A stretch of 64,000 nucleotides of DNA, from assembly GCA_029243025.1 (NCBI GenBank), contig JAQWSU010000050.1, forward strand, positions 1 to 64,000. The letters are read 5' to 3'. The notes beneath the pieces were generated by a model. That model was not told the origin of the DNA and made no database searches. It was given only the letters and a program-made list of their open reading frames with translations. The translations under genes and the position numbers were made by a program. Source of the stretch: Pirellulaceae bacterium (lineage in GTDB: Bacteria > Planctomycetota > Planctomycetia > Pirellulales > Pirellulaceae). The stretch's first letter is position 1. Each line of letters begins with the position of its first letter. Positions 1 to 64,000 of the stretch are shown here, in pieces.

Positions 1-493
1 AGCCAATTGAACGGCGGGTTCCCGAGAGAACGACGCTGAAGGAATTATCGCTCAGCAGAGCGTCGTCAAGCCACAGGCTGGTCACGAGATTACTCGAGTA
101 AAAATCTGCCAGACTTTGCAAACTGGCTTGAGATAAATTCAATTCGGTGATTGGGTTCTCGGTAAGCCTGAGCGACGTCAAGCTGCTCAGCCCCTCGAAG
201 TCACCGGCCTCGATGCTCGTGATTTGGTTGTCGTCAAGGCAAAGCTCCGTCAAGCTGCTCAGCTGATTCGCACCATCGAGATCCTTCACTCCAAGACTCT
301 CATAGCTCGATCCCCTCTCGGGAAACCCCGGAACATCCATCAAGTCCAACAAACCATCGCCATCGGTGTCGGCTGCCTTTGCGACAGGAGCAACGAATAA
401 CAAAATCATGAAGCAAGCCAAGAGGTGGAGTCGGTGCAATTGATCAATCCGAAAGTTGGTAGTGACCCTCTGAACGATTATCGTGAGAGCCAT
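1..493 (-). CDS. Leucine-rich-repeat exported protein (3' end outside window)
   Basis: The minus strand reads open from an ATG at 493 to the window edge with no stop, so the C-terminus is missing. Alternative starts are TTG at 439 and ATG at 409. Around them a hydrophobic stretch (LLACFMILLFVAPVAKA) looks like a signal peptide ending just before ADTDGDGLLDLMD, a calcium-binding thrombospondin-3-like Asp motif. After this come leucine-rich repeats such as LSSLTELCLDDNQITSIEAG and LSSLTSLRLTENPITEL. This architecture is common in secreted planctomycete LRR proteins. The role is unknown; a surface or periplasmic binding protein is the natural inference. The start is uncertain because no good ribosome binding site precedes any of the three candidates. 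Confidence 0.7.
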   Translation of the reverse strand, partial: MALTIIVQRVTTNFRIDQLHRLHLLACFMILLFVAPVAKAADTDGDGLLDLMDVPGFPERGSSYESLGVKDLDGANQLSSLTELCLDDNQITSIEAGDFEGLSSLTSLRLTENPITELNLSQASLQSLADFYSSNLVTSLWLDDALLSDNSFSVVLSGTRRSIG

Positions 494-543
494 CAAGCAT
501 TGCAATCCGGTGGCACCATGCCACTTTGACCAGCAGTCGTGCC

Positions 544-720
544 ATGGGTTCAATTCCTCCTAGGAACACGAAAGACAAACTGACGCCCGCAGAACGACGG
601 GCATTTGACCTTGGATCTGAGGTAGCGTTCCAATTGTTGGTTGGGCCGTTACTGGATGATCTTGCCGAGCAGCGGGCTGAGCTGCTCGAAAGGTTGACGA
701 CAAAGGAGAAGCACTCTTGA
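544..720 (+). CDS. Possible small hypothetical protein
   Basis: A 58-codon frame starts at ATG 544, with a TTG alternative at 526. Its composition is protein-like: a basic N-terminus, then KLTPAERRAFDLGSEVAF and a leucine/glutamate-rich segment (LLDDLAEQRAELLERL) that would form an amphipathic helix. I do not recognise a family. No clear Shine-Dalgarno sequence precedes either start. A strong hairpin lies 25 nt after its stop (745-786), which would suit transcription termination and gives weak support. It could equally be a chance frame between the LRR gene and the esterase. Confidence 0.3.
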   Translation: MGSIPPRNTKDKLTPAERRAFDLGSEVAFQLLVGPLLDDLAEQRAELLERLTTKEKHS

Positions 721-744
721 GGTGTTGACCGATTCAATCAGGTG

Positions 745-786
745 CACTCCAGGTACAGCACCTCTTAAAGTGCTGTATCTGCAGTG
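745..786. terminator. Long hairpin between convergent genes
   Basis: Bases 750-761 pair with 770-781 over 12 bp with one G-U wobble, around an 8-nt loop. CACT (745-748) pairs with AGTG (783-786) beyond one C-C mismatch. No long T-run follows on either strand. It lies between a plus-strand small frame ending at 720 and the minus-strand esterase ending at 865, so a bidirectional transcription barrier is the likeliest role. Confidence 0.4.
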
Positions 787-864
787 TTTCTGGTGCGTCA
801 GATGATTATGTTGCCAAATCATGCAAGAAGGCAGGACACGTCAAGTGAGTCGAACTTGATGTGG

Positions 865-1932
865 CTAGTCTTCTTGCGGGTAGCCTTGCCACATCCAAAC
901 GAGCGTGTCTGCGAGTGTCTGTTCGAAAACCTTGCGGTCGCAGTGGCCTGTGTCTTGGCTATAGACGTAGCGATAGTCATAGCCCTTCTCCGCAAGAGCA
1001 TTCGCCGTACGCTTGTTGGCCATCACCCAATTGCGGTGGGTTGTTTCGGGATCTGTCGCGCGATTGTCTCGTTCTGAAACGTGAGTGAAAATCCTTAGGG
1101 GTTTGCGTTCGCTTTTTTGGATGAGTTGCATGCCAGAGTGGTATTCCCACGCGCCAAATGGATACTGTTTTTCTTCGGGTGCGTCGTCATCCTGTTGATC
1201 GACGAAAGTACCCGAATAGGTGATCAAGCGTCGGAATAAATCAGGGCGAAACCAGCCCATGGTCAGTGCGGCTGCACCGCCAGAGCTGCAGCCCATCGTT
1301 GCTTTGCCCCAAGGATCGTCGGTGAATGCAATGTTTGGGTAAGCAGCTTTGATTTTCGGATCGTTTAAAACCGCCGGCAAGACCTCATCGTTGATGAAAC
1401 GTGCGAAGCGATCGGACATCGTGTCGTATTCGAGACCTCGTTGGCTTCCTTTACTGTCGTCGCCGCCATTTTGTACCGCAATCGCGATAAAGGCTGGAAG
1501 TTTTCGATCAGGATTCGGTGAGATGGTGAGGTTGTCTAACGCATTACGCACCAAGCCAAGGCGACTTGGCCCATCGTGAGTGACCAAGATTGGAGCCTCG
1601 GTCCCATCCTGGTAGGCGGCAGGAATGTAGACATAGATCTTGCGGGCCTTGCGGACTGATTTCTTCGGATCAAGGGTGGGATCGTCACCACGGAAGATGC
1701 GACTCTTGGCAAGCGGCATTGAAAACTCAAAATATTTGCCCTTGGGGTTTCCACGGTCGGTTAGATCAGGATCGATTTTATAATCGGGTCCAACAACATG
1801 GTTGCCATTGCCTTCTGGTTTAGGATTTTCTGCACGCCCTTCGTTGGCGAGTGCTGCCTGTAACACGAGTAAGCCGAAGCTGACCAAGAGTTGATTTCGG
1901 ATCGAACCTAACGAAAAGAAATATTTCAGCAT
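865..1932 (-). CDS. Secreted alpha/beta-hydrolase esterase (enterochelin-esterase-like)
   Basis: A 355-aa protein with an N-terminal hydrophobic segment (about residues 13-30) that looks like a signal peptide, so it probably acts in the periplasm or outside the cell. The body matches the putative esterase family (Esterase D/Fes/IroE-like). The first strand region is RKIYVYIPAAY (about 97-107). The nucleophile elbow G-C-S-S-G puts the catalytic serine at about 216. A C-terminal DTGHCD places the histidine at about 330, and HVSERDN near 287 is a plausible acid region. Substrates in this family range from sugar esters to siderophore trilactones and cannot be read from the sequence. It lies about 106 bp downstream of the propeller/cytochrome pair on the same strand and may be co-transcribed with them. 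Confidence 0.75.
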   Translation of the reverse strand: MLKYFFSLGSIRNQLLVSFGLLVLQAALANEGRAENPKPEGNGNHVVGPDYKIDPDLTDRGNPKGKYFEFSMPLAKSRIFRGDDPTLDPKKSVRKARKIYVYIPAAYQDGTEAPILVTHDGPSRLGLVRNALDNLTISPNPDRKLPAFIAIAVQNGGDDSKGSQRGLEYDTMSDRFARFINDEVLPAVLNDPKIKAAYPNIAFTDDPWGKATMGCSSGGAAALTMGWFRPDLFRRLITYSGTFVDQQDDDAPEEKQYPFGAWEYHSGMQLIQKSERKPLRIFTHVSERDNRATDPETTHRNWVMANKRTANALAEKGYDYRYVYSQDTGHCDRKVFEQTLADTLVWMWQGYPQED

Positions 1933-2038
1933 GATTTGACGTCCTCGTAATTCGATTCGGTAGTGGGCTGAGATAACGCGGTAGAGTTTTTCTGCTCTTT
2001 CATGTTGTTGAGTTCAGGGACGGCGGTTGTTGGGGGCA

Positions 2039-3571
2039 TCAATGCTTCGGCAAACGGTTCAATGTGTAATAAGCAACATCGTGTAAAAGTGATTCGTCTG
2101 CGGCTGATCTTATCCCCGACAATTTGAGCTCATGAATATGTCCGATTTGCAATTTGGAAACTTTCAATCGGACCGTATTTTCTTTTACTTCGATGAGTTC
2201 AATCTTCGGGGAGGTGTGGTCGACTTCGGGACTACCATAGCCTGGTTGATAAATGTGTGTATAGGTTTGCAAAGCAAAAGCTTCGTTGACGATTGTCTTC
2301 GGATTTAGTTTCTTAGTGAACACCAGTTTAAATCCATCGGGTTGGATTTTCATCTGTTGAACTTCAAAAGGTGTTTTTCCCGTCCACTCGAGTCGTTGGA
2401 GCGAATAAGGCGCCGTGCCGCGTGTCGGCCAGCCAACGCGGCTGCTGCCACCCACGTAATAGTGACCTTCTTTTGTGAATGTTGCCCCGACGAGTCCCGT
2501 AGCAAACCCTTCTCGAAACGGAAAGCAAGCACCTTGGTAGACTCCGTCCACTTGTTCCAGATCGACTCGCATCAGCAGGCTAAGTGTGTAGTCTGCGACA
2601 AAGATTTGGTCGTGAAATGGGCCGAATTTGCCTTGAGTATCGTCGAGGCTAATGGCTGATGCAGACTGTCCCATTTTTCTGTAGGGAAAAACAACCGCTG
2701 GCGGTACGAGTTTGGGAATGCGTTTTGCTTCGAGATGTTGTCTCCGTGTGTTTCCACCCCTGGGCTTTTTGGGAGTCGATCCCATCTGAGGCGCATCGGG
2801 GTACCAACGGTGACTGATTGGATGCCCCATGAAATGGCCCGGTTTCAGATGCTTTAACGAGCAGGCACCGTTCCAGGGACCCTGACTTTCAGTGTAAAAC
2901 ATGTCGCCGAAACGATTCATGCCGATTCCACCCGGGCTACGAATTCCACTGCAGGTCGGGGTGGATTCTCCATCCATTCCAACGCGTAGGCACCAGCCAC
3001 GAAATTTGTGTTTGGATGTATAGGAATGCGTCAGGCCATGCACTGTCCAGATCTGTCCGTTTCGATCGAATCGGGATCCGAATGTGAATTCGTGCTCCGC
3101 ACCAAACCCCCAATTGTCGGTCAGCGTGATAAACTCGTCAGCACGAAAATCGCCACCTGTATTCTTGATGCGGGTTACCTCTCCTTGTTGGGTGACATAG
3201 ATGGCTCCGTCACGGTAGTCCATGCCGAGGATTTCATGGAGGCCGCTGGCGAAAAGTTGATAGGTCGGATCCAGTGCTTCAGATCGTACTCCAGAGACGA
3301 AATAGATTTCTCCTCGTCGAGTCGCGATGGCGATTCGTCCGTCTGGTAATGGCACCATCGATGATGCCTCGAGGTTAATCGTTTCTGGGATGGGGATGTC
3401 GACCAGTTTGTAGTATTCATTCTCTCGTTCAGAAGAGTTGCTACTGGCTGGTAACGACTCGGTTGGCCAGACCATATTTTCTGTCGGGTCACTTTTCGAG
3501 CAACCGAAGATTATGATTGCAAGAATAAGCGGCGTTCGCGTCGGATTCAGCAACGTTCGGTTACCAGTCAT
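2039..3571 (-). CDS. Sorbosone/glucose dehydrogenase-like beta-propeller lipoprotein
   Basis: I place the start at ATG 3571, because the stop of the upstream cytochrome gene overlaps it (ATGACTGGTAA, 11 bp), a sign of translational coupling. The 510-aa product begins with a short signal ending in IIFGCSKSD, a plausible though atypical lipobox. The middle has the repeated blade pattern of soluble glucose/sorbosone dehydrogenase-like propellers (for example MVPLPDGRIAIATRRGEIYFV, GMDYRDGAIYVTQQGEVTRI and IFVADYTLSLLMRVDL). In planctomycetes such propellers are commonly linked to CxxCH haem proteins. Here the haem protein is the adjacent coupled gene, so the pair probably forms an extracytoplasmic oxidoreductase. 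Whether it oxidises a sugar is inference; no catalytic residues were confirmed. Confidence 0.7.
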   Translation of the reverse strand: MTGNRTLLNPTRTPLILAIIIFGCSKSDPTENMVWPTESLPASSNSSERENEYYKLVDIPIPETINLEASSMVPLPDGRIAIATRRGEIYFVSGVRSEALDPTYQLFASGLHEILGMDYRDGAIYVTQQGEVTRIKNTGGDFRADEFITLTDNWGFGAEHEFTFGSRFDRNGQIWTVHGLTHSYTSKHKFRGWCLRVGMDGESTPTCSGIRSPGGIGMNRFGDMFYTESQGPWNGACSLKHLKPGHFMGHPISHRWYPDAPQMGSTPKKPRGGNTRRQHLEAKRIPKLVPPAVVFPYRKMGQSASAISLDDTQGKFGPFHDQIFVADYTLSLLMRVDLEQVDGVYQGACFPFREGFATGLVGATFTKEGHYYVGGSSRVGWPTRGTAPYSLQRLEWTGKTPFEVQQMKIQPDGFKLVFTKKLNPKTIVNEAFALQTYTHIYQPGYGSPEVDHTSPKIELIEVKENTVRLKVSKLQIGHIHELKLSGIRSAADESLLHDVAYYTLNRLPKH

Positions 3572-6314
3572 AATGCAAATCCAAGGAAGAAATATCTGTC
3601 GTCGGCAGGATGCGAACAATCAGTTCACGTTGGCCCGTTGATGATTCTCGAATGTACTGATCTTTTCGATCGAGAGGTGTGGCGATCTGGATCCGGAGTC
3701 GGCCGTCGACGACATAGCCATGCTTGCCTCGATCAATTTGTTGACCTATCGCAAGGCGAACCCAAATTGCTGGATTCGAAAACGGTGCGAAGTTGATGTT
3801 CCGGATAAGGGTGGATTCGGAGGGCGTGCTGTTGGATCTTGTGGCTCGAAATGATTCTGAAATGCGAATGGATTCAAAGTCGTAATGGAACGTCGGTAAG
3901 CGTGTGAATGGATCCACTGAGTAGCCGCGGAATTGAAACCCTGCCGCTTTGCCCGTTACCGAGGGCCACGGTGTATTGTCGGTTTTGAGTCGGGCAATTG
4001 TCGAGCCTTGGGGAAGGGTGATCACATCGGTACCAAGTGGCCCGATCTGGCCCATGCCCTGAATCGTCCAATGCGGTGCGACGTTTAAGAATCGTCCTTT
4101 CCAGATTTGTGCCAGACGATGCTGTTCCGCGTCAAAAGAAAAATTGCGTCGTTCGGGAAGTCCGATTGCTATCCCTCGATATCCGGCTTCGCGCAGCTTG
4201 CCACGATAGATGACCGGTTCACCTCCCACGATCAGTTCCAGCGATTGGCGATTAAGGCCTTCCGGATGTTTGGCCTGTTCGCCGTCGGATAGGTAACGCC
4301 AGATCGCGTCGATTTGACGAAATGCACTGCCATCCAAATCGGTGAAGAAACTGTTGCCTCCAGGCCAAGATTGTGGCATGCGTGTCTCGGGGCGATACTT
4401 GCCGGGATCCAGCATGTAACGATGGTACCAATCACGATTCAAACGTTTTGGCATGATGGTGAGATCAATGGCTTGCATGCCAATTGATTTGTGTCGATTG
4501 AAGGTGTGGCACGCGATGCACTGAAATCGACGTTTGTCCACCAATGTACGCCCCGTTGATTTGGCGTTCTCATCGGTATCAGTCTGCGGCGGAAGGGGGG
4601 ACGGATTTCGATCCTGCTGAACCAACCAATTCGACAGTCCTTGCATGTTGGATCGGCCAAAATGTGGCATTCGCGTATCCATGTAAGGTCGGGCCACGGC
4701 CCGATTCACGAGAACTTCCTGTAACCAGCTTTCTTTTAGTTTGTCTCCCACACCGGTCAGTGAGGGTGGCAATCTCCCTTCATCTCCCATGTCTTTCACG
4801 TTCGATGTGAAAAATGCTTTGTGATTGTCGGTGGGGCCGCCTGTTTTTTCCCGTTGGTGGCAGGCGTAGCAGTCAAACTGACGAAACGTTAAGTCGATTT
4901 GTTCCGCAAGATTTGGCTGGGCACGATCGGGGGGTTGCAGCGAAATAATTGCGTGTTGCAACGCCTCTCGTTGCTCCGACGACAGATCATAATAAGGATA
5001 TTCTCCACCGCGGGAGGAGGGCTTCGAGAGACAGCCGGTTGTTGACTCTGGCAATAGTTCATTCAAGGGAATGGCAGCGTTGCGTTTCGCCTGCGGTTGT
5101 AACCTGTGACATTCGTTGCAGCCGATCGAAAGGAACGCCTGTTTGCCCGCGATCGCTTCCGCTTGGTCAAGTTTCCAGGCATTCAGCGGCTCGACAGCTG
5201 GCTGCGCATTCTGCATTAGATGTTTCGGAATCCGTGATCGTTTGAGACCGGGAACCTGCCACTCGAGTTTCAATTCCGAGGCCTCGGCTCGTTGGAAATA
5301 ACTCAAGGAAATCTCATGAAGCCCCTTGGATAATTTCATCTTTGCGGATCTTTGAATCGCCTGGTTACGGTTCGTTCTCGAGTTGCCATCGACAAGTAGG
5401 TTTCCGTCGATGAAAAGTTGAGCTCCGTCATCAGCTTTTAGGTGAAAGGTGAAAGTTCCGGCTTTTTCGATTCGAAGAAAACCATCGAATTGGATCGTGT
5501 AATTTGATGCTTGATGTGGCAAGTCAAGTGTGAAGTTGTCACACGTTCCGCTCCGAACCAACTCCAATGGTTTTTCGTCGTTGAGACTTTCACGGCGACC
5601 GTGAAAGACTGAATAGTTCAGTGGAGCTGGCAATCGTTTGGTACGGAGCAAATAATGCGCGATGTCGGATGCTTCGCGATCAGAAAGATTCATCTGTGGC
5701 ATGCGGCCGCTGGCTCGAACTGCTAACGGGTTGGATAAAAAACCTTGCAGGCCGGAATGGGAATATTTTGAATCTAGTTTTGGGAAGGCTCGTGAGTGTT
5801 TCGGTGGTGCTTCCGTTTTGCGTAACGGCGCGTGGCAAGCAACGCAGCCGACCTGATGGTACAACTTTTCGCCGCGACTCACTGCGGCCAAGTCGGGAGT
5901 TGTTTCATGATAGGGATCGTTCACTAGAGATACCAAATAGTGAGTCAATTGTTTTGCTGTCTTAGCCCGCTTGTCAGCATTGAGATGTTTCAGCATGGCG
6001 GGCATGGTCGATCCCGGATGAAATGTTTCTGGATCGCTTACGAATTTCTCAATGAAAAACGGATTCGCTCGCTCTGCTAATTGCTTGAGATCGGGTGCGG
6101 TTTTTCCTTCAATCGACGAGTCCGCATCGGCAACGTGGCAACTGATACAGTTCAGCTCTTGGAGCAATAATAAGCCGTCGATTGACTGTGTGCTTTTATC
6201 AACTGAGTATCGGTCGAAAGCCGCAACGTACGGTGGACTTGCTGTCGAGGGTGCCACAAACAGGAGGCACAGAGATGTCGCGAGCGTCAGAGTAACAGGG
6301 TGACTGGCCTTCAA
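3561..6314 (-). CDS. Five-haem c-type cytochrome with embedded PA14 domain
   Basis: A 917-aa protein with a signal peptide (LTLATSLCLLFVAPSTAS). Five CxxCH haem-binding motifs are visible: CISCH (about 56), CVACH (157), CNECH (399), CYACH (482) and CIACH (599). Downstream methionine-containing segments such as GSTMPAML, RMPQM and TRMP are typical distal haem ligands in cytochrome c domains. Between haems 2 and 3, residues about 235-365 form a PA14-like beta-sandwich (FDGFLRIEKAGTFTFHLKADDG, then FIDGNLLVDG), which usually binds carbohydrate. The last 230 residues lack haem motifs. It is the first gene of a minus-strand run and overlaps the propeller lipoprotein gene by 11 bp. An electron-transfer protein docking on polysaccharide is the inferred role. 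Confidence 0.85.
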   Translation of the reverse strand: MKASHPVTLTLATSLCLLFVAPSTASPPYVAAFDRYSVDKSTQSIDGLLLLQELNCISCHVADADSSIEGKTAPDLKQLAERANPFFIEKFVSDPETFHPGSTMPAMLKHLNADKRAKTAKQLTHYLVSLVNDPYHETTPDLAAVSRGEKLYHQVGCVACHAPLRKTEAPPKHSRAFPKLDSKYSHSGLQGFLSNPLAVRASGRMPQMNLSDREASDIAHYLLRTKRLPAPLNYSVFHGRRESLNDEKPLELVRSGTCDNFTLDLPHQASNYTIQFDGFLRIEKAGTFTFHLKADDGAQLFIDGNLLVDGNSRTNRNQAIQRSAKMKLSKGLHEISLSYFQRAEASELKLEWQVPGLKRSRIPKHLMQNAQPAVEPLNAWKLDQAEAIAGKQAFLSIGCNECHRLQPQAKRNAAIPLNELLPESTTGCLSKPSSRGGEYPYYDLSSEQREALQHAIISLQPPDRAQPNLAEQIDLTFRQFDCYACHQREKTGGPTDNHKAFFTSNVKDMGDEGRLPPSLTGVGDKLKESWLQEVLVNRAVARPYMDTRMPHFGRSNMQGLSNWLVQQDRNPSPLPPQTDTDENAKSTGRTLVDKRRFQCIACHTFNRHKSIGMQAIDLTIMPKRLNRDWYHRYMLDPGKYRPETRMPQSWPGGNSFFTDLDGSAFRQIDAIWRYLSDGEQAKHPEGLNRQSLELIVGGEPVIYRGKLREAGYRGIAIGLPERRNFSFDAEQHRLAQIWKGRFLNVAPHWTIQGMGQIGPLGTDVITLPQGSTIARLKTDNTPWPSVTGKAAGFQFRGYSVDPFTRLPTFHYDFESIRISESFRATRSNSTPSESTLIRNINFAPFSNPAIWVRLAIGQQIDRGKHGYVVDGRLRIQIATPLDRKDQYIRESSTGQRELIVRILPTTDISSLDLHYDW

Positions 6315-7168
6315 AATTTCATCTTTCGTTGCTGCGTTTTTGGGCGGTTGCCTGGAGGAAAGTTAAAGAAGCTTCGTCATCGTATTTTAGTCGCATATTG
6401 CAGAGCTCGGGAGATCATAATTGAGGCGGCCTGCCGAGAGCGAAGGGCTTTTCTTTTCCTTGGATTTGTGGCACCGCGGTCTTGCCGAAACAGCGATTGT
6501 TGTGGAAAAGCGGTTTGTTTTCTCGGCTGGCCTAGAAAATAAGTCAGTCGGCCCTTCGTGCGAGCCGATTGGATAATTGCCCATTCCGTTAGGATCAATG
6601 GTGATCGTGACGATGTTGAGATAGTGATACACAACCGAGCGTCAAAAGGACGGCTGAATTTGCCTTGCCGCTTTACCGAGATGAAATCTAATTGAGGTTT
6701 TGGTTTAATGAGAATAAGGTGGCAACGAAGCTGAATCTTCTCACGTCGGTGCATCCGCTCATTCGCACGGACTTCGTCGGCTGATTTCCCATCGTTGCTT
6801 CTTAGCTCCTGCGGTGCGTTTCGCTGACATGAGGAGAAGCGATTGGGATATTTCCTGTTTCGACGGTTTGGGAGCTGCAGATGACCGACGATCAGGCCGG
6901 TGAGACTCTTTTTCCTATTCGGAATAACACTGTTTTTGTTGCTAAACCGTAAAACTGAAACGATCGAAGATATTGAATTCGCCGATTTTGACTTGCTGTC
7001 CTGCCTTCGTGTGATTGTTCTGGCTGGTCACAGATAAAAAGACAACCGAGAGACACGTTTGATGGTCGATTTTGTTGGGGATGAGATTGCCATCTGGATT
7101 TTTTTGCCGGCTTGTCCAACGTCACGTGCTCAAGCAACGCGGTTTCCGTTGACAAGCGTTTTTACGCC
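6315..7168. other. Intergenic region between divergent genes
   Basis: About 850 bp separate the divergently transcribed cytochrome and the plus-strand operon. The open frames here (for example minus strand 6377-6754) are rich in R, S and K with no recognisable domain, and I do not call them. Promoters for both directions must lie here, but I cannot assign convincing -35/-10 boxes. Confidence 0.5.
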
Positions 7169-8551
7169 ATGAGATTCGTCAATACAATGATGATCGATTT
7201 GTCTAAGCATGTTTGCTGCGCCATTGGGTTCCTGGGGTTGCTGATCCCGTCGGCGCATGGACAGGGGATTCGCGAGTCTCATCCGAATCTGCTTGTCACT
7301 GTGTCTTCGAGGTTTGTTGAGGCAGGACTGACTCGCTCGCTTGATTATCAGCAGCAAGTGCGAGAATGCATTCTCGGCGCCCGTGTGACGGGGGAAGGGA
7401 AAACAACCGTTCAAATGAAGGCTGAGTTGGTCGCTGATCCACGGCGAGCGGCTATTCAGTTCAACGTATTGGGACGTACTGATTTGGAGACGATAGGGCG
7501 GCAGAAGCAAGTCACCGTTTGGGGAAAAGGTGTTACGAGATTCAATGCGACCAAGCCCGTCGTCTTTGACAAGTCTGGATTTGATGCGGGGATTTCTACG
7601 AGTCGAGCCCAATCCAACAATTGGCCGTGTCGGATTTCAGCCCCCCCGTTGCTCAAAAACTTTGCCTGGAATCGGATCGAACGTCAGCGTTCTGAGGCGA
7701 ATTGTATTGTAGCTCGTCGCGCCGAACCAATGATCAATCAGCGAATTGATCAAGAAGTCGAATCGATCATTCAGTCGGCGAATGACGTTTACCAGCGTGA
7801 ATTCCGTGATCCACTCACGCAAGTCGGTGCATTTCCTCGCCAATTGGCGATCAGTACTTCTGCAGACGATTTGAAAATTGTGATTTTGCAGGCCGCCGAT
7901 GCCCAAACGGGAGCCCCGTCGCCCGCACCGCAGCCCGAAGTCAGCCAAGACATTGGGATCAGGTGTCATGAGACAGCATTTAATAACATGGCCGAATCAC
8001 TCCTTGCGGGGAAGACGCTTACCGACGACCAATTTCGCACACAGGTTGGAAAGTACTTGACGATGGCTTCGTTACAGGCCTTCACGCCGAATACTTCGGA
8101 GAAACCTTGGGCGATTACCTTCTCCAAGAAGAAGCCGGTGCGGGTGGATTTTCAGGATGGAGGCTACAAACTTGTTATCGCTGGTGAACGTTGGAAATCG
8201 GGGCGACGCAGCTATCGAGCGAAAATGAATGTTTCTGTGATTTACCAGATCGATTTATCAAACGATCAGGTTCGATTGGTACGTAGTAAAGATCTTTTGA
8301 TTGCCCCGCCCGGATTTGTCTCGGGGAAAAATCGTCTCACTCCAACGGCACTCAGTTTGCGTCGAGTGTTGCAGCGGAAGTTTGAGCAACTATTTCCTCC
8401 CGTCATTTATCCGGACAAACTTGTCGTACCCGGACCATGGAAGCAAGCGGGGCCCTTGCGGGTAACTCGCATTTCAGCGGTCGCTGGCTGGTTGCAGATG
8501 AGTTGGGCGATACGATCTTTGTTGTCGGACGGATTAGCGGATGGGAACTGA
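7169..8551 (+). CDS. Exported protein of unknown function, first gene of an RND-permease operon
   Basis: The product is about 460 aa from ATG 7169; ATGs at 7187 and 7190 are equally possible. The start region carries a signal peptide (KHVCCAIGFLGLLIPSAHGQ). I recognise no domain. The mature part has alternating beta-like segments, a helix around VESIIQSANDVYQREF, and a final segment rich in basic and aromatic residues. The stop at 8551 is followed only 25 bp later by the next exported protein, which in turn precedes an RND/MMPL permease, so the three probably form one transcript and one envelope function. It may be an accessory protein of the permease, but this rests on context only. Confidence 0.6.
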   Translation: MRFVNTMMIDLSKHVCCAIGFLGLLIPSAHGQGIRESHPNLLVTVSSRFVEAGLTRSLDYQQQVRECILGARVTGEGKTTVQMKAELVADPRRAAIQFNVLGRTDLETIGRQKQVTVWGKGVTRFNATKPVVFDKSGFDAGISTSRAQSNNWPCRISAPPLLKNFAWNRIERQRSEANCIVARRAEPMINQRIDQEVESIIQSANDVYQREFRDPLTQVGAFPRQLAISTSADDLKIVILQAADAQTGAPSPAPQPEVSQDIGIRCHETAFNNMAESLLAGKTLTDDQFRTQVGKYLTMASLQAFTPNTSEKPWAITFSKKKPVRVDFQDGGYKLVIAGERWKSGRRSYRAKMNVSVIYQIDLSNDQVRLVRSKDLLIAPPGFVSGKNRLTPTALSLRRVLQRKFEQLFPPVIYPDKLVVPGPWKQAGPLRVTRISAVAGWLQMSWAIRSLLSDGLADGN

Positions 8552-8576
8552 GCATGTTTACAGTAGAGAGGACTCC

Positions 8577-10406
8577 ATGACGAATCGTCTGCCTTTTATC
8601 GCTTTGTTGGTTGTGAGTGGGGGAATGCTTACCTTGCCGTCTGCTGATGCGGCTCCGTTGTCTCAGCAGATTTTGCCGGCCGCAACGGATTTCAGTTTAT
8701 CGATTACCAATGGGGAAAAATTCAACGAGCTTTTTGCGAGTACGGGTTTGGGCAGGTTGCTTTCAGATCCTGTAATGAAGCCTTTTCTCGATGATCTTCC
8801 ACGACAACTCCGACAAGAAGCGACAGGGCATCCGCTGGCCGTTCTATGGATCGATTTGGGACTCAAAGCGGACGATCTTCGAGGCGTGTCGAATGCAGAA
8901 GCGTGTTGGGCTCTCGTCCAAAGTCAGGCGGGTCGGCCCTGTCGAGTCTTCATTGCGGATGTTACCGGTCGTCAGCAGGAGGTGAATCGATTGAAGCCGA
9001 AGATCGTGGCGGCCATGCGGCAACAGAACGCCCGAGAAAAGAAATTGACCGTAGCTGGTACGACACTGACCGTATATGAAATTCCAAGCGACGCGGATTC
9101 CGATACACGGAAACTAGTGTGGTTTCAACAAGACGATCGACTCGTGCTCGCGGACGATCTGTCGGTTGCCAAGACCGTCTTCAAGAATCTGACCGAACCC
9201 TCAAAAAAAGTTTTGGCCAATCAAAGCGGTTACCAGGCGGTGATCAAACAGTGTGAGGATCGGGCGAATGGGAGAATGCCGGATGCCGTGCTGTTTTTTA
9301 AGCCCGTCGATTTGGGTGAATCATTACGAGATCTTTCACCTGTCCAGGATGATCGAGCTGACGATGGATTTGCGATCGTTCGTAAACATAAATTTGATGC
9401 GATTTCAGCAGTTGGCTGTTTTCTTGTTGTGGGGGATGACGCATTTGATTTTCAGGCCCAAATCGCCATCCACGCGCCGCAACCTTGGTCAAAGGCAATG
9501 CGAATGGCCCGTTTTCCTAATGAGCAAATCAAGCTGCCTGAATTGGTGCGTGCGGATGTAGGGGGCGTGGTGATATTCAATGTCGACTTCTTGAATTTGG
9601 CGAAATACCTTGGTCCTCTGTTTGATGATGTTTATGGGGAGGGCGAAGAAGGGCTTTATGAGGATTTGAAAAATACCTTGTTGGAAGATCCAGACGGGCC
9701 ACAAATTGATATTGATCGGGAAATCTTCGGACGTCTTTCGCCTCAAACAATTTTGCTTGCCCGTGACGAGCTACCTGTAACGCCGGATTCGGGCCAGCGA
9801 TTGATTGCGTTTTCAACGCCCGATGAAGCTGCTTTGCAGGCGGTTGTTGAGAAAGTGTTTGAAGCGGATCCGAATTCTGAGGCAAAAAAGGTTGCTGGTG
9901 TTGATGCGTTTTTCTCCTATTTGGAAGACGATTCAGAGGAATTCGGCGAGGTTTCAGAGGTTGCTGGAGAGGATCGAATCTTGAGCTTCATTACCTGTGT
10001 TGCGAATGGCCAATTGATGTTTGCGACGGATACGAAGATACTCGAAGATGCGTTGAAACCAGGCAAGCCAATGGCGGACAACGCTGAATACAAAGCCCTT
10101 GATTCGCACCTCGATCGACTAGGCGATCAAAGATGCGTCGAGTACTTCGGGAAACTCCAGGAGTTGCTGGAAGTCAATTACGAATTGTCGAGGCAGGGGA
10201 AGAAGCCCAGCAGTGCAAAGTCGTTTAAAGGCTTGTTGAATAACATTGCCGCCGGCGAACCCCCCGAACTTGAGGAGCTTACATTCGATGGATCGAAATT
10301 GCCAGATTTTGCATTGATACGGAAGTACTTGGGGATTGCTGAGCTGGTCGGCATCACAACCGATGGTGGTTGGTATCTAGAAGGTGTTGTTGAAAAGCAG
10401 CCGTGA
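8577..10406 (+). CDS. Exported protein of unknown function, second gene of RND-permease operon
   Basis: Start ATG 8577 is preceded by a purine-rich GAGAGGACTCC, and the protein begins with a clear signal peptide (LPFIALLVVSGGMLTLPSADA), giving 609 aa. An earlier in-frame ATG at 8541 would put 12 extra residues before the signal. The mature protein resembles large planctomycete exported proteins of DUF3352-like type, with repeats of the pattern hydrophobic-strand, KPVDLGE, then acidic helices, and many D/E-rich loops such as FSYLEDDSEEFGEV. No catalytic motif is visible. It sits between another exported protein and the permease gene (63 bp downstream), suggesting a periplasmic partner of the transporter. 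The family assignment is tentative. Confidence 0.6.
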   Translation: MTNRLPFIALLVVSGGMLTLPSADAAPLSQQILPAATDFSLSITNGEKFNELFASTGLGRLLSDPVMKPFLDDLPRQLRQEATGHPLAVLWIDLGLKADDLRGVSNAEACWALVQSQAGRPCRVFIADVTGRQQEVNRLKPKIVAAMRQQNAREKKLTVAGTTLTVYEIPSDADSDTRKLVWFQQDDRLVLADDLSVAKTVFKNLTEPSKKVLANQSGYQAVIKQCEDRANGRMPDAVLFFKPVDLGESLRDLSPVQDDRADDGFAIVRKHKFDAISAVGCFLVVGDDAFDFQAQIAIHAPQPWSKAMRMARFPNEQIKLPELVRADVGGVVIFNVDFLNLAKYLGPLFDDVYGEGEEGLYEDLKNTLLEDPDGPQIDIDREIFGRLSPQTILLARDELPVTPDSGQRLIAFSTPDEAALQAVVEKVFEADPNSEAKKVAGVDAFFSYLEDDSEEFGEVSEVAGEDRILSFITCVANGQLMFATDTKILEDALKPGKPMADNAEYKALDSHLDRLGDQRCVEYFGKLQELLEVNYELSRQGKKPSSAKSFKGLLNNIAAGEPPELEELTFDGSKLPDFALIRKYLGIAELVGITTDGGWYLEGVVEKQP

Positions 10407-10469
10407 CGCCCGCTGGGAAGACTGGCGAGATGTCGATTATTCAGGTGAGTTTGGAAGCCGCCGTTGACG

Positions 10470-12749
10470 ATGAAAAAATCAATTACACAGCAGATCATCG
10501 ATGCCTATGGACGGGTATTTGCCCCCTGCCGATCGCTGGTGCTTGCGCTGGTTTTGTTGCTGACGGTCGTCTCATGCTATGGCCTAACGCAACTTAAATT
10601 CGACGACGATGTGATCAAGCTATTTGTTGGGAGGGAGTCGAACGACCTAGGGATCGCGACTCGTACCGATCAAGCTGTTCTAGTGATGCTGGAGGCCGAC
10701 GAACTCTTCACGCCCCAATCGCTCAAGATTCTCTGGGAGACTAGCGAAGAATTGAAGCAAGTAGAGGGAGTTGTCGGCGTTGTATCGCTATATGATCTCC
10801 GGACACCGAAAAAGATCGGACGTCGCAGAACGTTTTCACGCGTTATTCCACCGCCCGATGCTGAGCTTGATCGGATCAGTCGGGCAAAGCAAGAAGCAAT
10901 AAAACATCCGATGGCTAGGGAGCAATTAATCTCCGCTGACGGAAATGAGACGTTGATCGTTTTGGAAGTGGATTCCGAGTTGACGACCAGTCGGCAATTG
11001 AAGGCGCTCCTGAATCGCATTGATGAAGTACTGGTGTCGAACACTCGCGACTCATCTGTCACCACCACATTGACTGGTGTTCCCGCCATACGAGTTGAAC
11101 TTGCAGAGTCAACGGTACGCGACGAACTGGTGTTCAATGTTGCTGGTCCATTGGTTGCGATAGCGATTGCCTTCGTGATTTTTCGTCGTAAAGCTTCGGT
11201 TGTCATTGTTGTGCTCGGCGCTGTCACTGGAGTCGTCTGGACGATTGGAGTCATGGGGTTGATTGGTGAGGCGATCAATCCGATCAACGCGGTGGTGGCA
11301 CCCTTGGCACTTACAATTGGACTGACGGATTCGGTTCACATGTTGATGCACATGCGCGAAGATCGGCTGAATGGAAAAAGCCGTCTTGATGCGGCGACGC
11401 ACTCTATCTCGACGGTTGGTTTTCCAAGTGCGATGACCTCGATTACGTCGGCAGTTGGTTTTGTCTCTTTGGGGATTGCGGAACTTGACGTATTGGCGAA
11501 GTTCGGACTTTCTTCCGCACTGGCGGTAGTCTTGGCATTTATATCCGTGATGACGGTGGTTCCCCTGCTCGGTAGCAGTTTCTTGGGCGATCACATTCAG
11601 CTCCGTAAGAAAACGGTCAATCAGGACGCCGTCGTCCATGACCCGTGGCATATTCGAATCGTGGCGTTGGCTGTCGAACATCGCCGCGTTGTGTTATTCA
11701 TGAGTGTTATCGTCACGGCGACTGCATTGTATATCGGGATTGGCGTTCGGACTGATCCTCGCGTTGTCAACGGACTACCGACGTCGGGATCTGTACGGAG
11801 TGCGTTTCAAGAGGTTGAGCAGAAATTTGGTGGGAGTTTGCCTCTCGTTGTAACGGTGAGTTGGGGCGAAGATACCGAACCCAGTGCGGCGGAGGTCTAT
11901 GCCGCGATCTCTGACGTTCATCAGTTGGTAGAAGGGTACGCAATTACAGGACCACCGCTTTCTCTGGTGAATCTTTATCAATCGATGTCACAGAAGGATC
12001 GGAAGCCCAAGTCTCTCTTTCAGCAGCTTGCAAAAGTACCCGCAGAGCAGAGGAAGATCTTCTTTGACCGCGATGCGAGAGAAGCTTTGGTCGTGGCTCG
12101 TGCTCAAGATGCAGGTGGTCGCGCCATTAATGCGATGATTACCGAATTAGAAGATCAATTTGTCCTATTGGGATCAGAACATCCGGGCTTCCAATTCAAG
12201 ATGGGTGATACGGTGCTTGAAGGGATTCGTGCCACCACTTTCATCGTGCAGGACCTGGGCAAAAGCCTCCTGTTGGCCGTTCCGCTGACACTGGTCGTCA
12301 TTGTTATCGCGCTGCGGTCATTCCGGTCGGGGGTCGTTGCTCTATTGCCAAATATATTTCCGATGGCCGCCTTGGCCGCGACGATGGTGATTTTAGGACA
12401 AAGCATTACCTTGACGGGGGCCGCCGTCTTCGTGATGTGTTTTGGAATTGCTGTCGATGATACGATCCACGCCATCACCGCTTTTGACCGCAGGCGAGCG
12501 GCAGGAGAGTCCATTCCTCATGCGATTGTGAACGCTTATCGCGATCTGGGTGACGCCGTCTTGTCGACCACCGCAATTCTGATTGGCGGTTTGGGGGTTG
12601 TCATGCTTGGACAGTCTCACTTCACTCGCATGTTCGGCGCGATGTTCTGCATTGGCCTGGTCTGGGCCGTCATCGGTGATCTGTTTATCTTGCCCGCTGT
12701 ACTCGCGTGTGTGAGTAAACGGGACGCAAAATTGACCGACGCTGATTAG
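10470..12749 (+). CDS. RND-superfamily permease (MMPL/SSD type)
   Basis: A 759-aa inner-membrane protein with the duplicated RND layout: one membrane span near residues 22-40, an extracytoplasmic domain of about 180 residues, a cluster of five spans at about 220-375, another single span near 405-425, a second outer domain, and five C-terminal spans. The membrane clusters contain the acidic motifs expected for proton-coupled RND/MMPL exporters: GLTDSVHMLMH (Asp about 287) and GIAVDDTIHAI near the C-terminus. At 759 aa it matches the hydrophobe/amphiphile-type permeases without a separate fusion protein rather than the roughly 1040-aa AcrB type. The start is ATG 10470; a TTG lies 6 bp earlier. 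The substrate is unknown. The two upstream exported proteins may be partners. Confidence 0.85.
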   Translation: MKKSITQQIIDAYGRVFAPCRSLVLALVLLLTVVSCYGLTQLKFDDDVIKLFVGRESNDLGIATRTDQAVLVMLEADELFTPQSLKILWETSEELKQVEGVVGVVSLYDLRTPKKIGRRRTFSRVIPPPDAELDRISRAKQEAIKHPMAREQLISADGNETLIVLEVDSELTTSRQLKALLNRIDEVLVSNTRDSSVTTTLTGVPAIRVELAESTVRDELVFNVAGPLVAIAIAFVIFRRKASVVIVVLGAVTGVVWTIGVMGLIGEAINPINAVVAPLALTIGLTDSVHMLMHMREDRLNGKSRLDAATHSISTVGFPSAMTSITSAVGFVSLGIAELDVLAKFGLSSALAVVLAFISVMTVVPLLGSSFLGDHIQLRKKTVNQDAVVHDPWHIRIVALAVEHRRVVLFMSVIVTATALYIGIGVRTDPRVVNGLPTSGSVRSAFQEVEQKFGGSLPLVVTVSWGEDTEPSAAEVYAAISDVHQLVEGYAITGPPLSLVNLYQSMSQKDRKPKSLFQQLAKVPAEQRKIFFDRDAREALVVARAQDAGGRAINAMITELEDQFVLLGSEHPGFQFKMGDTVLEGIRATTFIVQDLGKSLLLAVPLTLVVIVIALRSFRSGVVALLPNIFPMAALAATMVILGQSITLTGAAVFVMCFGIAVDDTIHAITAFDRRRAAGESIPHAIVNAYRDLGDAVLSTTAILIGGLGVVMLGQSHFTRMFGAMFCIGLVWAVIGDLFILPAVLACVSKRDAKLTDAD

Positions 12750-12800
12750 GCGAATCTGAGTCCACGTTGATAGTCGATAGGGTTGTGACGGACTTGATTG

Positions 12801-14288
12801 TCACTGCCAGGTAGTTTGCGGCTCAAATGGGTACATCGGCCGCCGGCGTTGATGCAGCTTCTGTTGTGAAAGGTCCGCGCTGGTGCAACCTCGTGTATTG
12901 ACGCGGATAAATGAGTCGCAGACTTCCTGGTAGGCGGCAATCGGTGCGTTGACGCCTTTCGCGACCAAGACCTGAAAAACGCGAGGGTCGATCTGAAAGC
13001 TGGTCAATTGTTCTAGGCTAAATGGGACCATTCGCTTTGACGTAAGCATGATTGTTGCTTGGGGTGCGTTGCACCTGACGATAGCCGTTGCACCTTGATC
13101 AAACTGTACGATACCTCCGTGCCGCGGACGACTTTCACGGAAGCGACCATCGTGCAGCGAGACGATGTCCACAAGCAGCTCAATCGGTGCGCCGTGGAAC
13201 TCATCGCTTTTTCCACCAATCATCATTCTCGTACTGCCGCCCACGCCTGTTGCGTTACCGATGCTTACTGCCTCAGGGTCATAGATGCAGCAGAAAAATG
13301 GTTCAATTTGCTGCCGCAGCAACTCGGCAAGCAAATCAGTCCCATCTGCGGCAGAGCCCGCGCCCACATTGTCTCCCATGTCTAAGAGACAGGTTCGTTG
13401 TGTCGTTTGCGTTTTGCATTGTCCGACTGCTTCAGCAACACTCAACAGTTTGCCACGCATTTGATCGCGTCTTGTCCAAATTTCATCCGCTAAGTCGTCC
13501 GCTAACTGTGCTGCTAATTCGTGGTCATTATCCGTGATTACGATCGTCGCAGTTCCCATTTCAGCGACGTCCGCGTAAGGGAAGCCTAGCAGAACGCTGT
13601 TTGATAAGACTTTGTTTCGCGTCAGTTGCTGATCGGCATATTGATAGATTGGTGTGAGATGTGGATCTGATGTGCATTGCCGATCAATGTTGATGATTAG
13701 AGGCGGAAAGGAAGCAGCCATGGTGGGGGAAACTTCCCCTCGCACGGTTGCTGACATTAGATTTGCTGCTTCTCTGCCGCGGGCTTGCTGATCGAGATGA
13801 GGGTTGGTGCGGTAGCCGATTAAGGCGGTGCAATTGCTCACCATTTGCATTGAAAGGTTCGCGTGAGCATCGATTGTGCCGATGATCGGGATTTGGGGTC
13901 CAAGTTGCTTTCGTAAGTCACAGAGCAGATAACCGTCTACGTCGGGAACGGTTTGGCTGACGGCGGCGCCGTGGCAAGCGACGAGTAACCCAGCCAGGGG
14001 ACCAGCTGCAGATAGACTTCCCCTCACCTCGTTGATGAGCGACGCCCAGGTGTCCCCCGTGATCGTTCCGGAGGGAGTGGCGCGGAAGGCCACGATTGGC
14101 ACGGCTTCTAAAAAATGGTCCGCCGCAATTCCCTGCAAGAAGCCACCCACTTCGTGGTGACTCTTGATAAACTGTTCCAGGATTGACTCGCCATGCAAGA
14201 ACAGGTCGTCCTGGAAGTCGGTCAGAGAAGTTGACTTTGGTGCGAATGTGTTTGACTCATGAAGAAGAGAGAGGATACCGATTCGCAT
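12801..14288 (-). CDS. M81 family metallopeptidase, MlrC-like
   Basis: The start MRIGILSLLHESNTF at ATG 14288 is the usual N-terminus of the microcystinase C (MlrC) family; the frame also extends 36 codons upstream without family-like sequence. The product is 495 aa, close to the usual length. Visible family motifs include LLVACHGAAVS, GTIDAHANLS (likely metal-ligand region), GYRTNPHLD, a glycine-rich DMGDNVGAGSAADGT and VGGSTRMMIGGKS. No signal peptide is visible, so it is probably cytoplasmic. MlrC hydrolyses linear microcystin peptides, but most relatives in planctomycetes are not tied to microcystin and their substrates are unknown. It is divergent from an RraA-like gene 148 bp away; the two may share a regulatory region and a catabolic pathway. 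Confidence 0.85.
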   Translation of the reverse strand: MRIGILSLLHESNTFAPKSTSLTDFQDDLFLHGESILEQFIKSHHEVGGFLQGIAADHFLEAVPIVAFRATPSGTITGDTWASLINEVRGSLSAAGPLAGLLVACHGAAVSQTVPDVDGYLLCDLRKQLGPQIPIIGTIDAHANLSMQMVSNCTALIGYRTNPHLDQQARGREAANLMSATVRGEVSPTMAASFPPLIINIDRQCTSDPHLTPIYQYADQQLTRNKVLSNSVLLGFPYADVAEMGTATIVITDNDHELAAQLADDLADEIWTRRDQMRGKLLSVAEAVGQCKTQTTQRTCLLDMGDNVGAGSAADGTDLLAELLRQQIEPFFCCIYDPEAVSIGNATGVGGSTRMMIGGKSDEFHGAPIELLVDIVSLHDGRFRESRPRHGGIVQFDQGATAIVRCNAPQATIMLTSKRMVPFSLEQLTSFQIDPRVFQVLVAKGVNAPIAAYQEVCDSFIRVNTRGCTSADLSQQKLHQRRRPMYPFEPQTTWQ

Positions 14289-14436
14289 GGCATTGCTTGT
14301 GTTGAAGGGGGCGGATGCAATAAAACAACTATCGTAACGCATTCTGAGCGATGTGTTCTGGAGATGAAAGTAATCTCCACCCATTTTGCCCTCCATGAAC
14401 GCTATTCATTAACCTTGATAGAGAAAGTGGAACACG

Positions 14437-15090
14437 ATGGCCGCTTCCTTCCAAAGGATGAGAGATTGGTTATACGCAGCAGTTGTCTGTGACGCATTAG
14501 ATTCGATAGGTTTGCGGCATCAATCGCCGCGCGTACCCATGCCGCCGCAAACCTGTGGACAGCAGGTGCTCGTGGGACGCTGTAAAACGACCCTCTGGGA
14601 AGATCTTCAGGCGGAAGACCCTTCCCCTTACGAACTTGAACTCCGCGCGGTTGACGAGTGTCAGCCGGATGATGTCTTTATCGCAGCGACAAACCAATCG
14701 TCTTCCTCTGGCATCTGGGGTGAGTTGCTTACAACTGCCGCGATCAACGGAGGATGTGTTGGCGCCGTGACTGACGGCGCCGTGAGGGATGTCACAAAGA
14801 TCGAAGAGATGAATTTTCCTGTGTTTGCGACGACGACGTGTGTTTATGACAGTTTGCACCGGCAGCGTGTGGTGGATCTGAATTTACCCGTGGACATTGG
14901 TGGAGTCATATTTTCGCCGGGTGATTTGCTGATTGCTGATCGAGATGGCATGGTGGTGGTACCTCAAGCTGTCGAAGATGAAGTGATTCAACGAGCGTTC
15001 GAAAAAGTTGAAGGTGAAAACGCCACTCGTATCGCAATTAAGAAAGGGATGAAGGCCACCGAGGCCTATCAGGCTTTTGGTGTTTTGTAA
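14437..15090 (+). CDS. RraA-like / HMG-CHA aldolase family protein
   Basis: A 217-aa protein of the RraA fold. Diagnostic residues are WGELLTTAA (about 94-102), the glycine-rich GGCVGAVTDGAVRD (Arg 117, Asp 118: substrate and metal site in HMG/CHA aldolases), a middle FPVFATTTC, and DRDGMVVVPQ in the C-terminal half. Despite old names (menG, demethylmenaquinone methyltransferase), proteins of this fold with the R-D pair are metal-dependent aldolases or decarboxylases of oxo-acids, or RNase E inhibitors in enterics. Here the divergent MlrC-like gene suggests a catabolic enzyme. The start ATG 14437 follows GAGAAAGTGGA at suitable spacing. Confidence 0.8.
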   Translation: MAASFQRMRDWLYAAVVCDALDSIGLRHQSPRVPMPPQTCGQQVLVGRCKTTLWEDLQAEDPSPYELELRAVDECQPDDVFIAATNQSSSSGIWGELLTTAAINGGCVGAVTDGAVRDVTKIEEMNFPVFATTTCVYDSLHRQRVVDLNLPVDIGGVIFSPGDLLIADRDGMVVVPQAVEDEVIQRAFEKVEGENATRIAIKKGMKATEAYQAFGVL

Positions 15091-15289
15091 CGATGCTAAA
15101 TTGGAACGTTGATTTTTGATCAAGACGCCCGGTAAGCAAAGTTTTCTCGCAAGGAATGAACCGAAGTTTGGGGCGGGTCAGAAATGGTTCGTCTCAAATC
15201 GGTCTCGTAAGTCGTCTCTGATCGACGAATGCTGCAACACTTTGCTCAGAGTTCGCGACTTAATTCGCTCGTATCGCGAAAGCTAACCG

Positions 15290-16447
15290 TTAATGGGTTT
15301 CGTCCGATTTCCCGCCGGATAATCTGGCGAACTGAAACGCCACGGTGAGCAACCCAATGACGGCAAGTAGAGTCTTCGTTTGTTCGAACGGTGTCCGCCC
15401 CCACAAGTTTTGCCAATCGATTCGCATGTTGTCAGCAGAGGAAGGACCGTTCGATGCTCCGTTCGATGCTATTGGGTTGACAGTTGGCTGACTGTTTTGA
15501 GTCGGCGTTTGATTTGATCGACTGAAAGGAGTTTTCCGAGTGAAAGTTGGTTGAGTGATTTGGCCAATGTCTTGCCGCGGAGCAGGATTGCCGATCACCT
15601 TGTCTGGAGAAGGAAGACGGCGGGTGTCAGAATGAAACGTCGTAACCTCCTTCGACGCTGGTTCCCAAGCTTGTCTCCCTGATTCTAGCGATTGATTGAG
15701 GGCTGGCGCCGTCGCGACTTGGGCTTGCTCCTGCTGCGTCGCTGGCGGCGGCCAAATGTCGATCAGAAAGGATCTCACTCGCGTGCTTTGGCTACCCGAG
15801 GTTGTACCGTCTCCCGCGCCGAACAACACCCCGGCTAACTCTTGACGATCGTTTAGAATCGGCCCGCCTGAATCTCCCTCGCGCGCCTGCGCCGCTACTT
15901 CGACCATTTCGTAGGGAAAGTTGGGGCCGGGAGCAACGTACTGCGTACACCTGGCCCTGACCGATCGGTAGGCTCCCCCGCCATAGCCGGCAATCGTTAA
16001 CGCATCGCCCGGTTGAGGGGGCATCGATGCAATTCGGATCGGTGTCGCGTAGGGGCGCCAAATCAGTAACGCGGCCAAGTCCCAATCTTTATCGGTCTTG
16101 AGAACCGTGGCTGCAGAGCGAAAACCGTCGGGAAACACCACCTCAATTTCGCCCGTTGCATCTCGTACAACGTGCCAGTTTGTCACAACCAATCCATGAT
16201 TTGGATCAGTCGCAACCAGCGTGCCAGAACCCGCTGAGGTGGCACCGGCCTCAGCGGCAAAAATCCGCACAACCGCCGGGTGGGGGCTGCTGTGACGAGT
16301 CGATTGTTGAGCAGATGGCGGCCAGGAGGGATAGGGGCCCGTCGCGTGGGCGACAAGCACGCAGCCACCGAGGTGAAGTAGGCTGACGAAAAAGGCACCA
16401 ATGATTGAGAGTCGACGATTCACGGTTGATGGGTCTCGCGATTCCAT
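15290..16447 (-). CDS. Trypsin-like serine protease, membrane-anchored
   Basis: From ATG 16447 the protein is 385 aa, with a signal or anchor segment near residues 13-34. The chymotrypsin-fold triad is complete: His 92 in TNWHVV, Asp 123 in DWDLAALL and Ser 193 in GDSGGPI. A proline/glutamine/serine-rich linker of about 120 residues follows, then a hydrophobic stretch (LLAVIGLLTVAFQFA) near the C-terminus that would anchor it. No PDZ domain is seen, which separates it from DegP/HtrA. It probably acts in the periplasm; the target is unknown. An upstream in-frame ATG at 16492 adds 15 polar residues and is less likely. Confidence 0.85.
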   Translation of the reverse strand: MESRDPSTVNRRLSIIGAFFVSLLHLGGCVLVAHATGPYPSWPPSAQQSTRHSSPHPAVVRIFAAEAGATSAGSGTLVATDPNHGLVVTNWHVVRDATGEIEVVFPDGFRSAATVLKTDKDWDLAALLIWRPYATPIRIASMPPQPGDALTIAGYGGGAYRSVRARCTQYVAPGPNFPYEMVEVAAQAREGDSGGPILNDRQELAGVLFGAGDGTTSGSQSTRVRSFLIDIWPPPATQQEQAQVATAPALNQSLESGRQAWEPASKEVTTFHSDTRRLPSPDKVIGNPAPRQDIGQITQPTFTRKTPFSRSNQTPTQNSQPTVNPIASNGASNGPSSADNMRIDWQNLWGRTPFEQTKTLLAVIGLLTVAFQFARLSGGKSDETH

Positions 16448-16833
16448 CTTGATCACTGGAGATAGGAAAGGGTTGTTTCGGTCGTTTTGCACTGCCCCGT
16501 CATCAACGATCGGTTGTCAAATGGTCCTATCTCCAATTGAGTTACCTGCGGCCGACTCATCGGATTATCAGAAACCACCCCTACCGTCGGATTAGTTTTC
16601 CGAGGTTTTCTTCGATGTGTTAATTCAGCTGCGTGGATCGGCCAGTTCAGAGTCGAAAGAGTTTCAAAGCAATCTAATCTGAACTTTTTCGAATCAATCT
16701 GTGCGGGTCGTTACTGCGAACGGTTGCGGAATTCAGCAACGGAAAACCGATCCGTAAATGACGAATGTTCCAGAGCTGATCGGGTCTTGGCTCTGCACTT
16801 CGAGAATGCTTTATTCCGACGTCGAAGGGGCTG
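16448..16833. other. Intergenic region between divergent genes
   Basis: 386 bp between the protease start and the DUF2809 gene. I see no gene, strong repeat or convincing promoter box. Confidence 0.5.
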
Positions 16834-17262
16834 GTGCTTGTGGGGATTTGGACGAGACGCTTGATCTACCTTGCAGTCGCGTTGTCCGTAGTAGCGCTGG
16901 GGCTGAGTCTCCGTCGCTATAACGAAATCCTACCTGATTTATTCGGCTTGTACGTTGGCGACGCGCTGTGGGCGCTGATGGTGTTTCTGGGGATAGGTGT
17001 TTTTATTCCAAATCGTTCAACGTTCCAGCGTGGTTTGATCGCGATCACTTTTGCCTATGCGATTGAGTTGAGTCAGTTTTACCATGCGCCGTGGATCGAT
17101 TCATTGCGTCGCACGACCCTTGGCGGGCTCGTGCTTGGTTTTGGTGTTCTCTGGACTGACTTTGTCTGCTACGCAGCAGGCGTTATTGTCGGAATGCTTG
17201 CCGATCGATGGGCGTGGTCCAAAGCGATCGGATCTCCGCCCCTGGATCGCTCAAGTCGTTGA
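16834..17262 (+). CDS. DUF2809 family small membrane protein
   Basis: A 142-aa protein with four or five membrane spans. It carries the signature of DUF2809: LYVGDALWALMVFLGIGVFIP near residues 39-60, then YAIELSQFYHAPWIDSLRRTTLGGLVLGFG, with a conserved charged loop between spans, and a last span LWTDFVCYAAGVIVGML. The start is GTG 16834, preceded by GAAGGGG. The molecular function of the family is unknown. The gene stands alone, convergent with the MetE-like gene. Confidence 0.85.
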   Translation: MLVGIWTRRLIYLAVALSVVALGLSLRRYNEILPDLFGLYVGDALWALMVFLGIGVFIPNRSTFQRGLIAITFAYAIELSQFYHAPWIDSLRRTTLGGLVLGFGVLWTDFVCYAAGVIVGMLADRWAWSKAIGSPPLDRSSR

Positions 17263-17317
17263 TCGAACGAATTGATTGGAAGTGGAAGATTGGGTTCGAG
17301 ACAACGATCCGAACTCA

Positions 17318-18346
17318 TCATAGGCCAAGATATCTGTTGCGGCCTGCTGTAAGCGCAGCAAGTTTGCGATCGGCCACGGAACGTTTCAGCATCCAGAATC
17401 CGCAATCGGGGTGAATCCATCTCACCCTGTTTTCGCCGAGCACTTTTTCTGCATCCTCAATGCGGCGGCAGATTTCATCGGCCGTCTCAATCTGATTGAT
17501 TTTGATATCGACCACTCCCAACCCAATTGCGATTCGCTTATCGATCTGTGCGAGCGCTTCGAGATCATTGTCGGGGCGATGGGCTAACTCGAGTACCAAA
17601 TGGTCGCATCGCAAGTTGTTGAGGAAATCCAGCAGTTGTTGCCAGCTGCCCGATTGAATCGTTTGTCCACCGTAGTTGCCAAAACAAAAGTGAACAGCTG
17701 TTTCCACATGCTCATCAACAGCATCAAGAATTGTATTGATAGCGGCAGAAGCAAGTGGCCCATCGTTGGGATTGCCCGGGATATTCGCTTCGTCCACTTG
17801 GAGACACGCGCACGGTAGTTGAGATACCTGCACCGCAAGGATCTCGGCGATGGCCATCGTCAGTTGCTCGAAATCGTGGTAATGATTGTCGAGCAGCGTG
17901 CGGGATAGCATATAGGGACTAGTGACGGTGAACTTAAAGGGGCCTCCAGCCACCTCTGCTGCGCGAGAACAGTCGTCGTGAAGATTCAGTGAACCCTCGT
18001 CGAGAGCACCACTGACTACAGCGGCGGGTTTGGCTCGAAATGCCATTTCCTGCTTTTGTTGAAACTTCAACGTGTCCGATCTCCCCACGGCTGTGCTCGT
18101 TCCACCTAACTTGCCTGTGAAGTAATCGATCATGCCGTTGGTGTCAGGATGATTGTGATCGAAACGGTACAATTCACCGTCCGTTGGCAGGTCGATGCCA
18201 AGCTGCCGCTGGGTGTCAAAGATCACTCGGGTGGCGTCTATCACCGCTTGCTGACTCGGTGCCAGTAGGAGCCAATCGGGGATTGGGTACGAACCTACTG
18301 TTGTGGTGAGAATTCGGGGAGAATTCGGTATGGACTGAGTCATCAT
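17318..18346 (-). CDS. MetE-like (UROD/MetE superfamily) methyltransferase family protein
   Basis: A 342-aa protein resembling the C-terminal catalytic barrel of cobalamin-independent methionine synthase. The zinc-site residues of MetE are all recognisable: His 219 and Cys 221 in HFCFG, Glu 253 in LELAHRP and Cys 315 in HPDCGFWML. LQVDEANIP near 183 is the counterpart of the MetE substrate Asp-Glu motif. The N-terminus TTTVGSYPIPDWL is typical of the short family II proteins. They lack the MetE N-terminal domain and often use other methyl donors or unknown substrates. Start choices are ATG 18346 or 18343; the upstream frame to 18409 is not family-like. The gene diverges from a PAS-AraC regulator, its likely controller. 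Confidence 0.8.
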   Translation of the reverse strand: MMTQSIPNSPRILTTTVGSYPIPDWLLLAPSQQAVIDATRVIFDTQRQLGIDLPTDGELYRFDHNHPDTNGMIDYFTGKLGGTSTAVGRSDTLKFQQKQEMAFRAKPAAVVSGALDEGSLNLHDDCSRAAEVAGGPFKFTVTSPYMLSRTLLDNHYHDFEQLTMAIAEILAVQVSQLPCACLQVDEANIPGNPNDGPLASAAINTILDAVDEHVETAVHFCFGNYGGQTIQSGSWQQLLDFLNNLRCDHLVLELAHRPDNDLEALAQIDKRIAIGLGVVDIKINQIETADEICRRIEDAEKVLGENRVRWIHPDCGFWMLKRSVADRKLAALTAGRNRYLGL

Positions 18347-18529
18347 AATGCTGTTTTCACTCTTGGTAACTTTTGCTGTTGGAAAGCGACTTGCATCCGG
18401 CTGCCGCATTGGAAGCAGGTTGCTGTTTTTTAAAATGGCAACGTCTCATCCCGAAATGACTCAATTAGGCTACTGAAGTGCCGCGTGATCGTCTTGGACA
18501 GAGAGCCGCATGGGTGGTACATTTTGACC

Positions 18530-19309
18530 ATGCTCAAAGCTACGTATGAAAAAATACAGCATGATTTCTTCCGGCAGCAACCGTTAGCTGAATCGTTGAT
18601 ACGACTCTTCGATGCTCTTCCACAGACCTATTTTTTCCTCAAGGATCAAGACAGTCGCTACATCAAAGTGAATCGACTGTTTCTGGAAAACCATGGTCTT
18701 AGTCATGAATCTGAGGCAATTGGCAAATCCGATTATGATTTGCACCCTCCGCTACTTGCCAAAGCCTATGTGGCTGAGGACGATCGCGTCATGTCGAGTC
18801 GACAGCCATTGGTCGGACAGATCTGGTTGGTCCTTCATCGTCGTCGAACGCCACGCTGGTATGTATCGAATAAGACTCCACTGTTTAATGGAGGGCAACG
18901 GGTTAATGGAGGGCAACGGGTTGTCGGTTTGATCGGTGCCATGTACCGAATTGAACAACAGGACGAATTAGAGCAGTATCTGTGTGAAATTTTACCTGCG
19001 GCAAGGTTTATCGAAAGGAATTATGAGAGTTCTGTCTCCATGTCGGAAATGGCAGCATTGACGGGCCTTTCATCGACGCACTTCAACCGGCGCTTTCGCA
19101 AACTGCTTCGAATGACGCCGATGCAATATCTGCGTAGTATTCGCGTTCAAGCAGCACAGAAGCTGCTCACCACGACTTCGCGTTCGCTTGCCCAGATTGC
19201 TGCCAACGTGGGATATGTCGACCAAAGCCATTTGACGAAGCGATTTCGCGAGGTCACGGGTATCACACCGGCCGCCTATCGGCGGCAATTTGTTCGAGCC
19301 AAGGACTGA
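18530..19309 (+). CDS. PAS-domain AraC-family transcriptional regulator
   Basis: From ATG 18530 the protein is 259 aa (a GTG at 18485 would add 15 residues). Residues about 25-140 form a PAS domain: LPQTYFFLKDQDSRYIKVN, then a GKSDYDLHP motif and a C-terminal sheet. Residues about 160-255 form the double helix-turn-helix of AraC/XylS proteins, with MSEMAALTGLSSTHFNRRF and SLAQIAANVGYVDQSHLTKRF. A perfect 18-bp tandem duplication adds six residues (VNGGQR) to a PAS loop, yielding NGGQRVNGGQR. The gene diverges from the MetE-like gene across 183 bp, an arrangement typical of a regulator and its target. The ligand sensed by the PAS domain is unknown. Confidence 0.85.
   Translation: MLKATYEKIQHDFFRQQPLAESLIRLFDALPQTYFFLKDQDSRYIKVNRLFLENHGLSHESEAIGKSDYDLHPPLLAKAYVAEDDRVMSSRQPLVGQIWLVLHRRRTPRWYVSNKTPLFNGGQRVNGGQRVVGLIGAMYRIEQQDELEQYLCEILPAARFIERNYESSVSMSEMAALTGLSSTHFNRRFRKLLRMTPMQYLRSIRVQAAQKLLTTTSRSLAQIAANVGYVDQSHLTKRFREVTGITPAAYRRQFVRAKD
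18885..18920. repeat. 18-bp perfect tandem duplication within the AraC-family gene
   Basis: The unit TTAATGGAGGGCAACGGG occurs at 18885-18902 and again, identical, at 18903-18920. It keeps frame and duplicates six residues in a PAS-domain loop. Being perfect, it is probably recent or prone to slippage. Confidence 0.95.
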
Positions 19310-19515
19310 TATTTTTCGTCGATCGAGATCTTTGGGTTGTTAAGCTAGTTGTGATCGAAGTAGTACGCTTTTGCTTTTGTTATGATTCGTGACAGGGCGA
19401 ATCGATGAGGCTGGCGGAAGCCCTGGCCGTGGAGGAGATAGTGACGGATACTGGAAGAACAGATGTCGGCGGCCACCGAATGAATTGGGTGGAAAGTGGG
19501 ATTAGAAAAGGCAAA

Positions 19516-20412
19516 ATGATCGGTTTTAAATCTGGGTTTTTCATCTTGCTCCTGCTTGGTAGCACAGTCTCGGCCGCGACTCCCCCCATTACCGCCTTGG
19601 TCTTCAGCCCCAACGGTGAGTCGGTCGTGGCGGCGAGTCAATCGGGGTTGCAAATCCTCGATTGGCCCAGCTTGCGCCGGGAAAAGACGATCAACACTTC
19701 CTTAGCAAATCTGCATCGCCTTTGTTTTTCACCCGATGGGAATCGATTGCCTGTCGGCGGGGGACAACCGGCAGAGAGTGGCAATGTCGAAATTCTTGCT
19801 TGGCCCTCGGGCGAACTGGAAACAAGCTTTGACCCTCAATCAGATTCGGTTACGTCCGTTGTTTGGAAAGACAACTCGCGTCTGCTGGCCGCAAGTCTTG
19901 ATCGTGATATTCTCATGCTGAATACCCAGAATGTAGATTTCCAACGACGTTACTCGGGGCACTCCCAAGGTGTGTCAGCCTTGTGTCTCTTGAAGGATGG
20001 AAAGACACTTTTGAGTGCCGGCACCGATCAATCGGTGCGCGTCTGGGATTGTTCGACGGCTGCATTGGTTTGTAGCCTGAACCAACATTTGGCCGCCGCG
20101 GACCGCACGATTCGCTTTTGGCAACCCACGATCGGTCGTATGATGCGCTCCATTCGATTGACTGCCGAGCGACTTGATATTGTTTGGTTCAAGGATGGTT
20201 CTCGGATTGTGGCTGCTTGCGTGGACGGACGCATTCGCGTGATTCATCCAGAAAACGTGATGGTGACAGGTGGTCTTGCCGCCATCGACGGTTGGGCATG
20301 TGCGGTTGCCATTCACCCAACGGACCCAAGTCTGATGGTTGGTGGAACCGACGGAGCGATGCGCTGCATTCAACTCAGCACAGCGAAAAAAAATGTTTCG
20401 GAGCGTCGTTGA
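19516..20412 (+). CDS. Exported WD40-repeat protein, possibly internally deleted
   Basis: Start ATG 19516 follows AAAAGG and opens with a signal peptide (FFILLLLGSTVSAA); the frame runs further upstream from 19405 without protein-like sequence. The 298-aa product has WD40 blades, for example ITALVFSPNGESVVAAS, LHRLCFSPDGNRLPVGGG, VSALCLLKDGKTLLSAGTD and VRVWD. Near residues 188-200 the sequence passes abruptly from the end of one blade (CSLNQH) to the end of the next (AADRTIRFWQPTIGRM), as if about 25-30 residues of a blade were deleted in frame. With roughly five blades left, a closed seven-blade propeller is unlikely. The role is unknown. Confidence 0.7.
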   Translation: MIGFKSGFFILLLLGSTVSAATPPITALVFSPNGESVVAASQSGLQILDWPSLRREKTINTSLANLHRLCFSPDGNRLPVGGGQPAESGNVEILAWPSGELETSFDPQSDSVTSVVWKDNSRLLAASLDRDILMLNTQNVDFQRRYSGHSQGVSALCLLKDGKTLLSAGTDQSVRVWDCSTAALVCSLNQHLAAADRTIRFWQPTIGRMMRSIRLTAERLDIVWFKDGSRIVAACVDGRIRVIHPENVMVTGGLAAIDGWACAVAIHPTDPSLMVGGTDGAMRCIQLSTAKKNVSERR

Positions 20413-20532
20413 TTTGAGTTTTCGGTGCGGAACCTTTTCCCTATTTCGGTGTAATGTCCACTCGCACCGCTGCTTTGGGAAATTAATGGAGTTCTTCAGA
20501 ATGTCAGCGGCCTAGGGTCAAACCATGGGTGA

Positions 20533-21759
20533 ATGATTCTTTTACCAAACGAATCCTCCAGTTTTAAATCATTCCCGATTGATCTCTTCATTGAAGCATG
20601 GCGAAATAGGATAGACGAGAATACGATGGAATTCCTGCTCGAGTCAGACTTTGTGTTTCTTAACCACGGATCGTTCGGCGCTTGTCCTCAAAAAGTGCAT
20701 CAAGAATACCAGCGTATTCAGCTTCAACTCGAATCTCAGCCTGTTCGATTCATGCAGCAGGAATTGCAGCCGCTTTTAACAGCGGCTCGCGGGGCATTAG
20801 CTGATTTTGTGGGTGCTGACCACGATGAACTTGTGTTTGTTTCTAATCCCACTTACGCAGTCAACGAAATCGCCCGTTCGCTGCAGCTTGATCCGGGTGA
20901 CGAAGTGTTGGTTTCTGATCAGGAATACGGAGCCTGTCATAACGCGTGGCGATTCATGTCGCAGAAGCGGGGTTTTTCGATTGTCGAGCAGTCGATCGTG
21001 TTGCCTGTCGCATCAAATGAAGAAATCGTTGACCAATTTTGGGAGGGGATCACTGATCAGACGAGAGTTGTTTTTCTGAGTCACATCACGTCGCCTACGG
21101 CGCTAACGATTCCCGTTGCTGAGATTTGTCGACGAGCTCGCGAACGACGGATCATAACCGTGATCGACGGCGCGCACGCTCCTGGTCAAATCGATATCGA
21201 TCTTAAAGAAGTCGGTGCCGATTTTTATACGGGCACGTGTCATAAGTGGTTGTCCGCTCCCAAAGGAGCTGCATTTCTGTATGCTCGTCGAGAAATACAG
21301 CCGCAAATCGAACCGTTGATTGTCGGATGGGGCTGGGGGACGGAACAACGAACGGTCAACAGCGGAAACGATTTCGCTGACTACCACGAGTGGTTGGGTA
21401 CAAACGACCCATCCGCTTATTTGACCGTGCCAAAAGCGATTGAGTTTCAACGGCAAAACTCATGGAACTCAGTTCGGCAGCGTTGTCATCAACTGGCAAT
21501 TCAGGCGGTCGACATTGCGAGTCAGACCCCTGGGCTTGCCAGAGTGCATTCCAACGAATTTTTTCAACAAATGGCATTGATCGAGGTGACTCAGAAACTG
21601 GATGACCCTGACCGACTCAAACGCCAGTTGTTTGAGATGAAAATCGAGGTGCCGATCATTCGATGGAAGGATCGAGTGTTTGTGCGGGTTTCGATCGCAG
21701 CCTATAACACGCTTGCTGATGTGCAGCAATTGCTCAAGGCTTTAGAGAAGCTGATTTAG
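20533..21759 (+). CDS. Class V aminotransferase, isopenicillin-N-epimerase-like
   Basis: A 408-aa PLP enzyme of fold type I. Visible landmarks are the N-terminal FLNHGSFGACP characteristic of the isopenicillin N epimerase-like group, a phosphate-binding region around FVSNPTYAVNE, the PLP-ring aspartate in VIDGAHAPGQID (Asp about 212) and the Schiff-base lysine in GTCHKWLSAPKG (Lys about 238). Family members act on varied amino acids (epimerisation, desulphuration, transamination) and the substrate here is not predictable. The true start may be ATG 20626, which sits just before the conserved FLNHGSFG region; the extra 31 residues from 20533 are not obviously conserved. No operon partner is evident. 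Confidence 0.8.
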   Translation: MILLPNESSSFKSFPIDLFIEAWRNRIDENTMEFLLESDFVFLNHGSFGACPQKVHQEYQRIQLQLESQPVRFMQQELQPLLTAARGALADFVGADHDELVFVSNPTYAVNEIARSLQLDPGDEVLVSDQEYGACHNAWRFMSQKRGFSIVEQSIVLPVASNEEIVDQFWEGITDQTRVVFLSHITSPTALTIPVAEICRRARERRIITVIDGAHAPGQIDIDLKEVGADFYTGTCHKWLSAPKGAAFLYARREIQPQIEPLIVGWGWGTEQRTVNSGNDFADYHEWLGTNDPSAYLTVPKAIEFQRQNSWNSVRQRCHQLAIQAVDIASQTPGLARVHSNEFFQQMALIEVTQKLDDPDRLKRQLFEMKIEVPIIRWKDRVFVRVSIAAYNTLADVQQLLKALEKLI

Positions 21760-21813
21760 TGGCGGGAAGTTGCTGCGGACCGAGCAATCGTCCGTAATCA
21801 GTCGGGGCAAGGT

Positions 21814-22236
21814 TCACTCTTCGAGGGTCAGCTCCGCGCGGTGGCTGCGCCGACGTAGCCAATTGATGGAACGCAAGATTGGTCGCCGACTGACGAGCCA
21901 ACGCTCCAGTCGGAATTTCCCGGGAAAATCCATGAGCATGATTCCGAGGAAAATGGATAGGAGTCCTTGGCCCGGCAGGATGAGCATCGCAATGCCCATC
22001 CCGAGGAGTATCAATCCGACCATGTTTTTGGCGACGATTAGCAGGGCGCGCATTGGAAACGGTTGATTCGACCCCACGGAATTAGGGCGTCGTGATTGGG
22101 CGAAGTAGTCGTTCGGAATCCGAGCCACGATGATCGGGATCAACACCAGGCTTGCGACGAACATCAGCACGGAAACGGTCGCTAATGCTCCGAGTTCGGT
22201 TTGATGAGATTGTATCCACTGAATCCAGTCATTCAT
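21814..22236 (-). CDS. PGPGW-family transmembrane protein
   Basis: A 140-aa protein with an N-terminal span (ALATVSVLMFVASLVLIPIIVA), a polar loop, then a hydrophobic hairpin around GLILLGMGIAMLILPGQGLLSIFLGIMLMDF. The LPGQGLL turn matches the core of the PGPGW family (a short membrane protein with a Pro-Gly-rich turn). A basic C-terminal tail (RRRSHR) follows and probably lies in the cytoplasm. The function of the family is unknown. The gene is convergent with the aminotransferase 54 bp away. Confidence 0.7.
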   Translation of the reverse strand: MNDWIQWIQSHQTELGALATVSVLMFVASLVLIPIIVARIPNDYFAQSRRPNSVGSNQPFPMRALLIVAKNMVGLILLGMGIAMLILPGQGLLSIFLGIMLMDFPGKFRLERWLVSRRPILRSINWLRRRSHRAELTLEE

Positions 22237-22793
22237 GTGTGCTTACCGTCAATTCAAATTCCGCCGACCAAACTTGAAGTTGTTGCCTACAAGAGTATCC
22301 GTTAAGTTCGCTAACGCCAACCGCTCGGGCCGGGATTCAGTCCGGCGATGACAACCGATTTGCTTCGGTTGATTCCATCTGTTTTGTTTGGGTAATGCAA
22401 TTGCAGGGAGTAAGGAAATGAAACGTCACCCTTTGCTACACAAAGAAATGCAACGGATTGTGTTGCGGCGAGAACAAGCCTGTACTCCAGCAAGGAGGTG
22501 CACTGTTTGTTGGTTTGAACTCTTGGATTCGAAGGTGAATGTGTTCTGCTGGCTTCGCCCCGATTAGTCTTTTTGAGAAATCACGGTGATTAGCGTCCTT
22601 GTAACGACTACGGAACGCAACAATGTGACTTCCTTGCATGGGCAGCGCCCGCGGCCAGTGATTTCGATGTCTGTCCAGGATAAGTGACCGCAGCCTGTTG
22701 GTTAATGCTATGATGTCAGGCTCGTTTGCGACGCTTGTTGATTCGCGTTGAGCGTCGTTGTGAGGATCGACGGAAGTAATCGCTGAGGCTGAC
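22237..22793. other. Intergenic region
   Basis: 557 bp between divergent genes. A 7-bp hairpin near 22350 (CAACCGA with TCGGTTG) has no T-run. The minus-strand frame 22436-22813 has no recognisable domain and overlaps the next gene's start, so I do not call it. Confidence 0.4.
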
Positions 22794-25700
22794 ATGTTTT
22801 GGAATTTGTTCACGGAAGTTTCTCGGAAACGTCACCGACGGCGCTATGGTTTTCAGTGTTTGGAAACTCGCTCATTGTTGGTAGCAGATCCGATGATTAC
22901 GGAATGGATGGCAAGCAATCGACAATCTTTAGACGACGGTAATGGTCGCTCTTCGGATTGGATCGAAATCTTCAATGCAGGTAATGAAGCGGCCGACCTG
23001 TCGGGCTGGTTCTTGACCGATGACTTGGAAGTGTTGGACCGTTGGCGTTTCCCTTCCGTTCGGATTGAACCGAAGGAATACTTGATTCTGTTTGCTTCGG
23101 CGGATGACGTAATTGATCAGGCTGGCTCCATTCATACAAACTTCAAGCTGGCATCCAAGGGTGAGTCTTTGGCGTTTATTCGTCCGGATGGGACCATTGT
23201 TCAGCAGTTTGAGTTTGCCCAACAGTCTGCTGACATTTCCTCTGGTTTGGCGATGCCCGGTTTTGATGGAGTTGGTTTCTTTTCACCGCCGACGCCAGGT
23301 GCGGCAAACGGGCTTGGATACGCGGGTGTCACGGAAAGCCGCGTTGTGGCCTCGGCGGAAAGCGGAGTTTTTGCAGAATCAATCCGCGTTGAATTGTCAT
23401 CGTCCAGCGAAACGGGAACGATTCGATACACGCTTGATGGTTCCCTTCCGAATGCTGCGTCTGCGAAATACAGTGGACCGATTGAGATCCGTCAATCGCT
23501 TCAAATCCGCGCTCGTGTGCTGGAAGTGGGACGCATTCTGGGGCCAACGACAACGAAAAGCTTTGTCAAAATGGATGCCGAAGTCGCTGCCTATTCGTCG
23601 GAATTGCCCGTCATGGTAATTGATAACTTTGGAGCGGGTGACCTACCGAACACGGGTTGGAATCAAACGAATACCGGTATCCGACAATTGCCTCGTCAAG
23701 CCGCAAATTTGATGCTATTCGAAACGGAGAACGCCAATGTGAGGTTGGAAACCAACGCCGACCTCTCTTCTCGGATTGGAATTCGGGTGCGAGGCGCGTT
23801 CTCATCGTCATTTGCAGAGCCTGGCTTGTCCTTGGAAGCCTGGAGCGACGGTGCGGACGTGGATGTCGACATCTCACCGCTGGGAATCGCGGCTGACTCT
23901 GATTGGGTGTTGTACGCGCCCAATCCTCAGTATGACGAAACCTTGATTGATAATTCCTTCTTGTTCGAAATCAGCAATCAGATGGGACAGTGGGCCCCCG
24001 ACGTTCGGTACGTGGAGACCTTCGTGAATACGAACGGTGGGGAACTCACGATGGATGATCATGTTGGGTTATACGTGATTACTGAAAAAGTAAAACGCAC
24101 AAAAGATCGGATCGACTTCAATGAGTTTGCCAGCGACGCTTCGAGTGGCGGTTGGATATTAGACATCAATCGTCTTGATCCGATTGCTTTGGATGGAACG
24201 CGACCCAGGAATTTTCATACGTCAGGACCGGATGGTACGTTGCAAACGCGACGGGATTTGTCCAGCGGTTCCAGTCGCGGAGATGATATCCCTCGGCAGC
24301 AAAACGCTTACATCAACTACGATGATCCCAGTGGACTAACAATCAATCCTGGTCAGAGGGATGCGATTGCCGCTTGGTTCGATGAGATGGAGGCCGTGTT
24401 ATTTGGTCGAGCGGATGGTGTGACATGGAATGACCCAGTGCACGGGTATCCCAAATACATCGACGTTGATAATTTTATTGACTACTTTATTCTCAACGAT
24501 ATCTCGCACAACGGTGACGGTTTATTGATCTCCATGTGGGTCTACAATCCCGATCCGAGTGGCGGTGGGAAACTTAGGTTTGGACCGATTTGGGATGCGG
24601 ATCTCGGTAGCTATACGGGTACGCCGTCGGCTGAATTGATGCGGCGAACCGACCGACTTTGGTATGGGCGTATGTTTGAGGATCCAAATTTTGTCATGCG
24701 ATACACCGAACGCTGGCAGGATCTACGACGCACTGTGCTCAGTGATGCGAACATGGCAACTGTAATCGACCAATTTCACGTCAAAATTGGTGACCAAGCT
24801 GCTGTAAGGGATGGTGTCAGAAATTGGTCCGTTCGATTGAGTCGCATGCGGAAATGGCTTGGGGAACGCGCGGCGGCAATTGATCAGTTATTCGTGCCCG
24901 CACCGATCTTGAATCAGCAGGGGGGGCAGGTTCCCGCTGGATTTGAGCTGAAGATGCGTTCGGAACAAGGAACCGTTTACTATACTTTCGACGGTACCGA
25001 TCCACGTACCGAAAATGGGGATGTTGCGGCAAATGCTCGTGCGATTGGAACCGAGTTAGTATCGCTGTTGCCCGCCTCTGCAATGGCCCATTCTTTGGTG
25101 CCTGATGTGGCAATTGATGAATTGATTGGTGCTAATTGGATTGCATCGGATTTCGTTGAAGGTGCCGCGGGCGAAACATGGATTGCAGGTCCCACAGGAA
25201 TCGGTTTTGATGACCGTGGTACCTATGATGAAATGATTGGGACCGACCTGGGGGTTTTCAAGACTCCCTCTGTCTACGTGCGAATACCGTTCGAAGTGAG
25301 TGCCGATCAGCTTGCCCGTGTCGAAGGTCTGATGTTGCAGATGCAGTATGACGATGGTTTCGTTGCCTACTTGAACGGTATCGAAGTCGCGCGGAGCAAT
25401 GTTCCGGGCGTTGTTGGTCAGCCGGTACCCATTGACGTACGGGCAGATCGTTCGCATCGTGCACGTAGTAATCAATTCGAATCCTTTGCGATTGATAATA
25501 CGGCACTTAAGTTGGGGACCAATTATTTAGTGCTTCAGGGTTTGAATCGATCAAGGACGGGCGGGGATTTATTGATACGTCCTGTCGTGGACGGCGTCGC
25601 GGTGATTTCGCCGCCCATTGTCATTGATGCGCCAACGACCGTGATTGCTCGGACAAGACATGAGGGTGAGTGGAGTGGTCGTGTGGTTGCTGAGTTCGAA

Positions 25701-26090
25701 GTGCCGCCGACTATTTCTGATGATCTGAATGGAGATGGGCAAATTACCGCCGCCGATATTGATCTGTTTTGTGCTGCAATTCACGACGGAGACCAGCGAT
25801 TCGATTTTACCGATGACGGGGAGTTGGAATTCTACGACTTGGAATTCTACGTGCGGCAACGTCTAGGGACTAACTTTGGTGATGCCAACTTGGACGGGCT
25901 ATTCGATTCCAGTGATCTGGTCGCTGTGTTTCAAGCAGGGCTTTATGAGGATGATTTGCCGGGCAATGCAGGTTGGGCGACGGGTGATTGGAACTGCGAT
26001 GGTGAATTTGATAGCTCGGACTTGGTTGTCGCATTCTTGCAAGCCGGATTCGTAGCGCCGAACGGCGTCCCGGTAGAATTCACCCGATAA
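22794..26090 (+). CDS. LEPR-XLL surface protein with lamin-tail, CotH-kinase-like and dockerin-like domains
   Basis: A 1098-aa protein. A basic N-terminus (RKRHRRR) is followed by CLETRSLLVAD, the LEPR-XLL-type export signature of planctomycetes. In order it has: a lamin-tail domain (about 35-150, SDWIEIFNAGN), a chitobiase C-terminal-like sandwich (about 190-260, IRYTLDGSLP), a CotH-like domain (about 270-690, with WDADLG), another chitobiase-like repeat (YYTFDGTDPR), a beta-sandwich (FVAYLNGIEVARSN), and a calcium-binding dockerin-like tail (DLNGDGQITAADID, NLDGLFDSSDLV, NCDGEFDSSDLV). The CotH segment that normally holds a lysine pair after RGxSS reads FAEPGLSLEAW, so kinase activity is doubtful. 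It probably sits on the cell surface or in the matrix. Confidence 0.85.
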   Translation: MFWNLFTEVSRKRHRRRYGFQCLETRSLLVADPMITEWMASNRQSLDDGNGRSSDWIEIFNAGNEAADLSGWFLTDDLEVLDRWRFPSVRIEPKEYLILFASADDVIDQAGSIHTNFKLASKGESLAFIRPDGTIVQQFEFAQQSADISSGLAMPGFDGVGFFSPPTPGAANGLGYAGVTESRVVASAESGVFAESIRVELSSSSETGTIRYTLDGSLPNAASAKYSGPIEIRQSLQIRARVLEVGRILGPTTTKSFVKMDAEVAAYSSELPVMVIDNFGAGDLPNTGWNQTNTGIRQLPRQAANLMLFETENANVRLETNADLSSRIGIRVRGAFSSSFAEPGLSLEAWSDGADVDVDISPLGIAADSDWVLYAPNPQYDETLIDNSFLFEISNQMGQWAPDVRYVETFVNTNGGELTMDDHVGLYVITEKVKRTKDRIDFNEFASDASSGGWILDINRLDPIALDGTRPRNFHTSGPDGTLQTRRDLSSGSSRGDDIPRQQNAYINYDDPSGLTINPGQRDAIAAWFDEMEAVLFGRADGVTWNDPVHGYPKYIDVDNFIDYFILNDISHNGDGLLISMWVYNPDPSGGGKLRFGPIWDADLGSYTGTPSAELMRRTDRLWYGRMFEDPNFVMRYTERWQDLRRTVLSDANMATVIDQFHVKIGDQAAVRDGVRNWSVRLSRMRKWLGERAAAIDQLFVPAPILNQQGGQVPAGFELKMRSEQGTVYYTFDGTDPRTENGDVAANARAIGTELVSLLPASAMAHSLVPDVAIDELIGANWIASDFVEGAAGETWIAGPTGIGFDDRGTYDEMIGTDLGVFKTPSVYVRIPFEVSADQLARVEGLMLQMQYDDGFVAYLNGIEVARSNVPGVVGQPVPIDVRADRSHRARSNQFESFAIDNTALKLGTNYLVLQGLNRSRTGGDLLIRPVVDGVAVISPPIVIDAPTTVIARTRHEGEWSGRVVAEFEVPPTISDDLNGDGQITAADIDLFCAAIHDGDQRFDFTDDGELEFYDLEFYVRQRLGTNFGDANLDGLFDSSDLVAVFQAGLYEDDLPGNAGWATGDWNCDGEFDSSDLVVAFLQAGFVAPNGVPVEFTR

Positions 26091-26165
26091 CAGTCTCTCC
26101 TGGTGTCATTTATTTCATGGATTCGTCGACTCCGCAATCAGGGATTCGAAGGAAGAGGATTATAG

Positions 26166-27305
26166 ATGGCGTACTTCGGAAGCGTGATCTTTTTGTTAAG
26201 CCTGACACTGGCCTTGGTAAACCCCGTATCGACTCACGCGAGTGATGATCCTATCAAGGTCTTCATTCTTGCTGGGCAGTCCAACATGGAAGGCTATGGG
26301 ATGCTTCCTAGCCTTGAATATTTGGGGCGGGATCAGACCTTTGGCCACCTGCTGAAGGAACTGAAACGCAAAGACGGCACATGGGCCGTCCGCGATGATG
26401 TGACGGTGTGCTGGAAAAAAAATGCGAATCAACGTTTTCATGGCCCGTTGAGTGTTGAATGGGGTGCGTTGCCTGGGCAGTCCATCGGACCGGAACTCAT
26501 GTTTGGAACCTTGATGGGGCAACGTTATCAACAGCAGGTGTTGTTGATTAAGACCGCCTGGGGAGGCAAGAGTGTTTGGTGTGATTTTCGTTCGCCCAGT
26601 GCGGGCAAGATGACTTGGGACGAACGCCGTATTCTGAAACGTGACAATTGGCTCCAGCCGGGCAAATTCTACCAGCAGATGGTCAGCGATATCCGGCAGT
26701 GTTTGGGGGAGTTGGAAGAGGTGGTGCCGAGATATCAGGGGCAGGGATATGATCTTGTGGGGATGGTCTGGTTGCAAGGTTGGAATGACTTTTCTGAATG
26801 GCACCTGCAGTTGGATGGACGTCGTGTGGGGCTAGGTTTGATCGAAAGGTATCCACACAATTTAGCGGCAATGTTTCGCGACCTTCGCAGAGATTTGGCG
26901 GCTCCTCGGCTGCCGATTGTGATTGGGGAACTTGGCGTTGGCGGTCTGGAAATGAACAATCGAGCGAAGAATCCGGAGGATGAGGAGGCCGTTGCGATGG
27001 TCCGATTTCGTCAAGCCCAGCGTGCTGTGGTGATGGACCCGAAGCTCAGGAATGTTAGCTTTGTACCGACAGCTCAGTTTTGGGATGCTCGGTTACAAGA
27101 GCTGCGATTACAAGCGGATGCCTACTGGGACGAAAAACAGCGACTGCGGATTGAGGATACGGATGAGAATGTCTTGCCGACAAAACGGCTAAACGACGAA
27201 TACTGGTCGCGGGGAGGCCACTGGTCTTGCCACTACAACGGTTCGGCTGCCACTTATGCTTTAATCGGGCAGGCATTTGCCAATGCATTTCAGCACCCCG
27301 ATTGA
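26166..27305 (+). CDS. Secreted SGNH esterase, sialate O-acetylesterase (SASA) family
   Basis: A 379-aa protein with a signal peptide (VIFLLSLTLALVNPVSTHAS) followed by VFILAGQSNMEGYG, the block I motif of the SASA carbohydrate-esterase family with Ser 39 as nucleophile. Other landmarks are IKTAWGGKS, VWLQGWNDF (the W-Q-G-x-N-D block) and a C-terminal HYNGSAATYALIG holding the catalytic histidine. These enzymes remove acetyl groups from sialic acid or plant and algal polysaccharides. The gene starts at ATG 26166 after GGAAGAGGA, 75 bp downstream of the CotH/dockerin gene. With the BNR sialidase at 30521-31879 it suggests breakdown of acetylated glycans. Confidence 0.85.
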   Translation: MAYFGSVIFLLSLTLALVNPVSTHASDDPIKVFILAGQSNMEGYGMLPSLEYLGRDQTFGHLLKELKRKDGTWAVRDDVTVCWKKNANQRFHGPLSVEWGALPGQSIGPELMFGTLMGQRYQQQVLLIKTAWGGKSVWCDFRSPSAGKMTWDERRILKRDNWLQPGKFYQQMVSDIRQCLGELEEVVPRYQGQGYDLVGMVWLQGWNDFSEWHLQLDGRRVGLGLIERYPHNLAAMFRDLRRDLAAPRLPIVIGELGVGGLEMNNRAKNPEDEEAVAMVRFRQAQRAVVMDPKLRNVSFVPTAQFWDARLQELRLQADAYWDEKQRLRIEDTDENVLPTKRLNDEYWSRGGHWSCHYNGSAATYALIGQAFANAFQHPD

Positions 27306-27396
27306 GAACTTGCAAAAACAGGTGTCATGATTTGGCAAGCGGGTGTGCCAGAGGATATTGTTGTGTCGTGGGTACTTGCCGATTCTGGTGAATTTC

Positions 27397-27424
27397 AACC
27401 GTGCGACACGGTCGCCGCACGGTT
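27397..27424. terminator. Strong hairpin after the SASA esterase gene
   Basis: AACCGTGCG (27397-27405) pairs perfectly with CGCACGGTT (27416-27424) around a 10-nt loop, 92 bp after the esterase stop. No T-run follows on either strand, so this is a structural barrier or processing site rather than a classic intrinsic terminator. Confidence 0.35.
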
Positions 27425-27598
27425 AAAACGTTTGTAAAAGCCAGCTAGGCGATTCGGCATTTTGGGAACCGTTTGATCGGGGTGTACCTAAATCAAGCAG
27501 AGAACCGTTGGTGTCGTTCTTCTGTGCCTGAAGTGGGCAAAAGAATGAGAAGCTGATGATGATCAGCCTGTTATCAGCCTTCACAACGAGGGGAAACA

Positions 27599-28036
27599 AT
27601 GAGACCTGAATTCTGGGCGGTCCTGACGGCGTTCTGTTGGGCGATAGGTTCGTTACTCGAAAAACGCGGAGTGCAGCTAGGGAATTTCGCACCTGTCATG
27701 GGCACGACAATTCGGACCAGCACGTCGGTGCTACTTCTGTTGGTGATCTCCTATCCATTTTGGGGGCAGACGAAAACGGTCGGAATGAAACCCATCTTGC
27801 TTATTGCAATTGGTGGCGGTCTGATTACGGGATGTCTTGGAATCATCTGCCTCTATTCGGCACTTAAAACGGGCCAGCTTTCGATCGTGCTGACCATCGC
27901 CTTTTGCCTGACTCCCGTGGTCGGCTCATTGTTGGGTTACCTGTTTTTAGATGAACGCCTCAAACTAACTCAGCTCTTGGGAATCGGTTTGTGCATTGCC
28001 GGGGCGGCCTTGGTTACGCTGTTTAAAAATCATTGA
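27599..28036 (+). CDS. EamA-family (DMT) transporter, single-repeat size
   Basis: A 145-aa membrane protein with about five spans, equal to one EamA repeat. It begins FWAVLTAFCWAIGSLLEKRG, a typical EamA first helix with a charged end, and ends with YLFLDERLKLTQLLGIGLCIAGAALVTL, the classic final EamA hairpin containing the conserved Asp-Glu-Arg. Most EamA transporters have two repeats (about 300 aa); single-repeat ones work as dimers. A strong ribosome binding site (GAGGGGAAACA) precedes the ATG. The substrate is unknown and no operon partner is visible. Confidence 0.8.
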   Translation: MRPEFWAVLTAFCWAIGSLLEKRGVQLGNFAPVMGTTIRTSTSVLLLLVISYPFWGQTKTVGMKPILLIAIGGGLITGCLGIICLYSALKTGQLSIVLTIAFCLTPVVGSLLGYLFLDERLKLTQLLGIGLCIAGAALVTLFKNH

Positions 28037-28657
28037 TGACGTATCGGAAATCAATAACGGAAAAGGATTTCGTCCTGGTCGGAGAGAAGACAGGAAGTTT
28101 CTGAGTGGTCAGAGACCGGGGATGATTGCCCGGTTGAATGACCAAGCTGTGCAGGCATCGATTCGAGGCTTGGACAGCGAAAAGATCATTCATTTCTGAT
28201 GCAGTCCGGATTAAAACGAACTGAATCGCCAGTGAGCAGCGCATTGTCTTCTTTACAATCTCTGTTCAGCCATGCCAACTCGATAATAGAGCTTAGCGAA
28301 TCTGAATTCATGCGTCGTCAGATTAAGTTTGCAATCGATACTAATCGGAATCAATAATCTCTTCACACGATACCTGACGTGAAAAAGCGTGCCCGCGATA
28401 GAATCTGGTGCGCAGTGTGTGGGGTTTTAGGTCGTGAGCTTGGAATTGCGGGTCCAACGTCCGATTAGCAATGTCTGATTTCATGGATGCTTGCAATTGT
28501 TGCGAGGCGATTCGATTTGGCGTTTGCCAGCGGCAGTCATTAAAGTCACTGGCTGTCACAATTTGATTCGCAGGCGTTGTCGAGGAGTTTTTTCGCATTT
28601 CTATTTCGGGGGTCAGTTGTTGACGCTGCGATTTTTTGATTTTGAGGGCAAAAGAAA
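28037..28657. other. Intergenic region
   Basis: 621 bp with no credible gene. Short frames in it are compositionally random. The stretch just before 28658 is T/A-rich and probably holds the promoter and leader of the next gene. Confidence 0.4.
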
Positions 28658-30403
28658 ATGATGCGATCTCTGCGTATGTATTTTGGGTCTTTGGACAGAC
28701 AGAATCTTGACCGACGACTTAAGTCGGATCCGATCTTACCCTCACAGATCGTCGTTTTGACTTTGATCGCTTGCTTTTTCGTTAGCCCAATACCATTGGA
28801 TGCGGACGCAGTGAGAACGGTGCTTCGTTGGCAGGAGGATGAAACGCTCAGTGGCAAACAACATGGCGCTCGTGGAATGTGGCGAGACAATTTGTGGGGC
28901 TTTTCGTTCGATACGGGAGAGACCTGGGCCTACGATGGGCAACAGTTCCTACCTGCCGGGAAAATGCCAGGTAGGCAGCGACCGCTCATGTCGCTCTTCA
29001 CGGATGATGGCATCTTTGTTGTTGCGCCCAGTAGGCATGATGGTGTCGTTACGGCAGATGTCCTGTTTTCACCCGATGGATTTGCAGACTATCAACTGCA
29101 ACTTTCTTTGAATTCAACCACCAGTGGAACCCCATTCGCTTCCGCACAAGACCACTCCCTCGTTGATTTGGGAGACAGTCGTTTATTGTTTTTCGAATAC
29201 AGTGATGAATCGCGAGTGTTTTACAGTGGAAATGCTGGCCAGAATTGGGACCTGCTGTTCGAACCTGATTCCACGTCAATTCGGCATTTTCATGGAGCGT
29301 TTTTTGATCCAGATTACGAAAAGCTATATGTGATGAGTGGAGACAGTAATGCCCAGTCAAGCATTATGGTCACCGACGATCTTTTTGGTGAGCATGGATT
29401 GATCAACGATCCCGGTTTATGGCGAACTCGCTGGGGAATGGATGATCCCGGTCGGAAAACGTTGGAAACGGAATGGCTGCTCAAGCCTTTGGGTCTTGAT
29501 CGCAGTCAGCATTCTCGCTCCGTTGAGATGGAGATTGACGGAGATTACGTCTATTGGGGGGAAGATACCGGACGGCCCAGTGGTCAAAAAATGTTTCGGG
29601 CACACCGCCAAACGATGGAGGTTGAGGAGGTGGGCAGCGGAGGGATCATTGGTAGTCCGTGGCGCTTTCTTAAAACATCGGACGACAGGTTTCTCTTCTT
29701 AACCTCCGCAATTCATTGGCAAGGTGAGTTGTTTCCGGGCAGCGATGAATTTCTTCATCTCTATGAAATGACGGAGGACGGGAGTGATTACCGAGAGCTT
29801 GCAAGATTCAGCACACTCCATGAACTTTACAGTGGTTCGATGCCATTTGGTTTTGCTGAGGCTTTCGAGCGATTATGGATCAACGGCTACAACATAAGCG
29901 ATCCGGAATACGATGTCGTTGGAAGTCTGATCGAAGTTGGGCTAGGAGATTTGAATGATGATGAGCAGTTGACAGCGATCGATATTGATTTGCTCAGTGC
30001 TGCGATTCGAAATCAGCAGTATCAGCCGATTTTCGATCTCGACATGGACGGCCGAGTGGATGGTGGTGATCGGGATTTGTGGGTGAATGAGTTGAAAGAT
30101 TCGTTTTATGGAGACTCTAATCTTGACGGCGAATTTAGCTCCGATGATCTTACACACGCTTTGCAGTTTGCAGAATACGAAGACGACCTTCCACGGAACT
30201 CCGGCTGGGCGGCTGGCGATTGGAATGGTGATGGCGACTTTACTTCAGCCGACCTTGTGCTGGCGTTTGAGGGTGGCGCGTACGAGCAGGGACCTCGTGT
30301 GCACGCCGCGGTGCCCGAGCCACGGTCATGGACGCTCTTGGTGGTCGCTCTTGTCGGAATCCTCTTGAGTCGTCAGATTCGAGCGGCCTGCGTTGTCAGT
30401 TGA
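28658..30403 (+). CDS. Exported protein with dockerin-like tail and PEP-CTERM-like anchor
   Basis: A 581-aa protein with an N-terminal hydrophobic segment (IVVLTLIACFFVSPIPLDADA). The N-terminal two thirds contain sialidase/propeller-like strands (FSFDTGETWAYD, FYSGNAGQNWDLLF and similar) but no complete catalytic set that I recognise. Residues about 430-545 are dockerin-like: GDLNDDEQLTAIDIDLL, NLDGEFSSDDL and GDWNGDGDFTSADLV. The C-terminus is VPEPRSWTLLVVALVGILLS followed by RQIRAACVVS, a PEP-CTERM-like sorting signal whose basic tail is less compact than in the other three PEP-CTERM proteins of the window. Having both a dockerin-like module and a sorting tail is unusual. Confidence 0.75.
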   Translation: MMRSLRMYFGSLDRQNLDRRLKSDPILPSQIVVLTLIACFFVSPIPLDADAVRTVLRWQEDETLSGKQHGARGMWRDNLWGFSFDTGETWAYDGQQFLPAGKMPGRQRPLMSLFTDDGIFVVAPSRHDGVVTADVLFSPDGFADYQLQLSLNSTTSGTPFASAQDHSLVDLGDSRLLFFEYSDESRVFYSGNAGQNWDLLFEPDSTSIRHFHGAFFDPDYEKLYVMSGDSNAQSSIMVTDDLFGEHGLINDPGLWRTRWGMDDPGRKTLETEWLLKPLGLDRSQHSRSVEMEIDGDYVYWGEDTGRPSGQKMFRAHRQTMEVEEVGSGGIIGSPWRFLKTSDDRFLFLTSAIHWQGELFPGSDEFLHLYEMTEDGSDYRELARFSTLHELYSGSMPFGFAEAFERLWINGYNISDPEYDVVGSLIEVGLGDLNDDEQLTAIDIDLLSAAIRNQQYQPIFDLDMDGRVDGGDRDLWVNELKDSFYGDSNLDGEFSSDDLTHALQFAEYEDDLPRNSGWAAGDWNGDGDFTSADLVLAFEGGAYEQGPRVHAAVPEPRSWTLLVVALVGILLSRQIRAACVVS

Positions 30404-30520
30404 ACCTGACTGGTCATCGCACTGATGGGACGTTTTTCGTGCCAATCTGAATGGATGACTCGTTTCGAGCAAAGATGATCCATGGCAGATTTTGTTGTTC
30501 AAAAAGATGGGGATATTCAG

Positions 30521-31879
30521 TCAATTCTTGGCGGCTTGTTCCGCCAATTGCTTTGCGGTGGGGAGTTGGCTGAGATCGTTCTCCTGAATCGTCAAATGTA
30601 AAGCCCGATTCCAGAGGTGTGGGCAGAAGATGTGGATCAGGCCATTGTCGATGACCGCATCGAGATAAGAAACATTGTGATTGAACCATCCTGACTTTTC
30701 TGGGTTGGGCGGAGTCCCGTTCGCGAAAAGAAACTGAGGCTCTGTCCACTGGCGGCCTCCATCGGTTGACAATGTGATCCAAATCTCCGATCGGTCACGC
30801 ATGCCGTCCATGTTTCCACTTAAGCCGGTGTATTGCGAGCCAAGGTGGCGGTTGTGGAAAAGACTGATCAGCGTTCTGCCATCGCTGAGATGAAACACCA
30901 TCGGTGGTGCGTCGGGATGAACCAGCTGAGAGGCGGCCGGCTGTGACCAAGTTTGTCCCGCATCCGTACTGCGAGCTGTCCAGATTTTTCCCGTGGGAGT
31001 GCGGGCCATGAACAAAACTTCATTGTTGCCCAAATCAATCGGTCGACCTTCATCCATGCGTTCATACTTTGGGGCGAACCAGCCATTGGGGCGCGTTCCG
31101 GGTAAGAGCGACCAGGATTCACCCTGGTCAGTGCTCCGTAGAAGGTACTGTCGCGTTTGCAATGGATTCTTGGACCAATCAGCTGCGTGGGATCCAATCA
31201 GCCATGCCCCACTGTCTGTCTCGCACATGCGAGTTACGGACATGCCAAGAAAACCAGGGTCATTCTTTGGCTTGATCAGTTTTGCGTTGCTCCAACTGTG
31301 TCCGTCATCGTCGGACCAGCGAAAGCCAATCGGCGTGTTTTCGTGTCGTCCCTTTTCACGACTGTACTTACTCGGGATCGGCTGTGTGCCGAATGCGTAG
31401 ATCCGTTTGCTTCCTTGAGGAATAAAAGGTACGAATCCGTGTTGGCTGTAGTCGATGTCGAAAGCAACGCTGGGGCCTTGCCAGCTGGCCCCATTGTCAC
31501 GAGAACGGTAGGCAAGTAGATCATTTACCTTTCCACCCCCCGCTGCATAGTGATTGCCCTCAGGGAACATCAGTAATAGGTCCCCTTTCGGCGTGCGAAC
31601 CGCTCGTGTTTCGAACAGCCCTCTGAGGCCCTTCCTGGCGACGTGGACCACTTGGCCCTTCAGCGATTTATGATGAATCAGTCCCAACTCAGCGTCGAAG
31701 ACGAAGTTTTGAGGCGGATCGGTTTTTGTCAGCCTGATTGGATTCTTGATGCCAATCACAACCGAATCAAGTAATGAGTCATCTGCTTGGACGGCGTTGG
31801 ATAGGTTCTGTCTGCAGGGAATTATCAGGAGCAAAATGATCAGGCCAAGTAGGCACCGATATTGTATGGGGGTTCGCAT
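30521..31879 (-). CDS. Exo-alpha-sialidase-like BNR-repeat protein
   Basis: From ATG 31879 the product is 452 aa, with a signal peptide (CLLGLIILLLIIPC). Five Asp-box (BNR) repeats S/R-x-D-x-G-x-x-W are visible: SRDNGASW, SDDDGHSW, STDQGESW, STDAGQTW and STDGGRQW, typical of six-bladed sialidase propellers. Candidate arginines of the triad occur in FETRAVRTPKGD and RMCETD, but I could not confirm all three. Cleavage of terminal sialic acid is the family's main role, though planctomycete members often belong to sulphated-glycan clusters with other specificities. The upstream frame to 31972 adds a non-signal extension and is not preferred. Confidence 0.75.
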   Translation of the reverse strand: MRTPIQYRCLLGLIILLLIIPCRQNLSNAVQADDSLLDSVVIGIKNPIRLTKTDPPQNFVFDAELGLIHHKSLKGQVVHVARKGLRGLFETRAVRTPKGDLLLMFPEGNHYAAGGGKVNDLLAYRSRDNGASWQGPSVAFDIDYSQHGFVPFIPQGSKRIYAFGTQPIPSKYSREKGRHENTPIGFRWSDDDGHSWSNAKLIKPKNDPGFLGMSVTRMCETDSGAWLIGSHAADWSKNPLQTRQYLLRSTDQGESWSLLPGTRPNGWFAPKYERMDEGRPIDLGNNEVLFMARTPTGKIWTARSTDAGQTWSQPAASQLVHPDAPPMVFHLSDGRTLISLFHNRHLGSQYTGLSGNMDGMRDRSEIWITLSTDGGRQWTEPQFLFANGTPPNPEKSGWFNHNVSYLDAVIDNGLIHIFCPHLWNRALHLTIQENDLSQLPTAKQLAEQAAKN

Positions 31880-32425
31880 GGCAATTGGCTCGAATGCTTT
31901 TCGAGATTGATGGATGTTGAGCTGTCTGATGATGATTATCCAACTTTCTGGTTGTGGAGCAACGGTTTTCACGTGTTGGTTTCCTTTTCGGCGTCATCAG
32001 AGTTGAGTGGGATTTGGCAAAAAATCAGGCATTGGCTCAGACGGTAAGCTGCTTTCCTCTGTTTCTGGCCAGAATCCCACAATGAACGACCGGTGAGCGG
32101 AGTAGGTCGCTCTTGGTGGGTTGATCATGGAATCGAGTTCCGACGGGCCCTTGACCGAACCGATCCGATCTCGTCATGGTGACAAAACGGTATTTCGGTT
32201 TGTGCTTATGAGGTTTCCGCAGAATTCGGTTTGCTCCTTTTGTGCGAATGGGCCAGTGGGATTGATTTCGAATGCGAGCGGTGGTGGACTTGGATTCAAT
32301 CTCGCATCGCAGATAGAATGTGATGGACGCAAACAGGTGATCGCAAACATGAGGCCTAGGATGAATTAGGTCTGTAATGGTCGGGAATTCGTTGCTGAAG
32401 ATGGTTGAGAGAAAGATGGGAGTCC
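31880..32425. other. Intergenic region between divergent genes
   Basis: About 545 bp between the sialidase-like and APC permease genes. It contains only unconvincing frames. Promoters in both directions are expected but not identified. Confidence 0.4.
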
Positions 32426-33721
32426 ATGAGTAGGGTGCAGAGTCCAGGATTGCGGCGAGAGCTTGGCGTCTTTGGTGCGATGATGATGGGCCTGGGCTCA
32501 ATTGTCGGAACAGGAGTGTTTGTCAGCATTGGATTTGCGGCGGAAGTCGCCGGTTCGAGCGTGCTTTTAGCGATTGTGTTTGCGTCTTTGGTTGCCATGT
32601 GTAACGGTCTAAGCAGTGCGCAACTTGCAGCCAATCATCCTGTGAGCGGCGGAACCTATGAATATGGTTACAAGTGGTTGTCACCTCGTTTGGGTTTTAC
32701 TGCTGGTTGGATGTTCATGTGTGCGAAATCGGCTTCAGCCGCGACAGCAGCCCTCGGTTTCGCCGGTTATTTACTGAACACGATCGGTTATGACCAGAAC
32801 GAGTATCGACTTTCGGTTGCTCTTATTGCCCTCTGCGCGTTGACCGTGGTTGCATTGACGGGAATCCAACGAACAAGTCGAGCGAACATCTTGATCGTTG
32901 TTGTGACACTGTGCTCTCTCATGTTTTTTGTCCTCGCCGGTATGCCTTGGGTCGCGGCACCTGCCGATGAAAAACCGCTGAAGTTTTTTCAGGAATCAGG
33001 TGATGGATTTGGATTATTGCAGGCAACGGCTCTGATGTTTGTGGCCTATACGGGTTATGGTCGGATCGCGACATTGGGCGAAGAGGTCAGGGAGCCACGA
33101 CGTACAATCCCTCTTGCAGTGATTTGCACGCTGGCCGTGTCCATGTGTTTGTATTTCAGCGTTGCTTATATCGCCTTAGCCGTCGTAGGAGCAGAAACTT
33201 ACGGTGAATTAACCCGTAACCAAGTGGCGCCGCTGCAAGCGATTGCCGAAAAGTTTCCAGTTTCCGGTGCAAGCCTCATCCTCGCGATCGGCGCGATGAC
33301 TTCGATGCTCGGCGTGCTTTTGAATCTGCTACTGGGTTTGTCACGCGTTTTATTTGCGATGGCCCGAAGAGGTGATATGCCACACGGATTGTCTGCGGTC
33401 AGCGCGGAGACAGGTATACCGTGGAGCGCGACCCTCGTGGTTTCGGCCATTATTGGTGGCTTGGTTCTTTTCAGTGATGTGCGAGTGACCTGGTCGTTTA
33501 GCGCATTCACGGTGTTGATTTACTATGCGCTCACCAACATCTGCGCGCTGCGATTGGCCCCGCAGGAACGCTTATTTCCGATTTGGCCTGCTTGGTGTGG
33601 ATTGGGCGCATGCCTTTTTCTCGCCTTCTGGGTGAATTGGGGCGTCTGGCTAGTGGGACTTGCATTGATCGGCATTGGCTTAGTTTGGCACGAGTTGATC
33701 TCGCGTCGAGCGAAGTTCTAA
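32426..33721 (+). CDS. APC-family amino acid permease
   Basis: A 431-aa inner-membrane protein with about 12 hydrophobic spans. The first span contains GLGSIVGTGVFVSIGFAAE, the helix-1 glycine-rich break (G-S-I-V-G-T-G) that holds substrate in the amino acid-polyamine-organocation superfamily. Span 2 has the typical LSSAQLAANHPVSGGTYEYGYKW start, and GYGRIATLGEEVREPRRTIP is the conserved helix 6-7 region. The start ATG 32426 follows GAAAGATGGGAG; a TTG at 32405 is also in frame. It probably imports amino acids by symport. No neighbour suggests which one. Confidence 0.85.
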   Translation: MSRVQSPGLRRELGVFGAMMMGLGSIVGTGVFVSIGFAAEVAGSSVLLAIVFASLVAMCNGLSSAQLAANHPVSGGTYEYGYKWLSPRLGFTAGWMFMCAKSASAATAALGFAGYLLNTIGYDQNEYRLSVALIALCALTVVALTGIQRTSRANILIVVVTLCSLMFFVLAGMPWVAAPADEKPLKFFQESGDGFGLLQATALMFVAYTGYGRIATLGEEVREPRRTIPLAVICTLAVSMCLYFSVAYIALAVVGAETYGELTRNQVAPLQAIAEKFPVSGASLILAIGAMTSMLGVLLNLLLGLSRVLFAMARRGDMPHGLSAVSAETGIPWSATLVVSAIIGGLVLFSDVRVTWSFSAFTVLIYYALTNICALRLAPQERLFPIWPAWCGLGACLFLAFWVNWGVWLVGLALIGIGLVWHELISRRAKF

Positions 33722-34036
33722 TGAGAGCCATGCGTTGAAATGGCCAGGCTGTTGTCTGAATTGTCCTCCGCAGCCAGGTCGCGTGACTCGGGTCGTCAGG
33801 TCATCACCTCAACGAGAAACTGCGAGCCTTTTGCAACCGAGTTTCCAGCGGTGAAACTTGAGGGGAAGCAATTCGATCCAGGAGTGATCTCTGCGACTGA
33901 CCTGCCTCCTGCCAATCTTCCCATTTCGTGCCACGTCCAAATTAATTGGTTGAATTGGTGCGAAGATAGATGTGATCTGTTGGGTGAACGGGTATGATGC
34001 GGGTTGCATTCCTTCACTTCAAATGGAGTTATCGTC
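33722..34036. other. Intergenic region
   Basis: 315 bp. Frames on both strands (for example minus strand 33796-34017) show no domain or ribosome binding site. GGAG at 34025-34028 is the likely Shine-Dalgarno sequence of the next gene. Confidence 0.4.
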
Positions 34037-37000
34037 GTGGGTATTCATCGGTTTCTGCTTTCGTCGATCTTGTGGGGTTCTTTGGTTTCACTCGTGTTTG
34101 CAGCGGATTGGCCAACCTGGCGACACGATGCAAATCGATCCGCAACAACTTCTGAGCAATTACCTCAGCAGCTTCATCTGCAATGGACATGGAAATTTCC
34201 TGAGTTGAAGCCGGCTTGGAATGAAGACGAACGGCTGCACTTTGATGCGCATTACGAGCCCATTGTTGCCAATGGCATTCTGTATGTCAGTTCACCCAGA
34301 AATCACTCGGTCGCGGCGATTGATGTCGAGAAGGGACTCCGTAAATGGCGGTTTTTTGCTGACGGACCGATTCGATTTGCGCCAGTTCACTTCAATGGCA
34401 GGGTCTACTTTGGAGCCGATGATGGCTGCATGTATTGTCTCGATGCCGAGTCGGGGGAGATCCATTGGAAATTTAATGGGGCACCATCAAATCGATTGGC
34501 GATGGGGAACGAAAGGCTGATCTCCGTTTGGCCCGTACGAACAGGGGCCGTTGTTCGAGATGGTCGTGTGCTGTTTACCAGCGGTGTTTGGCCTTTCGAA
34601 GGTACGATGCTTTATGAGTTGGATGCTGAGACGGGTAAGGAACTCCGGGTTACTGATTTGGGTGACCATTCTCCGCAAGGTTATCTGGCCATTAACGAAA
34701 CGTCGATTTTCATTCCCGGCGGTCGTTCCCGGGCTTATGTGATCGATCGGGCAACGGGGAAGAACGTACCATGTTCGTACGAATCAAAAGGGTTAACCGA
34801 TTACCATCTCGCTGCCGATGACGCATATCTGTTTCATGGCGATCGAGTTTTTCCTGCCGGTGCATCCAGTCCGAAAGCGTTGGGACTCGAAGCCGATCGG
34901 CCAGTTTTGGATCAGGGGAAAATCTATTTCACGAAGCAAAGTCAATTGCAGGCCGTTGACATCGTGAACATGCTGGAGGTTGAAAAAACCGATCGCAAGG
35001 GAAAGTCTTATGTTGCCAAACAGCCCCGAGAAATCTGGAAGTTAGAAAAACAGCCCGTCACGAAGGTTCATCTCAAAGCCGGTGATAGCTTGTTGGCCCA
35101 TGATCAGAAAAAACTGCTTGCCATTCGGACGCCCGCAACGGATGAGGGAACGCCCAGTGTGAGTTGGAGCCACGAGATCAGCGGGACGCCAGCGACGATG
35201 CTGGTCAGCAATGAGCGACTGTTTGTGGTAACCGAAGAAGGTGAAATTCATTGTTTTGGTAGTGAGCGAGGCATTCCGGGAACCTATCGAGAAGCGAAAC
35301 CTCGATCAATCGTGACGAATTCGGTTGACTTGAGTGCCCTGGTCGGTGCTGCAGAGAAAACGAATGGATACTGCTTATATGTTGGCGTGGAAAATGAAGC
35401 AGTACTCGAAGCGCTTGTGGATTTAACCGACTTTCACATTTTCGTGATCGATGATGATCCGAAGCTTGTTGATCGTTTAAGACGTCACTATGTCGCTCGT
35501 GGTGATTACGGTGAAAGAATTGTTGCCCGAGTTGGAGACTTTGAAACACTCCGCTTTTCCCCCTACTTCGCGAGCCTCGTGGTTTGCGATAAATCGGAGT
35601 TAGCCGGTCCCCAAGACGTCCAAGCAATTTACTCAACGGTCAGGCCCTATGGAGGGGCTCTCGTCTTCCGGGATAAGCCTGTCGAAGATGTACAACAGGC
35701 TGCGAAAAAACTAGAAAAGGCTGAGGTGAGTCGGGTTGATGGTTATACCATTGTGAAACGCCAAGGCGCTTTAGTGGGGTCGGCAAACTGGACGCATGAA
35801 TTCGGTGATGCTGCAAACTCTTTGATGTCGCAGGATAATTTGGTCAAAGCGCCACTCGGACTGCTGTGGTACGGTGGCCCTTCATCCGATGGCAGTTTGT
35901 TTTTTGATCGACATGATTGGCCTCCAAGTGCGCAAATCATCGACGGTCGCATGTTTTTTCAAGGACCAGCGACATTTGCCGCCGTCGATGTCTACACCGG
36001 ACAAATGTTGTGGAAGTTGCCACTTCCCACCGGTGTCAGCCCAGGGCGAAGATCGAATTGGGGATCTCACGGTTTCCATTTTGTCGCATTGAGCGATGGG
36101 GTTTACTTGGCATTCCCGGAAAAATGTGTGCGGATCGATCCGGACTCGGGCGAGGTACTCAACGAGTTCCGACTTGCTGAAGCGGGCGACTGGGGAAAGA
36201 TTCGCATTATCGATGACAAAATGGTGGTTCCCGTCTTCCGACCCACCGAAGGATCGAAGGAACAATTACCCACGAAACTCGTTGCACTAAATCGCTATTC
36301 CGGGGAAATCGTCTGGGAAGTTGAGTCGGAGACTGGATTTTCGCTGGTCTCGATGGCCAACGACAAAGTGTTCGTCTACGAAGGGAAACTAGCTGGGTTG
36401 TACGTCGGTGACAGTAAGGAACGTCGTCGCGGAATCCCTGTTCCGCAAAGTAAGACGACGGTGAAGTCTCTTGATCTTAATACGGGTTTGGTGAACTGGC
36501 AGCGTCCGACGGAGTACGCCGGCTCCTGGCTGACCTATTCCGCCAAACACGACGTGCTCTTGATGTCGAACAAAGAAGGTGTCAATGCGCTTTCTGGGAA
36601 AGACGGTGCCCCACTTTGGAGTAAACGATCTGACGGAGAAGGTTTTCGCGGGCATCCTGAAAATTATTGGGACAAAGTTATCGTCTGGGACGATTGGATT
36701 ATCGATCAACGCGGTCCCGGTAAGTCCTATGATGTTCGTACGGGTGACGAAATCGTTCGCATCAATCCCATTACGGGTACGGAATCGGATTGGCAATTCA
36801 CGAAGGTCGGACATCACTGCAATTATGCCATTGCAAATCCCCATATGATGACTTTTCGAGCGGCCTCGGCCGGTTTCTGCAATATTGAAACCGGCGAGAC
36901 GTCGCGACTCAATGGATTTCGATCTGGTTGCCGGAATAGTCTGATCCCGGCAAACGGTATTTTGAATGCACCCAACTTTGGCTACGGATGTACCTGTTCC

Positions 37001-37597
37001 TATTCGCTCTTTACATCACTTGCCATGGTTCACATCCCCGATGATGTGAACTATTGGAGTTACAGTCGATACGATGAAGAGATCGACGAAGTGAAACAGG
37101 TAGGCATCAATTTTGGCGCTCCCGGAGATCGCCGTGACGAGGCCGGGACGATGTGGCTGGACTATCCAAATGTTGGTGGTCCTTCGCCCAAACTCAAGAT
37201 CGAACTCAAAGCAGCAGATCCACAGTATTTTCGTCTGCACCCCAGCCAAATGCGAGGGGAAGGAACCAATTGGGTCAATGCGTCCGGAGTGGAGGGCGTG
37301 CAAAGCGTTTTGATCTCGGTTGGCAAGCCAGAAAGTGAAACACGAACCTTCGATTTGAAATTCTATTTTGCCGAACCGACGCCGGAAGTGGCCAAGGCTC
37401 GTAAGTTTGGCCTGTTTGTGCAGGGAAACAAGGTGCTAGAGGATTTTGATTTGATGGCGGAGGCTCAAGGTGCTCGTCGGGGTGTCGTACGAACGGTGAA
37501 AGGTGTTCGCGCGAAAGAAAAAATTGTTGTCGACTTTGAGGCCAATTCAAGCGTTCCTTTGTTATCGGGTATCGAAATATCACTCGTGAAAGAGTAG
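34037..37597 (+). CDS. Large exported PQQ-type beta-propeller protein with inserted Rossmann-like segment
   Basis: I choose GTG 34037, preceded by GGAG, giving 1186 aa with a signal peptide (FLLSSILWGSLVSLVFAADW); a TTG at 34004 is also in frame. The N- and C-halves carry quinoprotein/BamB-like propeller blades (WPTWRHDANRSA, AAIDVEKGLRKWRF, YCLDAESGEIHWKF, FAAVDVYTGQMLWKL and LNRYSGEIVWEVE). Between them, residues about 430-560 form a different fold resembling a class I methyltransferase: YCLYVGVENEAVLEAL, FHIFVIDDDPKLVDRL, RIVARVGDFETL and SLVVCD in the right order. The usual GxGxG is degenerate, so SAM binding is doubtful. A C-terminal domain (residues about 1020-1186) is beta-rich and may be carbohydrate-binding. 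Confidence 0.8.
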   Translation: MGIHRFLLSSILWGSLVSLVFAADWPTWRHDANRSATTSEQLPQQLHLQWTWKFPELKPAWNEDERLHFDAHYEPIVANGILYVSSPRNHSVAAIDVEKGLRKWRFFADGPIRFAPVHFNGRVYFGADDGCMYCLDAESGEIHWKFNGAPSNRLAMGNERLISVWPVRTGAVVRDGRVLFTSGVWPFEGTMLYELDAETGKELRVTDLGDHSPQGYLAINETSIFIPGGRSRAYVIDRATGKNVPCSYESKGLTDYHLAADDAYLFHGDRVFPAGASSPKALGLEADRPVLDQGKIYFTKQSQLQAVDIVNMLEVEKTDRKGKSYVAKQPREIWKLEKQPVTKVHLKAGDSLLAHDQKKLLAIRTPATDEGTPSVSWSHEISGTPATMLVSNERLFVVTEEGEIHCFGSERGIPGTYREAKPRSIVTNSVDLSALVGAAEKTNGYCLYVGVENEAVLEALVDLTDFHIFVIDDDPKLVDRLRRHYVARGDYGERIVARVGDFETLRFSPYFASLVVCDKSELAGPQDVQAIYSTVRPYGGALVFRDKPVEDVQQAAKKLEKAEVSRVDGYTIVKRQGALVGSANWTHEFGDAANSLMSQDNLVKAPLGLLWYGGPSSDGSLFFDRHDWPPSAQIIDGRMFFQGPATFAAVDVYTGQMLWKLPLPTGVSPGRRSNWGSHGFHFVALSDGVYLAFPEKCVRIDPDSGEVLNEFRLAEAGDWGKIRIIDDKMVVPVFRPTEGSKEQLPTKLVALNRYSGEIVWEVESETGFSLVSMANDKVFVYEGKLAGLYVGDSKERRRGIPVPQSKTTVKSLDLNTGLVNWQRPTEYAGSWLTYSAKHDVLLMSNKEGVNALSGKDGAPLWSKRSDGEGFRGHPENYWDKVIVWDDWIIDQRGPGKSYDVRTGDEIVRINPITGTESDWQFTKVGHHCNYAIANPHMMTFRAASAGFCNIETGETSRLNGFRSGCRNSLIPANGILNAPNFGYGCTCSYSLFTSLAMVHIPDDVNYWSYSRYDEEIDEVKQVGINFGAPGDRRDEAGTMWLDYPNVGGPSPKLKIELKAADPQYFRLHPSQMRGEGTNWVNASGVEGVQSVLISVGKPESETRTFDLKFYFAEPTPEVAKARKFGLFVQGNKVLEDFDLMAEAQGARRGVVRTVKGVRAKEKIVVDFEANSSVPLLSGIEISLVKE

Positions 37598-37644
37598 CCG
37601 GACCCGGAGGATTGCGTTATCGAATCAAAAGAGGGGTAGCAACG

Positions 37645-38790
37645 ATGTTCGAAATTCGAGTCGTCTGCTTCCTGCTTGTGAACGTTACTTGCCTGCTGTT
37701 TGTTACAGCTGACGACGTGGCGGCCCAAATTCGAATGAACGAAATCCAAGTGATCGGAACCCATAATTCCTATCATCTTGCGCCCCATCCAACCGTGATG
37801 AGATTGATTGCTCAGAGGCAGGAGTCGTTGGCGCAATCTTTGGATTACACACATCGTCCGTTGTCTGAGCAATTCGGTCAGCTGGGGATCCGACAAATCG
37901 AGCTGGATATCTATGCCGATCCCACAGGCGGACTCTATGCAAAACCGTTGATGGCCAAACAGGTTGCCGATGTTCGGTACGATCCCAAGGGCGCATTGCA
38001 ACGCCCCGGGCTGAAGGTGCTTCATATTCAAGATATCGATTATCGCACTACGGTATTAACACTGGTCGATGCTCTTCAGCAAGTACGATCATGGTCCCGG
38101 GAAAACCCCCAGCACGTTCCAATCTTGATCATGTTGGAGGTGAAGCAGCAGCCGATTGGAAATGAATTCACACGTCCACACCCTTTTGGACAGTCTGAAT
38201 TCAATATGATTGATCGAGAGATCCTCTCGGTGTTCGAGCCGACGGATATCCTGAAGCCGGATGATGTTCGAGGTGACGATGAGTCGTTGCGGAGCGCAGT
38301 CACCCAGCGGGGCTGGCCTTACCTTAACGATGTCCGAGGAAAGGTGATGTTTGCTTTAGACAACGAAGGTGTTGTGCGCGATTCCTATTTGCTTGGCCAT
38401 CGGGCTCTACGTGGACGTTTGTTGTTTGTTAGCGTTGATGAATCGGATGACGCCGCCGCCTTCATGAAGCTGAATGATCCAATTGAGGACTTTCAGAAAA
38501 TTCAAGATGCCGTTCGGAAGGGCTTTCTTGTCAGGACGCGAGCTGATTCGGGAACACGACAGGCACGTTTTAATGATCCGACCCAAGCCGAAAAAGCATT
38601 TGCCAGTGGTGCACAATTTATCAGTACGGATTATCCAGAGCCTGATCACCGCTTTAGTGATTACCGCGTTGTATTTCCCCGCAGTATCGTGGCGCGCGGT
38701 AATGTCCTGAATGGTGATGCCGCTTGGCATGCACAGGAGTTTGATTTGAGTCGTGAGCGGCCAGCCGTGAAGTCGCAATTGTCCGATTAA
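37645..38790 (+). CDS. Phosphatidylinositol-specific phospholipase C1-like protein
   Basis: The start at ATG 37645 gives 381 aa with a signal peptide (FLLVNVTCLLFVTADDVAAQ). The PI-PLC barrel opens with IQVIGTHNSYH (catalytic His about 40); LEQFGQ-like positions follow, then IRQIELDIYAD (metal-binding Glu/Asp) and LKVLHIQDIDY (second His about 122). This matches the Ca2+-dependent PI-PLC-C1 family common in planctomycetes and Bacteroidetes rather than the Bacillus enzyme. The C-terminal FISTDYPEPDHRF is also typical. Family members cleave glycerophospho-diesters; the natural substrate here is unknown. It starts 47 bp after the large propeller gene and is probably in the same transcript. Confidence 0.85.
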   Translation: MFEIRVVCFLLVNVTCLLFVTADDVAAQIRMNEIQVIGTHNSYHLAPHPTVMRLIAQRQESLAQSLDYTHRPLSEQFGQLGIRQIELDIYADPTGGLYAKPLMAKQVADVRYDPKGALQRPGLKVLHIQDIDYRTTVLTLVDALQQVRSWSRENPQHVPILIMLEVKQQPIGNEFTRPHPFGQSEFNMIDREILSVFEPTDILKPDDVRGDDESLRSAVTQRGWPYLNDVRGKVMFALDNEGVVRDSYLLGHRALRGRLLFVSVDESDDAAAFMKLNDPIEDFQKIQDAVRKGFLVRTRADSGTRQARFNDPTQAEKAFASGAQFISTDYPEPDHRFSDYRVVFPRSIVARGNVLNGDAAWHAQEFDLSRERPAVKSQLSD

Positions 38791-38832
38791 ACCGACGGTG
38801 CAACCAAGACAAACTCTATCGCGAGGCGGATT

Positions 38833-39858
38833 CTAATTCGCGCGTCGGACCTCAATAGGACGCAGTCGGATGTTTCTGTATTTCACCGCTGTATGGTCAC
38901 CCTGCAATAGAATCGGTCCGGGCAACATGTCGTTTGCTTGCAAGCCTCCACCGGTGCAGCCTTCAATAGGTTGATTGTCGATCACCTTTGTTCCGTTCAG
39001 AATGACCGTTAGGTGTCGATCCACGAGGGTCAGCAGATAGCGATTCCACTTACCGCCGGATCTGCCCGCATTGAGGGAGGGTTTGATGCGACCGAAGATC
39101 GCGCCCGGTCCTTGAATTCCTTGCATGGGGCTGGCATGATCGACTACTTGAGCTTCGTACATTCCTCTTAAGTACACGCCGCTGTTTCCTCCGGTTGGAA
39201 CGTTGTACTCGATCGCTAATTCAAAGTCCTCAAACTCTTGCTCAGTCCGCAGGTTTCCAAATTCGCCATAAGCGCCAAAATCGAGTTTCGGCGTTTCGTT
39301 GATCAGGCAACCATCCTCCACCCGCCAGCCGTTCTTCTTTTTTCGATTCGAGAGTTTCCAGCCAGTGAGGTCTTGACCGTTAAACAACTCAATCACCTCA
39401 CCGTAGCTGACATCTGACAAGTCCGGTTTCGGAGGTGGAGGCGAAATGCGACTGCCCTCGATTTGAACCTGTTCATCTTTAACCACGGACTTGGAATCTG
39501 CCGTAGCTTGGAAAAATATCAGCTGCAATTTTCCATTCTTCAGAGTCGCTTGGAAAGGACGCGTGATTGACTTGGTCACCGATTCTCCGTACGGACGCCA
39601 GGTGATCTTCCGCGCAAATCTCAGCGATTCACCTTGGATTTGAATTGATCGAATCGGTCGAGCGCTGCCCACACTCCATAGCATCCAGCCCCGCAATTGG
39701 TCTCCATCTTTGCTCAATTTGAGCCAGGCGGGATTGCCGTCCGGGAGTTCAAATGCCCATGCCCCTAGAAAATTTGGCTCATGCGTCTCCGTTGCCAGTA
39801 GCGGCGAACTTACCGTGGTTAGCGTGGCCAAAACAAGGATCGTCGATGAAGAGGGCAT
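38833..39858 (-). CDS. Secreted DUF1080 (3-keto-disaccharide hydrolase family) protein
   Basis: From ATG 39858 the product is 341 aa with a signal peptide (STILVLATLTTVSSPLLATE). An N-terminal beta domain (about 25-140) precedes the DUF1080 domain, recognisable by VIELFNGQDLTGWKLS, WRVEDGCLIN, FEDFELAIEYNVPTGGNSGVYLRG and a C-terminal GPILLQGDHTAVKYRNIRLRPI. The fold is a concanavalin-like jelly roll. Some members hydrolyse 3-ketoglycosides; very many paralogues occur in each planctomycete, so substrate specificity is open. It is convergent with the PI-PLC-like gene. Confidence 0.85.
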   Translation of the reverse strand: MPSSSTILVLATLTTVSSPLLATETHEPNFLGAWAFELPDGNPAWLKLSKDGDQLRGWMLWSVGSARPIRSIQIQGESLRFARKITWRPYGESVTKSITRPFQATLKNGKLQLIFFQATADSKSVVKDEQVQIEGSRISPPPPKPDLSDVSYGEVIELFNGQDLTGWKLSNRKKKNGWRVEDGCLINETPKLDFGAYGEFGNLRTEQEFEDFELAIEYNVPTGGNSGVYLRGMYEAQVVDHASPMQGIQGPGAIFGRIKPSLNAGRSGGKWNRYLLTLVDRHLTVILNGTKVIDNQPIEGCTGGGLQANDMLPGPILLQGDHTAVKYRNIRLRPIEVRRAN

Positions 39859-40284
39859 AAGGGGGGCTCCCAAAGCAGATTGATGGGCGATTTAGGACAT
39901 TTCACCGGTTGAATCCCGACCAGCCGGGGGGCAACGCCAGCCGATTTTTTCAGATCGACACGTTGGATCATACCAACTGTTGATCGCTATGAGATAATCG
40001 AATGGAGTTGTCGAATGGAGTTGTCGAATGGAGTTGATTGTGAACCGATTTTAAGTTTTGGAGACGAACAAGTTGGGGGGACGCATCCGGTTCACTGCGA
40101 TTCCATTCTGAGAGATTTCGGCAACGAACCCTGTCGACTTCGCATACCGAGAGTCGCGCCGTGCCTGACAAAGTGGGTGATTGTTTTGGGGGTGACTGAA
40201 CGCGCCGGTAATATCTGTTCTGGACGGCGAAGGGCATGTTCAAATGTTTTTACAGCGATCGAATCATATTTTACGTGAATTGTC
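39859..40284. other. Intergenic region upstream of a leader RNA
   Basis: About 425 bp without a gene. It contains a triple 13-bp tandem repeat (39998-40036). Short frames arise from the repeat itself. Confidence 0.4.
39998..40036. repeat. 13-bp unit repeated three times in tandem
   Basis: TCGAATGGAGTTG occurs at 39998-40010, 40011-40023 and 40024-40036 with no mismatches. It lies in a non-coding stretch about 250 bp upstream of the leader promoter. It could be slippage-generated or a protein-binding array; no function is visible. Confidence 0.95.
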
Positions 40285-40313
40285 TTGAAGGCGATGACTG
40301 AGGGTTTTAGAAT
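40285..40313 (+). promoter_or_regulatory. Sigma-70-like promoter for the LamG PEP-CTERM leader
   Basis: TTGAAG (40285-40290) and TAGAAT (40308-40313) are separated by exactly 17 bp, a good match to housekeeping -35/-10 boxes. Transcription would start near 40320, giving a leader of about 200 nt before the start codon at 40517. Confidence 0.6.
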
Positions 40314-40319
40314 GCTGCA

Positions 40320-40465
40320 ACACCGTGCCGCGTGGGTACCGGTGATAACGCTCGCAGCATCAAAATCTAGGTAAAGCTAACGAAGGCACTCACTTTCAAA
40401 CGGTCTCTCCCATCACCCGTAGGGTGATCGGTTGTTTGGCTTGTTCGAAGGTGAGTGCTTTTTTT
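40320..40465 (+). ncRNA. Structured leader ending in an intrinsic terminator (attenuator or small RNA)
   Basis: From the predicted start near 40320 the RNA can form a 5' hairpin: 40321-40329 pairs with 40335-40344, with one bulge. At its 3' end 40386-40397 (GCACTCACTTTC) pairs with 40447-40458 over 12 bp with one G-U. Inside that stem lie a further 5-bp helix (40397-40401 with 40434-40438) and a 7-bp hairpin (40412-40418 with 40422-40428). Seven T follow at 40459-40465. No upstream plus-strand gene needs this terminator, because the neighbour at 38833-39858 is on the other strand. It therefore either attenuates the PEP-CTERM gene 52 nt downstream or ends a small RNA of about 145 nt. I could not match it to a known riboswitch. 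Confidence 0.65.
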
Positions 40466-40516
40466 ATGGACTTATCTAGGCATTCATTCGACAACGACTC
40501 GTAAAGGTAAGCAAAG

Positions 40517-41380
40517 ATGAAAACAACCTTGAAGATGTTATTTGCTTTAGGGCTCATGTGTGCGATTTCCAGCCAAGCGTTGGCAGGTGTGCATGATGGC
40601 CTGATTAACTATTGGAACTTTGACGGCAATTTCGACGACACCGCTGGCTCGATCGCCGGCAACAACAGTACGAAGGCGGACAATGGCAGTCAACCAGCCG
40701 CAGCCGTCTCGTTAGCAAACTGGACTGATATTAACCCCGATGCAGCCGCACTGGGTCAGTACGGCGTGTTCGATGGAACTGCCGAAGGATACATCGAAGT
40801 TCCTGACAGCGCGGACATTGTCCGTGCCGGTGGGGGCGTCTCGATTTCAGCTTGGTTACAAGTCAACAATTTCGATCAAGGTTGGCAAGCATTGCTCGCC
40901 CATGGTGAAGGTTCGGATTACCGAATTGCTCGCCGTGGTGGTGGATCGAACATCATTTCCTACGCCGGTGGAACGGGTGACATTCCCACGAACGATTCGA
41001 CCGGACCTGATATCAACGACGGAAACTGGCATCATGTGGTCGCTATCAGTCCGATCTTCATGGATCAAGCTGCCTCGCAGTTATGGGTTGATGGTGTTCA
41101 AGTCGCAACCGGTGGCAACGCAGTGTTGGGGGACAACGGTTCTGGTCGCCTGATGATCGGTGGTAACCCGGACACATCGGGTGACGGATACCGAACTTGG
41201 GATGGTGCCATTGAAGATGTTGGAATGTGGGATCGCCCACTGACGGGTTCTGAGATCGAATCGATCTTCACTTCGGGTCAGAATGGCATTCCGCTGGCGG
41301 CAATTCCAGAACCGAGTGCCGGTCTGTTGGTCATGTTGGCCGCGGGTGCACTTCCTTTCTTCCGTCGACGCCGTCGTTAA
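40517..41380 (+). CDS. LamG-domain PEP-CTERM surface protein
   Basis: A 287-aa protein. The signal peptide (MLFALGLMCAISSQALA) is followed by a concanavalin/LamG-type jelly roll: LINYWNFDGNFDD, AEGYIEVPDSADI, SISAWLQVNN, NWHHVVAI and LWVDGVQVATGG, ending IEDVGMWDRPLTGSEIESI. The last 26 residues are a textbook PEP-CTERM sorting tail: IPEPS, a hydrophobic span (AGLLVMLAAGALPFF), then RRRRR. Exosortase presumably removes the tail and links the protein to extracellular polysaccharide. Codons are biased to C-ending AAC, GAC, TTC and ATC more than in neighbours, suggesting high expression. It is preceded by a structured leader with its own promoter and followed by a perfect terminator, so it is a single-gene unit. 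Confidence 0.9.
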   Translation: MKTTLKMLFALGLMCAISSQALAGVHDGLINYWNFDGNFDDTAGSIAGNNSTKADNGSQPAAAVSLANWTDINPDAAALGQYGVFDGTAEGYIEVPDSADIVRAGGGVSISAWLQVNNFDQGWQALLAHGEGSDYRIARRGGGSNIISYAGGTGDIPTNDSTGPDINDGNWHHVVAISPIFMDQAASQLWVDGVQVATGGNAVLGDNGSGRLMIGGNPDTSGDGYRTWDGAIEDVGMWDRPLTGSEIESIFTSGQNGIPLAAIPEPSAGLLVMLAAGALPFFRRRRR

Positions 41381-41413
41381 TCGACTGCAGAGAACGAGCA
41401 AACAAGATTATTA

Positions 41414-41445
41414 AACGGCAGCCTTTTGGGGCTGCCGTTTTTTTT
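41414..41445 (+). terminator. Rho-independent terminator
   Basis: AACGGCAGCC (41414-41423) pairs perfectly with GGCTGCCGTT (41430-41439) around a 6-nt loop and runs into T8 (41438-41445). It lies 34 bp after the LamG PEP-CTERM stop. Confidence 0.95.
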
Positions 41446-41620
41446 GGGGGGGGAAGGAATCATTGCCTCAATAATTTCAGGGAAGATTGGTGGTATCTGT
41501 CGCGAATGTACTCCCGGTCGGTATTTCGAATTAAGCTAGACTGTAGGCTTCCCTTCCTTTTTTTCGTAAGACCTTTAGGTTGAACGGGCTGTTTACTGAG
41601 TTCATCCGTCGAGACCGCTG

Positions 41621-43573
41621 ATGGCCATTACCAGGTATTCCATCGATCGTCGATCTTTGCTACCGACACGAGGTTCGCTGACCTTTTGGATCGGTTTGCA
41701 ATTCTTGGGGTTTGCCATTCTGGGCTGTAGTAACTCAGAACCCCGGCAATCTTCTCAACCGCCCACGGGGTTAGGATCGGTATCGGAGCAGCGCACGGAT
41801 AAAGCTTTGAGTCCGGATGAAGAGCTGGGCCATCCAAGCTCCCAACTGGTGACGGCACCTGGCATGGAGCAACACAAATTCATAGCTCCCTTGGCCGACG
41901 CCTACTCTCGTATCGATCCGATACGAGACGGTTGGGATAGCGAAGCCTTGGGAGCGAAAGCCGGGCAGCAACTCGTACGTTTCGGCCGGATGCTGCAAGC
42001 TGAAACGGCACCAGCTGAGCCCGAGCTCGAACGAATCATTTCTTCAACCTTTTCAGCGCAGAACTTGTTTCAGTCTCAGGGGATCGCTGTGTATGGCGAC
42101 GAAACGTTGCGGATCAATCGAGTTGACGTGGGTCCACAGCCTTCTTCGTCAGCAGTAGGCGTTCGCCGATTCCAGGAATTGCGTGACTCTTTCCGTACTC
42201 GATTTAATCCTGTAGCAGCCAGCGAACTCAAATTCAAAGTGGTCCGTGTCAATCTTTCCGATGAAACGGCAAATACTGAGGTTTATTTCCATGCAGACGG
42301 AAACTCCGGAGAGGGTCTCACTGAGCTTTCAGCCGTCTGGACCGTCAGTTGGCAATCGATCCAGAACGAACTGAAAATCAATTCAGTCACCGTGGATCAA
42401 CAAGAGAACGTGACTCATCCAAACAGCCAGCAAACGCGTTTCGCGGATTGCACAGCTTCGGTTTTAGGGGAGAATGCTTCCTACCAGGAGCAGCTCTTGT
42501 ACGGCACGGATCATTGGCGTAGTCGTTTCTCAAGGAGTCTAGGGCTTGATGTCGTTGCAAACCATGGACTTGCCATCGGCGATGTCAACGGCGACGGGTT
42601 GGACGATCTCTATTTATGCCAACAGGGAGGGTTACCTAATCGGCTGTACATTCAACAGGCTGACGGGCGATTGATCGATCGTTCGCTGAAGAGCGGGACC
42701 GACTGGTTGGATTTTTGTGCCAGCGCATTGTTGATTGATTTAGATAATGATGGCGACCGAGACCTGGTCGTCGGTGGAGAGTCTCGAATTATGCTGATGG
42801 AAAATGACGGTCGCGGTCATTTTTCGTTGCGCAAGGCGGTGCAAACACTCGCACAGACCTTCTCTTTAACCGCCGCTGACTTCGATCTGGACGGCGATCT
42901 TGATCTTTTTTGTTGTGGCTACAATCCGCTGGGTGATCGAGCACAACGGGGTGCGATGGGGGAACCCGTCCCGTACCATGACGCTCAAAATGGCGGCAGG
43001 AACATGCTGCTGAAAAACAACTCGAACTGGGAATTCGCCAACGTCACAACCGAGGTCGGGCTGGATCAAAACAACAATCGATTTAGCTTCGCAGCCTCCT
43101 GGGAAGACTATGACAACGACGGCGATAGCGATCTTTACGTTGCCAATGACTATGGTCGAAACAATCTCTATCAAAACAACCAGGGCACATTCCGAGATGT
43201 CGCTGGCGAACTGGGCGTCGAGGACATGTCGGCAGGCATGTCCGTTAGCTGGGCAGATTTCAATCGTGACGGCTGGATGGATTTCTATGTGAGCAACATG
43301 TTTTCTGCTGCCGGCAATCGCATCACTTTTCAACGTCAGTTCCGTTCAGCCGAAGCCAGCCACCTCAAGGAGCAGTATCAACGACACGCCCGAGGCAACT
43401 CACTCTTCCAAGCCGATGGCAAGGGTGGGTTTGCCGATGTAAGTGTCCCGGCCGGAGTTACCATGGGACGTTGGGCATGGGGAAGTCGTTTTATCGATTT
43501 CAATAATGATGGATGGCAGGATATTCTGATTGCCAACGGTTTTATTACCACGGCCGACACCGGAGACTTGTGA
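41621..43573 (+). CDS. FG-GAP/UnbV-thioredoxin lipoprotein, N-terminal part up to in-frame UGA (candidate selenoprotein)
   Basis: 650 codons from ATG 41621 to TGA 43571-43573. I read this and 43574-45646 as one 1341-residue protein, because the frame is unchanged and homology to the paralogue at the window end runs straight through the TGA. It begins with a lipoprotein signal (GLQFLGFAILGC, Cys 36). A poorly recognised region (about 60-290) precedes FG-GAP/VCBS propeller repeats with Ca-binding loops: GDVNGDGLDDLYLC, DLDNDGDRDLVVGG, DFDLDGDLDLFCCG, DYDNDGDSDLYVAND, DFNRDGWMDFYVSN and DFNNDGWQDILIANG. These calcium-loop propellers are found in the CRTAC1-like family. The TGA follows GDL, where an uninterrupted family member would have an amino acid, plausibly cysteine. 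Confidence 0.8.
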   Translation: MAITRYSIDRRSLLPTRGSLTFWIGLQFLGFAILGCSNSEPRQSSQPPTGLGSVSEQRTDKALSPDEELGHPSSQLVTAPGMEQHKFIAPLADAYSRIDPIRDGWDSEALGAKAGQQLVRFGRMLQAETAPAEPELERIISSTFSAQNLFQSQGIAVYGDETLRINRVDVGPQPSSSAVGVRRFQELRDSFRTRFNPVAASELKFKVVRVNLSDETANTEVYFHADGNSGEGLTELSAVWTVSWQSIQNELKINSVTVDQQENVTHPNSQQTRFADCTASVLGENASYQEQLLYGTDHWRSRFSRSLGLDVVANHGLAIGDVNGDGLDDLYLCQQGGLPNRLYIQQADGRLIDRSLKSGTDWLDFCASALLIDLDNDGDRDLVVGGESRIMLMENDGRGHFSLRKAVQTLAQTFSLTAADFDLDGDLDLFCCGYNPLGDRAQRGAMGEPVPYHDAQNGGRNMLLKNNSNWEFANVTTEVGLDQNNNRFSFAASWEDYDNDGDSDLYVANDYGRNNLYQNNQGTFRDVAGELGVEDMSAGMSVSWADFNRDGWMDFYVSNMFSAAGNRITFQRQFRSAEASHLKEQYQRHARGNSLFQADGKGGFADVSVPAGVTMGRWAWGSRFIDFNNDGWQDILIANGFITTADTGDL

Positions 43574-43601
43574 AGCGTTTACTGGCGACAAGTTGTGTCG
43601 C
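43571..43601 (+). promoter_or_regulatory. In-frame UGA with SECIS-like hairpin
   Basis: After TGA 43571-43573 there are 11 nt, then GCGACA (43585-43590) pairs perfectly with TGTCGC (43596-43601) around loop AGTTG (43591-43595). The apical loop therefore starts 17 nt after the TGA and has G as its second base. This meets the bacterial SECIS consensus (loop 16-37 nt downstream, a G in its first two bases) and equals the spacing I recall for E. coli fdhF. The E. coli bulged U is not evident. Confidence 0.6.
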
Positions 43602-45646
43602 AATCGCCTGCTGAATTGAGCCCCGCTTCGTCCTTCGTTCGTTATAAGCAGGGTTGGAGGGCATTGAACCGTCTCTTGCATGAGGACAAATCGTTTAGTG
43701 GGCATGAGAAGAATTGTGGCTTCCTGAATCTTGGAAACGGTCAGTTTGCTTCGGTCAGCTCGGTGAGTGGGCTGGACCTTGACGATGATAGCCGCGCGAT
43801 TGCAATTTGTGATTGGGATTTTGACGGTCGGTTAGATTTCTGGATGACAGCGCGGACAGCTCCTCGCTTGCGATTGATGCGCAATCGTGAGAAGCGATCG
43901 GGTGGTTTTGTCTCACTGAAACTGGAAGGGAATGGTAAAGATTCTAATCGAGATGCAGTTGGGGCTCGTGTCGAAGTCATCCTGCGAAACCATGAGCAGG
44001 ATAAACGTTTGATTCGGACCGTCCACGCGGGTGACGCCTTCTTGTCGCAATCGAGCCCTTGGCTTCATTTTGGCTTGGGAGCGGAGACCGAAATTGAGAA
44101 GGTCATCGTGCAATGGCCAACCCGATCGGAAGCGAGTCGTGCGCAAACGGTTAGCGGTGTGCAATCCAACGGATTCTATTTGGTGCGGCAAGGTGAGCAG
44201 GTGGCAATTCCGTGGCAGCCACCTGCCTCCCGAATTCAGCTTGAGCCGAGTGCTCCGGTTTTCCCTGAACCGGAAAATTCGAAGCGAATTGTCTTGCCGG
44301 CCCGGTTGCCGTTGCCAGCCATCAAAACGTTATCGGGTTCAACGGAGCCGGTTTCTTGGAAGCAGCCTTTGTTGATTAATGTTTGGTCCGCTACTTGTCC
44401 TGTTTGTGTTGCGGAGCTGGAGGAATGGTCCGGAAAAGCAAAGGAATTTCAAAATCACGGTTTGGAAGTTCTACTGCTTAATGCCGACGCTCACGACCAA
44501 CAGGCAAAGGTTCAGCTCCTTATCGATCAGCTTGGGACAGCGTTTTCGTCGGCGACTGCCACCGCTGAAACCGTCCAAGCACTCGATTTTTTTCAACGTG
44601 CGATGTTGGATCGCTGGCAGCCTTTGCCTGTGCCGTGCAGCTTCTTACTAGATCGTTCCGGCCAGGTTGTGGTGATTTACAAAGGTGCGGTGCCAACCGA
44701 GCAATTGTGGGATGACCTGGCGTTGCTGGAGGCTAGTCCTGAGCAACTCCGCACGGCTGCTGTGCCATTCACGGGGCAGTGGTTGCGGTCTGTCCCTGCC
44801 GCGCAGCCGACTCTGGTCTCGACACAAATGGTGGATCATGGAGCCGTGACGGATGCGATCGCTTATCTAGAGAAATTTTTAGAGGCAAATCCAGAAAGTG
44901 GACAGCTTGCACAGCTCCATTTTATTCGTGGCATCCTACTGAAGTCACAACGGCGTTTTCCTGAGGCGTTGGAATCACTTCGATTAGCCGTTGAGGAAAA
45001 CCCCGCTGATTTGCCGGCGCACATTGAGTTGGCAACGATGTTTGAGCAAGCTCGTCGCCCCTCAGAGGCCCAAAAGGAATGGGTTGCTGCCTACAAAATC
45101 GATTCGGCGAATCGACAAGCCCAGCTTGGTTTGATCACCAACCTGCTGCTGCAAAAAAGGTTTCAGCCGGCTGCCGAGTTAGCGAAACGCGTGTTGTCAA
45201 AGCAACCCAGCGATGTCATGGTGCAATTTCGTTTGGCAACCGCTTATCGCAATCTGCGAAAATGGCCTGAGGCGATCGCAGCTTATCGTCGTACGATCGA
45301 ACTTGAGCCAAACATGTTGCTGGCCGCCAATAATCTTGCCTGGATTCTCGCAACTCATCCAGACGATTCGCTTCGCGAAGGAGCCGAATCTCGCCGATTG
45401 GCAGAGCGAATTTGCCAACTGACTGAGTTTGAGGAGCCGGAGTTTTTGGATACGCTGTCCGTCGCTTATGCCGAAAACGGCGACTTTCAGCAAGCAGCTC
45501 GAATCGCTCGTAAGGCTGCTGCCATCTTGGACCGACGCGGTGTTGCTTCGCCCGAACGGTTGCAGCCGTTGTTGGATCGCATCAACGGCTTTGATGACCA
45601 GAAACCGTATCGAGAGACTTCTGACAGGTCCCCGCCAAATCCCTAA
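43574..45646 (+). CDS. FG-GAP/UnbV-thioredoxin lipoprotein, C-terminal part after UGA
   Basis: This continues the frame of 41621-43573. A pipeline would start it at GTG 43595, but it has no ribosome binding site or signal peptide there, and the residues before that GTG (S-V-Y-W-R-Q-V) are conserved in the paralogue. Counting from ATG 41621, residues about 700-840 finish the FG-GAP region and carry an ASPIC/UnbV domain (RDAVGARVEVILRN, HAGDAFLSQSSPWLHFGLG, VQWP). A thioredoxin-like domain follows near 900-1020 with NVWSATCPVCVAELEEW; its CPVC is a redox-type CxxC. TPR repeats fill about 1080-1320 (for example FPEALESLRLAVEENPADLPAHIELA and WPEAIAAYRRTIELEPN). An extracytoplasmic redox role is inferred from the CxxC and the possible Sec. 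Confidence 0.75.
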   Translation, partial: SVYWRQVVSQSPAELSPASSFVRYKQGWRALNRLLHEDKSFSGHEKNCGFLNLGNGQFASVSSVSGLDLDDDSRAIAICDWDFDGRLDFWMTARTAPRLRLMRNREKRSGGFVSLKLEGNGKDSNRDAVGARVEVILRNHEQDKRLIRTVHAGDAFLSQSSPWLHFGLGAETEIEKVIVQWPTRSEASRAQTVSGVQSNGFYLVRQGEQVAIPWQPPASRIQLEPSAPVFPEPENSKRIVLPARLPLPAIKTLSGSTEPVSWKQPLLINVWSATCPVCVAELEEWSGKAKEFQNHGLEVLLLNADAHDQQAKVQLLIDQLGTAFSSATATAETVQALDFFQRAMLDRWQPLPVPCSFLLDRSGQVVVIYKGAVPTEQLWDDLALLEASPEQLRTAAVPFTGQWLRSVPAAQPTLVSTQMVDHGAVTDAIAYLEKFLEANPESGQLAQLHFIRGILLKSQRRFPEALESLRLAVEENPADLPAHIELATMFEQARRPSEAQKEWVAAYKIDSANRQAQLGLITNLLLQKRFQPAAELAKRVLSKQPSDVMVQFRLATAYRNLRKWPEAIAAYRRTIELEPNMLLAANNLAWILATHPDDSLREGAESRRLAERICQLTEFEEPEFLDTLSVAYAENGDFQQAARIARKAAAILDRRGVASPERLQPLLDRINGFDDQKPYRETSDRSPPNP

Positions 45647-45772
45647 TGTTCTTTGGAGCCCCACTTCAGTGGAGACTCGCCTCGAAGATTGTGGTGGCGA
45701 GAAAAAAACGGGCGGCGTCCAATGTTGAGGTCGGTAATTGCCGGAGTCACCGGTCTTTGATACATTTATCCC

Positions 45773-46837
45773 GTGACATTTCCAGCGAATATTGACGAAA
45801 TTTGTCCGGATTGGATAAATGCTACGCTCCGTTCGAGCGGTGTGCTGCGCGATAGTAAAGTAGTGTCTTTGCGGAAACAAGTGATTGGAGAGGAAGCGGG
45901 TTTTCTAAGTACAGTGGCCCGCGTGATGCTTGAGTACGATCACGTCGAGACCGGGGCACCCTCGACGGTGATCGTAAAGCTGCAACCTGCCGACGCACAT
46001 TTTGTGGAGGCTGAACATGAATTGCACGCCTTCAAGCGGGAAATGCGATTTTATGACGAGGTCGCGCCAACCGCGCCAATTCGGTTGCCCCGGATTTACG
46101 GCTTGCCGGAAGATCCACCTCATGCTGCATTAATCATGGAGGATTTGAGCTTCGCCACGATGGGCGATCAAGTGATCGGTATCCATCATGATCAAGTGGT
46201 CAACGTCGCTTGTACCATTGGTCGATTGCAGGCAAAGTATTGGGCGAATGAATCGCTTGCATCGCTCGACTGGATGCCCCGCAAGGATCACTTTGATGAC
46301 GACTTTGTCAGTAAGTGGCCCGTTTTTGCTGATCGCTATCGGGATGTGCTTTCCGATGATGCGATTTCATTAGGCGAACGGGTTTGCAACGTCTTGCCCG
46401 AAATACGGCGTCAGATCTCCCTGCGACCGAAGACAATTGTTCATCAAGATCTGCGAGCAGATAACATCGCTTTCTCACAGGGAGAAAATGGAGAGGAGGC
46501 GATTATTTTTGACTGGCAGTTGGCCGTTCGAAGTATGGGAGCATTTGACATTGCGCGGCTACTCGGAGGGAGCGAGTCGATGAAGGAGCGTCGAGGCCAT
46601 CAAACAGAAGTTGTCCGAGCTTGGCACGACGAATTACTGGAAGGCGGCGTTGTTGATTATTCGTGGGATGAAGCACTCCGTGATTTCAAGCTCGGTGCAC
46701 TCACGGCCTTGGCTTTCCCTGTCCACTTTTGTTCTGACAAACCGTCCGCTGGAAGTCGAGCAGATGTTTTGTTCACCCTGATTGCGGAACGGTTGTTTGC
46801 GTCTGCACTAGAGATTGATGCCATCAGCGTGGTCTAA
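45773..46837 (+). CDS. Kinase-fold phosphotransferase (EcKL/aminoglycoside phosphotransferase-like)
   Basis: A 354-aa protein starting at GTG 45773. It has the protein-kinase-like small-molecule kinase pattern: an ATP-anchoring lysine in VIVKLQ (Lys about 69), LIMEDLS hinge, a catalytic loop IVHQDLRADNIAF (His 224, Asp 226, Asn 231) and a metal-binding IFDWQ (Asp 247). The sequence around the hinge and the C-terminal lobe resembles the ecdysteroid-kinase-like/DUF1679 group more than true aminoglycoside kinases. No signal peptide is present, so it is cytoplasmic. The substrate is unknown: a hydroxylated small metabolite is likely, and antibiotic resistance is not implied. Confidence 0.8.
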   Translation: MTFPANIDEICPDWINATLRSSGVLRDSKVVSLRKQVIGEEAGFLSTVARVMLEYDHVETGAPSTVIVKLQPADAHFVEAEHELHAFKREMRFYDEVAPTAPIRLPRIYGLPEDPPHAALIMEDLSFATMGDQVIGIHHDQVVNVACTIGRLQAKYWANESLASLDWMPRKDHFDDDFVSKWPVFADRYRDVLSDDAISLGERVCNVLPEIRRQISLRPKTIVHQDLRADNIAFSQGENGEEAIIFDWQLAVRSMGAFDIARLLGGSESMKERRGHQTEVVRAWHDELLEGGVVDYSWDEALRDFKLGALTALAFPVHFCSDKPSAGSRADVLFTLIAERLFASALEIDAISVV

Positions 46838-47090
46838 TGCGTAGCCGATTCGGTTGATTGGTTGGCTAGACGGCTGATGAGACGGCGTCGCTTCACATCC
46901 CGATGCGAATTTCCGGGCGTCTAATCAGCGCTAACCGGGTAGCACGAGCCCTCTGTATGCCGTTCTGAGTGGAAAGCTGATTGCCTTGATTTGCTGGCGC
47001 GGGGCGAGTTGTTTTGCTGAAGGTGATCCTGTTCAGGGGAATGATCGAACTTGCGATTCGCCTGTTAGCGTGGTGATTGGCTGTTGGTAA

Positions 47091-47909
47091 TTGAGAATTT
47101 TTCAGGACTTGGCTTTGATCACAGAACTTTCCCTAAATCTGAGCAAGTTGGGGGTTGGTGTGGCAGCCTTTGTGTTGATTGTCTTTGCAATCGGCATCCA
47201 TTGCGTGCGTCGCACTGCGCGTTTCAGGTCGATGGGCATCTATGGCGCGGCGTGGGGGTTATTAATGCTGGCGCAGATATTTCGCAACGCATCACCTGTG
47301 CGATTTTATATTTGGTCGGGTTTAGCCGAGTGGTCGGGATTTTTGCTCGGGGCTGCGATTGTTGGTTGGCTTGCCAGGCGTCGACGTTTAGGCCTTGATC
47401 CTGAAGCTGGATTTCACAACCGTTGGTTTATGATTGCCCAGGCCATCGGGATGGGCGTTGTGGCTTCCTTGATCGGCTGGGTTGCAACCGATTTTGGTTT
47501 CGATGGTATGGGGGTTGGCTTCGCGTTGTTGGGTCTGTCGGGTCGTGCCTGTGCTTGTCCATCGGCTCTGATGTTGGTCGGCGCTTCGATCGTGATGGCT
47601 TGGCAGTCGACCGGATGTTGGCGATCAGCTTGGCAATTTACAGCGATGGCTGCAGGGATTCTTTTCACGACGACTGTCGGCTGGTCAGGAATTCAGTCCA
47701 GTGCAGTTGATGTCGGGTTAGGACGTCGTACTAGTCTAATGATTTCAACTGGGATGATGACGATGATGACTTGGATCGGCTTACCGAGAATTCTTCCGAC
47801 CGGGAGTGATTGGATACGGCGTGGTCGGCAAGTGGCTCCGCTGTTTGCAGTGATGGCACTGTTATTGTTGGCTGCCATTCTGTTGCCGAAGATTTGGCTG
47901 TCGTTGTAG
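47091..47909 (+). CDS. Multi-pass membrane protein of unknown function
   Basis: 272 codons from TTG 47091, the first start after an in-frame stop at 47088; a GTG near 47160 is the next candidate. About eight hydrophobic segments can be seen, for example VGVAAFVLIVFAIGIHCV, YGAAWGLLMLAQIF, GFLLGAAIVGWLA, FALLGLSGRACACPSALML and VMALLLLAAILLPKIWL. Loops are short and basic (RRRRLGL). I do not recognise a family. It ends 31 bp before the convergent large FG-GAP gene. Confidence 0.55.
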   Translation: MRIFQDLALITELSLNLSKLGVGVAAFVLIVFAIGIHCVRRTARFRSMGIYGAAWGLLMLAQIFRNASPVRFYIWSGLAEWSGFLLGAAIVGWLARRRRLGLDPEAGFHNRWFMIAQAIGMGVVASLIGWVATDFGFDGMGVGFALLGLSGRACACPSALMLVGASIVMAWQSTGCWRSAWQFTAMAAGILFTTTVGWSGIQSSAVDVGLGRRTSLMISTGMMTMMTWIGLPRILPTGSDWIRRGRQVAPLFAVMALLLLAAILLPKIWLSL

Positions 47910-47939
47910 GCAGTGCGAACTCTTGGGTCTTGTCTGCTA

Positions 47940-50900
47940 TCACGACGTTTGAGTTATGACGATCTTGCCTTCATCGATAGCCGGCTGATGATCACTCTGG
48001 GTGCCGTTCGGCCAGCGTACCGTAATCCGCTTGATTTGTTTTCCGGGCGGGATTCCAAAGAACAGGTCCGAGGTCGATTGAGATAGGTAACCACCACCCG
48101 CACGCACTTCGTCTGTCTGTTGGGATCCATCTGATATTTCCAGCGTGACGCGTGCGCCAATGGCAGTCGGGTTGCCTGGCTTACCCGCTAATCGAACGCG
48201 GACCGAGCGATTTTCAGTTAAAAAGCCATTGTTGTTGTGGAAGGCCAGCGTGGGGCCATTGTTGATCGTGGTGGCAAAATCAGCCCAGGCATCGTCATTT
48301 AAATCGCAGACGCTTAAACCTTTTGCATCGGCCGATACGGCCAGGCCACTTTCCTTTGGCCAGACTTCGCTAAATCCTCCCTGGCCATCCCCGTACAGCA
48401 GCACGCTCATTCCTCCAGCCATCTTCCCGGTCTCTCGTTGTGGATGGTAGAAGTTTTGCACGAGGTAGAGATCAGCGTTGCCATCTCCATTGACTTCCGT
48501 TGTGACGACGCCAAATGCTGGTGAGATTTGGGCGAGTTTTGGCAAGGGCTTGATCTCGAATTGTCCGTTTCCATCGTTGATTAGAAGTGCGGATTCCAAC
48601 CAGTTTGCTTCAAATTTTTCTGCCGCATCCAAGCCGGTATCGGAATAAATGTCAGTCAGCGATGCGAGGGCAAAATCGTGATAGGTGCCAAATTTTTCTC
48701 GAACAAAGGGCATCGCATTTTGTGAGCAACTCTTGCCTCGAACAGGTAGCAGGCCTTGGTCGGCAACTTTGGCTTCGACAATGTGGGGCACTGTTTCGTC
48801 ACCAAAGGTGCCATAATAGATCCGCGATGGATGGTCCGCGCTGGGATGATACTTGGTGTTGAGACCAAAGTTGGTCGCCACGTAGTCGATGTCGCCGTCA
48901 TTGTCGAAGTCACGTCCAGCGATGCCGTTCCACCAGCCCAGGTGGTTTGCCAATCCCGATTGTTCGGTTGATTCGGTAAGTTTTCCGGCCTGGTTTAAAA
49001 AGGTGCGTACAGGTCCCCACTCAGTTGTCACCAGCAAGTCGACCCATCCGTCGGAATTGATGTCGGACCACAAGGCACTGGTCACCATTCCGCTTGCCTT
49101 CAATTGGGGAGCTGACTGTTGCGTCGCGTCCACAAATCGCGGTTCCGAGTCCGACTTCATCTGATTTTCAAGTAGCATGCTCCCGGGGCTTAGCGGGTAA
49201 GCTCCCGGAATGACCCGACCGCCTACGAATAGATCGAGATCTCCATCACGATCAAAGTCAGCCGCTGCGGCGACACTGCCGCTGAAAGGATTGATGTCCG
49301 CTAGTGCAGTTTGATGGTGGGAGAATTCACCGTTGCCATCGTTTAAGTACAAGCGATCTCGAAGTTGTTCCAAGTTGTCGCCTGCTTCGACACCGCCACT
49401 CACCACATACAAATCCAAGTCTCCGTCGCCGTCTGCATCGAAAAACAGCGGGGCAAATTCTTCGCTGCCGGCAAGCTGGTCGCCCGTCAACGGTTTTGCA
49501 TCGAGACCGGATTCTCCTCGTAAATGGATGGTTGGTGCTTGGTCGGCCGCGGCACTGACATAGACGTCATCGCGTTCGTCACCGTTGACGTCTGCTATGG
49601 CAAGACCTGGCCCCAATTGTGAAAGTTTATTCGGCAATAGCGGTTGGTCGGAGAAATCATCGTAAGGTGTTTCGGTGTGGCCGATCGTTTGCAGTTCGTT
49701 AACGTAGCCAAAGACGAGTGGTTTTTGATCAAGTTGACGGGCGGAGGCCGCGGGATCTTCTTCGATGACGTAGTGCTTGCCGGCCGCCAGATTTGTCAGT
49801 TCTTGAACCTGCCCATTGGGCCATTCCACTTGCACACGATCGACTTGATCGGAGTTGCCTAAACCAAAATGTACGATGGGCTGGTTGCTGGACATGAAAC
49901 CGGTCATCGGATTCAATACGCGGACCTGTTTTGATTGTCCGTGCTCGATCCGCACCTTGGCTCCGATACCAAAACGATTGTTTTGTTTGCCTTTCAGGGC
50001 AAAAGTGATTCGGTTTTGATTGGTGGAGTCATTGCGATAGACGTGAACCGGCTCTGCCAGGTTGGTCACGATCAGATCCAAATCTCCGTCCTGATCAAGA
50101 TCCCCGTAAGCTGCCGAGTAGCTCATGCCGTGGTGGTCGAGACCCCAACTTTGGCCACTCGGTTTGAACTTGTAGTGTCCCGAATTTTGAAACGCTAGAT
50201 TTTTGTCTCGCTGTTGCGGTTCGTCTTTAACCAATTGCCACTCTTCGCGACCGACCAGATTTGCCTGATTGAGTCCTCGGTCTGCATTGGTCATGTCGGT
50301 TGTCATGCCGTTTGTGATGAAGACATCATTCCAGCCGTCATTGTCAAAGTCCGCCAGCTTAACCGCCCATGACCAGTCAGAGCTGGCAAGTCCGCTGAGA
50401 TGCGCCATCTCCAAAAAACGTCCCACTCCCGCATTTAGGAAGACAGCGTTTCGCATGAGTTGTCGCGGATTCGAATGATCCATGAAGTGTTGGTTGGCCG
50501 ACATATCACCCATGGTAATTTTTTGCCGGTAGTGAGTTGTCGCCGACATGTCCAAAACCATCAGATCGGGCATGCCATCGTTGTTGAGATCCGCACTGTC
50601 GGATCCCATTGAGAACCACGTCGTATGAGGCACGACATTTTGAATCACGTCACTGAACGTTCCATTGCCATTGTTGCGATATAAGTGGTCCGGATCGTCG
50701 AAGTCGTTCGCGATATAGATGTCCATTCGGCCGTCGAGATCGTAGTCGTACCAAGTTGCCGATAGGCCTTTGCCGATCGCGTTCAGGCCAGCTGCTTCGG
50801 AGACATCTCGATAGTTTCCTTGACCGTCGTTTTCAAATAAACGATTGGGGCGTCCTGAAGTCTTGACCAGAAATTGGTTGGGACCTTGTTTTACCAAGTG

Positions 50901-51716
50901 ATAGTAACGCTCGTATTCGGGTAGCAGTTGTGGAACGCCGTCAACTTCTTTACTGATCTTGCCTGTGGGTAAGCCACCGGCACGATAAAGCCGATTGGTC
51001 AGAACGAGGTAATCCAGGTCACCGTCATTGTCGTAGTCGCAGAAGTGTGCCATCACGCTTGCATCTGCCAACGCTGCGTTTCGCTTTTCTGCTTCGTCGA
51101 CAAAAATGCCGGTACCATCGTTAATGTACAGTTGATTTGGGGAGTCATAGTTGCAGACGTATAGGTCGAGATCGCCGTCTCCGTCAACATCCGCAAAAGC
51201 CGAACCGGCACTCCAGCTTCCTGCCGAGCTAACGCCGGACTTGTCGGTGATGTCTTCGAATTGCAGCTTCGACACTTGTCGATAGAGTCGGTTGGAGTCT
51301 GGACCATTTGTTAGATAGATGTCGGTTAGCCCATCTCCGTCGATGTCACCAATAGCAACGCCCCCCGATGCAAAGCCACTAATGTAAAGGCGGCTGAGCG
51401 GGTGATCCTTGTCGATGCGATTGATATAATTGATCCCGGTTTGTTCCGGGGGGATTTTTGAGAACAGGGTCTCTTTGCTCTCAGGATGGGCCGTACTGGA
51501 TTTCCCGGCGCTGGGAGGTAAGGATCTGTCTTGCTCGCGCTTGGGCGGATCCTCGGCTTGACTGACCTTGTCTGACGCCTTGGCGTCGTGATTCTCGGTT
51601 CCTGCTGGCGATTGGCTGGGACGACCACATGAAACGGTCGTCAGCAACAATAAGCCTACGAACAGCAAACTCAAGCAGCTTACAACCGGAGAAAATCGTG
51701 ACAACCGATGTAGCAC
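47940..51716 (-). CDS. Large FG-GAP/UnbV lipoprotein with duplicated architecture
   Basis: I prefer GTG 51716, which puts a typical lipoprotein signal at the N-terminus (CLSLLFVGLLLLTTVSC followed by GRPSQS), about 1258 aa; a TTG at 51803 is the far-upstream alternative. Many FG-GAP/VCBS calcium loops are visible (DIDGDGLTDIYLTN, DVDGDGDLDLYVCN, DYDNDGDLDYLVLT, DYDLDGRMDIYIAND, DFDNDGWNDVFITN, DADGDGDLDLYVVSG and more). They form two propellers, each closed by an ASPIC/UnbV domain: the first around 590-660 (FGIGAKVRIEHGQ then IVHFGLG), the second at the C-terminus (AIGARVTLEI then FFGIPPG). Such proteins are abundant in planctomycetes; roles in adhesion or ligand binding are inferred. It contains no in-frame UGA. 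Confidence 0.8.
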   Translation of the reverse strand: MLHRLSRFSPVVSCLSLLFVGLLLLTTVSCGRPSQSPAGTENHDAKASDKVSQAEDPPKREQDRSLPPSAGKSSTAHPESKETLFSKIPPEQTGINYINRIDKDHPLSRLYISGFASGGVAIGDIDGDGLTDIYLTNGPDSNRLYRQVSKLQFEDITDKSGVSSAGSWSAGSAFADVDGDGDLDLYVCNYDSPNQLYINDGTGIFVDEAEKRNAALADASVMAHFCDYDNDGDLDYLVLTNRLYRAGGLPTGKISKEVDGVPQLLPEYERYYHLVKQGPNQFLVKTSGRPNRLFENDGQGNYRDVSEAAGLNAIGKGLSATWYDYDLDGRMDIYIANDFDDPDHLYRNNGNGTFSDVIQNVVPHTTWFSMGSDSADLNNDGMPDLMVLDMSATTHYRQKITMGDMSANQHFMDHSNPRQLMRNAVFLNAGVGRFLEMAHLSGLASSDWSWAVKLADFDNDGWNDVFITNGMTTDMTNADRGLNQANLVGREEWQLVKDEPQQRDKNLAFQNSGHYKFKPSGQSWGLDHHGMSYSAAYGDLDQDGDLDLIVTNLAEPVHVYRNDSTNQNRITFALKGKQNNRFGIGAKVRIEHGQSKQVRVLNPMTGFMSSNQPIVHFGLGNSDQVDRVQVEWPNGQVQELTNLAAGKHYVIEEDPAASARQLDQKPLVFGYVNELQTIGHTETPYDDFSDQPLLPNKLSQLGPGLAIADVNGDERDDVYVSAAADQAPTIHLRGESGLDAKPLTGDQLAGSEEFAPLFFDADGDGDLDLYVVSGGVEAGDNLEQLRDRLYLNDGNGEFSHHQTALADINPFSGSVAAAADFDRDGDLDLFVGGRVIPGAYPLSPGSMLLENQMKSDSEPRFVDATQQSAPQLKASGMVTSALWSDINSDGWVDLLVTTEWGPVRTFLNQAGKLTESTEQSGLANHLGWWNGIAGRDFDNDGDIDYVATNFGLNTKYHPSADHPSRIYYGTFGDETVPHIVEAKVADQGLLPVRGKSCSQNAMPFVREKFGTYHDFALASLTDIYSDTGLDAAEKFEANWLESALLINDGNGQFEIKPLPKLAQISPAFGVVTTEVNGDGNADLYLVQNFYHPQRETGKMAGGMSVLLYGDGQGGFSEVWPKESGLAVSADAKGLSVCDLNDDAWADFATTINNGPTLAFHNNNGFLTENRSVRVRLAGKPGNPTAIGARVTLEISDGSQQTDEVRAGGGYLSQSTSDLFFGIPPGKQIKRITVRWPNGTQSDHQPAIDEGKIVITQTS

Positions 51717-51935
51717 GGCGATACTCGTTGAAGAGGGGAAAGGCGGGGCAAAAAGGACGCGCAGGAGCGAACGCTTATGCTTGATTTTAGCCCGAAATCT
51801 CAATTGGGGCCATTCTTGTTAGGAGGGCTGGATGGGAATAACTGACCGATTGCTGGCCTTTTCCCGAATTGTTGGGGTTGCAGATGGCAAGTTGCCTAGC
51901 GATTCGTTTGAATGTGTCGATCAGGACACTTAATC

Positions 51936-51972
51936 AAAAAAACAAAGGCTTAAGGTTTCCCTTAAGCCTTTG
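51936..51972 (-). terminator. Rho-independent terminator
   Basis: A perfect 13-bp stem (51943-51955 with 51960-51972, CAAAGGCTTAAGG on the plus strand) has a 4-nt loop and is followed on the minus strand by seven T (A7 at 51936-51942). It lies 32 bp after the stop of the PEP-CTERM gene at 52005. Confidence 0.95.
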
Positions 51973-52004
51973 TTGGATTAGCTAGTTGCGAGCTAAGAAG
52001 TTAC

Positions 52005-53564
52005 TTACTTCTTGCGTCGGAACATCAACAGGCTACCGATCGCCATCAGAGCGAGAAGACCCGATGCTGGTTCTGGAACGAACTCAACTCGTTCGCCCTT
52101 CCAGGTTACGATGGTGTTCTCAAGATTAGCACCTTCAAGAGGAGCACTGATCGTGAGGTCAGCCCAACCAAGATTGTTGATGCCATCGTCGTTAGGACCA
52201 GTTTGGAGCGAAGTAACGTCTTCCAAAGCACCGTTCAAGGTTGTGAGCGGAGCTTGTCCGATCAGCTGACCGTCGACGCGAAGGCTAAGGCCAACAACAT
52301 CGTCTTCGGTGAACTTGCCAGTGTCTTGAGCGTTAGGACCGCTCTGCCATTCGTCGAAACCGATGGAGATACCAGTCGTGGTACCTTCTTCAGGAAGGTT
52401 GTTAGGTTCGCCACCGATGCCAGCCCAACCGTTGGTGTCTTCGGCTAGAGTGGGATCGCCAGGCTTGACGAAGTTGAAGGAGAAACCGTCAGCGGGACGA
52501 TCCGTACCACCACCAACTCGTAGTTTGGCACTGATATCAACTCGACCACCGTTAACACTTGCTTCGAGGTTGTCGATGTGATGAGCAGCGTTGGCTCCAC
52601 CCGTTCGACCACCGAAGACGAATTGTCCACCGATTCCGGAATCAGGAACGATGACTTTACCACGCTGGCCATTGGCTGCGTCGGTCACTTTCAAGTAGCC
52701 ACCTTCGTAGCCACCTTCGGCACGAACTTCGCCGTCGCCGTATACAGCAACGCCTTCGTCGCCGTCGAAGTCGTAACAGACGTCGGCAGCGGAAGCGTCA
52801 CAGAAGCTTGCGGGAGCACCAGTGGTGATGCTGAGGTTATCGATAATCGAGGTCTGATTGTGACCACCCGTTCGGGCACGGACAGCGAACTGATGAGCGT
52901 CATCAGGCGTGAAACCGGCGGGAACAGGAACGTCATCAAAAGATGCGTTAACACGGAAACCGCTCGTGCGGAAGGAAGCCGTGTTGTCAGCACCATTGTA
53001 AGAAACAGCGACGCGACCACTCACGGCGTCGTCGACACCGATGATGGCTTCTTCGTTGATCAAGTGTGTGAAAGCAAAACCACGGCTGTCTTGTGCAGGA
53101 TCAGTAGCGGGTTGGCTGCGAATTGCCCAACCAGAATCCTGGCCTGGATCATCCCATTTCCAAGTGTCAACTTGGAATGCGAGGTGATTAACGCCATCGC
53201 TCCAGCCTTCTTCTGCAGCCAAGTTGCCTGCGTCGCCTTCGAGCAGACCGTAGCTGAAGCTAAGACCGTCAGCAGGTGTGTTTCCACCAGCGTGTTCCAT
53301 CGACAGATCGAATGTTGCAACCCAACCGGCCGCGGAGCCAGCTTGTGCTGGAACTTTGAACGAGGCGTTGGAGCTATTCGTTCCGTTCTCGGTCATGCGA
53401 AGCTGACCATTGAGGACTTGGTTAAGGCCATCGTTACTCCAGATCGCCGAACCGTCACCGAGATCTGTCGTGCCATCAGCCACTTCAAAGCTTTGACTGT
53501 AATCGGCTTGCGCTGCGGTGCAGGCAAAGCAGATTACCAAACTAGAAAGAAGAAATTTTTTCAT
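52005..53564 (-). CDS. PEP-CTERM protein with two lectin-like domains
   Basis: A 519-aa protein. A signal peptide (FLLSSLVICFACTAAQA) is followed by two copies of an L-type-lectin-like beta-sandwich: the first about 25-250 (ADGLSFSYGLLEGD, NHLAFQVDTWKWDD), the second about 260-490 (ADGFSFNFVKPGD, GISIGFDEWQSG). The shared GLSFSYG/GFSFNF strands show the duplication. A Cys pair (SFCDASAADVCYDF) lies at the domain join. The C-terminus VPEPASGLLALMAIGSLLMF then RRKK is a clear PEP-CTERM tail. Codons favour C-ending AAC, GAC and TTC, as in the LamG gene, which produces a 330-codon open frame on the opposite strand (not a gene). A hairpin terminator sits in its leader and another after its stop. 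Confidence 0.9.
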   Translation of the reverse strand: MKKFLLSSLVICFACTAAQADYSQSFEVADGTTDLGDGSAIWSNDGLNQVLNGQLRMTENGTNSSNASFKVPAQAGSAAGWVATFDLSMEHAGGNTPADGLSFSYGLLEGDAGNLAAEEGWSDGVNHLAFQVDTWKWDDPGQDSGWAIRSQPATDPAQDSRGFAFTHLINEEAIIGVDDAVSGRVAVSYNGADNTASFRTSGFRVNASFDDVPVPAGFTPDDAHQFAVRARTGGHNQTSIIDNLSITTGAPASFCDASAADVCYDFDGDEGVAVYGDGEVRAEGGYEGGYLKVTDAANGQRGKVIVPDSGIGGQFVFGGRTGGANAAHHIDNLEASVNGGRVDISAKLRVGGGTDRPADGFSFNFVKPGDPTLAEDTNGWAGIGGEPNNLPEEGTTTGISIGFDEWQSGPNAQDTGKFTEDDVVGLSLRVDGQLIGQAPLTTLNGALEDVTSLQTGPNDDGINNLGWADLTISAPLEGANLENTIVTWKGERVEFVPEPASGLLALMAIGSLLMFRRKK

Positions 53565-53606
53565 GTCTAACTCCGGGTAAATTTAAGTGAACGCTATTAG
53601 ACCAAT

Positions 53607-53665
53607 AAAAAAACGCCAACTCGTTTGCTCGCAGGCACAACCTTCTGAGCAAAGGAATTGACGTT
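53607..53665 (-). ncRNA. Leader hairpin terminator upstream of PEP-CTERM gene
   Basis: On the minus strand AACGTCAATTC (53665-53655) pairs with GAGTTGGCGTT (53622-53612) with two G-U wobbles. After a C-C mismatch TTTGCTC (53653-53647 read minus) pairs with GAGCAAA (53630-53624). The 16-nt loop closes an 18-bp stem, and T7 follows (53613-53607). It ends 42 nt before the start codon at 53564. The next gene upstream on this strand is more than 2 kb away, so the terminator belongs to the leader: an attenuator or the end of a small RNA. Confidence 0.65.
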
Positions 53666-54679
53666 TTGGTTATTCGATGCAGTAGCGTTCTCCGGGGTTA
53701 GGCAAATCTGCAGCAGCGGATGTTCGAAAGAACTGAGTTGCCGCGATACGCGGGACGTGGATATGAGTCTAAAATAAACATTGGATTAGGCAATGATGAA
53801 AATTGTAAAAAGAGGAAACTTTCAGAGGGTCTGTCAATGAACCTGAACGCTTCGTGGACTCACGTTAAAAACAGAAAACATTCTTTGTGGAAAAGTAAAA
53901 AAACTGATGCGCAACAGGGGTGTAAATCTTCGTGAAAGGTGGCTTTCAGGCGAAAGTGTCAAGCGGGTTCCAACGATTCGGTGGGGCTGGAAATTTGCGT
54001 TGAGTAGATTGCGGGTTGTCGCATTTGCGGGACCTGTGGTGAGCCAACTTCTTCTGAGTCAGTGTGGCTTTTTTTTATTGATAAACGATTCATCACCGCA
54101 GATTCATCACCGCAGAGTGGTTGGCTGTTTGTTCGAGATGGTTCGTGAAGCTATCGAACCGATGTGGGTCAGGAGAAAATTTCCGACAGGATGTTCGGTC
54201 TTGTCTGTTCTCACAGCGAAATCGCATTACCGGTATCTTCGTATCTACGGGTGACGAAACCCAAGAAAGCGTTTGGATGCACGTGCTGGTATTCGTCACA
54301 GAGGCTGGCCCGGGTAGCCTGGAGTTGAATGACCTTTCCATGATTGCCGCAGGGCGTGGCTGTTGGAGTCGTTGAGTTCAGCCAAGCGGTGCTGGTAATG
54401 CCAGCAGATTCAGTCCGCGACATGTAAGGATTTGCGTTCGTTATGGCGGAACAGCGATGGGGTGGAAATGTTGGGCCGAATTCGACTTGCAGTTCAAAAT
54501 GCTTGCCTTGATCATCTTTGACGTATCTGGAACACTATGGCCCACCCATGGAGGACTGCTAGGATATGGCAGCCAGTTGGAAGCGACTGTCATCGGGTGT
54601 TCACCTGCTACAGGCGAACTAGTTGTCTCAAACGATTCATTTTGCTTTGATATTTGCCATCCAATAAAGGAGTTCTGGT
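53666..54679. other. Gene-poor region with a weak terminator and a 14-bp duplication
   Basis: About 1 kb with no credible gene; the longest plus-strand frame (53907-54254) is random in composition. GAGCCA (54041-54046) can pair with TGGCTT (54065-54070) ahead of T8 (54069-54076), a weak plus-strand terminator of unknown purpose. Promoters for the PEP-CTERM gene (leftward) and possibly the DHH gene (rightward) must lie here. Confidence 0.4.
54087..54114. repeat. 14-bp perfect tandem duplication
   Basis: GATTCATCACCGCA occurs at 54087-54100 and again at 54101-54114, in non-coding DNA. It is probably a slippage product. Confidence 0.9.
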
Positions 54680-55636
54680 GTGGCCCACTTCGACGTTTTT
54701 AATGGTGATGCAGACGGCATTTGTGCCCTGCACCAGCTTCGATTAGCGAAGCCTCTTGAGAGCACGTTGATCACTGGTGTGAAACGGGATATCAATTTGT
54801 TGAAGCGAGTTGATGCGAAGGCTGGAGATAGCGTGACGGTACTGGATATTTCTCTCGACAAAAATCGATCGGAACTCGAGCGGTTGCTGGATAGGGGGGT
54901 GCACGTTCGTTATTTCGATCACCATTTTGCAGGTGATATCCCTGACTCAGCACAACTCGAGACGCACATTGATACGGCGGGTGATGTCTGTACGGGATTG
55001 ATCGTTAATCGAAGTCTCGCTGAGGGAGCGTCGCCGTGGGCGGTGACAGCTCTGTTTGGTGACAACCTGCATGAAGCAGCGCGAAATGTGGCAAGTCCAC
55101 TCAAACTCAATGAAACGCAACTGCAGCAGCTCGAAGAGTTGGGCACGCTCCTAAACTACAACGGTTACGGGAGCAGTTTGGATGATTTGTATTTCGCACC
55201 GGATCAGCTCTATCGGAAGGTCGAACCCTATGCCGATCCGTTTGAATTTATTGCCTCCGATACAACGTTCGAAACGCTGAAAAATGGATTCGAGAGTGAC
55301 ATGAATCGCGCAGGTTCAATTTCGCCTGTTCTGGAGACAACGCGATGCGCCGCGTTCGCGTTTCCATGTGAGTCTTTTTCAAGACGCGTAAGTGGCGTTT
55401 ACAGTAATCAATTAGCTCGCGAAAATCCGGAGCGGGCGCATGCGTTGGGAAGCCTTTTACCATCGGGCGAATATTTGGTAAGTGTTCGAGCTCCGCTGGC
55501 CGAGAAGACAGGTGCTGATGAACTCTGTCGTCAATTTCCTACCGGAGGTGGACGAAAAGCTGCTGCGGGTATCAATCAGTTACCTGCCGATCAATGGCAG
55601 ACGTTTCTTGATGCGATGCAAAAGCAATTCGGCTGA
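54680..55636 (+). CDS. DHH-family phosphoesterase
   Basis: A 318-aa protein from GTG 54680, preceded by AAAGGAG at ideal spacing. It has the DHH metal-site motifs: FNGDADGICAL (Asp 10, Asp 12), VLDIS (Asp 56) and the eponymous FDHHFAG (Asp 80, His 81, His 82), with HIDTAGDVCTGL as the next block. The C-terminal GGGRKAAAGIN is a DHHA1 substrate-binding loop. The family includes RecJ exonuclease, NrnA oligoribonuclease/pAp phosphatase and c-di-AMP phosphodiesterases. At 318 aa, without a RecJ extension, a cytoplasmic nanoRNA or small-phosphoester hydrolase is likely. Which one cannot be read from the sequence. Confidence 0.85.
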   Translation: MAHFDVFNGDADGICALHQLRLAKPLESTLITGVKRDINLLKRVDAKAGDSVTVLDISLDKNRSELERLLDRGVHVRYFDHHFAGDIPDSAQLETHIDTAGDVCTGLIVNRSLAEGASPWAVTALFGDNLHEAARNVASPLKLNETQLQQLEELGTLLNYNGYGSSLDDLYFAPDQLYRKVEPYADPFEFIASDTTFETLKNGFESDMNRAGSISPVLETTRCAAFAFPCESFSRRVSGVYSNQLARENPERAHALGSLLPSGEYLVSVRAPLAEKTGADELCRQFPTGGGRKAAAGINQLPADQWQTFLDAMQKQFG

Positions 55637-55875
55637 TACACCAAATTTGAAAATGGACGAAACGATCATGCTTTTTGCCTTTGCGTGCGGTTCGTCAGGC
55701 GGGACGGAAGATAAGCGGTTGGTGCGATCTCTTCCGAGAGAAGAATGAACTCGCGTTCGGCAGTGTCACACTCCAATTGGGCACCCCACCGTTTTCGCTA
55801 GTCGCTTCGGTGGATCACCGGTTTGCCCGTTGATGCCAACGTTCAAAGGGAGTGCGGGGTAGCCAAATGCTGGTT

Positions 55876-58800
55876 TCAGGTCAGGAGGAATTCCACGCCA
55901 TCGTTTTTTTCAGCCGGGACGATGGGCTTGGTCTCGTTCCAATTTTCGAAGATCTGGTCTCGGGCTTCCAGCAATATTCGTTGGGGCTTGCGATCGAGTG
56001 AATCTGCGAAATCGATTTGTGGGATTTTTGTTTTTTCCTGATCGGTGCGTTGGAGCAGCTGGCTGCCGATTGGCAAGTCGTTTGCCGTGAGTGACACGTT
56101 TGCTTTGGCGGCGGCGGAGTAGTGGCCAGCTTGAAAGGCGGTCACGATGTCGCTACTGGTGAAATCATCATCGCCATCCCAGTCGCCCTCATCCCAGGTT
56201 GAGTTGTTGGGGGTATCGTCCTCGAATTCACCTGCGGCGAAAACTTGGACCAGATCGCTCGAGTTGAATTTGCCATCCCGATTCGCGTCGCCAGGTAGAT
56301 CAACAAAGTCGGTGGGAGCTCCAGGGGAACCACCGATAAGTCGGCTGGGACGCCAGCCTGCCGACGTATTCCAGTGGTCTGGATTCGCTGCTAGGTCGGT
56401 AGCGACCAAGGAGCGGCCGTTTCCATCGGTCTCGGGGAACCAGCTGTCCAGATAGGTGAACTGATGAATAGTTTGTTCGCCCACGGTCAGCAGAATTTGC
56501 TCCTGGCGATTGCTTAGGCCGCCACTCCAGGATCCTGCGACCCAGGGTTCCGAGCCATAGCGTGTCCGAAACGCGTCCTGGTCTTCTACGACGACCAGAC
56601 GCTCCCCAGCGGCTAATGAAGGCTGGTCCAATTTAGCAAAGCTGAATTCAACTCCCTGATTGTTGCCTTCGCGTTCAACGCGGCGCAGATGTACGGAGTT
56701 TAAGTCGATCGCTTGGTTTCCAATGTTGACCAGTTCAATGAACTCGAATTGATCTGCGTCAGCATAGCCGGCTGCAAGCTCCGCTTCTGAGGGATCGGCT
56801 GGATGATAGTGGATTTCGCTGATGCGTAGGTTGTCAGGGCTGGCTGGAACGGTGTCAACGCGGAAGGCGGCTTCGCTTAAGGCGGACCATTGCTCAGCGT
56901 CGAGCAGCCGCGTTTTGAGCACTGTGTTGGCAGGGAGCGTCAACGGTTGGTCGGTGAAAACACGGGCTTCAGGATTCAGGGCTCCGCCCGCTAAGCGAGG
57001 GTCGGAACCGTCGGTTGTGTAATAAACAATGCCCTCTTCCGCGGTGATGGTGATGCGGTCGTCACTGCCAATGTCACCACCGTGTTGCGATTGTCCATTG
57101 ACGGAGAATTCAGGTGCATCGATGGAAGGGTAGACACCTGCTTTCCGCAGTTGTGAAATGACCGTTGCCGTGCGGTCCGTTCCCGTTTCGGGCGCGAAGC
57201 GATTTAACATCCATTCGATCGAGCTTTCCCAGACGGCTGGCGTGTACGGCCCACTGTGTCCACGACGACCCCAGATTGCCGTTTCGGCGATCACTGGCAG
57301 CCGGACTTCATCGGCCAAAGCCTCTATGTCTTCGCGCAATCGATCGCTGGTGAGCATGCCGTTATTGAAAAACAAACGGTGTGCACGATCGGCCATCAAC
57401 ATCAGGAACTCGTCGTGTTGTTTCATTCCGCCCCGAGCGTTCCATAAATTGCCGGGGCCTCCGCGTGTGATCACATTTGCGTTGGCGGTTGTACGGAGCA
57501 CGAGATCGCTATCCCAGCCGAAAAAGATGAATCCGTCACCGTTCAGACGCGGACGAGCGGCCGCCCAGTTTTGCGAGTGATTCCAATCCCAGTCATTGCC
57601 CGCATAGAATTGCAGCAGCATGTAATCCGCGTAATTTTCGACGTCTAAGAATTCTTGGACCCGTTCGTAATCGTCAATCACCTCGGAACTTTGCAACGCC
57701 CGCCAAGCAACGTTGTCTCCATCGATCGGCGAACCCGCGTTGAGCGCATCGTAATCTTTTTCCTCGCCCCCCAGATAGGATGCCATGAAGGCGGCGTTCG
57801 GTCGTTCCATCAAGTGATGCAGGCCCCAGTATTCGCCGTTGATGTAGACCTGAACGTATCGCCCGTGGGGCGCTAAATGGCCCATTTCTAGCTGGCGATC
57901 GAACGTCCAGCGATTGCGGGTATAGTTGCCTTTGCCACCGGCTGGGTGAGTCCAAAACCAATTGTCGTGGGAGCCCGATCGAAGCAGCAATTGGTTGAAT
58001 TCATTAACGGCATCGTCACCAAACATGTCGTAGTTTAGTTTCGAATCACCGTAGATTGATTTGAAACTCAATCGCATGTTTTTCTTCGGTGAGTTGAGAC
58101 TGTGTCCACCATATTGTTCGATGCCCGCATCAATTTGAAATCCCTCCGTCCCGTCCGGATAGATCATCTCGACTGATACAGCGGACTCGCGTTGAGTAAT
58201 ACGACCTTCCGAAACTAAAGAAATTGTTGGGATGGAGAGCAGCGAGTCTTTGAGCATTGGCCCCCATTGATCATCATCGGTGATCCTCGACCAGAGGTTC
58301 GATTGCGAGAGAATGTTTTCAATGAAGAAGTACGTTTGAGTGTCAATATTGGTCGGGACGTGATTCGTCTTGAAGGCAGCAGCTCGCAACGTGGTCGTTT
58401 TATCAATGGACAGCGTGACCGTGGGCGGTGTTTCAGAATCGGTCGATTCGACGCGATTGCCCTCCTCCAAGGTCGGCTCTTTTCCGTCGATCGTATAGAC
58501 CAAAGTCGCTCCCGGAGTTGTGGTCGAAACAATGACTTCGAAAGATTCATCAAAGTAACCGCGGCCCACACTGAAGCGTGTATCAGCAACGATATCCAGC
58601 AAGCCACCCCGATTTGCTTGGCCGGGTGTTGGGTCATCGAAATAACGTTGCTGACCTTTGATGGTCCCGAAAGACACGTCGGTGGCTTGTTGGCCGAAAG
58701 TTTCTGTGGTGACCTCGTCGATGATCCCCTTGCTCCCTGTCGTGATCGCTAAGTAATCGCCATCGGAGTCGAGTGAGAAGTTTGCGTGCAACCGTCCCGT

Positions 58801-61029
58801 TTCATCCAGCCCCGGATCTCGGATATCTCGTGAGGAAGCAAAGATGATCAAGAATCCGTCGCCTGGGATTGTCGTGCCAGCTGGTATCTCCCACTTGGTC
58901 AATTGGTCGGGATCATCCGTTAAGAACATGCCGCTAATATCTACCGGCGCGCTGATTTCATTTTTAATCTCGATCCAATCAGGTGATTCTTGATCTCCGA
59001 AATAGGTTTCTGCAAGCGTTCGTCGTGTCCGCGTTTGCAGCGTCGAGGCATTCATCGCCATGAACTCGCTGATGACGACAGGACGATCTGAAACGTTAAA
59101 GGTTACATCGACAATGTTTGACTCCAAACGGCCATCGGATGCCAGGTACTGAAACGTATCGAGTCCCAGGTATCCCGGGTTGGGCGTATAGCTAAACGAG
59201 CCATCATCGTTAAGTTTGAGCTGACCGTTTGCGGGTTCTGTGACCTGTACGACTTTGAGGAATTCGTCATCAATGTCGGAGTCGTTCGCCAATAAACCCT
59301 CCGTGGCGGCGACGGTGAGTAAACTGTCTGCCACTGCAAAGTATTGGTCGGCAATCGACACTGGTTGATCGTTGACGGCCTCGATCTTTAATCCGACTTC
59401 GGTTGCTTCGGAACTCAAAACGCCATCATTAACGATGTAACTGAATCGATCAGAGCCAAAGAAATTTGACGCCGGTAAGTAATGGAACGAACCATCTGTT
59501 TGCAATTCCAGTACGCCGGCAGCGGGACCTTCCGCTAATACTACCGTGAGTTGTTCACCATCCGCATCAAAATCATTCTGGAGGATACCGTTCGCAGCGA
59601 TGACCACGAGTGGCTGATCTTCCGTGACCGTGAAATGGTCAGCTTGAGTTGTGGGTGGCGTGTTGACCAGGATGTTGACGGATGCCGCATTCGACAAACG
59701 GGTCCCGTCGTCGATCTGATATTCAAAGGTCGCGTTTCCTACGAACCCTTGAGCATCATAAATAAATGATCCATCGTCACGGAGGGTCACACTGCCTTGG
59801 CTCGCTTCGCGACTGATTCGTGCGGCCAAGGGCGTTTGATCCGGATTGTTGTCATTCGCCAGCACACCTGTAAGTGCGGGTATCACCAACGGTTCATTGG
59901 GCAATCCCTGATAGGTATCGTTGATAGCGGTTGCAGGATCGTAGGTCGGACGAACCTCGAACGTGACCGTGACGGGTTCCGATGCTTGTGAGTCTCTAGC
60001 GATGTAGATAAAAAAGTCATTGCCAAAGAAATCGTTGTACGGGTTGTAAATCAGTGCTCCGTTGGGGAGCAGACCAATCTCGCCATGCTGGGTTCCTGTG
60101 ACTAATTCGGCCGTTAATGGGTCGGATTCCGTATCGCTGTCATTCTTCAGCACGCCGTCTGCAGCGGTTACCATGAAGATCGATGCATCTTCGTCGAGCG
60201 TATAGTGATCGGCGACGGCGATGGGTGGAGAGTTTTGGTAGAAGCTGAGCATCTCATTGTGGAAATCGACAATTTCAGCGGCAGAAAGATCGTCGCCGTA
60301 GAATTGCACTTCCGGAATATCCCCGCTAAACGGATTTTGATTCGTTTGGAGCATGCCGATCGTGAAGGCTAGGTCGGCCAAGGGTTGGCCGTGGACTTCA
60401 GCCGTTGATCCAGACGCTTCGCCGTCGATGAATAGCGAAATCGTCGGGCCGGAACGAGTAAGGACGACGGTGTGCAAATCGCCATCGTTCAGGCCCGTCT
60501 GTTCTGAGTGAACGGTGGTTGGCGGGTGTCCAAATCCATTTCCCATACCCGCGGAGATGCGACCGTTGCCGCTAATTGCGATCCCCCAGTCGCGACCAAA
60601 GCCGAGCGTGTTCGCGTCTACGAGTCCGGTTCCTTGAAACCAGTTACCTGTCCCATCACCGACTAACTGTGTCGAGGAAGTCGCAAAAACAACCGCGATT
60701 GAAAAGTCGTTGGCACCGTTTAATTTGTTTTCAAGGTAAGCGACTTCATAGCCGTCGGGGCCATCGCTCGCATCAAATTGCATGCTGGCTCGACCGCCCA
60801 AAATTCCATGGGCGAGTCGGGGGGTACCCTCTTGTAGCGCCGGTGTTGTGGCGATCCGATCATTCCATGCCGGTGCCGACATTCCGTCTTCAAGGCTTGC
60901 CACCAAATCTTCAGCACGCCAATGTGAAATCAAGTCAGCCGCTAACAAAACTCTTTGTTCGAGTTGCTCAAGACAAAGCTGAGAAAAAGCTTCGGAGAGA
61001 GCTCGGAATCGTTTTCCGCCGTTTCGCAT
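55876..61029 (-). CDS. Giant LEPR-XLL surface protein: LamG, cadherin-like repeats, lamin-tail, CotH, dockerin-like
   Basis: From ATG 61029 the product is about 1717 aa; a GTG at 61062 would add 11. The N-terminus carries LEQLEQRVLLAAD, a LEPR-XLL export signature. In order follow: a LamG-like domain (about 35-265), four cadherin-like/VCBS repeats (about 270-640, each starting with a variant of ADHYTLDEDAS and containing VLANDND-type Ca sites), a lamin-tail domain (ESPDWIEIKNE), a chitobiase-like sandwich (LVYTIDGKEPT), a CotH domain with SPKKNMRLSFKS and GWDSDL, a second chitobiase-like repeat (YYTTDGSDPR), a second lamin-tail (DQFEFIELVNIGN) and a dockerin-like tail (GDANRDGKFNSSDLV, GDWDGDDDFTSSDIV). 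Unlike the CotH protein at 22794, this one keeps the lysine pair. It is probably an adhesive or matrix protein. Confidence 0.85.
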   Translation of the reverse strand: MRNGGKRFRALSEAFSQLCLEQLEQRVLLAADLISHWRAEDLVASLEDGMSAPAWNDRIATTPALQEGTPRLAHGILGGRASMQFDASDGPDGYEVAYLENKLNGANDFSIAVVFATSSTQLVGDGTGNWFQGTGLVDANTLGFGRDWGIAISGNGRISAGMGNGFGHPPTTVHSEQTGLNDGDLHTVVLTRSGPTISLFIDGEASGSTAEVHGQPLADLAFTIGMLQTNQNPFSGDIPEVQFYGDDLSAAEIVDFHNEMLSFYQNSPPIAVADHYTLDEDASIFMVTAADGVLKNDSDTESDPLTAELVTGTQHGEIGLLPNGALIYNPYNDFFGNDFFIYIARDSQASEPVTVTFEVRPTYDPATAINDTYQGLPNEPLVIPALTGVLANDNNPDQTPLAARISREASQGSVTLRDDGSFIYDAQGFVGNATFEYQIDDGTRLSNAASVNILVNTPPTTQADHFTVTEDQPLVVIAANGILQNDFDADGEQLTVVLAEGPAAGVLELQTDGSFHYLPASNFFGSDRFSYIVNDGVLSSEATEVGLKIEAVNDQPVSIADQYFAVADSLLTVAATEGLLANDSDIDDEFLKVVQVTEPANGQLKLNDDGSFSYTPNPGYLGLDTFQYLASDGRLESNIVDVTFNVSDRPVVISEFMAMNASTLQTRTRRTLAETYFGDQESPDWIEIKNEISAPVDISGMFLTDDPDQLTKWEIPAGTTIPGDGFLIIFASSRDIRDPGLDETGRLHANFSLDSDGDYLAITTGSKGIIDEVTTETFGQQATDVSFGTIKGQQRYFDDPTPGQANRGGLLDIVADTRFSVGRGYFDESFEVIVSTTTPGATLVYTIDGKEPTLEEGNRVESTDSETPPTVTLSIDKTTTLRAAAFKTNHVPTNIDTQTYFFIENILSQSNLWSRITDDDQWGPMLKDSLLSIPTISLVSEGRITQRESAVSVEMIYPDGTEGFQIDAGIEQYGGHSLNSPKKNMRLSFKSIYGDSKLNYDMFGDDAVNEFNQLLLRSGSHDNWFWTHPAGGKGNYTRNRWTFDRQLEMGHLAPHGRYVQVYINGEYWGLHHLMERPNAAFMASYLGGEEKDYDALNAGSPIDGDNVAWRALQSSEVIDDYERVQEFLDVENYADYMLLQFYAGNDWDWNHSQNWAAARPRLNGDGFIFFGWDSDLVLRTTANANVITRGGPGNLWNARGGMKQHDEFLMLMADRAHRLFFNNGMLTSDRLREDIEALADEVRLPVIAETAIWGRRGHSGPYTPAVWESSIEWMLNRFAPETGTDRTATVISQLRKAGVYPSIDAPEFSVNGQSQHGGDIGSDDRITITAEEGIVYYTTDGSDPRLAGGALNPEARVFTDQPLTLPANTVLKTRLLDAEQWSALSEAAFRVDTVPASPDNLRISEIHYHPADPSEAELAAGYADADQFEFIELVNIGNQAIDLNSVHLRRVEREGNNQGVEFSFAKLDQPSLAAGERLVVVEDQDAFRTRYGSEPWVAGSWSGGLSNRQEQILLTVGEQTIHQFTYLDSWFPETDGNGRSLVATDLAANPDHWNTSAGWRPSRLIGGSPGAPTDFVDLPGDANRDGKFNSSDLVQVFAAGEFEDDTPNNSTWDEGDWDGDDDFTSSDIVTAFQAGHYSAAAKANVSLTANDLPIGSQLLQRTDQEKTKIPQIDFADSLDRKPQRILLEARDQIFENWNETKPIVPAEKNDGVEFLLT

Positions 61030-61200
61030 GATTTTATTCCGTGTGTCGCCATTCACCACCAATTATCACACAGCGTTAGCTCAGGATGCAGAAGCTGATT
61101 GTAGATGGCAGTCCGAAACGAAGCGAGGAGATTTATCGGAATGTACGGAACTGGTGTCAGGCTATCCATGGGAGAGCTGAGGCTGTATCTTCCGTAAGCC

Positions 61201-61230
61201 AAAAAAAAGGGACCATCTTGCGATGGTCCC
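61201..61230 (-). terminator. Rho-independent terminator
   Basis: GGGACCATC (61209-61217) pairs perfectly with GATGGTCCC (61222-61230) around TTGC. On the minus strand it is followed by T8 (A8 at 61201-61208). It lies 35 bp after the stop of the PEP-CTERM gene at 61266. Confidence 0.95.
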
Positions 61231-61265
61231 CAAGTCTTATCTTCTCGATTAAGAATACAACCCTG

Positions 61266-61898
61266 TTATCGCTTCATCCGTCGTCGTAACATTGCGATCA
61301 TGGGAAGGATTGCCAGGCCGATGAGACCGAGCGAGGTCGGTTCGGGAACGGACAAAAAGTTGATCTGATAGTTGCGGCCGCCCGCACCGGAAGCGTGTCC
61401 GGACTCGATGACTTCACCAACCGCCGGCGTGTAATCCGTGCCAACTCGGTTAGCCTGGAACATTCCTGAGCCTCCGTCACCACCGAAAGTGACGGTTCCG
61501 CCTGCGTCGTCATCGAAACCATCTCGGTACTGCCAGAAACCTGCAAAGTAATCGTTGCCGTCGTCCGGAATCGCGTCACTCCCCCAGGAGACGGAGTTTT
61601 CGCCAGCATCGGTTGCATTCGAGACGGGACCAATGCCCCAGATCTCGGCGACGCCATCAACGTTCTTGAGAATCAGAGGTTGGACATGGTGTTCACCGCT
61701 AGCGCGGCTCGCTTCTGCATAGTAGGTAACCGTCGAAACACTTTCACCGGCAGGAATGCTGCCAGCGCCGTTTAAAACGGTAACGCCACTCCATCCATCG
61801 ACCGAACCGTTCGTCAAGGGTAACGGGGCTCCCGTTTCGCCTGCTTGGAGCAAACTCACACCGATCAACAAAATTGGTAAGCAAAGTAATTTTTTCAT
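61266..61898 (-). CDS. Small PEP-CTERM protein
   Basis: A 210-aa protein with a signal peptide (LLCLPILLIGVSLLQAG) and a beta-rich body without a domain I recognise. It is acidic and glycine-rich (DAGGTVTFGGDGGSGMF). Strands such as VSTVTYYAEAS and FAGFWQYRDGFDD suggest a jelly-roll or carbohydrate-binding fold. The C-terminus VPEPTSLGLIGLAILPMIAML then RRRMKR is a clear PEP-CTERM sorting tail. It is a single-gene unit with its own perfect terminator, and a structured inverted repeat sits 45 nt upstream of the start. It lies just downstream of the second candidate selenoprotein gene on the same strand. Confidence 0.85.
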   Translation of the reverse strand: MKKLLCLPILLIGVSLLQAGETGAPLPLTNGSVDGWSGVTVLNGAGSIPAGESVSTVTYYAEASRASGEHHVQPLILKNVDGVAEIWGIGPVSNATDAGENSVSWGSDAIPDDGNDYFAGFWQYRDGFDDDAGGTVTFGGDGGSGMFQANRVGTDYTPAVGEVIESGHASGAGGRNYQINFLSVPEPTSLGLIGLAILPMIAMLRRRMKR

Positions 61899-61942
61899 GA
61901 CAAATCCTATGTTTTTGTGTCGAAAACGAATGTGTTCGAGCT

Positions 61943-61999
61943 ATCGGTCGCTTTGAAATAGAAAGAAACGCGAGCAGAACGGCTGGCGTTGCGACCGAT
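61943..61999 (-). promoter_or_regulatory. Structured inverted repeat in the leader of the small PEP-CTERM gene
   Basis: ATCGGTCGC (61943-61951) pairs perfectly with GCGACCGAT (61991-61999). AACGC (61967-61971) pairs with GCGTT (61986-61990), directly inside one arm, giving an extended stem. It ends 45 nt before the start codon, the same position as the leader terminators of the other two short PEP-CTERM genes, but no T-run follows. Confidence 0.55.
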
Positions 62000-62150
62000 C
62001 AAAGGCGCCTGGGGCAATTGACGTGTCAAGAACGATGAATGCTGGATGGAATCATCCCAGGCGAAAAGCAGATGCTGATGGGTTCAGCAGGTTGCTGAAC
62101 AAATCACTGGCGGCTCAACATTTCAAATAGGCTCGTGAAGAGCGTGTTAG

Positions 62151-62186
62151 AGAAATAGGAAGATTTCGCTCCGTGATCCTATTTCT
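62151..62186. repeat. Perfect 10-bp inverted repeat
   Basis: AGAAATAGGA (62151-62160) pairs with TCCTATTTCT (62177-62186) around a 16-nt loop. It lies 83 bp beyond the stop of the minus-strand gene ending at 62269, so it may help end that transcript, although no T-run follows on the minus strand. Confidence 0.5.
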
Positions 62187-62268
62187 TCTAGTTTGGCAGG
62201 TCAAACAAAAACTCGCTTCTTGCTCATTTTTTTTATCCTGCCTGGCAGGCCGACTTTGAAAGGGGTGC

Positions 62269-63654
62269 TCAAGGACTCGAAATGGAAAGAATTCTTGACA
62301 ATTGTTGCCAGCGTGGATGAGTCAGAAACATTTTGGGGGTCGCTTCGACGTAGCTGCGGCCTTGCTCAAGATGGCCGTGTTTTGCGAGTTCTTCCACGAA
62401 TTCAAAGAGATTTCGTCGGCGAGGAGGCATGATCCAATGTCCGGGGAATGGCAGGCTGGCGGCCCGCCAAGCAGCCGTCGTCTTGGCTGCCGACAGCTTG
62501 CCCACATCTTGGACGAGTTGCTCGACGGAAACCGGGCCTCGATAAATAGCGATCACTCGTCCCTGTCGATCGAGCAAAAAGCTCGAGGGAACGGGCAGCG
62601 GGGCGTGGGATTCAAAAATAGTGTCATTTAGCAGTTGAAGTTTAAAAAGCAGCTCGGCATCGGCTTGGCCGGCTCTGAATGGGAAGTTCATCTTTTTGAG
62701 CAATTGTTGACTCTGGTGAGACTGACCATCCTGCTGCGCACCTGAGGAGAGAAGATCGTCGACATTCAACGCGACGATGTCGATCCGTAAGGCGCGTAAT
62801 GCTTGGCTCTGCTGACTGAATTCCTCGAGTTCTCGAATGCAAGGTTGGCACCAAGCGGCCCAAAGATTCAGCAAAGTTAAGCGGTCTTGCGGTTCCACCA
62901 GGTCGGCAAGTTTTCCCGAGGACGATTGGTAATGATTGGCGGGTAAGCGAATCATTGAGAAGCTCATCGCTTCTGAATCACCCTGATTGGCGATTGGCTT
63001 CACGGGGTCGGAGTCGAGCAGTTTGCGCGCAGAGGTCGCAATCGGATGGGGGGCAGGGTCTCCTTCGATGAACAGCAGCGTCCGATCCACTTCGGTGACT
63101 TGGAACGTTTGCTGTTTTCCTAATGGCCAGGTGACTTCGACTCGATCGATGGATGTTGCGTCACCGAGACCGATGTGCAGCCGTTTGCTTGATTGAGCGA
63201 GAAAACCGTCGCCGGCCCGTAGGGTTCGCGAAATGGGAGTGGCCGTTTGATCGGTGAAGACTCGAACACGGGCTCCGATTCCATCTCGATTTGATTGGAC
63301 CCCTTGCAGGCAGATGGTTAAGAAATGATTCGTGGTCTGCATTTGATTCAGCAAGAATCTTAGTTGCGGACTGTTGCGGTTGGAAATCCAGACATCCAAG
63401 TCGCCGTCTGAGTCCCAATCGACTAAAGCGGCGGCGCGACCATCATCTGCCCAATCAAAACCACTGATCGATGAGACGTTGGCAAAGCCTTGGGTTCCCG
63501 TGTTTAAGAAGGCACAATGTGGCTCATTCCCACTAAAAGAGCGGCCCTCTCGTACAATCGAGAGAAATTGTGCGGCGGCGGTTCCTTCCGGATTGCTATT
63601 GCTAGTGCCCACCGATAAATTGCCGCGCGACCCGACCTGTCGCCAAAAGAAACT
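62269..63654 (-). CDS. FG-GAP/UnbV-thioredoxin protein, C-terminal part after in-frame UGA (second candidate selenoprotein)
   Basis: This frame directly continues the frame ending at TGA 63657-63655. A pipeline would start it at GTG 63612, but the codons from 63654 onward (S-F-F-W-R-Q-V) align with the paralogue at 43574. It contains the end of the FG-GAP region (CAFLNTG, SGFDWADDGRAAALVDWDSD, GDLDVWISN), an ASPIC/UnbV domain (RDGIGARVRVF, AGDGFLAQSSKRLHIGLG) and a thioredoxin-like domain with NLWAAWCQPCIRELEEF, a TlpA/ResA-type CxxC. Unlike its paralogue it lacks the C-terminal TPR repeats and ends soon after the thioredoxin fold. The CQPC site suggests an extracytoplasmic thiol-redox role. 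Confidence 0.75.
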   Translation of the reverse strand, partial: SFFWRQVGSRGNLSVGTSNSNPEGTAAAQFLSIVREGRSFSGNEPHCAFLNTGTQGFANVSSISGFDWADDGRAAALVDWDSDGDLDVWISNRNSPQLRFLLNQMQTTNHFLTICLQGVQSNRDGIGARVRVFTDQTATPISRTLRAGDGFLAQSSKRLHIGLGDATSIDRVEVTWPLGKQQTFQVTEVDRTLLFIEGDPAPHPIATSARKLLDSDPVKPIANQGDSEAMSFSMIRLPANHYQSSSGKLADLVEPQDRLTLLNLWAAWCQPCIRELEEFSQQSQALRALRIDIVALNVDDLLSSGAQQDGQSHQSQQLLKKMNFPFRAGQADAELLFKLQLLNDTIFESHAPLPVPSSFLLDRQGRVIAIYRGPVSVEQLVQDVGKLSAAKTTAAWRAASLPFPGHWIMPPRRRNLFEFVEELAKHGHLEQGRSYVEATPKMFLTHPRWQQLSRILSISSP

Positions 63655-63657
63655 TCA
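63627..63657 (-). promoter_or_regulatory. In-frame UGA with SECIS-like hairpin (second copy)
   Basis: On the minus strand TGA (63657-63655) is followed by 11 nt, then GCGAC (63643-63639) pairs with GTCGC (63631-63627) around loop AGGTCGG. The loop starts 16 nt after the TGA, with G as its second and third bases, and opens AGGTC like the loop I recall for E. coli fdhF. Stem position and sequence equal those in the first copy (43571-43601). Confidence 0.6.
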
Positions 63658-64000
63658 CAAGTCACCCGGGTCATGAGTCGTGATATAACCATTCGCGACG
63701 AGCAGGTCTTCCCAGCCGTCATTGTTAATGTCGCAGAACAATGATGACCAGGCCCATCGTCCCATTTCTACGCCAGCCAATGATCCTGTTTCCTCAAAGG
63801 AAGTACCGATATTTTGAAACAGTGAGTTTCCCTTGGCGAACCGTCGATAAAGTTGTTTGCGTTGCGGGCTGGCGTTGGGCAGAAAGCCGCTTTGAGGTGT
63901 GATGCGATTGCCCGCCGACGAAAACATGTTGCCGACATAGAGATCCATCTGGCCGTCTCGATTGTAGTCCCCCCAAGAAACGGACATGCCTGAGCCAAAG
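63655..64000 (-). CDS. FG-GAP/UnbV-thioredoxin protein, N-terminal part up to UGA (5' end outside window)
   Basis: The frame enters from beyond the window and reads GMSVSWGDYNRDGQMDLY, VGNMFSSAGNRITPQ, LFQNIGTSFEETGSL and GRWAWSSLFCDINNDGWED, then LLVANGYITTHDPGDL before the TGA. It aligns residue for residue with the end of 41621-43573 (GMSVSWADFNRDGWMDFY, GRWAWGSRFIDFNNDGWQD and IANGFITTADTGDL). The FG-GAP calcium loops DYNRDGQMD and DINNDGWED are intact. The gene presumably starts with a secretion signal outside the window. Confidence 0.8.
   Translation of the reverse strand, partial: FGSGMSVSWGDYNRDGQMDLYVGNMFSSAGNRITPQSGFLPNASPQRKQLYRRFAKGNSLFQNIGTSFEETGSLAGVEMGRWAWSSLFCDINNDGWEDLLVANGYITTHDPGDL

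Follow-up and report, generated by a model that had tools for sequence, protein, structure and literature searches.

The window analysed here, a stretch of 64,000 nucleotides from a Pirellulaceae bacterium (assembly GCA_029243025.1, contig JAQWSU010000050.1, positions 1 to 64,000), contains two paralogous genes, each with an in-frame TGA followed by a hairpin (Table 1). Copy A has a single in-frame TGA, in the context GDL-UGA-SVYWRQV. Copy B is read on the minus strand from 63999 to 62269 as ...NGYITTHDPGDL-UGA-SFFWRQVGSRG..., the frame continuing through a UnbV_ASPIC domain and a thioredoxin-like domain to a true TGA stop. The sequence-only reading had described copy B as a paralogue lying on the other strand, with TGA in the motif GDL-U-SFFWRQV, homology extending past it and a GCGAC/GTCGC hairpin downstream. 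All of this was recovered, the first base of the hairpin being the 12th after the TGA. The 5′ end, to be sought beyond the window, was located on the same contig, giving a total length of 1076 aa. That reading was also right in assigning a common hairpin to both copies, but an AGG-type loop start does not hold for copy A, where the loop is AAGTTGT. At the right edge of the window, three adjoining copies of alternating orientation occupy 62269-73122 of the contig (C50, locus L037) and a fourth lies 17 kb off, pointing to local expansion.

Table 1. Features of the two selenoprotein gene copies and their neighbours (positions in the window)
Feature	Position	Strand	Remark
PEP-CTERM surface protein with LamG domain adjoining copy A, putative partner	40517..41380	+	
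Copy A, complete paralogue, 1341 aa	41621..45646	+	lipoprotein-type N-terminus (FAILGC)
FG-GAP β-propeller of copy A	42488..43900	+	contains Sec helix
In-frame TGA of copy A (predicted Sec651)	43571..43573	+	
SECIS-like hairpin of copy A	43585..43601	+	GCGACA-AGTTG-TGTCGC
UnbV_ASPIC domain of copy A	43955..44170	+	
Thioredoxin-like domain of copy A	44363..44671	+	
CxxC active site of copy A thioredoxin domain	44396..44407	+	CPVC
TPR repeats of copy A	45107..45526	+	
PEP-CTERM protein adjoining copy B, putative partner	61266..61898	-	
Copy B selenoprotein gene, 3′ 577 codons in the window	62269..64000	-	gene start at contig position 65499
TlpA/ResA-like thioredoxin domain of copy B	62548..62916	-	active site AAWCQPC
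UnbV_ASPIC domain of copy B	63076..63282	-	PF07593, 1.6e-20
SECIS-like hairpin of copy B, inside coding sequence	63627..63643	-	GCGAC-AGGTCGG-GTCGC
In-frame TGA of copy B, probably read as selenocysteine	63655..63657	-	

The two copies are real, but they are not a pair: the genome encodes 24. When the assembly that contains the window was searched with stops tolerated, 23 close paralogues came up (identity to copy B 46-56%), all with exactly one in-frame TGA and all sharing the motif [DS]-[LM]-U-S-x-x-W-R-[QR]-V, as well as a divergent 24th paralogue at C45:532090 (motif DL-U-SNFWRTV). In every one of them the TGA lies within one long conserved frame; most are full length (1076-1572 aa) and one, L039, is truncated. 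In L039 (5189-7339, minus strand) 188 aa follow the Sec position before a TGA is reached and the thioredoxin domain is missing; this copy is possibly decaying. The same genome has the complete machinery for selenocysteine: selA (570 bits) adjoining selB (365 bits), selD, and a tRNA-Sec whose anticodon is TCA. The selD gene itself contains a UGA, at the position of the known catalytic Sec (SCAG-U-AGK), and the hairpin after it (TTGCACA-GGT-TGTGCAA) has a GGU loop that resembles the loop of the family. Genome-wide reassignment of UGA was considered and rejected: several paralogues, including copy B, terminate with TGA, so that UGA serves as a stop in the very same genes and its recoding must be local.

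To follow the family beyond this genome, planctomycete genomes were searched for the motif with stops tolerated, as the sequence-only reading had advised. A DNA pattern admitting TGA, TGC or TGT at the column matched in 24 of the 294 genomes of the phylum, the matches listed all having TGA, while the reversed pattern gave 2 matches in all over the same 294 genomes. A profile search detected the family in at least 64 of the 294 genomes, about nine in ten of the matches listed having one TGA. About 58 of the 64 carriers have a SelB that scores over its cut-off, versus about 132 of the 230 non-carriers (p ~1e-7, counts tallied by hand from tables). Among the genomes sampled from the family, order and class to which the window belongs, most contain neither the selenoprotein family nor SelB. 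A scan of named genomes gave at least 546 relatives, distributed among Planctomycetota, Verrucomicrobiota and Acidobacteriota, with UGA conserved among homologues and the frame intact on either side; all 14 named carriers tested, from the three phyla, had a SelB match, 13 of them over the cut-off.

Alignment of these genes indicates that the hairpin is constrained beyond the needs of the protein and that its stem covaries. At least five of the six pairs of GCGRCA-GGUCG-UGUCGC form at fixed positions in 107 of 128 non-redundant TGA members, compared with 23.1 of 128 (maximum 36) in 300 synonymous shuffles that preserve the protein. Under the stem, Ser is encoded by TCG in 87 of 90 cases, as against 26% elsewhere. 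Over the alignment 88.7% of pairs are formed and there are 33 double-change cells, whereas slid controls reach at most 65.6% and 18. Compensated stems include GCGCC/GGCGC in L006 and L010, where the Ser has changed to Ala, and GCGTC/GACGC; diverged subfamilies have very different stems round GGUC, for example CAGTTTC-GGTC-GAAACTG in L134. Both synonymous constraint and compensatory change, proposed earlier as the comparison to make under the hairpin, are thus present. Where the TGA is replaced by a codon for Q, N, H, R, E or A, the hairpin is generally lost. In addition, the Ser following Sec is encoded by AGY in 111 of 115 members, which creates a UGA-A context that may weaken termination or belong to the SECIS.

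According to the published rules, a bacterial SECIS has a stem of 4-16 bp and a loop of 3-9 nt located 16-37 nt from the UGA, with G in loop position 1 or 2 and MFE <= -7.5 (PMC13188914 Fig. 2). The family hairpin conforms to them: upon automatic folding, both shape and MFE are found in 152 of 167 members and in only 9-26 of 167 control windows from the same genes. The loose shape test is also passed by 7 of 21 non-TGA homologues. Compared with synonymous shuffles, folding energy is mildly low in members (mean z -0.71) as well as in non-TGA homologues (-0.81), and the hairpin of copy B taken alone (-7.4 kcal/mol, z +0.61), which just misses the energy rule, is not stabler than shuffled sequence. 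Single-sequence folding energy was therefore rejected as proof of the hairpin, and we relied on its conservation, measured as fixed-position pairing, and on covariation instead. No SECIS family of Rfam matches the hairpin.

The column itself is occupied by U in 167 of 188 homologues, by C in 4 and by R, Q, E, N, A or H in the rest; for the tree, L102 and L193, which belong to the 21 non-U rows, were left out as spurious segments. Cys homologues, though rare, do exist. The close one (L210), known from one assembly, a Phycisphaerales MAG, differs in the motif only by its TGC and retains both hairpin and CxxC; a hairpin still present next to TGC is what would be expected after a change from Sec to Cys. 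The genome of L210 has SelB. L145 and L159 represent a distant Cys subfamily. The median dN/dS is 0.117 upstream of the TGA and 0.137 downstream, indicating about equal purifying selection on both sides.

These observations bear on two alternatives to selenocysteine. That the TGAs are real nonsense mutations, leaving pseudogenes or two-piece genes descended by duplication from one broken copy, might be suggested by standard ORF calling, which cuts each gene into two at the TGA, but it is virtually refuted by a downstream frame conserved across phyla, with TGA at one column and both frames intact in 24 copies of this genome and hundreds in three phyla, by dN/dS equally low after the TGA, by 46-56% identity indicative of old divergence and by a hairpin under synonymous constraint. 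The recent duplication with downstream decay that the sequence-only reading had named as fatal to its own proposal is excluded on the same grounds. The second alternative, in which a near-cognate tRNA for Trp, Arg or Cys reads through the UGA under stimulation by the hairpin, yielding a short and a long form, gains some credit from the several paralogue groups with Q, R, H, N, E or A at the column, since the residue is evidently replaceable there. We nevertheless consider it very improbable: the hairpin fits the bacterial SECIS rules (PMC13188914) and has a GGU loop like the one after the Sec-UGA of selD, SelB is commoner in carriers than in non-carriers, and Cys is the residue in L210, the sole close homologue that has a sense codon in an intact motif. 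Moreover, the thioredoxin Cys pair is lost in homologues with neither Sec nor Cys, and the short form would be cut off within the last part of the propeller.

Taken together, the Sec machinery with its tRNA-Sec, a TGA column shared by hundreds of genes from three phyla, the synonymously constrained, covarying hairpin with a SelB-type GGU loop, dN/dS that is about equal across the TGA and the Cys homologue make it nearly certain that the in-frame UGA is read as selenocysteine; a recoded UGA, which had seemed the simplest explanation from the outset, is supported by all these lines of evidence. Decoding is attributable to the known bacterial mechanism: from the comparative data, SelB with Sec-tRNA(UCA) would recognise the hairpin 11 nt past the UGA (apical GGU) and insert Sec. 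The gene product would be an exported, membrane-anchored selenoprotein.

The domain order in the family is a membrane or lipoprotein anchor, a CRTAC1-like FG-GAP propeller with the Sec, a UnbV/ASPIC domain, a TlpA/ResA-like thioredoxin with CxxC, and TPRs. To place the Sec in a structural context, we modelled residues 270-1050 of copy A with AlphaFold, using a 59-row alignment (pLDDT 91.9, pTM 0.93). In the model a helix (382-392) that begins with Sec is inserted in the propeller, and the selenocysteine of the family would accordingly sit at the N-terminus of such an inserted helix. The propeller followed by UnbV_ASPIC matches mouse CRTAC1 (PDB 9ETN; Z 42.5, 454 residues, 22% identity). The domain after UnbV matches ResA/TlpA, being a thioredoxin fold with CxxC in which both Cys are invariant in the alignment.

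CxxC is present in 146 of the 159 Sec members with a known 3′ end and in 0 of the 16 homologues with Q, N, H, R, E or A at the column. That Sec and CxxC travel together suggests an electron exchange between Sec and the fused thioredoxin, the two working together. Given this co-occurrence, we slightly favour a scheme in which Sec is a redox centre reduced or resolved by the in-chain TlpA/ResA-like CxxC. FG-GAP propellers bind metal ions, and Sec might instead work alone, for example as a metal ligand or as a peroxidatic centre recycled by another protein. Such independence, which we regard as a serious though less probable alternative, agrees with the roughly 13 Sec members of known 3′ end that have no CxxC in cis, and once kinship is taken into account the coupling has little support: only three independent contrasts could be made, all in the same direction (p = 0.25), with 3-4 independent losses in all. 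Against it stand the CxxC counts and the fact that thioredoxin folds without both Cys are found exactly in paralogues without Sec. Thus, in L105-L111, with E, A or Q at the column, the thioredoxin-like domain is recognisable by eye but both active-site Cys are gone, an apparent coupled decay of two redox centres. Some short diverged Sec members (L119, L121, L133-L136) have no thioredoxin in cis and may use a partner in trans. A Cys about 48 residues after Sec, considered as a resolving partner, was not supported, H, R, V, F or N being found there in many Sec members.

Judged by sequence comparison, these proteins form a selenoprotein family that is real, new, very large and unusual in its architecture. 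The family is apparently previously undescribed, as the sequence-only reading had supposed: Table 1 of the May 2026 catalogue of 119 prokaryotic selenoprotein families (PMC13188914) includes no such family, and neither NCBIfam nor Pfam gives it a selenoprotein name; this comparison is bounded by the catalogue table and NCBIfam, the planctomycete candidates in supplementary table S9 of a 2016 study reporting selenoproteins from two planctomycetes (PMC4807772) standing outside it. The NCBIfam TsoB model matches through the thioredoxin only (15 bits against a cut-off of 805). A literature search yielded nothing joining selenoproteins with UnbV, and the papers joining selenoproteins with FG-GAP were unrelated.

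The family resembles the bacterial SECIS-dependent selenoproteins, such as E. coli FdhF, FdnG and FdoG and Sec-SelD (PMC13188914), in its in-frame UGA, its hairpin inside the coding sequence, whose loop lies 16 nt past the UGA and has an apical GGU, the selABCD genes of the genome and the Cys homologue. None of the families catalogued there has an FG-GAP/UnbV architecture. Sec lies here in a β-propeller insertion (U-S-x-x-W-R), neither UxxC nor CxxU being adjacent, and one genome has 24 copies. It shares with CRTAC1 the propeller and UnbV fold, but adds the Sec helix, C-terminal thioredoxin, TPRs and membrane or lipoprotein N-terminus. The C-terminal domain has a WCxPC-type active site as in TlpA, ResA and StoA (1JFU, 1ST9, 3ERW); however, those are free or membrane-tethered enzymes, whereas here the Cys-Cys domain is in cis to the Sec centre of another domain. 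UGC-containing TlpA and other Sec-thioredoxins (PMC13188914 Table 1) are likewise selenoproteins with a TlpA-type domain, but in them Sec occupies the thioredoxin motif, whereas the family keeps the thioredoxin CxxC and has Sec about 275 residues upstream, in the propeller. Selenocysteine would thereby be placed in a β-propeller rather than in a thioredoxin-type fold, and the natural series of Sec, Cys and Sec lost together with CxxC is an unusual one for asking what selenium does. Because gene callers cut the family at the UGA, annotated genomes of Planctomycetota, Verrucomicrobiota and Acidobacteriota may miss hundreds of long exported proteins. The family also suggests a large extracytoplasmic demand for selenium in carrier bacteria.

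A possible role at the cell surface is hinted at by the neighbours. In this genome, to which the linkage test was confined, a PEP-CTERM gene lies no more than 2.5 kb from 17 of 23 copies, with 3.2 expected by chance; a crude check of other genomes gave a PEP-CTERM motif at 17 of 77 loci, and at two of the 17 it was plainly spurious. To judge from the TPR tail and the linkage to a PEP-CTERM gene, each paralogue might have one given secreted surface protein as its target or companion, which is our guess and the weakest step of the proposal. Tentatively, one could picture a cell-surface selenium redox system in which a genome encodes dozens of anchored Sec-propeller/thioredoxin/TPR proteins and each of these has an exosortase-sorted PEP-CTERM partner to itself, on which an intramolecular Sec-thioredoxin relay would act or which it would maintain; we think this rather unlikely as a whole. 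The neighbouring PEP-CTERM proteins often have LamG, dockerin or CBM9 domains, and some have no known domain.
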